A stretch of DNA of 64,000 nucleotides from Pyxicephalus adspersus. Lineage: Eukaryota; Chordata; Amphibia; Anura; Pyxicephalidae. The notes beneath the pieces are model-generated. The model did not search any database. It was not told the DNA's origin and worked only from the letters and a program-made list of their open reading frames with translations. Each line of letters begins with the position of its first letter. The stretch's first letter is position 1. The stretch spans positions 127,801,459-127,865,458 of the forward strand of contig NC_092859.1 of the NCBI RefSeq assembly GCF_032062135.1. Reading direction: 5' to 3'. Positions 1 through 64,000 of the stretch are shown piece by piece. The position numbers were made by a program, and so were the translations under genes.

Positions 1-169
1 TATATTCCCTTCTATTGTGTGCTACTTCCCTGTCCTCTTAGTAAACTCTTCTGAGCAGGTTACTCTCCTCCTGTTACATTGTTTATATCTTTCTTCCATT
101 TGCAACCCCTTTTTATTGTACTGCTCAGCATAATATATGGGTGCTATATAAATACTGTTTATTAATATT

Positions 170-203
<34 letters not shown>
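1..203 (+). repeat. Dispersed 3'-tail repeat ending in (AAT)n
   Basis: From about position 12 the sequence reads TCTATTGTGTGCTAC, then AAACTCTTCTGAGCAGG, CTCTCCTCCTG, TTGTACTGCTCAGCATAATA and GTGCTATATAAATACTG, ending in (AAT)n at 161-203. The same order is repeated near 57.5 kb, and the last part matches the SINE tails on the opposite strand elsewhere in the window. The left boundary may lie outside the window. Confidence 0.75.
161..203. repeat. (AAT)n microsatellite
   Basis: An ATTAATATTATT lead is followed by about ten AAT units. It forms the 3' end of the repeat starting at the left edge. Confidence 0.9.
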
Positions 204-209
204 TCAATC

Positions 210-719
210 AGTTTTACCACTGCTAGTGATGTTTGCTGAGCAATGGTAATCCCTTTTTCTGATAACTATTCCAGGAGGTCCCAAGGTCCCCTTATTTGGT
301 ACAAATTGACATAAAGGCAAGGTAAGTTTAGGATAAGAAAGATACAAGGTGTGCTTGAGTCAGTACAAGGTTACTAAATAAAACACTGCACAAAGCAAAG
401 GTAAAAATGAAAGTTCAATGATTCATAGCAATTATGAATCTCTTTCCTGTAGTTAATTCCTAAAACTAGGAATTCATATTCAGTTGATATATGTGCTGAA
501 CCTGCCTCTACCACCATTACTGTCTCCACACAGTGGAGAACAGTGTGCAACAAGGCATGTTAATTCAATAATGGGGAAAAAAGATCAGCTGAACGGAAAC
601 CACACTCTACATTGATGACTAGATTACAGATGAAAGTTTTTAGGAAAGTTAAAATTACCCTCCCTTTCAACAACAATCTTTACAGTTCAATTTTCCTGAG
701 TTCAATAATGCTTTAAAAT

Positions 720-769
<50 letters not shown>

Positions 770-3700
770 CTGCATAAAGCACACTTCTTTCAGTAAAAGT
801 GTGCACAACAGAAGCTTTTGCTTGTTTACGCTGTATAATCAAATTAAATTTGATTTGAAGATCCTATTTTCAAGAGTCAAGACATTTTCAGGAAAATACT
901 GTAAGACCCTTGTCCAGCGCCAATGCTCACTAGAGTCCCCCAATCTAACTCTGTATTCTTTACCTACAGCAAGCCTCTGCTGAGCTGTGGGAGTGTAGAT
1001 GCACTGCTCGAAGCACACAGTTGTCCTAAGACTTCTGTGCTAAATGAATGGCATTTGGTAAAGGACAGAGGAGTAGAGTAAGGCAGGGGACACAATGGGA
1101 GGTCAGACAGCCCAGGGAGTAACCAGGGGATCTACAGATAACCCAGTACAGAAAAGTTCAGCAGTGGCAAGTCCGGAAAAGAGTCAGAGGTCATGCACAA
1201 GTAGGTGGTCAGTCAGCCAAACAATGTATCCAAGAGTAAAGACAAAGCAGAACTGGGGTCATAGGCAAAGGTCAGACTAGGCAGCATACAAATTACAGGG
1301 TCAGGAAACAGGCAGAATCAGCAACAGTAAATCTAACAGATAAACACACCAGCAGCAGGTCAGCCAAGCTAGAACGCAACACTGGAACATGCAATTGATG
1401 ACTATGAGGTAGCCAAAGGCTATAAAGTTCTAGCAGTCAATGGCAGGGCAGGATTGAAGCCAGAACTAATCTGCTCACTGGCTGCACTAATCTGAAATAT
1501 TCCTAATTTGCACACAGCCCCAGTCTGTGCTGGGGATGCTGATGAAAGTACCTCTCAGGTACAAGCTGCACAGCTAAAAAGAAGCAGGAGATGCTGCGAG
1601 CTGCACAGCAAAAGGCAGACAACTAATTTGTTAATGTCCTTTGCTGCCACAAGCAATGCCACTGGAGAGTATAAACAGGACGTGATATACTGGGGTGACT
1701 CATAGCAGGGGATAGCCAGCCATATAAGCAATCTCCTAACAAATACAGCTTATTACAGCAAATAAACTTTTCACATGTATTGTTTAGTGTTATAATAAAC
1801 CCATCCTATAGTATATATTTAATAATATTATAGGACAATTACTTCTACTAGTTATGTCCATTAAAGTAGAGGGGAGACTCAAGACATCTTTCCTGCCACG
1901 ACTGAATTTAGACTGCTAGGTAGTCCACACTCTAATTCAGTAAAGCAATGTAAAATGAAGTTATAGGTAATAATATTGACAAGAAAAAGACATTACAGTG
2001 CCTTACACCAGTTTATAGAAGTCACAATCACGAAGACTGCTGATTAGCTGTTATGCCTTACTGCACTTTACACATCCACATTTACCTTATTAAATAAAGG
2101 CCTTCAACTTTAATGGCTCCAAAAATTGCCATTATATTATTGGTTTTACTGTCTATGAAGTGCACTTGGCTGAAAAGTGAAGTAAATGATTCCGAAAAGA
2201 ACTCAATAGAACAGTAAGCTGTTGGATAAGGGTTAAGAATTTTAGAAGCATCTGTGAGCAGGAAATATGCAAGTTTATTTCAAGTTGCAGCTAGAAACAG
2301 ACGGAAAGGTGTTTGATCTACTTTGGAGCTAAAAATAGAACCAATCTTTTTCATCTAATGACAATATTTCAGACAGACATACACTTCCATGCCGCAGAAG
2401 CCTAAGTAATTTACAATGTCCTTGAAATCGACTTTCACGCTCAGGTGTTTCCTTAGTTCTAGTAAATTCACTTTGAAGCAATTTCTGCTATATAAACTGC
2501 TGAACTTTAAAGTATAATTGCTGTCTGGTCTACTGGCTGTATATGATGCCATGCTTTGGTTTGTAGAGCACAACCTATTAGGACAGAAGTACTTGCATTC
2601 ACAATAGGACAAATTTAGTGCATAATACTTAGCAACTACCCACTTATGCAAGTCTTTGTTATTTGTCAAGTAAGTGGCCTCTTGAAATCCCATGAAATGC
2701 AAAGAAGAATGTCTAAAAAAGGGCTCCAGGCAAACAGCTAAATACACAGTGGAAATATGCAAAAGTGATAGGTTTTACCTTCCCAAAGATTTGTATTTAT
2801 GTCTTTTCAGTCCTGCAGTTTAAACAGCTTCACCAAGCAGCATGATCAGGAGGATGACCTTACTTGCCTTTGCTGCAATTCAGCAAAGTTTGATTGCCTC
2901 ACTGTCCCTGGTATGTTACCAGAGAGCAAATGAGCAGCAACTGTTTTCCCTCTGATCACTTTGCTCTCTTCTCACATTGTCACATGCAACATGTGCATGC
3001 AATACACCTGATTGGCTGCTAGTAATGCCCCCCAGATTTACAGTTTTATTGTTGCTGTATAGGAGGATAGAGCAGATTTTTAACCTCGAGACAAGGTGTT
3101 GCAAGTCAGATTGTAATCCCTTCCATCACAGGGTATCCTCGCCATACCTGCATTTTTCTTTGAGCTGCTCATGTGCAACATTCCCTAAACGTCTCTTTCT
3201 GCGTTTCCAGCTTTCTTTACAATGCTCTTATTTGTAGCCAGGGGAAAGAGATTGATGCGTCCATCATACCCCCCACCACACTAGCCCTTCAGCAGTGGGG
3301 AGGCATACAAAACTATGGACGAGGGCTATGGCCATACTTTCTGGGGCTTGTAGCCCCGATGAACTGGGGCCCTGCAAGTACAAGACCTGGTCACAATTGC
3401 AACATCTCATTTCTGTGCTCCATAGCAAGTGCTGTGGTTTCTATGATGCTTCCTTTGCCCCTGGCACCATGTTAATCAAAATACAGATACAAACAATGAC
3501 ACAGGATGAGGTAAGGACTCCACCCAAAACCGCTTACAATTTAAAAGGTGGGGGAAATTTGCACACAATTGGCTATGGCTATTGGCTATGAGTGCCTGTA
3601 CTTTTCAAAGTATCATTGTTTTTAATGTTCATTTACTAAATAATTGTTTTTGTAGCTACAACAACTATGAAAATAGTGAGTAAGATTCTATTTATCACAG

Positions 3701-6700
3701 GCATGACCCATGTTTCTCTATCACATGCTTCCTAACATTATACAAGTAATGCAGAAACCCTGTCATCTGGGGCCTTAAGTTGGTTACTTTTCAAATGGAT
3801 CAATCAGCTTGCCTAATCCATCTGTGCTTGCAGAGACATACCATTAAATCCTAAACTGCTAAAAGCCCTTGAGGAATGGCAGCTCTTTGCTAAGTCCAAG
3901 GCCAGCCTGTTCACAACAGCCCTTTGTATGGCAAACAATTCCAAATACTCTAAATCAACCCAATGAAAAGTATTCTGTGTGCATTTATCATACTTAGTCA
4001 CAGGAAAAACCCAATAAAGTACATATGGAGGACTAAAGGATCATTGATCTCTGTGGAAATCAAAAGCCACAGACCATGCCAGAGTTCTTCTGGTATATAA
4101 TAATAGCCTTTGTTTGGCTCACCTTTACAGTTTTAGGTAACTCAGCTAGAGACATATGCACACATGGAGGAAGAAGTATGACCTTTTACGTTTAACTTTT
4201 GCAGTTAATGAGCTCATGTATTCTGATAGCCAACAAAGCATTTGCATATCAAATAGCTTTTATAGATTACACACTGCCATAAAAAGATTTTAGCAGGATA
4301 CTTTGCTTACACAAACTGCTGTTTAAATTGTTGTTTTCAGTGTTATGTTAATTAGGCAAGAGATGCAACATGCAAGCAAGCCAATGGTCAAATCTTACAT
4401 TTTTTTGACAATATATAATATCTAGTAATTATAAGGTATTATTTATATGAACAATCTTTTTAAATATAGTTAGCAAATTACATAGGTTACTACATATGAG
4501 TGTGTACATTTCTGACACATACAACTAATGCACTTGGGATGTAACCATTTCATTAATAAAGAGTTCACATTCCATGGCTGCTGTCTGATTTTATACTGTT
4601 GGAATTATTTTATTTTACAGGAAACCATGCAGTCTAGAGGGTACTAACTAGTTACCCAATAATGTGAATTTCTGAATAAAGCCTGACCCATTCCTAACTC
4701 TAGCCAATCCTCATCAGGGTTTTACTTTATCTATTTATGTTGTGTATGGTGTCCAAATAATTTTCCAAGGGTTAGATGGACAAGAAGTAATAGATATTGT
4801 TTTATAATGAGGATAAAGATTGGAATACAACACATTTTGTAATTGAAGTTAATAACCTTTGTGAAAGGTGTGTTGCTGTCTGTGTTTTCCTATCCTTGTT
4901 ATATCAGTTCCACGCATTTCTTTTCCTGTCACAAGGATAAAAAGTGAAGGGGAATCCCTCCAGTGTGGTTTCAGGCAGCAACAAAAGCCTGACAAAAATT
5001 CTGACACTTTTCCATGTGACTGCAGCTAAGCTTTAAAAAGACTAGTCACTTTGCATAATTAGGCCAAAGTGTCAGAGTCTTATTAAAACCCATTTCCAAA
5101 CTACTTTTCCCTGCTTTTCTAAGCTTCTCCACCATTTTATTACTCTGCAAAAAAATAATTATATTTTTGTATACATGGGTCAGAGATTACACTGCTCAAG
5201 ATTAACATGTGAAGGTAAACATAAGTAGCTAAAGTGACTTTTTATTACATTTTGGTTTGCTATGATTTCATAGATTGTCAAAAAAAAATAAACAGGTGCA
5301 AATACTGTTGCATTAAAATGACAAGATTTCAGTGCTTTTAGAAGTATGAACATTTATAATTAGCTCAATAGGGCTGACTGCTGAGCTTAAAGGTTAAAAA
5401 AAAGGTCTCTTCCAGTTCCAGGTCCTCTTTTACTTACTGTGGACCATTTCTAACAGCGATTTTAGAAGTGGCAAAGCAAAGAAACACATTCCAAGCTTGG
5501 CATTTCAGTCTCACAAATCCCCTAATCCTCTGTAAATTAAAAACCCTCTAAGTGCTATTGGGACTTGTAATATGAACTCCCATCTTGACACCAACAATAA
5601 ATAGAGACTAGTCAAAGTAATTAATGTAAAACAGCTTTCTTAACACAGAATGTTATAACCTACAGGTAGTTAGAGGATAATGCATCTATACAGTAGCTTC
5701 AAATGAATATTAATTATTCTTACAAAACAAAAGACTTTGTCAGCTTAGCTGTACAGTAATAGGGATGTGAGCAAATATCTGTGAGATTAAGCTTGTTTGT
5801 ATAATACAAGGCAAAATACAAGAATGTAATGTAGGATTTCTAAAGAAAGTAAAGTTGTGGTTGGGATAGAAGCAGGTTGATTTTAAGGATACAGTGATTG
5901 AGACTTACATTTTACTAGCATGGGTAAATTTCATTTTGTATTTACTGTAACCAAAAAAATCATAAAATATATTGTCAGAGGCTGTACTGTGCAATAATAG
6001 TCATATAAGGAACGGTATGGCATTGGGTCCAACACATTGACGAAAACAGACCTTTATTGAATAAATAAAGTCTGACCTATGGCTTGATGAAGGCTTAGTC
6101 ACCCCCTTCCTCTTTTGCAGTAGGCACTGTTCGCCTTAATAAAGCATAAAAATTACTTTTAACAGTACCAATCACTCCCCCAGTACTATCTCCAAGCCCA
6201 TTTATAGATCAGTTGTCAAAGTAGGTTGCAAGCAATGGCATACTATGGGTCAAGCTGGGATCCCAAATGGGCCAAAAGTTAATAAATACACTTAGTCTTT
6301 AATCCACAGGTCCTAATGTAGTTCTTAGCTTGCATGATAACAGCTTTTTCATCAATGGATTATTGTAAAATACAAATATTCATTGCCCCCACATGTAATT
6401 AGGAAAGATGTTGGCATTTACTACCAGGGATTTGTTACTAGGTAGATATACTTACCACCGTATTTTTAGCACCAGTCCTCCAAGCTAAAGAAATGACTGT
6501 CTATCCACAGCGTCTACTTTTGGTTTGAAATGAGACTTATCTCTTTTTGTTGTCCTATGGGATCTAGAGCCAGAAGAAGACCTGGCAGCATAATTGGTTT
6601 AACAAAGCAGGCTGTGGTAACTAAAAATGCATTCCAGGTATGGAGTTCTATTACCATTTTGACTGGTGGTAACAATAATTATCCTTATTTTAATGTATAG

Positions 6701-7517
6701 GAACAGTCATGTATTGCGGCTTATGCAGCAAGGTCTACACAGTACTTTTGGTTCCAACTGACATGTAGGACAGGAACAGCTCCTAGTTCACATTACCAAC
6801 TGATCTATAGTATGTAGCTGGGATATTGATGTTATGCAAGATAGGGTGCCCAGATTAATATTTCTAAAAGTATTCTGTGCCTTCAAGCAAGGAATTTCCC
6901 ATCAATTTATGCCAATTTTTCAAACATATTATATATGAGTATGCAGCCATGTATTCATATAACAGTTGCAGGTTCGGCTGCCAGCTTTTCTTTATATTGG
7001 TTGAGCTTTACTACTCATGCATGCAGCGTTGCAGAGTTGCTGAAAATAGCCCTTATGAAGCTGATGTCTTATCTTAATATCTGTCAAAAAGTTAAAGTAT
7101 CTTATAAATTTAGTACAGTAACAAAAATATGCAAGAATATGCAGGTAAACGTCTGAAAGTTTATTTCGTATTGTTTAGGGTCACCACTGATAAAAAAAAA
7201 AAAAACTCTAAATACAGGCTCATAAAAAAGCACTATACATACCTTGTACATTGTAAATGTTAAGTACAGAGCTTTTCTAAAAATCAACCATTGCCCAAAG
7301 TCTGATGGATTACTGCATTTAAAGTATTGCTCTGGCCAAAAATCCCAAATAAACAAGAAAATGTATAGCCTAAAAGGTAACAACCCAAAATCTAAAAATA
7401 TTTTACCACTATTTTTCCGCTACTTGAATGTTCAGTACCGGATCAAATTCAAGTCTTTCCACCACTTGCGTTTACAAATACATTTTATGATGTAATAAAG
7501 ATTGCATAGCTGCACAA
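210..7517. other. Non-coding, probably UNC13C intron
   Basis: No exon or RNA gene was recognised. The stretch 1040-1500 is less AT-rich, with many CAGG and GTCAG words, and is probably an old dispersed repeat of unknown family. Open frames near 2.4-2.8 kb and 3.0-3.6 kb have no recognisable domains. The rest is ordinary AT-rich sequence. Confidence 0.5.
723..764. repeat. (TA)n microsatellite
   Basis: About 20 uninterrupted TA units are present. Confidence 0.95.
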
Positions 7518-7665
7518 TTGGCTCCTTTTAAAAAACAGGGAATTTGGCATTTCTTCAAAGATTCCCTGGTAGGAATCACATGCCATTGAATACATGGACC
7601 TGGAAGATTTCCACAAAGGAATGTTTGAGGGAATGTCAGATTCTCTGTTTTATAAATAGAGCCAA
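7518..7665. mobile_element. Short palindromic MITE
   Basis: The left half reads TTGGCTCCTTTTAAAAAACA and GGGAATTTGGCATTTCTTCA. The right half on the minus strand reads TTTGGCTCTATTTATAAAAC and AGAGAATCTGACATTCCCTC. The two arms, each about 60 bases, match at roughly seven positions in ten by eye. No open frame and no clear target duplication were seen. Confidence 0.65.
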
Positions 7666-9920
7666 ATGTGTGTATTTTCTTTTATCTAAGAAGAGCTCTT
7701 TATAAATAAAAAAAAAACGTGTACATGGTAATGCAAATTAAACAGGGCATTTATCGATCTAGTATCTAGGACTTATTTATCCTTGTATTGTGTTACTGTA
7801 TACCTATAGTGCATCTATAGCAAAACATTTTTGTTTTGTATTTTGGATAGCACAGGGAAGGATGAGAACCCGTCAGTTAATACTTTTGTTGGAGGCCTCA
7901 TTAGAGAGAGTCCTTTACTTCCTGTCTGGTTAGAAGACAGTATCCCTTTGCCTCGTATTCCAGCTGCCTGGACACTATTTGACAATAATTGAATTGAATT
8001 GAACAGTAGAACTGGACTTTTTGGCTCTTAACTTGAACAGCCAACAGCCACAGGAAGTAAATGGAAATATCTCTATTAGAGCCCCAAGAATGAAGTAACA
8101 CATTACAGGAGTTCTAACCCTTTCCCATTTTATCCAAACACTGCTTGATAACACAAATATCCAATCTGCCAATCACATGCCAGCAACGCAATGCATTCAG
8201 GTGATGTAGACATAAACAAACAACCAAACATCAAAATGAGGAAGAAAGGTGAAAAGTGAGTAAACATGACATGACATGGCTGTTTGTGTCAAGCTGGTTG
8301 GTCTGAGTATTTCAGAAAGTTCTGGCCTGCTGGAATTTTTATACACAACCATGTTTTCTACTGCAAATAGTCTGAAGAAAGAAAAATATTCAACGAGTTG
8401 CAGTTATCTGTTGAAAATGACTTGTTGTTGCAAGAGACGTAGTAGACTGGCCAGACTGATTTGAGGTTATAGAGGGGCAACAGTAACTCAAATAACCACA
8501 TTATATAACTAAGGTATGCCACTACTTGTACTCAAACCCCTCAAACTTTGAAGCAGATGGACTAAGCAGCAGATCACACGGGATGTAACTCCTGTCAGCT
8601 AAGAAAATAAACCTTAGGATAAATTTTGCACAAGCTTACCAAAATTGGACAAAGAAGATTGGGTAACATTACCTGGTCTTATGAGTTTGGATTTCTGCTG
8701 CAACATTCCAATGGTAGGGCCAGAATTTGGTGATAACAACATTGTATCAATGGTTCAGACTGGTGGTGGTGATATAGTGCTGTGTGTGATATTTTCTTGG
8801 CAGACTTTGGACATCTCAGTACCAACTGAACATCAATGAAAAACAGTCTGACTTCATATTTTTTCTGACCATGTCCACCCCTTTACATTAAACATTTAAC
8901 CATCACAGCAAACCAGAGAATGTAGATGATAAGTTCATAAGGTCACAACTTGAAGGATTTGGTTCAGGCTGGTGTTAACCTCTAACCAACCAAAGAACAG
9001 TAGCAATAGATTTAGACTTGAAAAGCTTCCAAATGCACTGATTGCAGTTTTACATTAATTAAAATATGTTTTAGAGTCAATTCTGTCATTTAGCATCTCA
9101 TTTAACAAACGTATGTAACCATAGTGATAGTGACCCTTAAAATATTGCATTAATTAGACTATGTATAACAACAGTGTTTTTCTGCTCAGAATAATCTGTT
9201 CTATAAAAAGGTATGTTTTGATCATTCAAAAATAAAGTTAAGGAACGTTAATGTAAAGTTAAAAGTAAACATGAGCCCAGATCATGCCTACTAATGTTTT
9301 CAGAATAGGCCATTAAAGAAATGTAAAACGAACCCCCATTTATCTCCATATCAGTATGTATTCTGAAGAAATACTTTTAGGAGTTTACAAAAAGGCTGGT
9401 GGTGAGGTACAGTGTTTGGTATGGATGGCGGCATGACTCCATGTTTGAGTTTTGAGAAAGGACCAACCACATGCAACTTTTTACATATGAGTGGTCATTT
9501 AGGAGAGTGGGCATACGTCTGTGGCCAGCACTAGCAGCTAGCTAAAGTCTAGTAAGTTTGTTTTAAAGCAGTTTTTTGGATTACAGATCTGGCCTACAGT
9601 ATATAAATTAGCCCTGTTGTGTTTTTGCCCTAATGAAAACAAAATACATAAATACATTCTAGTTACAAGCAGTGAAATAAGCATCATTTAAGCTCATTTA
9701 TTTATTCTGCAGTGCAGTTTAGCATTAGCAAATGTGTCCGTGGTTAATACTATGGCTGTCTCATCCTTTTAAGCAGAAAAAGTTTGCATGCTAAAACTTT
9801 TTAGAGTCTCCGGGCCTGATTTTGGAAGTATATGCATCCCCATTTACACAGAGGCATGTGCAACCAGGTCTAACAGCTAAAGGTAAACTTGTATTTTCAA
9901 AATGGGATTGTCATTAAAAT

Positions 9921-10200
9921 GAATATTATTGTTTGTTTATATAACGATAAAATATTACTTAGCACTTTACAGAGTCTGTAGTCATGTCAAATTTGTGCCT
10001 TGGAGAAGCTCACAATATAATGTTCCCACCACAGTCTCGGGCTACTTTCCTTACATAATCTGAACACTATGTTTAGAGGAAGCCAATTAACCTACTATGT
10101 TTTCTGTGATCTGATTGAAACCTCATGCAAACACAGGTAGAACATACAAATTCTATGCAGAGAGTGTCCCGCAAAAGAAAGATTGTTAACCACAAAGCCA
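9921..10200 (-). repeat. V-SINE-like SINE, degenerate copy with central core
   Basis: On the minus strand it starts TGGCTTTGTGGTTAAC, a decayed A-box head. The core follows, containing TTTGTATGTTCTACCTGTGT and GTAGGTTAATTGGCTTCC, which resembles the conserved core of vertebrate V-SINEs. It then has the TTGTGAGCTTCTCCAAGG body and a tail ending in a TATAAACAAACAATAATATT-like tract. The internal B box is not recognisable. It is longer and older than the copy near 48 kb. Confidence 0.7.
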
Positions 10201-10955
10201 AAAATTCAAACAAAACAACACAGTAAACATATGGCTAATGCACTAAAACATATAGTGTGCCAGGCATCACATGCTTTTCCATGACAGTTTAGTAGTCATG
10301 TACCTGGAAAGAGCCATAGTTAATGGTATAGAGAGATAGTGCAGGGCACATTACACACATGCATTAGCACTGGAAAGAGTGCACACTTCATTTTATACAC
10401 TCCTGCCTGTTGCATGGTTGTATATTGATAATAACTTTTAAATACATTCTATTACTATCAACATTGTATATGTTTTTTTGCAACTACCTAAAGATCATCT
10501 TCAACAACTAAACTCAGAAAAATTCTAGGGAAATATGGTTAGAAATGATATGGTGGATAACTAAACGGATGGGCAGTACAACTATTGTCATATCCTATGG
10601 AGGAAGACGCAGCATGTTGCTTTCCACTCATCCTTCCTATCCCCCTGCCTTGGTCTTGTTCTTTTTAGTTTCTACTTTAAAGATTATCTTCTGTTAAAAA
10701 AAATCTGAAATATTTTAGAGAAATATGCTTGAAAAAAACAAGAAGAGGAATAAAGAAACTTTAATGCCATATATCAAACTAGACTAAAAATAGGAAATGG
10801 AATAAATTCCTCTTTTATCAAAATCTAATGCAACTCAAAGCAGCCAGATTTTCTTAAAAATGAAATGGTTTCAATTCAGTCAACAAGGAACTTTAAAGCG
10901 ATTAACACAACTGCCACAAATCATGTGGTTACCAAACTCCCCTGTATAAGCACAT

Positions 10956-11272
10956 TAGGCCTGATTTACTAAAGACTGGAGAAGATAGACCATTTTGGGT
11001 GAAACATGGTGATGCAGCAAACCTGGAATGATTTTCTTCAAAACAGTTTGCTATTTAGTAAGTTATTTCAATCTTTGACCGGGTCATAGATAATAGTGAG
11101 AATAACTAAAAGTACAAGATCATTGCAGCTGTGCAATTACGGTTATCTATAAGAAAATTATTTTATTACAAAACTTTAATAAATAAAATACATTTCAGGT
11201 TTGCTGGATCACCATATTTCTCTTATGATGGTCTATCTTCTTCAGTTTTAATGAACTTTCCCATATTTGGCC
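10956..11272. mobile_element. Diverged relative of the palindromic MITE at 49.4 kb
   Basis: The left arm GGCCTGATTTACTAAAGACT with GAGAAGATAGACCAT pairs with a right arm which on the minus strand reads GGCCAAATATGGGAAAGTTC and GAAGAAGATAGACCAT. Inside, AGCAAACCTGGAATGATTTT matches the ACCTGGAAT block of the 49.4-kb copy. The middle is not self-complementary, which suggests an interrupted or expanded copy. Confidence 0.6.
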
Positions 11273-11440
11273 TATTGATAGTGATACATTTTTTCACTCA
11301 GTCACAGAAAGGGTAAATAATCATTTGTGATCTTCTTTAATCTTATGTATGTACAAGTGTCCTAAAAAATCAGAGAGAAGGCTGTTAGTGATCCACACTG
11401 TTTGATCTTTATTGCCTGAAAAATGTCATTAATCCTGCTT

Positions 11441-11490
11441 TCATTCATTCTCTCCATCCATCCATCCATTCATCCATTCTCTTCATCCTT
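11441..11490. repeat. (TCCA)n simple repeat, imperfect
   Basis: TCATTCATTC is followed by about six TCCA/TCCATTCA units. A pyrimidine-rich stretch continues to about 11495. Confidence 0.85.
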
Positions 11491-14400
11491 CTTCATAGCA
11501 AGAATCTGCTTGGCAGACAGTATAGTAAATGAGATCCATATTTTTATGGAAGGATCACTAACAACAGTATTGTGTACCTAGCATTAACTGCTAAAACAGC
11601 TTATCAAACTGATCACCTAAGGCCAAGGAAAATAAAAAGAACAATACACATTTTATATTGACATTTAAAAGGATTATCACCAATACATATATATACATTC
11701 TTTACATATATCTGGTCCTCTCACTTTAAAATGGTTTAGAGCTTTAGTGACTTAAAAAAGAAACATCAGACTGCACTTAATACAGTCTTCAGAATGAATG
11801 ACATTATTCACCCGCAGGCTATATACAGTAATTAGGTTATTTGCAATTAAATATTGAAAACTATAGACCAGTGAAATTCACTGAGAGCAGGGCACACAAT
11901 TACAATGAATATATCTTTAATGGCATGATCAGACTCTGAGGTTTAACATATGTCAAATTTATGTAAACCCCAACAATAAACTTATTTTATTTGCTCCCTT
12001 TTGATCTTTTAAATGCTGCACAATAAATTTATTTATTTTCACACTCACAGTGTAAACATTTTACAATTAGAAGCTTTAGAAGCTTCAGCAACTAAGATAG
12101 ACCGTCTTGGCTGGAGGACATTCAGTATCATCTAGGCCTTTCCTCTCCAACCTGACTGTCCCTGAACCCTCCCATTTATTATAGTTCAGTTCCATCTATC
12201 ATGGAGGCTTAGAATTATACATGCGTATTATCTATGGAAATCAGCATGTCAATACAGTCCCTGAAAGAATGCCCACTCTTCCAGAATGATATTCACCAAT
12301 CTAGGTATTTAGATATTTGCATAATTTCCCTCTAGAGCCAACTCACAGCTCACTTCAGTATTCTTGATCTATGTACTGACTTAGAGTGCCATGATCTTTT
12401 AAGGTACACCTTGTTAGTCACTTCTACTAGTCACGATCTTCCTGCATTGCACAAAGAAACACAAAGATCCAGAGATGATGTCACTGGCTCTAAATTAAAG
12501 TATATAAAAAATAGAAAACTTTTATCTAAAAGGTTTATCAACATGAGGGGAAGATTGAAGAACCGGGAAAGGCAAATAAAATCAGATTTAACGTTGGCTT
12601 TAAAATGTGTCACTACTTTTTGCAATGTATTGTTTAATAAAATAAGTGTTTAAACACCTTATCAGGATTTTATTTCTAGCTGTATCCTAAATGGTTAGAT
12701 TAATCTCTGTCTCAACAGGTAATTATGTCAGGAAAACAGAAAGTAGTCCAAAATATGAAAGTTCCCACAGAAATGACATCTGTTTCAGTGATAACTGTCT
12801 AAGCTAGGATTTTTTTCACACTTTAGAGAGATATTTTAATGAAGTAGCCCTGCCTCCCCTCTACACTAACCTAAATTTACACACCCTCCGCATCCATAAT
12901 TACAATGATCTAAGCTCTGATGCCTGCATCTGTGTAGTACAGCCTTATTAACTTTTATATGACACACTATATTCTTGTATACCTTGTTGGGAAATGGAAA
13001 ATAGAACTGAATAAGTCTGTAATGCACAGGTTTTTGCAGCATAGTGGTGCAGGTTGTAGACAGATGTCAGACTCAGTGCCTAGATCTTGGTAAGTCTTGG
13101 AAGTGAAGATTGCGTTGGTTTAGGTCAGTAGGGAAGAAGGGTGGTTTAGTGTACTTCATTTAAAGTATATGTATCCTTTAACTGTAGAATTAGTAAAAAG
13201 AAATCTCTCTGGTGGGACAAGAAAATTGTCACAGGTTTTCTTAACCATTTCATGTTGATCTAACACTTTATTGCTGTCCTCCCCTGCTTAGTCTATGTGT
13301 TTATTCCATTTACACAGTCCCGTTCTGTGATAGCTTTTGAACTGTGCAGCTATAGCGAAATAGCATAACTCAATGGAAGTTCTTGATATTCGCTAACTAG
13401 ACTTTCCTCCCAGCCAATCACTGAGCTCTTTTTTTGCTCCAATAAGCAAAAGGAACTTGATGGAGCTTTGCTGTCTCCGCATTGTGGCCAGACTTTGATG
13501 AAATGGACGGGCCACAAAGTGCACAGCACAGTATAACAGAAAGCAAATAGTGATATTTGCTTTCTATATTTTAGAATTCATATCTCCACTTTAGACTTAA
13601 AAGTTTGTATTTACTCCTTTAAAGTAAATCACATTAAGTAGTATGAAAACATCATACCCAGGCTAAGATTACAGTTCACCTTATAAGTTACCTCTACCAA
13701 AGACTTAAAACTTCTGTATTTTACTCCCTTAAAGGAAATCACATAAAAGTGTGAATACATTATAACTAGGCAAATTCCAATTGACATGATGTTCAAGATG
13801 AATATTTCCTCAATGGATTTTTTTCTGGTGTAACCTCTGTGATGTATGAATACACTTGTGTGTATGAATGGGCTCATATAACATTCTTATAAAACAAACC
13901 AAGTGGCAGCACACAGGCATAAACCAGCTACATAGGACAGATTCTTACTTTAAATGCCCTTACATGCAGTAAAAATTCCTGTATTGTATTTCAGGAAGAT
14001 ACATAAGTTTAAATAAACCCTAAAGCCTGGTCTTGGTGGGTTGTTTAGGATAGAATTAATTTTTTAAATGGACTTCACCCACACATTTTTCCAGTATACT
14101 ACGAATATAAGTTATCTAATATAAGTTATCTGCTGATCCCTTTTTCTGACTACGGTATTTATTGTTGAGGAACAAGGATTCTGTCAAGGTGACAATTGTT
14201 ATCAGACAAAAAGATTATGTTTATAATTTTTGTAATGGAATGAAACAAAAAATTATAATTGGTTGGTGGTAAAATAAAGTAATAGCTACTATCAAATAGT
14301 AAATAGAAGTGACCCACAGAAAGCAATTAAATGTTACTTTGAAGACAATTGTTAGTTCAGAGAAAGATGATTTCTAATTGGTTACTGTGGGACTTAGACA

Positions 14401-14975
14401 TCAGCATGCTTTGTTATTCAATAAAACCTTCAACAGAAAACTTTTAAAAATAGTATGTTAAAAGCAATGATATCCTGGCTAGCACACATCATATAGTCTG
14501 ACCTATTACAAATTTAATGGCCTCACATTTCGTGGATTTTTCCAATTACTATTGTACCCTGCTCAACTTGCACAGTGGAATTGTTAGCTATTGACGTGCA
14601 ATGAGATAACCTGGAATAAATGCAAAACAATATAATTTAAAGATAACAAGACTTATCCACAAAATGCTTTGAGACAAATGAACACCCTAGAATGATTTTG
14701 TAAATGTTATTTTGTTACAGCAGCACTAGTGCATATCAATAGCTAGAACATTTTTGTAAGATATTGTAATTACAGGCACAATTCTAATAAACTTGCAGCT
14801 ATTAATATTCATTATAAAATTATCATCACTTTAATAAAAAAAAAACAGAAGCAAATCATTTACTGTAAAGGAAATGCTTACTCTAAGTATACTATTTCTG
14901 GGTTAATTTCACAGTTACTAACTAATACAACAAAATTACAACAAAAACACACATTTCAAAGTAATGTTAGAGTAC

Positions 14976-17970
14976 CTCCTGCAAGGATCCGTTCTTCAAG
15001 GTCAGCCATTTCTTTCTTGTATGCTTTCATAGCAGCCTCTTTAAAGCTGGGACGAATACGTTTTTTCTTTGGGACTTCAACAATTTTTTCAGGTACATTT
15101 TTGTTTTCGTAATCATTTTCTGTCACATCATAAAATATTTCACATTCAGGCTCCAAAACATCCCCCTGGACCAGATCATCACATGGGGTGTCATATCCAT
15201 CCATTTGTAGACTGGCAAACTCTGCATCATATGAAGCGTTTTCATACTCTTGATAATCTTGTATCAGCTCCAAATTCTCATTTGTATTGGTGCGGTTTTC
15301 AAGTTTAGCAAGAACTTGTTCCATCACCTCTACATAATCAGCTCCATTCTCATTACCAGCTGCTGACTCACTATAATCAACATCATCATCAGCTTTATAA
15401 TAATAAGGTTCTGTATAGACATCAGAGTCAAGAGTTGTGCTGGATTCGTTAGCTGTAGACTGTGACAAAGTCCGAAATCTGCCCATAAATGAAGAACCAC
15501 TTTCATCATAACCACTTAAACTCTGAGTGCTTTTATTCCAAACAACTTCCAAAGCTGATTTGGCCCGCTGGAGAGTAGAGCCAAACTTAGGAAAGCTGAA
15601 GGTTTTATCTGAGAGATCAATACTTAGTCGACTGTGCCAGGATTTTGGTGGTGCATCTTCTGAGTCATCACTTGGCAACTCACTCTGGCTGCGATACATC
15701 ATTGGCATTCGTGTTTGGTTCTGGTAAATTTCATTGGCATTTGTTTCACTATAGGAGGCATATTCACTAGTCCATTGATTTTGTGCTGCAGTGCATATTT
15801 CTGGGCAAGATGGGGAATTGCTATCAAGTGTGTAGTTGTAGTTTTCTGTGTTGTATGGAAGATCTGTACTTTGGCACTTTTCGTAATTGTTTGCATAAAT
15901 TTCCATCTGTTGATTTGAAGGGCAGTTTACATTATAGGTAAAGGCATGTTGGGTAGATGTGTCAAGACCAGAATCAGTTCCTTGATCTAGATGGTGCCAT
16001 TCCTTCCAAGGAGATAAATCACCACGTAGTGAAAGTTGAGAATCACTGTAGTGGCTACGGTCTCCTGAAGCACAAAGTATTCCATTGCTAACACCACTGT
16101 CAACAGTTTCAGTATTCTCTATTTCATTTTCCTCATGATAAGGCTCTGCATCAGTACCAAATGCTTGTTCTTGTGAACTTGCACACCAAGTTGATGAACT
16201 GTCTTCAGGTCTCCTTTGCCATAGTTCCCTATCTGAAGAAGACAACAAGGAGCTGCCATTGGTTCTTACAAAATATTGATTTTCTGAAAAGTCCTCGGAG
16301 TAGGACTGGCATAACTTTGAAAAATCTGATTCAGAACGACTAAGTTTGGGAGTAGAAAAATCAGTCTGTGAATGCCACAAAGGAGTTGAATCGCTGTAAT
16401 ATACTTTGCTTTTTTCTAAGCTATCAGATACTGGGGACTGCAAATTAAGATCTCCATAGTCATCTTTGCTTTTATAAGTGGAATCAGTCGTTCTATGAGG
16501 TTTTTTATTGTGTGATGATTGGCCACCCCTTTTAATCCCAGTTGATTTCATCTGACCTTCTGATTTGGAAATTGTTGCATAACTGTTTCTGTTGATATCA
16601 GGTCCAATTTCCTTGTCACTGTCATCCTGACATTCCCATTCATCATGGTTAATCTTTGGCTCCATGGCAGAAAATTTCATATCCATACTCTCATAAGTCT
16701 GAGAAGAAGGTAGTACCTTTTCTTTTTTACCTTTTAATTCATGTGAAATAATATCTGTAGAAACCCCTATTCCAGTTCCCTTTAGTTTGTAACATTTTTT
16801 TAAAACTAAATCTCTGTCTTGTTGTGTACCAAAATAAACAAGGATCGGTCGAGGCTTTGCATTTGGACAGTCTCTTTGATGTCCTATTCTGTGTGCAACT
16901 TCAATTTTCATATTGTTTTGTGCATCCGCAAATCCCATTTTCTCAATTAGAATTCTATAAACAACATTTTCACAAATTTCCCCTTTTTCTTCAGGCACAT
17001 TTAAAAACCTAAGACTGACCTTACTACTGTGGTGGCCCAACTGTTTAATATAGTCATGGATATCCCGAGTTTCCCTTCTTGACTGTACAAATCCTGTTCT
17101 CAGCTGTTCGATCTCACTTTGTACAACCTCAACACTACTAGAAATTTCGTCAATTGATTGCTTTAAAGAGTTCACATGTCCTCTTAATTCTGAAAGCTCA
17201 GTTTCAATTTGACTTATACCCTGCAGTTCTTTGAAGATCATTTCCATGACATCATGGGTTTGACTTATGCATCCTGTTGAACTAAAGCCAGGTTCTAGGG
17301 TACTGCTTTTCTGTTGACGGACTGTTCTGTCCAGGGACTTGCTTCGTAACCCCCATGTTTTCTTCCATGTGCTTACTTCTGAATCTGAGGAAACACACTC
17401 TTGACTCTTTTTCCATTTTCTAAGTTTGCGAAGCGCACCCATTTTTAGACTATGTAAAGTACGTTCACCGTCAGAACTTCCATCAGATGGAGCTAAACTG
17501 CTCATACTTTTCCTGTTTCGCCTTACTGGCATGGTTTGAGATGAGTATTCCTTGGTTGTACTGCCAGCCCTTGTTTCACTTAGAGATTCAGAGAATGAGC
17601 TATCAAGAGAAGATACTTCTTGAAATGCATCCTCGTTATTATTGCCAGTTAGAATAATATTCTTTTGCAGCCCATTGGCAATTGCTACCCGATAACTGAA
17701 AGTTGGAGAAAGTGAAAATTCCTTCTTCACTGTATCTTCTTCAGTTGATAAATTGCATGAAGAAGAACATTTAGCGATTTTCTTTACTGTGCTTTTTATG
17801 GTAGTTGAAATGTTGGGATTTTTGTACAGGGTAAATTGGGAAATATCCTGTTCCTCTTTGCTTGGACTCTCTTTCTTTTTAGTAGGATTCCCCAATTTCT
17901 TTGTAAACATTCCTTTGCAAAGCTTATATATATAGGAGAAAATCAGGCTCTTCAATAGGGCAGAAACCAT
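14976..17970 (-). CDS. UNC13C: UNC13C (Munc13-3), large N-terminal coding exon (partial gene)
   Basis: Munc13-3 primes synaptic vesicles at presynaptic active zones by opening syntaxin for SNARE assembly. This exon encodes only the isoform-specific N-terminal 998 residues; the C1, C2B, MUN and C2C domains belong to later exons outside the window. Recognition rests on blocks matching mammalian UNC13C as I know it: residues 1-28 (ending [13 protein letters not shown]), 83-104 ([15 protein letters not shown]), 150-190, 544-565 ([18 protein letters not shown]), 760-860 and 969-998. The start is Met at 17970 because homology begins exactly there; the open frame continues 32 codons upstream to 18066 without counterpart. 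The frame leaves homology after ILAG at the donor GAG|GTACTC, last exon base 14976, phase 1. The chain is rich in Ser and acidic residues and looks mostly disordered, except residues 241-418 (separate entry) and a basic amphipathic C-terminal helix at 969-998. No frameshift or internal stop is present, so the gene looks functional. Confidence 0.95.
15465..15555 (-). other. UNC13C: Candidate calmodulin-binding helix within UNC13C
   Basis: Residues about 806-836 and the stretch just before them ([13 protein letters not shown], with Trp811) form a short basic amphipathic helix preceded by KFGSTLQ. Munc13 isoforms are known to carry calmodulin-binding sites in their non-conserved N-terminal parts, with an anchoring Trp followed by further hydrophobic anchors. 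The Trp plus Leu, Ala and Val spacing and the basic flank fit such a site. The assignment is inference from motif and position in the chain. Confidence 0.4.
16717..17250 (-). other. UNC13C: LINE ORF1-like module inside UNC13C: coiled coil, RRM-like and C-terminal domain
   Basis: This sub-region encodes residues 241-418, numbered from the Met at 17970. Residues 241-313 form a heptad-rich coiled coil with regular Leu, Ile and Val positions. A segment starting [10 protein letters not shown] (319-328) follows, then ENVV (334-337), AHRIG (359-363), RPILVYF (374-380), DRDLVLKK (386-393) and LKGTGI (396-401). This order and spacing is that of LINE ORF1 proteins: trimerising coiled coil, RRM opening with LRxxGxPE, an ENV motif, an AHR motif before the C-terminal domain, a RPI(I/L)V strand, and a KGT/KGK turn. 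In LINEs these bind RNA as a trimer. Here the frame is intact and the same module is in mammalian UNC13C, which argues for old domestication rather than a recent insertion. The function in Munc13-3 is unknown. The similarity was judged by eye, without a profile search. Confidence 0.7.
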
Positions 17971-18066
17971 CAGGGGAACTTTATATGAAACTATAATTGC
18001 AAAAAAAGGTAACACTAGCTCCTGAGAAAGGTTTGTATGTCCACAGCACGCACAGCTGTAGCACAA
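17971..18066 (-). other. Probable 5'UTR or intron end upstream of the UNC13C start
   Basis: The open frame extends 32 codons upstream of the chosen Met, but that segment has no counterpart in mammalian UNC13C. On the minus strand two acceptor-like sites occur: a T-run followed by GTGCTACAG, giving an exon start near 18055, and CCTTTCTCAG, giving one near 18021. Either would make the coding exon begin with a short untranslated leader, as expected if a non-coding first exon lies further right. The choice between them cannot be made from sequence alone. Confidence 0.45.
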
Positions 18067-18813
18067 AAAAAATTGTACGTGTTACAAAGAGTGTCCTGTG
18101 GAAGGACCACAAGGTCTGTAGGCTGACGCTCCACTTCTCATGATTTCTGGATGTGTCTACAATGAAGGGAATTTTTATATCATTGATAGGTAATCAGAAC
18201 ATACAAATAATTGATTATCAATGCAGACAGCAAGCAATGCATGCATAGTCTTTTGGGTGATGTAGCAAGGTCAACAAACACATAATGTTAAACAGTTTTC
18301 TGCATGCTTAATAATTTTATTCTGTATTTATCCTATTTAACTAATTGTTACGAAACATTGATTCTTTAAGCCCCACTCTAGTCATAAGGTTTTTTTTAAA
18401 TAATTTGTTAATTGGTTTTCAGTAGAGTGTCCCACGATAATGGTTTAAACTGTTCAACTGATGTCTCTCCCAATATAAAAAGATTTCTTCTTACTAATTA
18501 ATGGGTGTCCGCCAGAACACAAAATTAGGACAAAAATTCCTACTTTCTGTTTGTGTGATGGGTATCAGGTAGAGCAGAGAGTAAGGTCAGATCAGTCCAT
18601 TTACATTCTTTTATGATTTCAGACAGAACAGGTAGTCGGAGAAAATCCAAGATCTATTGGACTAGAGAAAGACAAAATTATCTCCCAACCTGTTAGTTGG
18701 GTGTCAGACAGAATTCAATGAATTCCCTGACTACTTGCCTAACTGAGGGGTTTTGAACAGTAAAATAGATGAAATCCCTAACTTGGCATACAACCAGCTA
18801 CGAAAAACACATA

Positions 18814-19127
18814 CCATATACTCCAATATAAAATGACTGTTAAAGAGCAATGGGAAAAAACAAGGTTGATGGCCACTAGAATGGAGTTAACACAAGTAAC
18901 CATGTTTATTCCATGCTTCTGTTCCCTGATCCATTCTGTGCATAGTGGGACGGACCGTAGAGTAAAGGGTAAAAGAAGCAAAGGGACTTTTAATAGGGGA
19001 AAACACAGGCTGCTGAAGACAGGAAACTGGGAGAGTGGCAAGGTGTAGATGGGTAACTACTATTAATGAAATTATAATTTTGCATTATGTGGTAAAAAAA
19101 TGTCAGTTTATACTTGAGTATATATGG
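18814..19127. mobile_element. TA-flanked MITE of Tc1/mariner type
   Basis: The left end reads CCATATACTCCAATATAAA and the right end, on the minus strand, CCATATATACTCAAGTATAA. Both are bordered by TA (18812-18813 and 19128-19129), giving a 314-bp non-autonomous element. The ends resemble a widespread vertebrate repeat starting with a TATACTCGAGTATAA-like terminus. It has no coding capacity and lies about 850 bp upstream of the UNC13C start codon. Confidence 0.75.
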
Positions 19128-20857
19128 TATTGGGTGGAAATTTTGTCACAGCATATTACTCCCTACTGGACCTCTGTGACGAGGATGATGTAACCCCTGT
19201 GCGTGTGCATACGTTTTATTATCCCCCAGCTAGCTCTATATGCTAATCATCTCAGTTATTGAGGGTTTGCATGGCCTTACAGCACCCCTAATGATAAGAG
19301 CACCCCTTCTTAGTGGAATCTTTTCCATGCTGAGCATTTTTGAATAGTATACCTTCCCCACTGTGCTCTGGAGATTCTCTGATCACAGCCTGCCTGCCAT
19401 ACAACCACAATGCCTAATATTTAAAATCTTCCCAGCTGACCTTTTAGCACTTCATGTATGCATGGCTGAAACTGCATCAACTTTAGTATGTTTAACCTAA
19501 AATGTATGTGCTTCAGTGGAATGCTTGTCTGCACCCTGGTAACCCATTGACCCAAATTCAAAATATGCTCAAAATGGTAGTGGTGGTGGTGGGGGCAGTC
19601 ACTAAGGCTGGCTGCATAATTGTCGTGATTATCATTTAAGCACATCTATGAGTTGAGGACAATGAAAAACAAAAAAATAAATCACAACCTTGGAAAACAG
19701 ATGTTACACAATGATGTGAATGAAAATTTGTAAAACAACTGAGGATCTGTCAAGAAGGTACATAAAGTCTATTTAGAAAGCTCATTCTCTCATCAATGTT
19801 TTTAAATATATATTTTTAGACATCTATTATATTAATGTTAGGCTTTTCTATTTTTAGCTTATGAATATCCTTGCCTAATTTCATTTTAACAGGGAATATT
19901 TTGAATCCTTATGGCAGGAGTGATTCTTGCCAGAAAATGGCAGAAATGTTTTTATCAAGTTTTATCAACCAAATGCAAAGTGGCAATGTGCTGCCCAGTA
20001 GTTTGTCTATCTCTGCTTCCTGCAGGCAGTGACTTAGGTGCTCACAAGCATATAAACTGTATATAAACCCTAAATCTGTTTTTGGTATGTTTGGCATCAA
20101 GCCTCACTGTATACAATTTTCCTAAATAAACCATTTTGTGATTAAGTAGCTAAGTTTCTTACTCTACCACTAACTGCACTTTATGTTGCAAGGCGACAAC
20201 ACTCAGTCATTGTCTTTCAATTAGTAAAGGTGTGGTCAGCATGTGGGCTCTCCTTCAATTGGCCGTTGGGTTTACATGCTCTTTAATTTTATGCATTGCT
20301 ACTTTGTATTGCAGACTTTTGGCCAAACCTGATGTGAGTATGTGTACACATGCCTTGACATTTGTAGTACAAAGTAGTCAAGAACCCTGTGAAGGAAACT
20401 TAAAAGGCTGGTATATGTAATACTACCACAGCAAGGTAACAGGCCACTGTAATAAGTGCATTAGGTATATTATTGAAAATGTCGGTGTGGTGTTTATGTG
20501 TGGGGCATGGGGTTAGAGCACAATAATGATTAGGAGCTGAGCATGCGTCAGCTGCTGCATGAACATTTGCAATTCTGCACTGAAGCAATATAGTAACTAA
20601 AGATACCATATATGCTGATTTTGGAAGATCTGGATTATCAAGACATTGATCTACAATAGAAGGACTGCACAAGGAAAGCTCACATACTTACAACAAATAA
20701 GCCATTATCACTGATTTAGATTTTGTTGTTTTTTTTATCTATTCATATCCTAAATTAGTATCTTGGCAAAACATTTACTTTAAAGACCTGCACAGCCTTT
20801 CTATTTTGATCTTCAAGATTTTTGCAATAAAAGAAGATTTTTGCAAGAAGAAGAAGG

Positions 20858-21353
20858 TTTAGAGAATGTTCACTTTGCAAAAGTAAAGTTTCACTTTGTG
20901 AAACTAAGTGAATGAGATGAAATTCAGTGAAAATAACCTGTGTAAAAAATACCCACTCATGAACACAAAATAAAATACACTGGTAAACTAAACTTGAAAA
21001 AACAAACAAATTGCAAGCAGGCAGTTCTTTATTGCTAAAGGAGCACTTCGCTGCCCTTCAATAAAACAAACTTATCTGCCTGTTCACAATCTTCTGTTGA
21101 ATGAACACTGAGCTTTCAATTTGCAGCTCAGTATATGAACCCAGCATACATGGGTTCTGAGAATGAGATTGTCCATAGTAAGAGTTGCAATACGTAAGAG
21201 TTACATCATTCTGATTTGGTCTATCAAGATGGCTGGAAACCCAAAAGAAAAGGAGGTGAAGATGTTAATGTTTGTGATGGGGATGAGTTTGAATCTTCTT
21301 TAAAGTCTGCACAGCTTTTTTTCATTCACTTTTTCAAAGTGAACATTCTCTAA
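20858..21353. mobile_element. Candidate MITE with 27-bp inverted ends
   Basis: The left end TTTAGAGAATGTTCACTTTG, followed by CAAAAGT, is matched on the minus strand at the right by TTAGAGAATGTTCACTTTGA and AAAAGTGAATGAA. The interior, about 500 bp, holds no open frame of note. The inverted ends are the whole evidence; the target duplication is unclear. Confidence 0.6.
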
Positions 21354-23204
21354 TCCTAAATCAAACCCACCATGTTTGCAGCTGACAACATAGCCCCTAG
21401 TGCACAATCAATAAGACTTTCCTCTCCAAAGGCTAGGAAGCTTTTAAATCTTATCCAGATATTGTCCTGTAAACCTTTACTTAGGCTGTGTCAAAAGCTT
21501 AAAAAATGGGATACAGGAGTTTATCAGATGTGCAGTAAGGTATTAAACAATTAACAGAATTTGATGAGTTTGAGCTTTTTAGATAACTTTTCAGTACCGC
21601 AACAAGTTTATTACTAAAATATAAGAAAATAGATCCACTTGTAAATACAGATATGTGTGCTCTGTGTAACAAACACATGAACAGCATATGTAATTTCAGC
21701 TGGATGGAACAGATTAAATAAATACATACATGTTCAATTCTATCCAAAATTGTCCACCTGAAAATTAAAAGATAGCAGTGTTAAGCAAAAATCTCTATCA
21801 CAACTGAGGTTAAGCATAAATGATGTAGGGGAAATACAGAAAACAATAAAACATGATCAGTCTTTATCTAATGAGGTAATGGATGGAGAAGGTGTAATGC
21901 ACTGCTACCATGACAGTGATCTATTTTGCTTGTCCTTAGGGATCCTTAATCCAGACATTTAGATCTGGATGTGTCTGTTGCTTCCCTGTAATAATTCCAT
22001 ACAATACACATGTATCAGTTTACTGTCATTGTTGGCAGCAATGTTAATAAAAAAACAAAAATTAAATTTACTTTTTTTATCAATGCTTTACTATATTTAA
22101 GACGGGATAACTACTCAGTTTACACTATATGAAATTACGATATTTATGCATGGTTTAGTATGTTTTGGTGTACTATAATTCATAAATAACATGTTGGAAA
22201 GAGACATTACTCTGGATAAAAGATCCCAGTTGGATTGGGTTTGCTAGCCTGTGGCTTTGGAATTCTATGCAGCGTACTACTTCCTTTTGGTTCATCTGTA
22301 GCATTTTATATTTCAGATACCTCTAAAGTAAAATACAAGGTATTTCATTCACATAGTCTCCTAAAGAGACATGGTCAGCTTATTCAAAGTAAAAAAACGA
22401 AGTCCTCCCCATCTTCCAATAGCTCAGTGATATTCAACTTGCCAGAAATGCTCTGCCACTACTTCCACTATTGCAGAGCCCAGTGTCAGCTGTGATTCCC
22501 TAAGTAGAGCAGTAATGGTTGCATGGATAGTTGCATGATCTGAATAATGTCACATGGGAGAAGGTTGCATGTCTCTACAAACCCCAATGCTTCAATGTAC
22601 TATATATTTTATACAGCTGGGGTAGCAAAAGGAACAACGGGGGAATCTGTCAAGGTGGGTATCAGTGGTTCAGGGGCAGGGGGACTTTTTATGGATTTGT
22701 GAATAGGCAAAGTGAGAATGCCTTTTTCATTAGAAAAAATAAAAGACTTGGATATGGTATTATTTTTTTTTATTCAATTATTTATTTATCCTTTGCATGT
22801 CAGACTTCTGCTGCAGTCAGAGTGCCGTTTTTTCTTACTTTCTTATTTAATACCAGTTTAAAATAACAGACTGGCAATCTGACTTTTATTTCAAGTACAC
22901 GTAAGTGTTTACTGGGCTGCCATCTAGATGAATCCACTTTCATATTACATTTGAAGAGGAAAAAGGCTCAACTCCGTTACCGAACAATCCAAAGTAACTT
23001 TCCCCACAGACAGTGAGGCAATCAATATTGTGTACAACTCAACTACTGTAAAACAAGACAAACAGCATGTGTCACTAGACTACGAAGTCCAATACTGTTT
23101 GTTTTAATGAAGACAAGAGCTCCTACAAGAAAGATATGTTGAAGCTTTTAGGAAAAAGGTGAACAGATAGAGCATGGATTAAAGCACCCAACTTTACCTG
23201 CATA

Positions 23205-23310
23205 ATAAATAGTGTTGGTGTTCGAATTCGGGTTGTCCTTATATTCGACCCGAATATGTATGTTCGAATTTGGATAGACCCGACCCGAAAAACACGGAAT
23301 TCGACGGCAC
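23205..23310. repeat. TTCGAAT/GACCCGA-rich repeat block
   Basis: The block contains GTTCGAATTCGGGTTGTC, ATTCGACCCGAATATG, GTTCGAATTTGGATAGACC and CGACCCGAAAAACACGG. It is CpG-rich against an AT-rich background, which marks it as foreign to its surroundings. It may be the left end of the element that includes the hairpins to its right; no matching right end was found. Confidence 0.5.
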
Positions 23311-23382
23311 AAATTTGTGTGTAAAAAATTTATCTAACATTTAACATTCTAAATGTAACTAACTTTTATTATTTTACAGGTT

Positions 23383-23536
23383 ATCCCACAATGACAGGAT
23401 GATTCCCATGGGTGCACAGCCGTGGGAATCCTTCTGTCAGTGTGGGATCCCCAGGCACTAGAGGTTAAATGAGGACAAGTCTCCCTATTCCAAACCTCTA
23501 GTGCTCTCTGATGAGCTGAGGAAAGCTTTCCTCAGC
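23383..23536. repeat. Three consecutive hairpin-forming inverted repeats
   Basis: The first pair, at 23383-23448, joins ATCCCACA..TGACAG..GATTCCCA to TGGGAATC..CTGTCA..TGTGGGAT. The second joins CACTAGAGGTT (23456-23466) to AACCTCTAGTG (23493-23503), a perfect 11-bp match. The third is a perfect 22-bp palindrome at 23515-23536 centred on AAGCTT. They follow, at 23205-23310, a block with repeated TTCGAAT and GACCCGA motifs, and probably belong to one dispersed foldback element of unknown family. Confidence 0.7.
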
Positions 23537-26500
23537 CAATCATGGAGCACTATACCTATTCCGGGATAGAGTTTCTATCCAAGAACACATACAACTAGTA
23601 AAGGGCTGCAAGAGCAATCAGGGGAGCAGAGCTGTCAGGGGGGCCTGCCTCAACCTTCTACTAAAATAGAAAGTCTGCTTAAACTTTCCCAGCCCTCTAC
23701 CTATCCTAAATCACCTATTCTTAGTGAGTGTAACATTCATTAAAAAATAGAGGTACACTTCTTCTTTTCGTTTGCATTTTTGGGCATAACATTTTCATCT
23801 TTCCTCTATATTTCCATAGAGCAGGCAAAATCTCACACAAAGTCTGGTCTATGGCAAGAACGTCCTCTCACAAAAGTTTGGCGGCCCTGCATCCCACCAG
23901 AATTTTGGTCCCATAGCTGCTACAGACATGAGATGCTGTTAAGGTAAGCATGTTCCATTTTTTAATTTATTGTAGGTGCCTTTTTTACTTACTGATTAGT
24001 ATGATACTTGGGGAGAAAAGGGAGGGGGGCACAGAGTGTAAGCAGATCTGTAATTTTAGTAGATGGTTCACTTTCACCTAGCCATACATGTAACAAGTTA
24101 TTTTTAGCCCCACAATTATAATTGAAAATATTCGTCAGAAACCAAGCAATCAGACAAACCAAAAGTTGGATTGACCAACAGAAACTAGTCAGATGTGATG
24201 TCATTAAAGGGTAAAAATTAACAGCTTCTATTCAGTTTTTTAAACAATCAATATAAAATGGAAAAAATCAACTGCAATTTTGTTAAAAGCAACTGGATTT
24301 AATAAAGTTGCAAATGGTTGATCCTTGCAAATGGTTGAAACCACTGTTTTATTTCTTTGATTACTATTTAAAAAATATCATTTTAGTAGTAAGCTTTGGA
24401 GGCCAAAACTAAACATTTGTTTAAAAAAAACTCACACTGCAAACTTTGGCAATACTCTTTTTTTGATGGTTCATCTAGCGCTTGTGTGAATGTGAGATGT
24501 ATCATGCTACTCTTCCACTGCCAGGATCACCTTATGTGCAGGGCTAAGTTTACCACTTGACACAGTAGGTTTGTGCCTAAAGGTAGTAGTGGCAAACAAG
24601 TGTGTTTTTAATGTAATTATTAATATGATTTTATGCCATTTTGCATGTGTCATTAATTAAAATAGGCACTTGATATAAGGTTATTCATACAGTATTACAA
24701 TATTCTAAGTCAGGTTGGGACCAGAAAAACAAAGAAATTCAGAGTGTAAGAGATGATCATAGCAGAGGGGTGTTATATAGGGAACAAAATGCAGGGTGCC
24801 TATAGGTTACAGTGATTAAACTTTAATACTAAATAATAATAAAGTATAAACTAATATTGATACTTGCTGTGTGTCTGCACTGTCTGTACTATGGTAAAAT
24901 GCATCCCTTTCTGTTATTCTACTTGTACGTTTCCATGCTCACTTTTACAACATTATTTAATTCTATGTCTGTATGGTTTAAGAATAATGCATGTCTGCAG
25001 TCTAGACTATTCTAAGATTGTGAGAGTCTCTAAACAGAAGGTGGCTCAGCCTTTGCTCAGTCATATTGACAATACAGAGTGGGTTGTTGATAATATACGC
25101 TCACAATTCCGGTCAATAAAATGATGTTGATCAATTGAGATTATGGAATTAGTTGGTGTCAGTAGGGTAGAAAATGAACTTTGAAGAAATTCCTTTAATC
25201 CATGTTGTCAGAGGAAAAATGCAACCTATAAATCTGCCAGATCTACTATAAGCAGACTGATCCATGCTTACCTGTTGATCAAAATAATTTACTTCACACG
25301 GGTACTGTAAAGTAGGTAGTGCTATAGGATCACAACTCTAATTCAACACAAAAAACTGATTGGCTGGTACTACAGGGAACTACAATATGCACAACCTTGG
25401 TTTTGGTTTACATCATAGCTATAAAGGGTATTTGACTTATGAAATACAGGGGCTACCATGGTTGGACTCCTTGAAAATTGAAAGATGTCAGCGATACATT
25501 GATCTTTGACTTCAGATCTTTGTAAGTGACTCATTTAAAACTAGTATACAGGTCAAGCAAGTCTGAATAAAGTCAGCACACCTGGTCTTGGATTTTTTGG
25601 GGGTTAGTTTGTAGCATTGAATTCAATGGGTCAAAAAAAACTAAAAGAAGGGTTCAGCAGTGGTGGTTGCTATATTTCTCTTGCTGCAAGTTTTCTTTTT
25701 AAATGTAACATTATATCCCAGAAGTGCACGTGTCATTCTTGTAATTGGGAATCCTGTTTTCTCCTTGGGGCAAAGTTGGGTTTGGCTGCATAGGGCTTCA
25801 TTTGCCTACCATTAAACTAAAATAGCATAATATTGATTGATGTTTCTTTTCAGTCTCATAATAAATGGTAAAATTCTACTAAATGAAATCTCTGCCATTA
25901 TAGTGTTTTGATGTGGAATCCTTGCATGGATAGGAGAGTAGAATCATATCTCATCATTGTCTAGATCATTGCTACATTGTTTATGTAGGCTAAACTAAGC
26001 TGCATGTAACAGAATGGAGCAGCAATCACTTCTGATGTTCTGGAAGATTGCTGGAATTCCCTTTTTTTCTGATGGGTTAACGCAGAGAGAAGGGATGGCA
26101 CAGACACATTAACGCCTGCGAGTCATATTACATCAGGCAAATCCAATCTGTATTCTTGGCTAACTGAATACAGATGAGCATGGGAAGATTGGATTTTCAG
26201 ATCAAAAGAAGTCAAAGAAGCACATTAATTTTTAAGCAGACCAATGACATGACAGCACTGCATTCATTGAACCAGGAATCCCACTTTAAATAATGGTCAC
26301 ATCCAACAGTGGACTCAGGTGTTTAGATTCTTGTGCAACCAAACATATGATTAGCATTAGCATCCTGCTGCCGGCCAAAAATTTATTTAACCCACTGCAA
26401 GCCACACAGTACAATGGTTAAAAATAATTTCTAAAGATATTTTTTTATTCTTTATTAAGTTTCACTTGCTCAAACAAAGCTCAGGAGACCATAAACTGAT

Positions 26501-29500
26501 TTCAGCACCATGCACCTCCATTTACACTTACAGTGTATTCCTGTCCTTGTCAGTTATTGTAAGAATGTGATTTTGATCCCTTTAATCAGACTGTACAAGG
26601 CTTTATCCCAGCTAGCTTCCACTTCAAAGTGCTAATTGTTTCCAGTTTTCTTATCATGCTTGGCCCAAATCACAATCTAATCTGAATGACAATTTTTCTG
26701 GATAATAATCTAGAGTACGCTGCTGCTGATATTTTCAGATAAACTGCAGGGAGTTCATCTTGTAATATTAATCAAGAAGCAGAAATGCATAAACATCTGT
26801 AAATCTCAATTTAATACTAATCCGTTGGTGAACTAGAAAAAAAAACCTATTTTACATCAACAGCAGCAGCAGCACCACCAAACGTTGCCTGCTTGACATG
26901 ATGCACAGCCATAGGCAACAGCCCTGCGTGTGTGTACTAGAGATAGTGTACTGAATATTATCACTGAACACAGCTTCCTCCTGTACTCTCCTGAATCACA
27001 GGGCTCTATAAAGCCTGGGAATGTAAGGGTTAAACCGATTACTGAAAGAGTCACGGAGCACAGTATGGGGTCACTAAAATCCTGCAGTAATTGTGTAGAA
27101 AAAAAAGTCATCCTTTAACTCTTTGGTTTGTAAATGAAAAAAGAATGGACATGTGTTTCATTCCTACTGATTTAACAAAGGCAGATATATTTGCTATCAA
27201 TCAGTATTGCATCCTTTGGGCTTGAACTTTGAATGATAACATGGGACTACAATATCATGCACACATGCCGTATGGGTTAGCACTTTGGAGTGACAGTACA
27301 GGCAGCATGCAGTCCCCGCAGACCCCCGATAGGAATGGCCGGGTTGCATGCAAGGAAGAAGGATTCTGCTGTATATTTGTAAAAAGACAAGTTCAGACAA
27401 TGGGAATCTTGGGGAAAAGGGAAAGGATGCATACATACCTGTCACCGGTTTCTTCTCAAAACAAAGAAAATTACATACCAATGCTTCTAGAGTAGGTTTT
27501 TTCCTCTTAATCCCATTGCTACAATCCTATATTCTCCATTCATCCATAGCATGTTATAATAGGAGGCTGCTTCACAGTGATTTGACTCAAGTGCAATCAG
27601 GCATGTTGCTAGTCTGCAATGGTATCTGTTCCTCTAAATTCCACCGTGCTCTCTTGGCAGCGTCAAATGCATTTTTAGAACTCCTCCTGCTATTTCTATC
27701 TATCACTTCCTACTGAGGCACTATTTGAACGGCCTGTCTACGTTAACAAAATAAGGGACTCGGATTCCCACTTCTGGAAAAAAAAAAGAAAAGGGAAAAC
27801 CATTAAGAACTAAGCGTAGTAGAGATCCTGGTGCTTTTCAGAGCTGAGAACTTCACATATCGCTCTTCCTTCTGCCTGTGTTTGTGAATGCAGCACACAC
27901 TGCAATAGCCACAGCCCACCTCTGTTGAAAGCAGCCCCTCCACTTGCCAGATTGGGTAAAAAAGGGAAAGCATCAGATGCTTAGTGAAAGTCCTCACACA
28001 TCCAGCACATGAGATGTACTCTGAAAGCCAGCAGGTGCATCACCGGCCACATCAATGATAGCAGTCCAGGGTACCGCCTCCAGCTTGTAGGGGAAATCTG
28101 GTTGCTAAGGCCATGTCTTAGCTAACCTTTCATTTATCACAATAACGTGACCAGGAGTGACAACTGCACTGCCATTTCTTTCAGCAGAGTCTTTTCAATG
28201 CGACTGGATACTTCAACCATAAAACTGATAGATGGCTCCTTAATAGTTGATGCATGCTTGCCCAAGACAAGAGCTAAAATGTCCCAGCCCACAAGTTTAT
28301 TTATGTCATTTTGTTTTGTGGACACTTGTGAAACAAACTAATTTTTGTTTTCTTGGAAAAATGCAACAACCAATACAGGAAACAGGATACACAATTATAT
28401 TAAAGTAGATATAAAACATTACCGGAATACATTTTGTTGACTTAGGCTCTGTGTATCATAAACAATTGCCATGTTTTTTTTCTCTTTCAAAAATATATTT
28501 ATAATTGTCATCTCTTTTTCTGCATCCTAATGCTCTCTAGCGTTTCACCAACTCCTGTCTACCAGCATTTACTGCATATGGACTATACCACACCAAAGCC
28601 TCAATGGCACAACAATCAGGTATTATTTTAATAAAAGTTGCAGTAATTCAATATTTGAAACTACATTAACATGGTGATAATAATTTGGTGATTGGGTTTA
28701 AATGTACTTGTAGCATTTAACCCTTTTCCTGTCACTCACTGAAGCGTTATGGTTTACCAGAGCTCCCCGCAGCAAGCTGACCCTTTAAACCTTTTGTCAT
28801 CTGCACTTTTCAATTATATATACTCATGGTTGAGTCAGCATAAAAAAATAGAATAGCAACACAATGAACTGCACCAACAAACAACTGTATTTTTATTTTT
28901 GAAAAGCTCTTCTCACCTAAATCAATAAGATCACCAATTCCCTCCAGATTTTGACACTAGATATTTCAGTAGTGGCTGCAATTATGTAAGGAGTATTGGG
29001 GGCGTTAATGAAAAGGTTTGTAACAATGGATGGAGGGACTGTTATTTACTGTTTATTTAGTTTTAATGTGCATAGAAACTGCTCGACCCCAAGCACATAG
29101 CAAGATTTTGGTTACACATTCATTCATAGGTTTTTTATTCTTACAGTTTTGCATTACAATGTTTTTTTTTCTTAACATTAAAAGCAAAGTTTAAAGCGTA
29201 CAAATATTTAATATTAAATATCCTGACACAGTTTTAACTTTTAGATTTAGTATAAATTTTAGAATTTATTTTGTGTTCCAATAAATATTTCATTACATTT
29301 TTTATTAAAAAATAAACAGTGTCTATCATCAGAATTTATGGGACAGAAAAACAAAAAAGCACCGTCTTTTAATTTTACAGCTCCTGTGCTTTCATAAAAA
29401 AAAATATTGGAATGGGAGTCTGGATCCTGAAAGTTTAGCTTGGAACTGTTTCTTTATTCCTAAAGTGGTAGGTGGCATTGAAGGTAATGTCTGCGTATTA

Positions 29501-30756
29501 TGTCTAAGCAAAGTTCTAAAATCAAATCCTAGATTATTTTTGAACTCAATGTGTGCATTTTTACTAACTATAGTTGAAATGTGATCTTTGTTCAATGGTA
29601 TGTAATGTTTGAATTGCATGATTAACAGCATCTCTGCAAAATCTCCAAAACTCCTCTTCCTGGCTCACCAATTTTGTGGGAATAATTGTCTGTAAAGGAT
29701 TTTCCTGGGTGAAATCTGTTGTCTTTTCATGATAGGACTGTCCCAAAGGCATCTGTACTTAGCATAGATAATTGTGTTTTTGTGTGCTCATCATCCTACA
29801 TAAGAATTTTGACCTCCTCAGCCCCATTTCTTGTCTACAGATGATGTAGGCTACAAATAATGCACAGATGTTTCACCAAGTATGAAGGGTATTTAGATGT
29901 CTGTGGGTCAGAACCTACTACATCATATTTCCCCAAACTACTTTTGATGACCAAACGCTGGATCGAGGGCAGTACCAGGTTTTATATGTATATGACCTTT
30001 TTACTTACCCGGCCAAAAAAATCTGTTTTTGGTTAGTGTTTCAATATATTTTCAGAGGCATGTCTTGATTATTGATATGAGATAATTGATATAATCAGCC
30101 TGACAAAGGCCAGAGCATATTTTAAGTTATTTGTATGCCTTTCTATGAATAATTGTTTACTGATAGGAAGAAAGTGATTAATATGTTGCCCATTGTTACT
30201 AAAGCTTGTGATTTTATTCTCTGTATTTTCTGCACAATTTGAATCAAACTCCCACACTGTTTTTTTTACTGTCAAGAATGTAAATTTGTTTATTGTTGCT
30301 GCTATCAAGCACAATCCTAAACCATCACAAACTGCCCCCATGGCTGCATAGAAAATGTACCTGCATACATTTGTTTGGGTACAGAGCCAAGATGGGCAAC
30401 CAGAGATGGCATGGTCAAGATCTGGCCTACACGTTGCATCTCCCTATGGGCCACTAAATGTGATAAGTAAGCATGGCTCTTCATTCAGACATTATTCTGC
30501 CCTAAATACACCTAAATCATGAGTGTACATCTTCTGCCCTTTCTCAGGTTTTAGTAAAAACCAATGCTAGCATGCAAGCTGTCTGCCTGTGTAGAACAGA
30601 AATCGGAAAGGAGAGATGGTTGCCTTTTAATGAAAATACTATTCAGATCCTCTGCATCTACTTACCTCAACAGTTCCCTTGCTGAATTTGATCTAAACAA
30701 CAAGGAAAACATTATTACAGTTTGTTCATTTTGAGGCATCGTGCTACCTACTCTAA
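23537..30756. other. Non-coding, no gene recognised
   Basis: Short overlapping open frames near 26.9-27.7 kb read on both strands without domains. A mildly GC-richer patch near 27.2-27.4 kb has no clear promoter features. Otherwise it is AT-rich sequence without recognised repeats. Confidence 0.45.
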
Positions 30757-31061
30757 GGCTACGTACACACGTGCAATTGTTCTCGTCTGATAATCAGGAA
30801 TATTGGACAAGAATCTGGCATGTGTACAGTGCTTGTCGTCGGTCATCGAACAACCGTCATGGCAGATCCACAAACAACGATGTAAGTGAAGGGGAGAGAG
30901 TGCACCAGGGTGCCACTCCATTGTTCTCCCCTCTCCCCTCTCCATAGAGCAAAACTGTGCTGTATGTATAGCACATGTTCATGCATCATGCAGTCATTTG
31001 TCGTTGGAAAGGATTGGTAAAGATCCTTTCCAAGACAATGATTTCAGGTGAAAACGTAGCC
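30757..31061. mobile_element. PIF/Harbinger-type MITE
   Basis: The element is 305 bp with terminal inverted repeats GGCTACGT and ACGTAGCC, and is flanked by TAA on both sides (30754-30756 and 31062-31064). A three-base TAA or TTA duplication is typical of PIF/Harbinger insertions. The left end continues ACACACGTGCAATTG. A perfect 11-bp inverted repeat TTGGAAAGGAT/ATCCTTTCCAA (31004-31014, 31023-31033) lies near the right end. It has no transposase, so it is non-autonomous. Confidence 0.8.
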
Positions 31062-34000
31062 TAAGCCTGCTGCCTGGGCAAGGGTCACTAAGTGCTATCT
31101 TCCAGTCACCAAACTGTTATTAAATTCATATTTAACTTTTATCATACACAATAAATTTCTGTATGAATTCCATTTTGTTTAAGCACAACAACAAAAAAAT
31201 TGTTGCAATGTTAGATGCAAGAACTATACCTGCAATATCCTATATTAAGTTATAAACTCTAACACTAAAAAAGTTTTATTTCAACCCTGGAACATTTTTG
31301 CAGCTAAATACAAAGTTGTTGAGAAAGATATTGCGCAACCAATCTTGTAATTAAGGGTTGGTGTCCGAACAACAGTTAATCAATACAGACTGCTTACTGA
31401 CCTGCTGATTGGACAATAAAACCACATTACCAAATGAATAAGTCTTTAATTCTGCTCTTTCTCTGCCAGATGCACAATTGCTTTGCAGTGGAGACTACCT
31501 AGCTAGTGTGTGGTCCTACCACTCCCTGTATGCGTGCTGCTATATAGGTAACTATAAGAAGCAGATATCAAGACTGGGTACATATACTATTACCATTTAG
31601 GGATTCATATTGCGCAATTCCTTCTTGATCTGCATAAAGTTCGGCTTTCATTTTCTGAATTGTAATTCTGTGCAGTGGTGAGATGCCCAAATCTTTGAGG
31701 ATTCTAGGCAATATTTTCTGCAACCCTGTGCAGGGATATTACTAACAGCTCCCTTAATGGTTTATTTCACACTGCTGATTACTAAGCAGAAGCACTTGAA
31801 TTTAAAATGTGCAATTTTGCAGTGTCTCGTTTTATGGAAGAATCTGACTAGTGCCTTCCTTTTCCTTCCAAATCAATATCTATCCATACATTAGATTATG
31901 CTAATCTGCCACATATGCATTAATTACAGCTGCATTGTTTTGATGGTGTCAAATGGGATTACTGCTTCCATCAATCAAAATGCAATGAGACTCATTCAGC
32001 ACATGTGTTGTTGGATTGTCATTCATTGTTAATGATCACTAAATGCACCTTACGAAAAAAAACTGCTATTCAATGCCATGCATCAATGTGTGGTGTATTT
32101 AAAAAATGTGTCATGGACTACATTTGGTGTGATGTGCTGCCTTTTGTCAATGCAAACATTGATGTTTGTGTTTAGTAAAACGTGTTGTGTTCTTATTGTG
32201 GGAACAAGCCCTTTTGCCCTGTCCTTGGCTTATTGTTTAAACTTAATGACTATTAGGATATTTGTATTTGGGGATTTTTCCAGAGTAATATATATATATT
32301 TTTTATCCTTATTCACTGTTCAGTCTTTAATTCTTTTTTAAGTGTTTTTTTAGTAAAATGTATTCTTGAAATAGTTATTAGTTATTAGCCTGATTTTTTT
32401 AAGTGGTGATCACTCCACAAAATAAAATTGAAGTAGAATTAGTGTGTTATCTGTTTACATAATTCCATAGTTGGTCAAGAAGGGAAAAGATACATGTCCA
32501 CTGAGTTTAACCACAAGGGAAAAAAAATAAATTATATATATACTAGAAAACTTCAAAACCTTTACTCGCAGTTAACAACCAGAAGAAGGCAAAAGAAAAA
32601 CATCTTATAAATAGGGGAAATGTTCCTTTATGGAACTCAATGGCAAAAGCATATTCTCTGGATCAACAGTCTCTGACATCAATATTTTTACAATGTACTA
32701 TCAAGTTATATTCTGTACATTTAGAATTGCATTAAGATTCTTCATATGGAGTTTGTTCCCTGTTGACTACAATGTAAAAAGACAAAAGCCAGCAGGAACA
32801 GAACCGTATCAAGCAGAATTTGAGCAAAATGTACTAAGCAAAATGTACTGTTCATGCCAAAAGGTAATACCATATTTGGATTATGCTGATTTATCTCTTT
32901 TGCTTTATAAAAACAAAAAGATTCAAGCAAACATACTAAAGAAACATATAAGCTGCTACTGCCCACCTTCCCCTCCCTTCTAGAAACCAGAGAGATTAGT
33001 CATAAAAATAATAAAGATGGATTTAGAAAAAGGCAAAATGGAAACAAACAATTATCCCATCTTCAGGAAAGCTTCATCTTTAGTTAATCTTAATGACGTT
33101 ATGTGTATAAGTAGTGCCTAATGCAGCTTCATAAATTGACAAAACAATCTGATACAATAGGCTTGACTTTCCAAAATTATTTAAACTGTTCACTTTAAGT
33201 GCAATGTAAATTCACCCAGCTAGTCAGTGGGGAGAAGCTCAGCTCACTTCAACCATCCAGTCATGCTCAAAAAAATTCCTATGTGTTTTCATTTCCAGGC
33301 ATGTGATTCATTACAAAGTAAAATCCCCTTGCCTATTTAGCTAACTAAACCAATATTGTCTTTAATGTAAACCTGTCACAAACTAAAACAAATCAAATTG
33401 ATAATAAAAAGGTTATGCAAAGTCAAATCGCCCATTAGATCCAGAGATAAAGGTAGCTGATAATATAGGAAAAGCCTGGATGTTGAAAAGTTGAAACCTG
33501 GCACACCATTCCTGTACATTCCAACTGGCTCTTCAGTTGGATGACCAACAAGGCTTAAAAAAAAGTTGAATACAACTGTGTAATTTAGTTTAGCCTTGAA
33601 GTTTGAAGAGAAAGTAAAATAAATAAATCCCACCCAGGCAATCTTATAAAACTGGTAAGCAATGTCCCATCTGGTCCACAAAGGCAGACGAAATGCATGG
33701 ATCATGATATCTTCACATCATCCTGTTGTAAATATAAATGTGGAATATATTACACAGTTGCTATTCCTAAATTGTTGCATCTCAGTGCTTCTGATTTTTT
33801 TGCAGCCACTCCCTGTCTACATGTGTGTACTCCCACTCCTTTATTATTACATACTTTGGATGTGGCCTTCCAGGAGATTTACACAAAGGCAGTACTCCTG
33901 TACTGCATCACATGCTTTTATTGCTCCTTTTTATACAGCACAAGACTTTATTAGAATGGCAGATGTTGGTTTGCATTGGATTGATTCTACTGTAATCAAG

Positions 34001-34121
34001 TAATTCTCAAGATCTCTATTGCCCATATGTATTCCATGTTCTAATGTAAATGGGACAATGCTAATATAACTGTTGCCAGAGTAGAGATGAATAACAATAT
34101 GGTTAAAAATAACATTGATAT

Positions 34122-34215
34122 TCATTAATTATTTATTATTATTAATAATAAAATAATAATAATTATAATAAACAGGATTTATAAAGCCCCAACATATTAT
34201 GCAGCACTGTACATT
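34122..34215 (-). repeat. SINE tail fragment with ATT repeat
   Basis: On the plus strand an ATT/AAT-rich tract leads into AACAGGATTTATAAAGCCCC, AACATATTATGCAGCACTGT and ACATTAA. This is the reverse-oriented tail of the same SINE group, truncated before the head. Confidence 0.75.
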
Positions 34216-34988
34216 AATTTGGCATTTAGTACCATAATGTCATTTTGCTAGGATCCTTTTGCAAAATATTGCTGCTTTTTAATAATCACATTATTTTTTT
34301 TCTAGATTGGAACAAGAATATTCCCAACCACCAAACACAATGATCAGTTTTTTTTTTAATCAATCCTGCAAAATTCTACAAACAACAAAACCCTCCCCAC
34401 CCCCACCCCCTAGAGCTTTCATTCCTAATTCCTGCATTAAAGGGAAGAATATCAATTGCATTAGCAAAATCCAAATTTGTGACATCAATAGCATTTTCAA
34501 AATCCAATTTTGAACTTACCTCCCCCTACAACCATTCCTGATTTATTCATGATGAACTATCTATATTGATTTCTGTTATATTTTTGATATCTTACATTTT
34601 GACATTACCCTTTCACCCCAAAGAAGTCAGGCTTTCTGGTCTTAAGTCTTGCTAGTCTGGTTACCCTTCTTAAAATTGTTGCAGCATCATTTGTACACCA
34701 GTTGTGTGAAAATGCCCCTAAAAAAGTATCTAAGAAGATATTGGAATTTTAGTAACTGAACTTGTTCCCTTTAGGAGATGGAGACATGGAGATTGGACTG
34801 GAAACGTTGAATGAATTGTTTACCTCAACTAAATGATTGTCAACTTGACATTCTTTTATCCGCACAGATAAAAATATGTATTTAGGACTTTGTTTTAATT
34901 TAAAATTGTATTAATAAAAATACTTAGTTTATTTTTACATGTCAAAGGGTAAGAGGTCAGCAACCACGACTCAACTATCTTTAGCACC

Positions 34989-35193
34989 AATTCTCAACCA
35001 GGGTTCTGTGGAACCCCAGAGTTCCTCCAAAGGTTGTCAGGAATTATTTGATGGAGCTCATTGATCCAGCCCTCCCCCATTTGATGAAGTCATGCATTCT
35101 TTTCAGTAGACCTTTTTACCCATTATTTTTAAAAGACCTGAAAACTATTTAAAGGTTTTCACAAGGGGTAAAAAAGTTTGAGAAAGGATGTTC
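34989..35193 (+). repeat. Dispersed repeat family A, copy 1
   Basis: Plus-strand blocks are TTCTCAACCAGGGTTCTG, CCTCCAAAGGTTGTCAGG, AAGACCTGAAAACTATTT and GGGTAAAAAAGTTTGAGAAA. The outer TTCTCAAC and TTTGAGAAA form short inverted ends, suggesting a DNA element. Two further copies are near 50.5 and 51.0 kb. Confidence 0.65.
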
Positions 35194-35475
35194 AGTAGTA
35201 TTCCCCTTCACCAGGGCAGCTACAGAAAAGGTTATGTAGGGTCTTGACGGGGATCAGACCTTCCGAGTAGAGGAGACAGCATGACATGCAAGGAAGGAGA
35301 GGGCTGCATTTTTTTTAATTGCCAAGTCTTTATTTAACCATGCAGTCTTACAATCTATAAACATGAATCGTATTCTAAAGTTGACAATTTTGACATTCAG
35401 ATTTTGTACAAGGGGACGACCTATGTTTGTTATCACATGTATAGTGTGATTTATCCACATATTAATATTAGGAAA

Positions 35476-35572
35476 CTTGTGTTTATAAAGTGATGGCATA
35501 TTATGCAGCACTTTACATGGTCCATAGTCATGTCACTAACTGTCCCTTATAGGACTCACAATCTAATGTCCC
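35476..35572 (-). repeat. Truncated SINE body and tail
   Basis: Plus-strand blocks GCATATTATGCAGCACTTTA, TCCATAGTCATGTCACTAAC and ACTCACAATCTAATGTCCC match, in the same order, those in the SINE at 47778-48013. The tRNA-like head is absent. Confidence 0.75.
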
Positions 35573-38059
35573 TTTAACAGTGAAATGTTATTAACATAGT
35601 TTAAGACCAATCTTTCAGGTTTTGTGAATAAAAAGCATGTCGATTCACCACTAGGTAGGTGGTAGGTAAATAGATTGTAGAGTGAGATTAAAAAACAATG
35701 AATGACAATAACAAAACAACTACAAAAAAGGAGATGAATTAGAGTTGTGGTCAAAGAGAATTCCGATTTAATTTTTCAATTAGAATCAAGGTTGATTTGC
35801 TCATTTTCTACTTTCCAGCCATATGTATTTGTTATATGTCCTTGTAATTTACAAATACAGTACATCCCATATTCAGCTTTTGTTGGTTCTTCTGCATATT
35901 TCAAGTCATTAGCAAGAAAAGCTTTTCACATTCATGATTCTAAACATATTGACATGAGGCCAATGAAGCAATCGGTACTGCTGGCTAAATAAAGTATCTA
36001 CCCAGTAATAACATAGCAAGCTTGTTCTAGATTTATTATTTATACTCCTACTACAGCACCTATATATTCCTTGTAGCCTGTGTTTATCTAATTACCCAGA
36101 GTTTTTCTTCTTGAAACTGGAAATGTGAATTATTGTAATATTTGCCAATGGGTAAATGTTTAAATGTTGGGCAAAGTTCTTCAATTATATTCAGAACTGG
36201 ATGAATCCAGGTATTTATTATAGAGATCTGCATTGTTCCAATCTTCATTAGCCACAATTACTGTAGTATTGCATCAGACTCTATGCTGGAAACCTTTGGG
36301 AAGGTCTAAACAGGATGCAATTTAGCTTGCTACAGCACTTACAGCACTGTGTATCATTGTCATTCTTTTACCATAATATTCTGTTTTCATCCTACATTTT
36401 TTTTTGCATTCAAGTGCTGCTAATCTCCTGCATCATTTTTCTTCCTGTTAATATACACTGACGCAAGTATTAGATGCCTATCATTTTTAGGAAAATCTGT
36501 GGACCATGAACCATACCTGTGCAGTGTGTTGCTATAACTTAGTAGTCTCAACAGATGACAAATACATCAATGTGACAATGAAAGAGCACAAAAAGAAGAT
36601 ATTTTTGACTCCATCACAGGAAGTGCCTAAACATGGACCTTCATGGTGAGATCATCACAAAATTAAAGTTGTGTATTTGGGAGGATTTTATTTTTAAAAA
36701 TTTGGCAATTAGAAAAAGATAGCAGCTTTTTTTTGGTATTTTCGTCTTCTGTTTGCAACTGTTATAGCATCAATTATTGATTGTTGTACTATAGTCAACT
36801 TAACTGGGCAATCAGAAACTCTATTCACTTGGCAATCACATTTTGTAATTTCTTCATTTTAGAAGACCTGATCAATGGCCATATACTTTGTTTTCAAAGG
36901 AAGTAATTGACTGTGATTGTCACCTTTGACACAAAAGACATGTTCATTATGTTTGCTGGGTGTTCTGTGGGTTATGACATTCACCACTTTCCAATGAGTA
37001 AACAGCAGAAGCTTTCCAATGAACTCTAAAATGGTGGTCAGGCTCACTATCCTATTAAATACACCATCCTATAGCAGTGAAATAAGTAGCGGTCCTGTGG
37101 AAAAATGGGGACCTTTTAGGCTAATTCCCACTTATAAATGAAGAAAACCTAAAAATGCCATTTTTGTATAAAAAACTAAATTTTTATGACAAACAAAAAC
37201 TATTATTGATAGGCCCCTAAAAAAATTTAAAACAGCTTTTGAAGTTGCATTTAAAGTTTACATGTCCAAGCTTATATGAGATTTCAGTGACTGAGCTTAG
37301 ATCTGCTTTAATTTGTATTCTGCAACATTCACCCTATATAACATTCACCAGTCAGCTTCATAAAATACAAGCAAATGTTGCTGGCGAATTGGCAGTGACT
37401 GAGGATAAATGTGCTTGGATTTGCCTGGTCTATATTAATATACCCTACAGACATGAATCTAAAAGATGCAGGCTTATTTCTTTACCTAGAAATGGTATGT
37501 AGTCTAATAAATATCTACAACAAGAGTAGTGAACCTGCAGATGCTGAATATCAGCCCTTTTCACTTCATGCAAGCAAATCACTAAATGATCCAAGTGTCA
37601 ATAAATGTTTCTGTACTAAATTAGCAGTGATTTGCTGAGATGATAATTAATTGCAGCAAAGTCCTGCTCATCACTTTCATGGTTACAGCCCCAAAAGAAA
37701 AAGAAGTTTTATTTATGTTTAACAGGAACATCACTGTGAACATTTCTAGAGAGGAAAATATATTTACTAAAAAATAATGAAACACACAGGGAACATTTGT
37801 ATTCATGAGTTTAAAAATTGTTGTATGCTTTTTTTTTTAATTTTAATAAATCAAAGTATAGATGGAAGCTGTAATCCCAACTTGAATACATTGGAATTGG
37901 TTTTAAATGTTCTAGGCATTACTTTTATTTTGTTTAGTGCTTTTAGGGGTGCAAATAGGATGATGAGATCCGGTAGTTCATTCTGAGGACAACAACATAG
38001 CATAGCTCAGAATTTAGAAGGCAGAGAGGGCTGTAAATAGAAGTTATAAGCACAATGAT

Positions 38060-38460
38060 TGACTAGAATAAAGGTTAGACTGGACTAGCAGATGGGCTAA
38101 ACTATAAATTGGTAGTCTAGAAGAAGATGGACTGGACAAGAAGATCGACTGAGCTAGAAGATGAGTCAAGCTAAAGGTTAGACCAGAGAAGAAAAATGGA
38201 TTAGGCTAAATATTAGACTGGACTAGAAGATGGTTTTGGCCCAAAGATGTGTTAGAGTATATTATAAACACTACTAGAAAATGGAATGGGCTAGAAGATA
38301 GGGTAGACTTGAAGATAGGCTAGACTGGAAGACACAGTGGACTAGAAGATAGACTGATCTAGAAGATGGGTTGGACTAGAAGATAAAGCGCACTAGAGGA
38401 TGGACTGGCTTAAAGATGGATTTGATAAGAAGATAGATTTCAATAAACTGGACTAAAAGT
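38060..38460. repeat. Degenerate minisatellite, about 18-bp unit
   Basis: About twenty imperfect units vary around ACTAGAAGATGGACTGG, with spacing of roughly 16-22 bp. Clear units occur near 38110-38160 and 38280-38420. The purine-rich strand is the plus strand. The degeneracy suggests an old array. Confidence 0.85.
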
Positions 38461-41400
38461 ACCTATAATTTGACAGTTTTGTAAACTATATCTACACAAA
38501 AACATGACTACCTTGTTTCTTTCTCTGTGTTAATTGATTAGCAGTTAAAGGATATGAAATCTACAGCTTACTTTATGAAGGTTGGTGTTATTACTTTGAT
38601 GTTCACAAGCCAAAATATAATAATAGCAAATAAAAACTTCGACCATTGAAAGCCATTTCTTCACATAACGCTCTTCTAGCAGCCTCTGCTGGCAGATTAC
38701 AGTATTCTTTGTGGCAAGTCTAAATTTGTGCTTTATTAAACCGCAGTCACCAATGAATGTCCAAAAACAAAGCTGTTTTTATTAAAACTGATAATTACAG
38801 GGGTTCACCAAAAAATGGGAACCATTATCAGACTAAAAAGTTCTGAGCTGCCCTTTTATGTCTTGAAAGTATGCTGCACCCAATATTTTACTTCTATGCC
38901 CTTCAGTTTTGGCTCTCATTATGCTCTTCTTGTGTATCATTTACATTTTCCCCATGCAACCCGAATCCAATTTCTCAATAGCAACTTTCAGAGTTCACAT
39001 TACTCGGTGTACTTGTTTGTGAGCGTCCATTCAATGTATTTTTTGTAATCTTATTGGACCAGATAAACAAGACATTTAAGATTGTTTAGTGTTTCTAGGG
39101 GCATGATATCATATATTTATTATAAGATATTGAATCTTTGAATACATGTATAAATATTTTATAAAGAGGAACAATAAAAAACATAGAAAAGTAAAAATAA
39201 CATTTTCACCAAGAGATACAGTATTCAGATTATAGACCACAAAACAATACATTATTATGTCACCCATTATCACCAGAATTTACATCCTATGTGGATAAAT
39301 GTTAGTCTGTTCCCTATTTGAGGTTCACAAATCCGTACTATCCAACCAAAGCAGGTTAAAGTTACTGGCCTATGATGGATTTCTATGCTGTGTTTATGTA
39401 ATAACCTGCTGCTGTGTAGCTCTCAGGTAATAACCTCAAGTTAAGGGCCATGTCAGATGGAGGATGCTGCTACTAGCTATACTTCATCAGTGGCAGAGCC
39501 ATGCAGGAGGGAATTCTACTAAGTCATATGGACCCGAATGCTGCAAAAGCATTAATAATAGCTACAGAGCAAAATTATCAAGAGCCTAGGTAGTGGCAGA
39601 ATGTTTTCCTAGAGCACTCAGGGAAACCCTGCTCAAATCAATTTATTGGGGGTCAGTAGGTAACATTCCCTCCACATTGTTGGCCAGTGGGGAGAAATTC
39701 CCCTGGAGTGGCGGTCAGAATGACACCATTACAGACAGTTACAAAGTAGGTTTCATGCTGCTAACTTTTTCAAGTGATTTCATCTCTGGAACTATATAGC
39801 CACCACTAAATGGGAACTTAAAATGATGCTTTTCAATTCATCCCCTGAAACTTAAAAAAATGTCATTGGTCTGAGCTCCTTATTATTGCACTTTTCTATG
39901 CTCTTCTTGCTCCATCCCAAAGCTAACCTAAAACGCAAATGGGTAGTTCCCTTCTCCTTTGCTTCCCTTTAACCTCACATCCTAATACTAATTTCAGAAT
40001 AAATTTTCACCTACTTTTGGGTTTAGGAAATGGAGATGGTCCAGGAGATGTCAGCGGTATGTCCTCTGTTTCAAAATCCTGCAAGTGCCCAGTCTATTCT
40101 TGCAGGATTTCAAGCCATATGACGTATCTGTGATGTGAACCAAAACCTTAAACATTTTGTTTTTAAAGGGTGCAGAAGGTGTTTGATAGGGGGTGGGGGT
40201 GCAGTAAAGTGGACCTTCTATTTGAATGGAAAGTTTCCATTCTGTCCATATCCTGTTTTGATAGGCTATATGTTTTGGTACAGCTGAGAAAAAAAAAATA
40301 CAGTATGTCATATAATCACCCAGTGTACTCAAATGCAACTTGTTGGTATTGCCATGGATTTTTTTTTTTAAATGCAGCCTATTACCAATAAAGCTTCACC
40401 AATTAAATATTTACTATAAATGGCACACCTTACACTTGCATGTGAAAAATTGGAAAGCAAATGAAATTGAAACAGGATCACAAGCAACCAATTGGTGTTT
40501 TTTTCAGCTTATAACCCAATAAAAATGAAAAACATTTTTGTTGCTATGGGCAATACTTTAACCTTTTTTCATTTTTTTTTTTGTATTGAATAAACAGTAC
40601 ATCAAACAAATCATCTAATAAGATATACTGTGAGAGCAGTCATATAAGTATGCTTCAGCAAAACTCTAAACTAATAAGAGCTGCACTGTCATTACTTGCA
40701 ATATACTTTCCAGCTGTTGTTAATGAACAAAATGCATTCCCAAATGTATCAGTATTGTACAGCACTGAAAAGGTTATTACATTTGGATAGTTCCATTAAA
40801 TTTGTTTAATACAGACAAAGCTGAATAAATGGTGTGCTCCAGTACTCACACAACCCAGCTATGTCAATTAAAATATCTACAATTAGCAAATGCTGTGGAA
40901 ATTATCACAATTTATTGTCATCAAAAAGGCATTTGCATTTGTTGGTAGTCTGAATAGGTGAGCCATTCTCAGCTGTGCCTATTTTTCTTTTGGAAGCTTG
41001 AACCTCAGAATACAAATGCCTGTGATAGTTCTGTCACTTTCAATAGTGGTCGGAGAGACAGCATGCAGCTTGGAAAAGCCATAAATTATCTTCTCAGCAG
41101 AGCAATTTTTGCTGAACCTTAAAGGTGATAAATGATGATCTGTATTGTCTGGTGCCTTTTACAAGCCAATATAGAATATCCAGGCACCAAATAATGTCTT
41201 TTAAATGTTGCAAATTTTTTAAGAGAAATAACACATATTCAAAGTATAGCCAAAATTGTTGTATGAATATTATGCTTAAATATTTAAAAGAGGAAAAAGG
41301 GTTGTCCTGTAGGCTGCTGAAGTTGTCTGTTTCCGTTAGCATCAATGAGATTGCCTTAGAAACTGTTCCTTTGGCATTTAAGAGGGGTTGGCTGTAGGAT

Positions 41401-42447
41401 CAGGCGACCTGGAGCAAAATGATTTTGGAAAGTCACTGAATACAATACATCATCCAACAACTTTGAGCATTGTCATACCTCTAGGCGGCAGATGTCTGGG
41501 TACTGTCGCCTGACTGAGGCACAGGAAATATTGTATATCTTATGACATTTCTGTCAGAACAATTTAGATGTTTTGTCATTCATAATGATCCTTCAGTTTT
41601 TAAAACTGCTTGAACCATTGCATATCAAATTTCATTTTTTGCTGAACAGACTATCTATATTTTCTTGTGCAAGCTAATGTGTATTCAGTTGTATTTATTG
41701 AATGTTATTTAGTAAAACGTATAAAAGAATGCAAGGGTATGGTACTAGCCTATTTATCTATAGAAGCAAAAGGGATTGTAAGAAATGAGCTTTAAACAGT
41801 CATCTTCGTACATAGCCACTCACAAAAAAAGTCATTTCACAAAATATAACTTTTTTTTAGATTTCTTTTCTAAAATGTCACTTGTACCCTACCAATTTAA
41901 CAGTTTCAACCAACCGTATGATTGATGACAGCAGGAAAACATGACTGTCGTTTTATCTTTGTCAGTCTCTCCCATGGGCTCTAAGGCTTTGTGGTCTGTG
42001 ATATCATTCCTCTGCTGAAAATACTCAGATACTGACTATGCTCCAGACTGGATTTTGTTGGGTCTGAGTGGAGCTGCAGTGGAAATCCAGGTGCTGAATT
42101 AGAGACCAGGATTTAGATTATAACAGACAACAACATCTGTAAATATCCCTTTGATATGCCTTATATATTACGTTATATGTTTACACCCAGATGCATCCAG
42201 ATGCCTTCATCCCACAGGTTTTATGTAACATTGTGATATGGGGCAAAAGATTATTGAAGCCTCAACTTTCATGTACAAAAAGGTGTGAAAATGGTGCATA
42301 TTGCTGATTTCAGAGGTACAACTATGTGCAGTTTGTAACTACCAATAAGAATCTGGTGCCTACCAATGCTGCTTTCATACAGGTAAATATTCTCTGATGG
42401 CTTTTTTCACAGCCAAATGAATGCAGACAACAACTTGAGATATGAAG

Positions 42448-42771
42448 CTACAGTAAACTGTCATGGAAAAACACCTTTGTTGCCCATGGAAAAGTGATGT
42501 CTGATTCTGCTCTAAAAGGACCATATGCATACATTTTAGATTTCTCTAGATAGCAAACATCAGTTAAAGTATATTTTACTTTTGCTGTCTGCCCTATGAA
42601 AAACACTTCCTTATTGTTGCTCCCTTTCAGTGGGTAACACTGGCCATCTACAGGTGTCTCTCTGCAGTCTGTGTTTTTTCCGATATTACATGGATCTAAG
42701 GTTCCATTCACCCCAGTATACTTTAGTGCTGTAAAACCCTGCTTTCTGCAAATTTGATGCATGTTCATCAT
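42448..42771 (-). other. Unrecognised 107-codon open frame with five cysteines
   Basis: This is the least random-looking of the small open frames. It has five Cys, good Lys, Glu and Gly content and few rare runs, with segments such as DPCNIGKNTDC and DGQCYPL. An acceptor-like GGTTTTACAG lies near 42729 and a donor-like AAG|GTGTTT near 42475, which would define a 254-bp exon. No family is recognised. It may be an exon of an unknown gene, a decayed copy of one, or chance. It borders the G-rich repeat to its right. Confidence 0.25.
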
Positions 42772-42779
42772 AACAGGTG

Positions 42780-43300
42780 TTACACTAAATAGTATAGAGA
42801 GGCCTTTAGCAGGGAAATGTGCAGAGGGACTGCATTACAGGCGTGCTCGCACTGCACAGGAAAAGGGGGGGGGGAGGGTTAAGGTTGAATTACAGAAAGA
42901 GGAGGGGGGAGTGAGAGGGTCGGGTCGGAAGTTTAGTGGGAGGAGGGAAGAGAGGGTAAAAGGAAAGTGGAACGGAAGTTCAGGACAGTTTTTTGAGAGA
43001 AGAAATTTCCCACCCACCCGCCCTGTTATAAGGTGTGCGGAGGCGGTTGAGGTTTGGTGGAAGGTAAGAGGTCTGGGTTAATTATAATTGGGGGGCACCC
43101 AAGGTGGCGGTGAACTCCCCCTTTTAAGTGGTGAACGGTGGAGGCCCCTGAGGTGGTACTTTGCTGCTAGGGGCCAGAATGGCATGGCGGTTTTGGTTAT
43201 TATTGAGATTTTGTGGTGTGGCGGAAAAGGAAAGGAGGCAATTTTGGGGGGAAGTTTGAAGGGGCAAAGGTATGAGCTACCCTTGTCATGCATGTAAAAT
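42780..43300 (+). repeat. G-rich dispersed repeat, copy 1 (family unknown)
   Basis: A strongly G-rich tract with runs of GGGGGG, GGAGGG and GGAGGAGGG leads to TTTCCCACCCACCCGCCC, then GGCGGTTGAGGT and TTAATTATAATTGGGGGGC and ACCCAAGGTGG. These blocks recur in the same order near 62.1 kb. Base composition differs sharply from the surroundings. It may be an LTR-like region of a retroelement, but no coding part is seen. The open frames within it are by-products of the skewed composition. Confidence 0.5.
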
Positions 43301-46300
43301 GCTCCACACCTAATTTGTCAAGGGGTGAACTGGGCCTATTGGTGGGATGTTTTATTTTCTTTGTATTCCTGCCTCTACAAAATGTTTAATATTCTGCCTG
43401 TTATATTACAGCACCCGTTTTCTAGGTCATGATGGCTGTCATGTGTTACCATTCTTTATTGTCTTGTCCTTCTCCAACCTACATATTCATTACCTACTAT
43501 ATTCCCTTGTTTTTATCACATTAATTGCATTAAGCTATTAGTGTAACTGTTGCTTATTGTGTTTACTATTTGTTGTTCCGTGTGTAGATAACCAGTAGTG
43601 ATTAGACACTTCTACTACACATACTTAACTTCTTGTATAAATAGCAGTATGGGTCCATAGCATAGTTACTTTAGGTCCTTTTGGATACTTTTTTAGAGGA
43701 AAAATTTGGGAAAGAGAGTTTGCAGTGGATCACAATACTGATGGTTACCATCTTTTGAAGCTCATCTCCAAAATGTTTTATGTAGGTTCTGTATGCGGTC
43801 CTTGGGTTTCCAACCCTCTTCTATGAACTCTTACGATGAACGTATTTAAATATTTTGGGAGACTCCCTTAAACTCATTGATTGACTGGTCAGACAAACAT
43901 GCATAGTTATACAATCACTTTAACCCTGCCATGACCTCTGAAAGTTCTTAACAGTTATTGATAGGCGCTAATGCATTATGAAGCTTATGCCAGGCTCAAC
44001 AATACAAAACAGTACTTGTTCAGCATATTTATCCAGATGGATCCAAGAAAAATACAGATGTAAAGATGTTTTGTCATCAGGAACTTTGAAAGCTTACAAT
44101 TTTATAATTACAAATCTGTGCAGTTATCCCTGTAATCTATACTTGTACATAAATTTCCTAGCAGTCCCCAAATCCTGGCTTGTATGCAACTATTAATGAA
44201 ATAGAAATAGAATCGAACACTTCCGTATATATAACATAGGTCAGACTCAGATTGGCAATGTACCTAATCCAAGCATCCTCTGTTCTAGCTCCAGGTCTCT
44301 GTACAATCTGTCCACAAAAAAAAAATTTGTTATGGTTTGACCTTTCAGCACCAGCACCTGCAGCCAGAACAAACAGATGTCAGGTAATTTGCCATGGATC
44401 CTTGGTGTACCTGAGTAAGACTCCTTCTCCAATAAAACAAAATTACAGTTCATAGCAGCCAAAGCTAAAATTCTAGATAAAGTGTATCAGTCAATTTTCT
44501 GAAAGATGAAGACAGGCCAAGAATTGCAGCCAGACACATCATGATACCATCAGCAGTGAATGACACACTGAAAGGCTGCTTAGGTTTCCTAGAAGACCGA
44601 ATCACTTAGAATGTGACTCCTCAGAGACTTCGTATATTTCCTGGACATTTAATACTTTTTACTTCACTGGATTACTCTAAGGATCCATTCTGTATCTTCT
44701 TAATTGGATGCTTTGATTATAGAACATTCACTGCCTCTAAGCAATTTTTCTCTTCACCGCAAGCACTCAGTTTCTAAGTTACATTTTACCCATTCAACAT
44801 TTTACAAAGCTCTGCTTTATGCCACTTTAGATCGTCTCTAAAACAGCAGGAAAACAAAATCCATCTTGAACATCGTCATAATCTGTGCTGTTTTGAATTT
44901 AGAAAGAAATACTTGAGCATAAAAAATCATGCAATAACAGAGAGGCTGAAAGCAATATTACTAAAAAAAAGTCCTTTGTTTTTTTTATAATTAGAAAAGG
45001 AATTAATTTTGTTGTGTATGTAGTTTCTTTGTTGTTGGCTCTTTGCATATTCTAAGTGAGTTGTGTTCACAATAGATTTTTGGAGCTTTGTCATTATGTT
45101 ATTTGCCTCTTATGTGACTTCTAGTTTTGCTTGTGAGCTAGACAAGAAATCAATACTCTGACAGTAGAGAGGCTGCAGTTATTCCTGCCTGCAGTAGGCA
45201 CCAAGGCATTGAATCAGTCAGAACATCCATCAATGGTTCTCTCACATTGTAGCTAGAGGAAACAAAAGCTATGTGGATTTTTTATATTTCTTAGTAAGAA
45301 ATAAGAAAAATAAGTTTAATCATGAACAGAATGTTCTATAATTAGTGAAGTTTACAATCTGAAAAGTAGGAATGGGTAAGAAGCCAATTTAGAAGTTTCA
45401 AGTAAATTTCTGGTCAACTTTTGTCCTTAGAAGTTTGTACAAACAAATATGGTTATGGTAACAAAATTCTGTTCCCAACAGAAAAAGCATATAAATGCCT
45501 GCATACAGTGTTTTTTCCTGCATGCAACCATTTTTATTTTGCACTCATTATGTGTCATATGAACTGGCCAACAAATCTGATTTCTTTGGAAGAAATACTT
45601 TTTTTGAACAGCTGCCTTCATCCTTGCACATCATGGCTCATCCTTCCTTGTCCAATTTCTGTTCAGTTAAGCTTCCCTGCCCCTCACCTCCTACAAAACC
45701 TTTTTTTCATGGAGCCATTGGAGGTGGAGGGAAAGGTAACACTATAGTCAGTAAACTGAGGGACAGCAATAAATCAGCTGGGGCTGCTCACATCACATCC
45801 AAGATAGCAGATCCTAGCAGCAGTCTCAGGGCTTATAGATGTCTACACAAGGAAGGCTTTCTAGGTAAATAAAATGCATAAATACATTAAATACACATAT
45901 AATCTCATAAAAAGACAGTTGTTAAAATGAATAGTTTGGCAACAGGGTATACTACAGTTTTCTGAGCAATGACCACACCATGACCAAAGTTACATCCCCT
46001 GACATGTTTTAGTAGACAGTAATTAATCAGGAAAGGCAGACTATAGATTGGCTTAGCCTGGACCCATATGTGTTACATTTCAAGAAGCAGGAAAGGTACA
46101 CTTTAATCACATTAATTAAACACATTAATCTTAAATTCTTACAGGTGATGCAACCCTATTTCTCAGGATTTTTTATGTAGCAAGACCCAAAGCACTCTAC
46201 TCCCTTTCCTAAAAGTAAAGTTGCAAGGGGACTGTTATTGCTTAGTTGTTGGTAATGTCAGAGAAATGTTTGCAAGCAAACCTGCTATAGGCTATTTTCT

Positions 46301-46486
46301 GTCTCTCATGTACTGACAACATGATACATCAAAGTAGTTCTAAATTTTAGAATTATTTCATTATAGAATTACTTCAGTGGGAACATTCCTTGGAAGTTTG
46401 GGTCCTAATTGTGATACATGAAAGAGTTGTACAGCACTGATTTAAGGAGGAAGAATAATCCACAACACAATAAGGTTTCTCTGGAA
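43301..46486. other. Non-coding, no gene recognised
   Basis: AT-rich sequence. Two overlapping frames at 45421-45872 (108 and 125 codons) carry no recognisable domain and are read as chance. Confidence 0.45.
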
Positions 46487-46488
46487 TA

Positions 46489-46520
46489 CGAGGGGTTGCT
46501 GAGAAGTTCCTGGCTTTGCC
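46489..46520 (+). repeat. mariner left terminal inverted repeat
   Basis: The left end reads CGAGGGGTTGCTGAGAAGTT and continues with CCTGGC. Its reverse complement pairs with the right end, with a few mismatches. A TA dinucleotide precedes it. Confidence 0.9.
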
Positions 46521-46648
46521 CCCTTCCAGATGAAATATAAAAATGAGTGTGGGGGCATATGACAGCCTGATAACTTAGTATGTAACTGTGCAAATATCAG
46601 GTCTTTGTGATTCTTAAAACTGTTTTTTTATTTTAGTGAGAAGCTGTG

Positions 46649-47680
46649 ATGGCAGAGGCACAAGCAAGTTTCACATCGTTGGAGTTAAGGGCTGTCATGA
46701 AGTTTTTGTTTCTCCAGGGAAAGTCAGGAAAGGACAATCACACTGAGATGTCACAAACACTGGGGGAGAAGTGTCCTTCCTACAGCACTGTCAAAACCTT
46801 TATATCTCGTTTCAAGGCTGGGCATTTCACTGTTGAAGATGCGCCCCGCAGTGGGCGCCCCCCAACCTCAACTGACCTGGAAACCTGCCATGCTGTCCAT
46901 GAGCTGGTATTATTGAGGACCAGTCAATATCCAGATACTTGACATCTCATGGGAGCGTTGGGTTTGTTATCACCACTATCTTAGACATGCGCAAGCTTTC
47001 AGCGAAGTGGCTGACGAAATGTTTGAACAGTAATCAGAAGAAGGAACGAGTTGAAGCATCCAAAGCCGTTTTGGCCCATTTTGAAGCTGCACAGAACTTT
47101 TTGGCTGGGTTATTGAGTAAGGATGAAACCTGGCTCCACATCTATGATCCTGAAACCAAGGAACAGTCAAAAGAATGGCGCCCCAGCCGGTTCTGTGGTC
47201 GAAGAAGTCTTGAACCCAGAAATTGGACAAAAAAGTCATGGTGTCCGTTTTCTGGGACAAACACAGTATTCTGTTGGTGGAGTACCTACCTCAGGGCTCT
47301 AGTATCACCAGACAGTATTATGCTAACCTCCTGGACCAGCTGAAGAAAGCAATTTAGACAAAACGCCATGGAAAGTTGACCAATAGGACACTTTTTTTGC
47401 AGGACAATGCACCTCCGCACACGTCCAATGTTCTGGCTGCCAAATTGAACACCCTGGGTTTCCAATTGGTCCACCTTCCCCCCCTACTCACCTGACCTGG
47501 CCCCTTCGGACTACTATCTGTTCCCGAATTTGAAGAAACACCTGAAGATACAACGTTTTGAGGACATTTCTGATGTCAAAACTGCTGCTGAGAGCTGGTT
47601 TGCGGCCCAACCAAACTGCGCTGTACCAAGTGCATCAGTCTCAGGGGGGAAATTGTTGAATAAATGTGTTATTTCATAGC
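46649..47680 (+). pseudogene. mariner transposase (DD34D), frameshifted remnant
   Basis: The coding remnant begins at ATG 46649 (the GTG just before is not needed) and runs about 97 codons through an N-terminal helix-turn-helix region, with SRFKAGHFTVEDAPRSGRP as the typical linker. It ends at a stop at 46940. The frame then shifts: 46941-47343 continues in frame 1 with KDETWLHIYDPETKEQSKEW, which holds the first catalytic Asp (codon near 47122). The frame shifts again; DNAPPHT with the second Asp starts at 47403 in frame 0, after an in-frame TAG at 47355. A further one-base shift in a C-run near 47478-47485 precedes YSPDLAPSDYYLF with the third Asp. Exactly 34 residues separate the second and third Asp when the shift is allowed for, so the class is DD34D. 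The middle part, including the region before the second Asp, is also scrambled. No active product is possible. Confidence 0.92.
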
Positions 47681-47699
47681 TCTGGCTCTCTTCTTTCTG

Positions 47700-47731
47700 G
47701 GCAATACCAGGAACTTCTCAGCACCCACTCG
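47700..47731 (-). repeat. mariner right terminal inverted repeat
   Basis: Read on the minus strand this end is CGAGTGGGTGCTGAGAAGTT followed by CCTGG, matching the left repeat apart from a few substitutions. A TA follows on the plus strand. Confidence 0.9.
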
Positions 47732-47777
47732 TATGGCTGTAGTGAAATGCCAAGACCTTGTAGTTCTTATAAACCTT

Positions 47778-48013
47778 AACAATTATTATTATTCAGTATT
47801 TTTATAGAGCTGACATATTATGCAGCGCTGTACAAAGTCCATAGTCATGTCACTAGCTGTCCCTCAAAAGGGCTCACAATCTCTAATGTCACATAGTCAT
47901 ATGTCTTTATTACAGCCTGCAAACTCCGTGCAAATAGTGTCCTGGCCAGGATTCGAACCTGGGACCCAGCGCTGAAGAGGCCAGAGTGCTAACCACTGAG
48001 CCACCGTGCTGCA
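47778..48013 (-). repeat. tRNA-derived SINE with (AAT)n tail
   Basis: On the minus strand the element begins with a tRNA-like head. GGTGGCTCAGTGGTTAGCAC resembles an A box and GGTTCGAATCCTGG matches the RNA polymerase III B box. A body with TTTGCACGGAGTTTGCAGG follows, then the 3' tail GTACAGCGCTGCATAATATG, ending in an AAT-rich tract near 47780. The order head, body, shared tail is that of a tRNA-derived SINE. The tail recurs in other copies in this window. It lies 47 bp beyond the mariner right end. Confidence 0.85.
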
Positions 48014-49416
48014 CATTTACACTAAACCTGTTTGCCCATTTTTGGTCTCTAACTACTGTTTATTTATTTTTCTTATTTCTCATGGCTAAAGGCAGTTGGC
48101 AGTTGGACCTATGCCAGCATCGGAGGTAGACTTTGTTTAACTATTCCACCCACACAATGAGGTAACACTTGCACTAATAAATAATGGCTCTTTAAGCAAA
48201 ATATGCATAGAAATTTACTACAACAACCTACTTCTTATTTTTTTACTGGTTAGATTGTGCAACAGTCAGCTGCCCTTCCTTTTCTTCTAAATCAATTGAT
48301 CTGGAAACTTTATTCTCACTGGCTGAATAAACAGAATTGTTACATAAAAACATGCTAAAACATTGTCTTTTCAAGACTGTGATCCACCTAAATAAATGTA
48401 TCTTAAAAACTCATGCCAATAATGTGTATATATGACAATTTAAATACCAGTCAAACTTGGCCCAAAATTCCAAATGTTTACAAACTGAACAAAAAAATCC
48501 CTAAACAACCTTTTCTAGTGTTCCTTCACAGTTCCTCACCCTCATTGTGTAGTCTTGTGTAGTCTGTTAAGTTTCATACATTTTGCTGCGATAAGACACA
48601 ACAACCCCTTTAAGCTGTTAGGTAGTGAAAAACACTTTAAAAGATTCTTCTGTATTGAGTGATGAAGGAGCTTCCAATTGTCTTGTCAGATCTTAAGCAT
48701 TGTTTTAAGTAACAAATCAATAGCTTTTATACTGCACTGGAGAGTCATGCCCTCTTCATCTTAAACACCAATAAGTCACCTACCATAGCAGATTCACATT
48801 TTTTATAGTTACAGCTTTGCTCGATTCTATTTAGGACACATCTTGGTGGCACAAAAACATTACCCATCAGTAAAAAATGGGATTCTGTAACCATTTAGAA
48901 AAAAACAAATTTTAAAGATTAAACTACTCAAAATTCTTGTCATATTAATAAAAAGACCGCCCATACTTGGCCTAGAACTTGGTCATTGGGCTAGGTCTCT
49001 TCAGTTGCAATCCTTAGACTGGTCACATGCCATGCCATATTGCACTATTGGATTCTTTATATTTAATTTATATTATTATATTTAATATATAAACAACAAG
49101 CCAAGTGTGACTCTTCCTGCAAAATCAAAAAGAAATGATTCTATGGTATGGTGAGACAGAGAAGTGGGGGCTAATTTACGAAAGAAGTTAATAACTGCTT
49201 AAGTTAGAAGATAATCTTCCTGTAAAGGATTGTGCAAGTATTTATTGCCTTTAGTATGTTAAAATCAAATCCTGTTGTATTAAATATTGAGTCAAGTGCA
49301 GAATATTTTTACATTATCTGACAACTGAAGTGAATAATGGAATGACTTTGTGAATTGGTTGGCACCCATATGTATGGTAATGATGCTTAAAAAATATCCC
49401 ACTCAAGATGGACATA

Positions 49417-49645
49417 CTGGGCCTGATTTATTAAAGCTCTCCCAGGCTGGAGAGAATACACTTTAATCAGTGAAGCTGGGTGATCCAGAAAACCTGGAAT
49501 TAATCTGGTCCAGAATTCAAAACATTTGCTAGCAAATAGCAAATGACTTTGAAGAAATCCATTCCAGGTCTGCTGGATCCCCAGGTTCACTGATAAAAAT
49601 GTATTCTCTCCAGCCTCGGAGAGCTTTAGTAAATTAGGCCCACTG
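49417..49645. mobile_element. Palindromic MITE
   Basis: The left arm has GGGCCTGATTTATTAAAGCT and GGCTGGAGAGAATACA; the right arm reads, on the minus strand, GGGCCTAATTTACTAAAGCT and GGCTGGAGAGAATACA. Complementarity continues inward through the GTTCACTGAT and ACCTGGAAT segments, so nearly the whole 229-bp element folds into one hairpin. A TA borders each side (49415-49416, 49646-49647), though the precise ends are uncertain. Confidence 0.8.
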
Positions 49646-49820
49646 TATCCAAACTGGTCATGGTTGCATTCCTCTCCATTTCCACTTCCTATAAATACAG
49701 ACATATGTAATGAAAGAAGCCACAACACCACCTTATCCAACACTTTTTCTTTAAACCAACCACCTTGACACTAACTGCCTATCCTATCTGTTTGTCCTAC
49801 CCAGGGACTTAGTGATTGAT

Positions 49821-49840
49821 CACACACACACACACACACA
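49821..49840. repeat. (CA)n microsatellite
   Basis: Ten perfect CA units occur here. Confidence 0.95.
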
Positions 49841-50544
49841 CCTCTGAAGAATTATTAATAAATTATTAAGAATGAGAAAATTACTACACAACTACAGACT
49901 GAATAAAATAGAATGTTTTATGTGTGGCACACTTAATGTGCCACAAGCAGGCATAGAAATAATAAAGACGTGCTAAATAAAATAAAAAACTGAAAGTTTT
50001 AATAGCAGATTGCATGGTGCAACCTGTTAAAGCAGAAGGATAAAGGTGGTATGCTGTGATAGTGACAGGCCTAGAGAGAACATACAATACAGTAACCTTA
50101 TTCTCTGGACATCTGAAATGTTAAATACAATGGCTTTTCTGACTGTATAGTATGCAACTTTCATATTCCTATATTAAAGAACCTAAGGAATAAAAGTGTA
50201 ATACCGTACTTTAGGGTATAGATATCCAGGAAACGTATGTTCATTAAATAGGCTTAGCAGGCCCTGTAACATATAGTAAACTTCTGGTGATGCTGCTACT
50301 AAAACTTTTTACTTTTTTAAACCCCTTTCTTCAGTGTTGTCACCCTTTCCAGCTGCTGTACCCATTTGCACCACAACTGTGCATGAGCATAAAAGAAGCT
50401 GGCAAACCCATCAGAGTTTTCATCTCCTTGCTCATCCACACAGTGCTTTTGTGATGTGTAGTTTCTGAATCAGCTTGTACACTTTTAATGGCCTGTGCAC
50501 ATTATCACAACCCCTAATTAAGATGTAAATATTACTACCCCTTT

Positions 50545-50600
50545 TCTCTCCCTTACATTTTTTAAGGGTTACTCAGGGGTAAAAAACTTGAGAAATTATG
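50545..50600 (+). repeat. Dispersed repeat family A, 3' fragment
   Basis: TTAAGGGTTACTCAGGGGTA followed by AAAAAACTTGAGAAATTATG matches only the right end of the copy at 34989-35193. Confidence 0.5.
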
Positions 50601-50937
50601 TTGTGTAACATAAATAGACTACGCTACACCATTGCATGCTAACGGACATCACAACATACATCTATGTGACTGGGAATTATAGTGTACCTAAATTCAAGTA
50701 CACTTTTAAACTTTAACTATAACTTAGCTTCCCTCGCAAAGACAGTTTTAAACATGTTTGTAAATCTCAAGGGGTTTAATAAAAATGTGTCATATTCAAA
50801 GACTATGCAGTAATGTTATTTACAGAATTTGAAGAAAGCAAGATGGCAGCTTTCATGAAACTGAGAAATCCTTTTTGTCAGCTCTGTCCAGCAAGCTGAA
50901 TTTATACTGTGCACTAGTAAATCAATGCTATTTAGGC

Positions 50938-51215
50938 AGTGTTTACCTTTCTACACCCAAAGAACCTGTAAAAAAATTTTCAGGTCTCTGAGAACCAATT
51001 ACCTTTTAAATTGGTGGCCAGTGTAAATAATGCCCCCTTACATTTAAATTATAAATTTATAAACAAGTAAAAACATTATTAGAGTCATGCAGCTGGCACT
51101 GCCAAGTGGCATGGCCCTGGAACTATGCAGGCATCATCAAATGGGAGGTTGATCAGCCACAGTTTAAGTAACTTCTAGCAACCTCTGGAGAAACTCTGGT
51201 TGAGAATGGATATAT
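50938..51215 (-). repeat. Dispersed repeat family A, copy 3 (reverse)
   Basis: On the minus strand it reads CATTCTCAACCAGAGTTTCT, CCAGAGGTTGCTAGAAGTTA, then after an expanded middle AGAGACCTGAAAATTTTTTT, GGTTCTTTGGGTGTAGAAAG. The middle includes two CAC-rich blocks (ACTGGCCACCAAT) not seen in copy 1, so this is the fuller copy. Confidence 0.6.
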
Positions 51216-54200
51216 TTAGGTAGGTAGAAAATGTCAGAGATGATCAATTGAAAAAAATTGTTTAGTTCAAATTTGCATAAAAGAGTAATTAAATTATATT
51301 GAACTAGTAGGATAATTCTGAAAAAAAAAACAGACGTACCTTTACTAACATAGCTAATAAAAATAAATAACAATACTTTATTACTTGCATAGAAAATAAC
51401 TACACACTGTAGAATGTTCACTGGCAATAACATAAAATTCTTTCAGCTGATATTTAATAATGTATTCCATTGTAACGTAGATGCTTCCATTATGGAGTGG
51501 CTCAAAAGATCTATAGTTTTATTGCTTAATAGGAAATATACACTAACTGGAATAAATAAACCTCAGCAAACAGCAGAGCTAGATTGACAGGACAATCTAT
51601 GTGAAATGCAATGTCTGAAAATATTAGCAGTTTTCTCATCCATAAGTAAACTCTTCTGGAATTACAGTTGACTTCCCTTGTGAATTTCTTTCAATGAAAA
51701 TGCCTAAATAATTGTAAAAGTTGTCCTGGGAAAATGTCTTATACTAATTTTGAAAAACAGATTTGCATCCCAGCTTTATCTTGAAAGAGACCTTGTCACC
51801 ACATTATGTCCTGCTGACTAAACACATGCTGGCTCTGCGTAGTAAATGTACTTACAGTAGTTCTCTCTGCTGCATCTAATTGAGCCTGCTCAGCAGAAAT
51901 ATTAGCTCTGCTATTTTGTCAGAAATTTTACCCCATTTATGTCATCCATTAGTTTCGACTCTAGTAGAAAGACCCCATAAGGTCTTAGAAGGTGTACAGT
52001 GAAAACCCCTGCATTTTGAATGTAGCAACAGGGTCTCCTTAGAAAGTCAATATAAGCAATAGATATATAGTGTCTTCCAGACTTTTAGGAATACAGGAAT
52101 ACACTTTCTTGGCAGCCTATCTTGGCAGCCTATCTTTCATGTATGTACCTTCTTCCTACTGATCACACTACAGTACAGTAATGCAGGGACATGAATCGTT
52201 TCTTCATGAATAATGGCTACATATAAATAGACTGCTTTACAGGTGTGTATACATAAACTGAAGAGACTCAGTAGAATGTGATTTGTTAGTAGGGTTTGGA
52301 TTAGGAGGTTATCGGGACATTTGACAACTAAAGTATGTTACACGGCAGCATAGCCTGGTAAAATCAAGCATTAACAACCCTAGAAAGAAAAGCTCTGGTA
52401 AGTTGGACCATGTTCCAAGTTCTTAGCCTGTTGCTTTACCATTTAATAGTGAAATTACAGAATAGCTGCAACAGCCTTTTGTAATCTTTCCCACATTCAC
52501 CTAATGGTGGCCAGAAAATAAAAAAATACTTTTAGGTATGAGGGAACGTCCCACTTACTTACCACACCTCTTGTATAGAAAGCAGTACTGGTTGCCTAAA
52601 CAGTTAGTGTTTAGGCCGTGGTGCATGGAGGGAGGGAAGTCATAGCCCTATCTAAGCTCTGGTCCACTCTGGCTCTAGTGGGTTAATATGGTAGGGTGTG
52701 TATTACAGTGGAAATAAGCTTATTAAAAATGTAATCTGATATAATTTTTACATCAGGGTCACTTGCTGTTGCAGCTGAATTTAAAATTCTATGATTGAGG
52801 GAAGAAAATCAGATAAGAAGATCTTGATAAAGATACCAGTGTATGTGAACAGAGAACAAATTACCCACTACCAAAATAACATTGGTAGCTCTGTATAGGT
52901 AGTTAATATTATCTCTGCCAAGCCTAGATCTTGTATCATTTCAACATCATCTAATTATCCTATCCAATATTTTGGCTTTAATTGAGCCAGACAGATTTTT
53001 TTGTAAATATTTGTATGCATATTGCATTTTTTTAAAATAATAGTTTCCCAACATATGTTTAAACCTTCCTCCTATAATCTCTAATTATGACTTTTTAATT
53101 TTAATGGCCCCACTCCTCCCATGTTTTACTGTTTTCTCCAATAATGGCATAATTTAGTTATTCTTCCTTCTACCTCTACGTTTCTTTCCTCAATCAGGAA
53201 TACTCTAATAAAATTATAAATGTTGTTTATTTTCACTTTCTCTGAACTGAATGGGCTTTTTCCTACATTTATATATTTTATTAGTAATTCCATACTTTTT
53301 GCCATACTGCTCTTTAAAGAAATTGGATAAATAATGGTCATTTGACAGCATGCAACTTCTTAACATGTATTCCATTATCTGTTGTTAAAAGGTATCCATA
53401 CTTAAAAAATCCACCCAACAACATTATTTAACCTAGCCGCTCCAGCTATAAACATTGCAAGTTCTTGTAGCCCTGTACCAGCACAATGATTATGTTGACC
53501 AGCTCCAGAACATCTCTTCACGTGTGTGCAGTACCTTTCATAGATTACAATAGGACGGTCTCCTAAATGTCTTTTGTCTAGGGAAGCAGCCCCGCAGAAG
53601 TCTGAATATCTAATGTCCATACTCACAGAAGGCAGAAGGGTTCAAGTTGAGGTAAAGCTGGTGGCAAGTTACAAGATTGGTTAAGTTTGATGAACAAAGT
53701 ATACTCTGTCTAATCTCAGAACACTTTATCTTTCTTTGGCCCTGGTTTCCTGCCAATACTTGCTCCCAACCCCCCCCCAGGCCAGGCAGCATCATTTTTG
53801 TACCTAAATCCTGCGATTTTTGAATGGCACAACTAGCCTTCCCAGGCTGAAAGAAGGCTTGTTTAAAGGTGCAAACTATGGAGATGGATACGGAGATTGG
53901 TGCCTGGACAAAACATTGGCACTTGACAAGCCTTAAATTGCTAATACTCCTACTGTTCTCCAATCAAAATAGGAAAATAAGGAAGCATGATTGTAGGCAA
54001 GAAGTAATCTAATCAAGTTGAATGAAGACACTATGTACATTGGTCAGAAAATGTACCCTTTAAAAAATGGTGGGCTTTGGTCATTATAGAGGACCAAACC
54101 TTTTAAACACATGCCATCCCATAGCTGAAATAGTTTGGACACCACATCTATAAGTGCTGGGACAACTTAACTTTTTGCAATACTGTTCTGCTGCTTTTGT

Positions 54201-57200
54201 CTTTCCTTCACTTAGACTTCTCATGTACATTGGAAACAATAGCGCAATAACACACTGACATTTCAGTGCCTTCAGAATGCACTTTCCTTTCTTTTTAAAA
54301 AAAATAAATAATATCTTCAGTTATAACTGGCATTTCAGAGATCTGGCAAAGGAGGGTTGGGTGTGAAATGCTAAAATCCAGCTTTGCCTAGCATATTAAG
54401 TGCACATTTGCATACAGAAATACACTGCCAAGCCTGGTAACTGATAATGTTCACATACTGTCAGCCAAACACAGATTTGAATCATGAGTGTAGCTTGTGT
54501 AGAGGCTTTTACTGCTAGACACATTTTGGGACAAGACCAATCTTTTTTTCAGATATTGAAATTGTCAAGTTCAAGACTAACATGAAACTTAACTTTAAAG
54601 AAATTCTTCACAAAAGTGTTTACTTGGTAATTGTTTTTTATAGTATATATGTGTCCTATGTTTAGCTATTATACTTTTTTTCCTCTATGTACAGTGCTGT
54701 ACAAGTTATTGCAAATGGGGCTCTTTAGAGATGAGCTATTTAATAGGTTTTTTCCATCCATAAGTCCATAATTTATTCACATTTTGCCCCGATGATAACA
54801 TAAGGGGGCACCAAAAACAAACTAATGTGGAACTAAAGTTTCACTTTAAAAATTTGGTGTTTTAAAGTGTTCCATAGAAAGGGTCCCCCTGAATTATAGC
54901 TATAGATCAAACAGACAAATGCACCAAGGTAGTGATTTGCTCTCCAGTTTATAAGTACTACATCTAAAGCTCTCCAATCAAATTTTAGGATTAACATATA
55001 ACATATAAACATGTTTTTAACTGTTAGCCCAGTCAATAAATTGTTTGCAGACTCATACTAAAGGATTTCTCTAAAGCAGAAAAGGGAAATTGATACTATA
55101 TGAAAGTTAAATTAGAACTAGTTGATAGAGGTAGTTGATAATATAACTGGACAATTGCATACAGGGGTACAGTTTAGAAAATTTTAAGAAGACAATGGGT
55201 TATTTTTTTTTTTAAATCAGTCTTCCCCTAACTGGTGTGAAAAATGTAGTTAGAGTAAAATAACCATGACAATTTATTTTACAACTGTGCATGAGGAAAA
55301 ATTAGTTTTGATGTGTTAACAGCCTCTTTAAATTTTTGTCGGTAAGATGGATTTGACTATAATTTTAGCCACTGTGGTTTGCTTATCTGTCATTTCAATC
55401 TGGGCAAAAAAAAGAGTTAAAATACTAATAACAACTGCTATGCAATTATAGGATAAGAGGGCCTCTACTCACTGTCTCCAGAGCATGGCTGCTGCAGCCA
55501 CAACATATTCCTCACTCATGTCATTTTATCTCTTCTTAAACTCCCTAGGGAGTTATCATTAACCAGTTCTGCTGCTTATCAATTATGCAAACCATTCCAA
55601 GGAAAACAGCCTGGTGCCAAAAGGCAAAGACAAAAATCTTATGCATTTATTGCAAGACTAAACCTTTGCTCCATGCTCATGCTGAGATGTAAAATGTTAT
55701 AGGATACATTAGACTTCATCTAAATTGTACTCAATGGTTCATAAAACAATGTTTGGCTCAGCAACAAATCTGAATCATTAACCTATTTCTTTACACTTAG
55801 GACTTCTTACACATAGGAAAACATACAGGGCTTTACTAGAATTTATTAAATGTTGTTTTTACAGTAGTTCTTATGTTTTTAATTTAGCAGCAGGTTTGTT
55901 CCTTGCAAGGAAGGTGAATTCAAAGGCCAACTTACTGTGACTGGAAGCAATTTACTTTATGTGATGTGTGACAAGCTCCCTAACAAACACAAATATATTA
56001 TTTCCAAAGCCTAATGAGATCTTCAATTTGCTCCCAACAATATGCTACCCAGTGCCAATTGCTTCATCATGATTTCCAATTCGGGAAGAAGAACCGTTTA
56101 CTGTCATTAACCTCAGAACAATGCATTTCAGTTTCTTCATGCTACATATTACTTGATACTTCCAGATAATTATTCATTGAGTATACTAATACAAAATAAT
56201 ACATTTTTTTTCACTTTTTTTTAATATCAGGGCTGACGATTTTTTCTCAGGCCCTTCTACAGGCAAACCCTGTCTATTGTCAAGTGCTTGATCGAGGCAG
56301 GCTTGCTGATGACAATGGTGGAACATGTTCTCATTAGACAGGTATAGCTATTAATAATCATTTTTTGGAAGCCAGTACGATAGGGCAACAATTCAGGATA
56401 GGAATTCAGAGACAGAGCATTACAAAAAGTGTCTGAACTTGGAAGGATCACCAGGAAATTCTTTAATGAAACCGATTACAAAATATTAGTTAGCTGCATA
56501 TTGAATTTTACTGCCAGTTATTACAAAAGGGTTTGTCTAGCAATAATATATGATATTAGTATTGTTTAGTATTGTTTATTTTTTTTTATTTTTCACTAAA
56601 CATGGCTCCCATGTTTTGTACAATACATTGCCTAATATCTTAGGGTCTATTTGCCAAGTAGAGGATAAGACAGTATACATAGCATTGTACTAGTTGTACA
56701 TTTGCACATTTATTTGCAGCAACTGCATCATCACATTTGGGCAGTGTGAAGGGGATAGGTACAGTACAATATAGGTAGGTGTAAACTTATGATACCTGCT
56801 ATCAGAGATGAATTGTACTTCGCCTAGTCCAGAAAAAGTACAGGCTTATTTTAACCTTTTTTCTTAAATGAGCATGAACTCTGCTGATCACTTGGCAAAT
56901 AATTTGACAAAAAATGCTCTACCCAATTTGAGAGCATTCAATTACTTTAACCAAACTCTAAGGGTATAATCTCTGGGGTAAATAATTTCTGAATGCATTG
57001 TAAGCTTTTAATGTGTTTGTACATGGTGCCCGCTAGTGCACTTTGCAAGTATGTCCTATATGCTCAAGTATGCGCAAGTATGTCCCATACTTGATTTTTA
57101 GGTTGCCAAGCTGAGGGCTTGCCGTTTCAAATATGGTGTTGCCCAAAACATCAGAGGTTCTGGATATCTGTATATCTGGATATCAGTGGTCTATATGGTC

Positions 57201-57537
57201 CTGGACAAATCCATACCCAACAACCCTAAAGTAGCCTTTCTAAATGTCAAGCCCCCTGGATTGCACTAAAATCTATCATTGTTTACTTATCTTTTTTTTT
57301 ATGGAAGTCAGACAAGTTTTGGCCAAGGCATAGTGGGCAACAGTGCCAAGAAACTCTTAAGGTAAATGTAAGATGTTCTTTTGAATGAAAAACCGTCAGT
57401 GCAAAGTGTGGGAACCCTGGATAGCACATGACCATTAAACTTTTATCGATCCTTATTGGTCGTTTAGCTTTCTCCAGTCCATGTTCTAGACTCTAGAATC
57501 TAGAGGCTTGCAAAATGGACAGAAATGCAAAATGGCC

Positions 57538-57715
57538 CTCCTATTGTGTGCTACATCCCCCACCATTGTAAGCTCTTTTGAGCAGAGTCCTCCTCCTCCT
57601 GCATCATTGTTTGTATTTGTTGCTTGCATCCCTTAATGTACAGCACTGCATATGTTGGAGCTATATAACTAATGTTTAATATTACTGTTTGTAATAATAA
57701 CAATAAAACTGGTCC
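57538..57715 (+). repeat. Second copy of the 3'-tail repeat
   Basis: This copy has CTATTGTGTGCTACATC, TTGTAAGCTCTTTTGAGCAG, TCCTCCTCCTCCTGCATCA, AATGTACAGCACTGCATATG and GAGCTATATAA before an AAT-rich end. It is parallel to the copy at 1-203, with the same block order, and is moderately diverged from it. Confidence 0.75.
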
Positions 57716-58058
57716 CCACTGCACTTCCCCCGCCATTTCTACCTAGGTTTGTCATCTTTCTCTTCTCTTCCCTTTTCCCTTCTTACTACTTTTTTCCTTA
57801 ATCTTCTTGCTGCTCCTAAGTTGTGACTGTTTACTCATTTCCTGAAATGTATGGCTTTACCACATGCCTAGTTCTAGGTATTTTGTTATATTTATATATA
57901 TTGTAACACCAAGGCAGGATTGGAGGTGGAAGAGAGATATATTTGCCCAGGATTCCTCTTCTGTGTTAAGTAGCAGGTGGAAGACTCTCACCTCTGAGAT
58001 AATTAATGAAGAAGCACTGAGGGTGGGGATATAACATGGAGCCAGGAGCTCAGTCAGT
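57716..58058. other. Unclassified sequence, possible LTR start
   Basis: From about 57902 the sequence TGTAACACCAAGGCAGG resembles the TG-start of an LTR, followed by GGGATATAACATGGAGCC and the 40-bp minisatellite. No matching CA end with a target duplication was found. Confidence 0.25.
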
Positions 58059-58290
58059 AGCTCTGTTTAGAGAGAAAGACAGGTGGACTGTGTGAGGGAG
58101 CTCTGTTTGGAGAGACACAGACAGGGGCTCTGTGTGAGGGAGCTCTGCAGGGAGACACAGACAGGGGTTCTGTGTGAGGGAGCTCTGCTTGGAAACGCAG
58201 ACAGTCGGTCTGTGTGAGGGAGCTCTGCTGAGAGACTCAGAAAGTCGGTCTGGGTGAGTGAGCTCAAGTCGGTCTGTGTAAGTAAGATCG
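58059..58290. repeat. Minisatellite with 40-bp unit
   Basis: AGCTCTG recurs at 58059, 58099, 58141, 58181 and 58221, and AGCTC again at 58261, so the period is 40-42 bp. Units share GACACAGACAGGGG and TCTGTGTGAGGG. The open frame seen on the minus strand here reflects the repeat, not a gene. The block lies in a stretch starting TGTAACACC at about 57902 that might be an LTR, but no second end was found. Confidence 0.88.
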
Positions 58291-58500
58291 AAAGTGAGTA
58301 GAAGGTTGCTGAAAGCTTGTTTTTGAGCTGACAGGGAGAAGCCCTTCAGCTGATAGACAGGAACGTCTGATGTATAGTAAGTGCCGGACAGGCAAGGTTT
58401 TCTTTTGCTGTTGTTGTTATTTTATCTGCAACCTTCAATAACTAGAATTATATAAAACAAAATTCAGGTTGTCGAAAAAATTGATTTTTTTTGTTTATTA

Positions 58501-59169
58501 CCCTGTTTCCCCGATTATAAGGCACTCTCTTATATTTTTTGAAATGCCAAAATATGCACTGGGTCTTATTTTCAGGGGATGTCTTATTTTTCCATGAAGA
58601 AGACTACAGTACACATTTATTGTTGAAAGTCACTCATGATCACTCATGTTCCATTGATTGTCCCCTTCTGATCACTCATGTGCCGTTCATATTCCCCTTC
58701 TGATCACTCATGTGCCGTTCAAATTCCCCTTCTGATCACTCTATGCCATTGATTGTCCCCTTCTGATCACTCTATGCAATGATTGTCCCCTTCTGATCAC
58801 TATGAAATGATTGTCCTCTTCTGATCACTATGAAATGATTGTCCTCTTCTGATCACTATGAAATGATTGTCCCCTTCTGATCACTTACCCGTAATTAAGT
58901 GCAGGGATCTCCGTTAGGGCAGGGATCAGCAGCTTGCTTACTTGTTCAGAATCGTGTGCAGGCTTTTTACTTTCAGTTTGGCTCAGGAATAGACACGCCC
59001 TGCAGCCAGCATCAAAGACACACACACTGCAGCCAGCATAAAGGACACACACGCAGGATCAGATATATGGAGCTGTCTTTTAAACGGGTGAGTGTCTTAT
59101 TTTAATTATTTTTTTAAAAATCGGGGGTGGCTTACTTAATGGGGATGTCCTAAAATCAGGGAAACACGG
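58501..59169. mobile_element. TA-flanked MITE containing a minisatellite
   Basis: The left end reads CCCTGTTTCCCCGATTATAA and the right end, on the minus strand, CCGTGTTTCCCTGATTTTAG. TA flanks both sides (58499-58500 and 59170-59171). Near the left end is GGTCTTATTTTCAGGGGATG, echoed at the right by GTGTCTTATTTTAATTATTT and GGGATGTCC. The 669-bp body carries a 28-bp-unit minisatellite and a short duplication of TGCAGCCAGCAT. It encodes no transposase. The expanded middle accounts for its length relative to its short ends. Confidence 0.78.
58630..58888. repeat. Minisatellite with 28-bp unit inside the MITE
   Basis: The sequence repeats TGATCACTATGAAATGATTG followed by TCCTCTTC (28 bp) at least three times near 58790-58880. 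To the left, longer variants carry CATGTGCCGTTCA or CTATGCCATTGA. About seven or eight units share CCCCTTCTGATCACT. Copies become more alike toward the right. Confidence 0.88.
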
Positions 59170-61904
59170 TATGTAGTCTAAGTTTTAGCATGGACCTGAC
59201 TTTACAACCCAAGAAATGTTTTTTTTTCAATCACACATTTATGCAGATTTGCAGCTATATATGTTATTTGCTGCAATAAAACTATGTATTTTTTAAACAG
59301 TAAAATACATTATTCCTGCTTTCTACTCATGTCAAATACATTTCTCATCAGCTTTTAGGTTTGGCTAACAAAGTAGGTGGACCTTCATTGTCAGGATTGG
59401 TTTTATTATAGTGGGTATGGTAATGGATGTTCAGTAATACTCTACAATTTGTTTATGCATATGACATGTGTCTATTAATGGTTTTCTACTGTAGCTGTAT
59501 CTATGTATGCATACTATTTATATTTATTTTAGCCCTGATAAAGAGACCTCTCTTTGGGCCTGAAAATGAGTTGGATGTCATATTGTTTGAAACATTTGAA
59601 TATATTAATAGCTTTTAAAACACAACACTTACTCTTTTTACTCTCTTCAGTTTTACATGCTTTTACATATCAGTTGAATTTTACCTTGGGTATGTGAATG
59701 TTAGTCTTCATTGCACAATATACAACAGGTCTTTTATAAAAGACTGAATTACCTTTTCTAAAAAAAGTTGTGTTGAAATCTATTTTTAACAAATGCTATG
59801 TATTCTACTTTGTGTAAAAATGTCATGCTGAAACAAAATGAACACATTTAAACTTATTTGGAATCAACAAAAAATATATTCTGGTAATATATTTTTAACA
59901 GCTATCAATGTGGATTGAATAACCCCAAAGTGTGCAGATATATAAGCATTCTATGCAGCAACCAAATGACTGATATGGGAGTGAGAAATGAGACATGAAT
60001 AATTCAGAACTGAGGAACAATTCACATTTACTGATGCTTGTTTTATAAATGGATTTGCACTGCAGGAAACAAAATCATCACTGTTTCATCACTGACTTTC
60101 CATACATAGACGTCTTACGGTGGGTTCATAATCTTTTGCATTCAAATTTTTAAAATCAAAAGAATGGGCTTGTTTTTTTATGTATGCCTAATTGCCTCTT
60201 TTTATTTTTTTCAGTTTTCTAGAAGTCCTGAAATCATAAATAATAATAATAAAAATATATTAAAATAAAAGCAACAAAATCAAGCAATAGTAGAGAAAAT
60301 TCTGAAAAAGGGTAATCAATTGTATTCTGTGAATCTAGCCCTGTACCTGTTCTTTTTCTTTTTATTTTAAAAGCATCATTTACCAGAAGAAGGTCCTGCA
60401 ACACAGACAGAAATTTCCCGACATGTGTGAACTAAGATGTGGTTGGAAGGGAGCTGTTGGAAGCGTGTGGATTCAAATCAAGATACTATGCACAACAAAA
60501 TTTGATTCTACAATGAATTCTACTTCATCAATATAAAATGAATTAAATATATAGGAATACATTCTATGAACTGATGTTTAACCTTCAAAACATGTACAAC
60601 AGATCACATTGAAAGAACCCGTTACACAGAGGAAATAAGACATATCACTAGAATTTATCCCAGAGTTCTCCTTAAATTAAACATCTATATCTCTACATCT
60701 CCAAGGCAATGTTCAGGATGGGTAAGGTGCTACTTCTAGCATCTCACCAGTGGCAGCCTATTGAAAATTGATTGGAGGGGTAGTGAGTGGTTTAGTACTA
60801 AACCCACCTGCCATGCACTGTAAAATGTTGAAATTTCTCAAGAACTAGAGCAGCACCAGAGTGCCAGTCTCCAGGAGCTGCACGGGAATACCCATTCCCA
60901 CTATCAGCCTGAACATAACCTTACAGCAGCAACTTGTAGGGGGATAAATAAATGGTTGATGTCATCCTTCTGCTGAGGAGATCCCAAGAAACATACTAGA
61001 GTACTTAAAATCTGGTGAGAAGATGCTAAAAGACATACATTCTCAATCACATTTTAGGTATTCAAAATTCTCCAGATTTTGCTGTAAGAAGGATGACCTC
61101 ACCTTACCTAGCAGCTGCAGAAGGAAACTGAGGGATAACTAAGTATTGTAATCACTCCCTAAACCTTTGATTTTTGTCTAGTTTTCTTATAGGGAAGGTG
61201 TGACCATTTAAAAATCTATTTTGGCTTTCATACCTAAAAAGCTTAATTAAAGTTTAATTAAAACTGTGTTTTAGAAAAAACAAATTACATACTTTTTTAG
61301 ACTTAGTGATGTCATAACTATGTCTCTGTTATGTAAATATTTAAATGCCATCATAGCTGAATGTCGGGCTGGGAAAGGAGACATTTCTAGGCTGGATGCA
61401 TTTTCAGGCACACTGAATTAGTTAATGCCTAAAAGATCCTGAAACTCCAAGTTTGAAAAAAATTGAGATCCAATGAATGAAGAGGACATTACAAAGACAG
61501 TAATGTTGGGATGAAAAGGACCAATTGACGATGGATATCTTCCAGCAACCTGCAACTTCAAATGCACACTTGCGACTTCTTGCAAATTCTAATAGAAACT
61601 GTGAAAAGTTTACACAGGGCAGTGAAATCAGAATTAACAATTTCAGGAGCCTGTACAACAGTGAAAGATTGACAGTAAGGCTGAACTTGAACACTAAAAA
61701 TCATCAATAAAATTTTTTAGTAAATACATCAAATTTTGCTGGATGTAGAGCATAACAGCAGTATTTTCTTCTGTCTCACAAAGAATCAATTGTTGGGCAT
61801 TTATTAGTTGGCTACATGAAAAACCAAAAGAAAATGTATATGTAGACAGCAGGTTACCTCGAGGTTCCAAGTGGTTTTATGCATTTTACAAATTACTATG
61901 AAGT
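59170..61904. other. Non-coding, no gene recognised
   Basis: AT-rich sequence without recognised repeats or exons. Confidence 0.45.
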
Positions 61905-62389
61905 CAGGCCTGTAGCGAGCAAGGAAAGGAGCATAGTGGAAGGCCAGTATGACTGGGCAAACAAGAAGCAGGCAGCATAGGGTAAATTTCTAGTGAGAAT
62001 GAGCAAAAGGGGGAAGGGGGAGCGGGTAGGAGGAATAGGAGGGGTCAGTAGGTATTAAAAGGTCAGGAAAAGGAAGTAAAAGTCTTTTCGCAAGGGACAG
62101 CTAACAGAGAAAGTTTTCCCGCCCTCCCTCCCTTCCTTTTGGTTGTTATTGAGTACAGTATCGGGTGGTAAGGTTGTCTGTGGTTGGCGGTTGAGATACT
62201 CAAGGGGAGTGGGCTGTTTTTATGTTAATTATATTGGGGGGACCCATCTAAGGTACGGGGACTCTGGTTTGGTGTAATTTGTTGGTGGGTCTGCACAAGA
62301 AATGTTTATTTTCGTTCCCGAGCTGGAAGTATGGGTGACCGGGGGCAACTGGTTTGTAAGGTGCAGACCCAAAAGGTAAAAATTGTGGC

Positions 62390-62390
<1 letters not shown>
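61905..62390 (+). repeat. G-rich dispersed repeat, copy 2 (family unknown)
   Basis: This copy has GGGGGAAGGGGGAGCGGG, GTTTTCCCGCCCTCCCTCCC, GTTGGCGGTTGAGAT and TTAATTATATTGGGGGGACC followed by CATCTAAGGT. The order matches the 42.8-kb copy but spacing differs. It ends at a TA-repeat at 62391. Confidence 0.5.

Positions 62391-62417
<27 letters not shown>
62391..62417. repeat. (TA)n microsatellite
   Basis: About 13 TA units occur, directly at the right edge of the second G-rich repeat. Confidence 0.95.
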
Positions 62418-62420
<3 letters not shown>

Positions 62421-64000
62421 TACAGCAATTTTTGGTGGAAATACTATTTTCATAAGCTTTACAAGTACGTAAAAAGATGCCAGACGACTTTAAAAAATAT
62501 TTACCTAACTATACTTTACTTTGATTTTTTGACTCTTTGACAATTTTTTTTTTTTTTAGAAAAATCTGTTTCATTTTTACATAAATTTCTGATTTTTTTT
62601 ATCACTATTGTTAATATCAATTTCTTTAAATTTAATAAAACATAATGAATGCAGATTTCTAATATACTCTTCACAACCCCTGAAATCATTACATCAATGT
62701 TTAATGTCTCTATATTTCACTATCTGATAGACAGAGCTGAATGCAATTATTTGGAATTAATGATGCTCTCTGCATTCAATTAGGGAGATTTGTGATGTGA
62801 ACTGGTGACCCCAGCTTTGTGCCAATATAATGATAAACGTTAAGCTTGCATAAAAATCACAGTAATGATACTGTCATAATGTTTTTTTTTCTCTAGTTAT
62901 AAAGAGCATCATAGCGGTAAAATTGTTTAATCATCGTCAGAATATTCCCATCATGATGTAGCACTATGATAGCTGAATGAAAACACAGGCTGTCTTACTA
63001 AAATAATCGATTTATGGAAAATGTCAGTACAAAGTCAAATACAAATTGCAACAACCTGCAGCAAGCAAATTAAAGTAGTGAAAAACGTGAAATATAGTGT
63101 ATGCAGTATTACTAGGCGTTTACTGATTTAAAGCTTTTCATTGAGCCCTTTACCTTATATCAAATAAAAGTGTAATTCAAAACTATTAGTTTATGACCTA
63201 TGACCATGAATTATATGATACTAATTCTGCTCTGTTTATGTTGACTTATGCTTTATATCAATTACCAGTGAACACAGAACTGAGCAGCAGTGGAGGAGTG
63301 CCTCCATGATCCATCTGCCCTTTCTGAGTTTTTGAGTATAGAACAAAAATGGCATGATCAGGCTAGGGGTATTTTACCAAAAATGTTTACTACTTCTGGA
63401 CACCCAGTGTTCACCCAATGTAACATGCAGCTATGGCTGGTCTTTTGCAAAGGCCTGTGCAGGCTATAAGGGCTCCAAAAGGCTAGTAAAAAGGTATTTT
63501 TTTTTAGGTGTGACTGCTTGAAAAAATGTTTTGCAATCAATTAAATATGCTTGCATAAGCAGTGACAAGCGGTTTCAGTTTCGCTTGAACTCTGCATGCA
63601 AAATCTGAAAAAATGCACGGCAATGCTGTAGCCCTCTACCATCTGTCAAACAGAGGATAAAAATTGACCCATTCATTCCAATAGGATTTTTTTTGCAAGC
63701 AGTTTTAAGAGTTATCACTGCTTGCCTGAACATGGCCATGTAGTCCTTTTTTAAATTTGTTAATCATATACCAAAGTAGATATAGAAGGATTTCTAATCT
63801 GTAATACCTAGATGCACTCCTATTCATTTTAACTCAATACAATTATGAAATTACTTTTTGTCCACTTATGAAGGTCACATAGTTTAGTGTTATCATTAGG
63901 GTAGAATCTAACATTACCCAGCCTACAACAGACATAACTCCAACATAAACTGTAAACAGTATCAAGGGTACAAATTGTTGTAACAAAAAGCATTAACATA
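62418..64000. other. Non-coding, no gene recognised
   Basis: AT-rich sequence with T-runs near 62.5 kb; nothing recognised to the right edge. Confidence 0.45.

Follow-up and report, generated by a model that had tools for sequence, protein, structure and literature searches.

The first coding exon of frog UNC13C encodes a long helix and, directly behind it, an RRM most closely related to the ORF1 proteins of LINE retrotransposons (residues ~236–406), as an initial annotation made from the DNA sequence had proposed. We consider it nearly certain that this domain is a LINE ORF1-type RRM, and the explanation that best accounts for our results, which we hold to be highly probable, is that such an RRM was captured from a LINE and was retained; the role in assembly that we propose for it is tentative. 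The window analyzed here is the whole stretch of 64,000 nucleotides (C2:127801459–127865458) from the 1.44-Gb genome of Pyxicephalus adspersus. A minus-strand frame at 14956–18081 is open over 1041 codons, and its exon part (Table 1) is identical to the UNC13C protein of this species (P0002), in which Pfam identified C1, C2, and MUN domains (E ≤ 0.001), the domains that mark UNC13/Munc13 proteins; in the part of P0002 encoded by exon 1 no Pfam domain was found at this threshold. UNC13C and UNC13B act at the nerve terminal, where they ready vesicles for release, and the two are probably copies that arose by whole-genome duplication. An Rfam scan across the window gave no match. Elsewhere in the window, an open frame on the plus strand (46903–47343) had no Pfam match and has the appearance of a transposase remnant, which by its motifs may be of the mariner type.

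Table 1. Features of the UNC13C exon by window position; residue numbers of the coiled coil and the RRM count from the residue after Met.
Feature	Position	Strand	Remarks
UNC13C first coding exon	14976..17970	-	ATG at 17970; GT donor 14975-14974; 100% to P0002
Coiled coil, residues ~236-314	17026..17262	-	Long helix in model
LINE ORF1-type RRM, residues ~318-406	16750..17016	-	Beta-alpha-beta-beta-alpha-beta
LKGTGI motif	16768..16785	-	Common to LKGTGI-type ORF1-like proteins
Start of disordered linker	16675..16749	-	pLDDT <50 from model residue 182; place of the ORF1 C-terminal domain

The UNC13C RRM and its relatives among LINE ORF1 proteins

Among 20 UNC13C proteins the helix has a mean pairwise identity of 0.94, the highest of the ten exon stretches measured; the RRM has a mean identity of 0.72 with 1% gaps, and the linkers of the exon are loose (identity 0.53–0.55, gaps 17–55%). 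The series described in the initial annotation, the helix first and the ORF1-type motifs behind it, is present in that order, and we do not regard it as a chance resemblance because the first PDB match to the single frog segment was L1 ORF1p (2ykp, 2.8e-5), extending over query residues 28–177. Searched against the PDB, a profile of 17 UNC13C RRMs identified four sequences of L1 ORF1p (2.7e-6 to 4.5e-6), the next match having an E-value of 0.2. By Foldseek the UNC13C model had nine matches at E ≤ 0.001, every one to human ORF1p, and in this structural comparison, which had been suggested at the outset, the predicted RRM fold is closest to ORF1p among solved structures. As a single sequence the shark RRM matched ORF1p significantly, while that of sturgeon matched ORF1p at 0.07–0.11 and nothing else, which for sturgeon counts as a point against. 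In BFVD, the sole match to the UNC13C model at E ≤ 0.001 was an unnamed protein of 161 residues (A0A346G423, 7.2e-5).

The Pfam profile check that had likewise been suggested gave a divided result. When the frog RRM was searched alone, PF02994 was the sole family at E ≤ 1, but across the scans, with or without the helix, the frog sequence scored 15.4–17.0 bits, under the gathering cut-off of 22.4 bits. Also counting against the assignment, a joint scan of helix and RRM ranked weak matches to unrelated coiled-coil models above the ORF1 model; when the members were scanned together with their helix, a coiled-coil model matched 16 of 16 vs. 12 of 16 for PF02994 (best E-values 1.9e-5 and 3.7e-4, respectively). 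NCBIfam gave weak coiled-coil and other low matches, all below cut-off. The fold is not defined by the gathering score, and PF02994 seems to miss the ORF1 type that resembles UNC13C most: one of ten LKGTGI-type proteins (see below) matched it at E ≤ 0.01 (P0243, 18 bits, below the cut-off).

A search of 5.8 billion proteins with a profile of the UNC13C helix and RRM gave 42 matches at E ≤ 10 (7994 candidates scored), which by the match table and domain coordinates divide into five pieces of UNC13C (P0234–P0236, P0238, and P0255) and 37 ORF1-like proteins, the best at 8.5e-13; the RRM profile matched 35 of these 37 at E ≤ 1.1e-5. Eighteen of them (among them P0237, P0239, and P0243) were aligned, and they have AHRxG-, KPRPIIVKF-, and KKLKGTGI-like stretches in common with UNC13C, for which we gave them the working name LKGTGI-type. 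Against the PDB, a profile of the 18 matched L1 ORF1p (7.2e-15) and then unrelated coiled coils from 3.4e-4. The whole profile recovered 10 of 10 UNC13C proteins at 6.7e-26 to 2.1e-32 and UNC13B at 6.8e-9, and its RRM part recovered the same ten at 4.3e-15 to 5.5e-20 and UNC13B at 1.3e-6; these E-values, scaled to a search of 177,635 sequences, are somewhat flattered as the proteins were picked for their resemblance to UNC13C, though not by that many orders of magnitude.

When P0237 was searched against the frog genome (119 of 820 candidates scored), UNC13C was the best match (2.7e-12), followed by 118 others from 1e-7; UNC13B was absent from these matches, a point against. One frog ORF1 match that we inspected carries, in order, ORF1, an endonuclease (PF14529), and a reverse transcriptase (PF00078, 2.3e-38), and two others have, by eye, ORF1 with reverse transcriptase-like or endonuclease-like frames; on C7, a long open frame next to an ORF1 match proved to be an assembly gap and was rejected. 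The putative assignment of the LKGTGI type itself to LINEs rests on homology and on one label ('Endonuclease-reverse transcriptase', P0275), and as a point against it the viral contigs searched contained no LKGTGI-type ORF1 beside a reverse transcriptase. In a tree with an imposed root (37 of 52 rows after 15 near-copies were dropped, 109 columns), UNC13B and UNC13C join each other (87/81, below the tool's star mark), although on a very long UNC13B branch, which is a point against, and the pair groups with the LKGTGI set (94/81, unstarred), apart from human L1 and six frog LINEs. Such a tree had been called for by the initial annotation, and it places the LKGTGI type nearer to UNC13 than either mammalian L1 or the frog LINEs included. 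Frog L1/Tx1-like LINEs were also rejected as the direct source since their matches are weaker (3.1e-6 and worse) and the six included in the tree do not group with UNC13 and the LKGTGI set.

Distribution and age of the module

Each of the best 120 of 591 UNC13C relatives covers at least 96% of the exon, and in all 119 of those besides P0002 at least 182 of the 185 segment positions are filled. In these protein alignments orthologs keep the module intact over a long time, as is typical where a host gene has domesticated a LINE ORF1. A second search, with the coelacanth exon as query (best 120 of 126 matches), supplied 112 new rows (P0122–P0233), of which 88 have the RRM at E ≤ 1.2e-32 (19 of 19 in P0122–P0140 and 69 of 93 in P0141–P0233). 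The RRM-bearing UNC13C proteins include those of teleosts, sturgeon (P0183), and shark (P0168), as well as coelacanth. Seven of the 24 rows without the RRM were inspected (P0177, P0188, P0212, P0216, P0217, P0221, and P0232), and these appear to be truncated or alternatively spliced models.

Three predicted proteins are unusual. That of Callorhinchus milii (P0232) starts by eye with an UNC13 C2A-like domain joined to parts of exon 1, and reads as if UNC13C once had an alternative start of the C2A type. The predicted isoform X5 of Heterodontus francisci (P0212) retains the helix and departs from the exon near the boundary of the RRM, so that splicing might make the RRM optional. Lastly, a turtle 'peroxiredoxin-2' (P0184) is matched by UNC13C exon 1 at 7.5e-239 over 42% of the query and is probably a misnamed or fused model.

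In a search of the frog genome with the segment, in which 150 of 565 candidates were scored, the second-best match was an open exon of 825 codons on C6, with 30% identity to UNC13C across helix and RRM (1.3e-15). This exon is followed 3' on the same strand by exons like the C1/C2B region of UNC13C, in order, and then by MUN exons. The MUN exon of a gene on C3 equals, by eye, the Munc13-1 PDB chains over 47 residues and that on C6 has three differences; from this comparison we assigned the C3 gene as UNC13A and, by elimination, the C6 gene as UNC13B. Going by its position, the C6 exon is probably the first exon of the brain-type form (bMunc13-2). The UNC13C RRM profile matched the UNC13B RRM at 1.3e-6, and frog UNC13B and UNC13C are 40% identical in the helix and 24% in the RRM. 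The UNC13B model (pLDDT 77.6) has the predicted topology of UNC13C and ORF1p heads its structure matches, but it may be pulled towards the UNC13C fold, as 21 of the 22 alignment rows are UNC13C; further, a single-sequence PDB search with the UNC13B helix and RRM gave no ORF1p match, a point against. With the UNC13B exon as query, the frog genome yielded only UNC13B and UNC13C (four candidates). The module was undetected in UNC13A with 150 of 565 candidates scored and the DNA upstream of UNC13A covered in part; one match noticed just upstream (C3:65077699) was rejected as an UNC13A copy, as it belongs to a LINE that has ORF1 together with a frame resembling an endonuclease.

The diverged copy in the upstream exon of frog UNC13B suggests that the capture probably occurred before the UNC13B/UNC13C split, which is the simplest reading. 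The initial annotation had placed the capture before frogs and mammals split and had named the same segment in mammalian UNC13C; the latter is borne out, the module being present from shark to mammal, and so is a great age, but the date was too young given the module in coelacanth, teleosts, sturgeon, and shark and the diverged copy in frog UNC13B. Its further proposal, that the segment was kept under selection, agrees with the protein conservation described above, selection being judged here from protein only. We infer that the domain originated from a jumping gene, most likely more than 400 million years ago.

Source of the helix and candidate functions

Searches by profile, by fold, and in the genome support a capture of an ORF1-type RRM by an UNC13 ancestor, as had been put forward. 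We propose that the RRM of a LINE ORF1 entered an UNC13 gene before UNC13B and UNC13C separated and would have persisted, together with an adjoining coiled coil, in what are now the large 5' exon of UNC13C and the upstream 825-codon exon of UNC13B. The highly conserved helix may self-associate or bind a partner in the active-zone scaffold; the RRM, being without the ORF1 C-terminal domain, would be a protein-interaction surface and not an RNA chaperone; and helix and RRM together would place UNC13B and UNC13C isoforms at particular release sites.

The helix, which the initial annotation had also traced to ORF1 as a trimerizing coil, did not bear out that part of the claim. Alone it scored 14–21 bits against the ORF1 helix profile in ten UNC13C proteins, which is background level, and unrelated PDB coiled coils reached 23.6 bits against the whole ORF1 profile, so the helix may be a host feature. 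The RhxxhE trimerization motif, as defined in PMC5940361, is absent in six of six UNC13C proteins; among six ORF1-like proteins, P0240 has none at all and P0241 none in the helix. A serious alternative, though less likely than not, is that only the RRM came from a LINE and landed directly behind a coiled coil already present in UNC13. This would agree with the background-level helix match and with a helix far more conserved than the RRM (0.94 vs. 0.72 in UNC13C and 0.40 vs. 0.24 between frog UNC13B and UNC13C); however, aligned ORF1-like proteins also have a helical-looking stretch directly before the RRM, in the same order as in UNC13C, and the full ORF1 profile aligns across helix and RRM in the UNC13C proteins tested.

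The ORF1 C-terminal domain, a further part of the comparison first proposed, is missing: the part of the profile behind the RRM had no match in ten UNC13C proteins or in UNC13B, and the region is disordered in the model. In ORF1p this domain cooperates with the RRM in single-strand binding (as described in PMC5940361), and with the domain missing, nucleic-acid binding becomes a weak guess. The UNC13C RRM has a net charge of +4 to +7 in nine of ten proteins and +1 in shark, and that of frog UNC13B is −6. As the C-terminal domain and RhxxhE are lacking and the RRM is acidic in UNC13B vs. mildly basic in UNC13C, we tentatively favor an N-terminal assembly module as the most likely function. A predicted assembly role would fit accounts in which the bMunc13-2 N-terminus binds and is recruited by ELKS1 (PMC5830537) and in which Munc13-3 is linked to the positioning of calcium channels (PMC6198076).

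That the module instead binds RNA, or assembles into ribonucleoproteins at the synapse in the manner of ORF1p and LINE RNA, appears unlikely to us. The basic charge of nine of the ten UNC13C RRMs would suit it, as would the finding that 11 of the 35 residues invariant across the UNC13C RRMs of 17 species are Arg or Lys; yet the C-terminal domain and trimer motif are absent, the frog UNC13B RRM is acidic, and Arg206, 210, 211, and 220 of human ORF1p, which we presume under this numbering to touch RNA, are aligned to Q/H, P/S/A, N/S, and Y/I/F, respectively, in the 17 UNC13C RRMs. Slightly less likely again is the extended form, in which a retrotransposon-derived module, captured before the living jawed vertebrates arose, enables UNC13C and brain-type UNC13B to bind RNA or to build assemblies resembling ribonucleoproteins at particular synapses; if true, a vesicle-priming factor would double as an RNA-linked scaffold.

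As to direction, a transfer from LINE to host is very likely. For the reverse, a LINE taking its RRM from an UNC13 gene, we found no supporting point among vertebrate UNC13 proteins, and it is most improbable considering that ORF1-type RRMs occur in human L1, frog LINEs, and insect-labelled proteins, and that UNC13B and UNC13C pair with each other (87/81) and then with the LKGTGI set (94/81), albeit unstarred and with the root imposed. Convergence of an unrelated host RRM on ORF1-like motifs can practically be dismissed, as no RRM other than ORF1p reaches an E-value of 0.001 by RRM profile or Foldseek and ORF1p does so in both.

Comparison with known systems

A search of the open-access literature, with subscription papers and preprints outside its scope, found no paper linking UNC13 with ORF1, and an earlier description of the module is possible; new here are its presence in teleosts, sturgeon, and shark and the diverged copy in the upstream exon of frog UNC13B. 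The helix-RRM region of UNC13C and UNC13B corresponds to the N-termini of Munc13-3 and bMunc13-2, which PMC7017353 portrays as divergent and containing large unstructured regions, with scant functional information. A predicted folded domain would be placed where that account has large unstructured regions of little known function, and would provide a handle on why Munc13-3 and bMunc13-2 differ from Munc13-1, in which the module was undetected.

Human LINE-1 ORF1p (2ykp, 2yko, 2w7a, and 2ldy) is like UNC13C in its RRM fold and sequence and in having a helix directly before the RRM; UNC13C differs in being without the C-terminal domain, RhxxhE, and ORF2, and the identity is 27% over 90 residues. 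The LKGTGI-type proteins are nearest to UNC13C in sequence and tree, some sharing the KPRPI, NAKPRPI, and LKGTGI stretches, but they are 203–338 residues long, most by eye with extra sequence behind the RRM, whereas UNC13C is a host protein of 2190 residues. The EKA effector genes of powdery mildew are said to derive from LINE ORF1 (PMC4641428); this fungal effector family is likened to UNC13C by that origin, going by its description. L1TD1, the vertebrate ORF1 domestication that we found described, is a domesticated LINE-1 ORF1 gene and, like UNC13C, a host protein containing ORF1 sequence. L1TD1 is described as almost wholly L1-derived and as having arisen in the eutherian ancestor (PMC4161310), while in UNC13C the ORF1 part is a small and much older piece of a synaptic protein. 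If our reading is true, this would be an ORF1 domestication far older than that of L1TD1, within two core proteins of the synapse.
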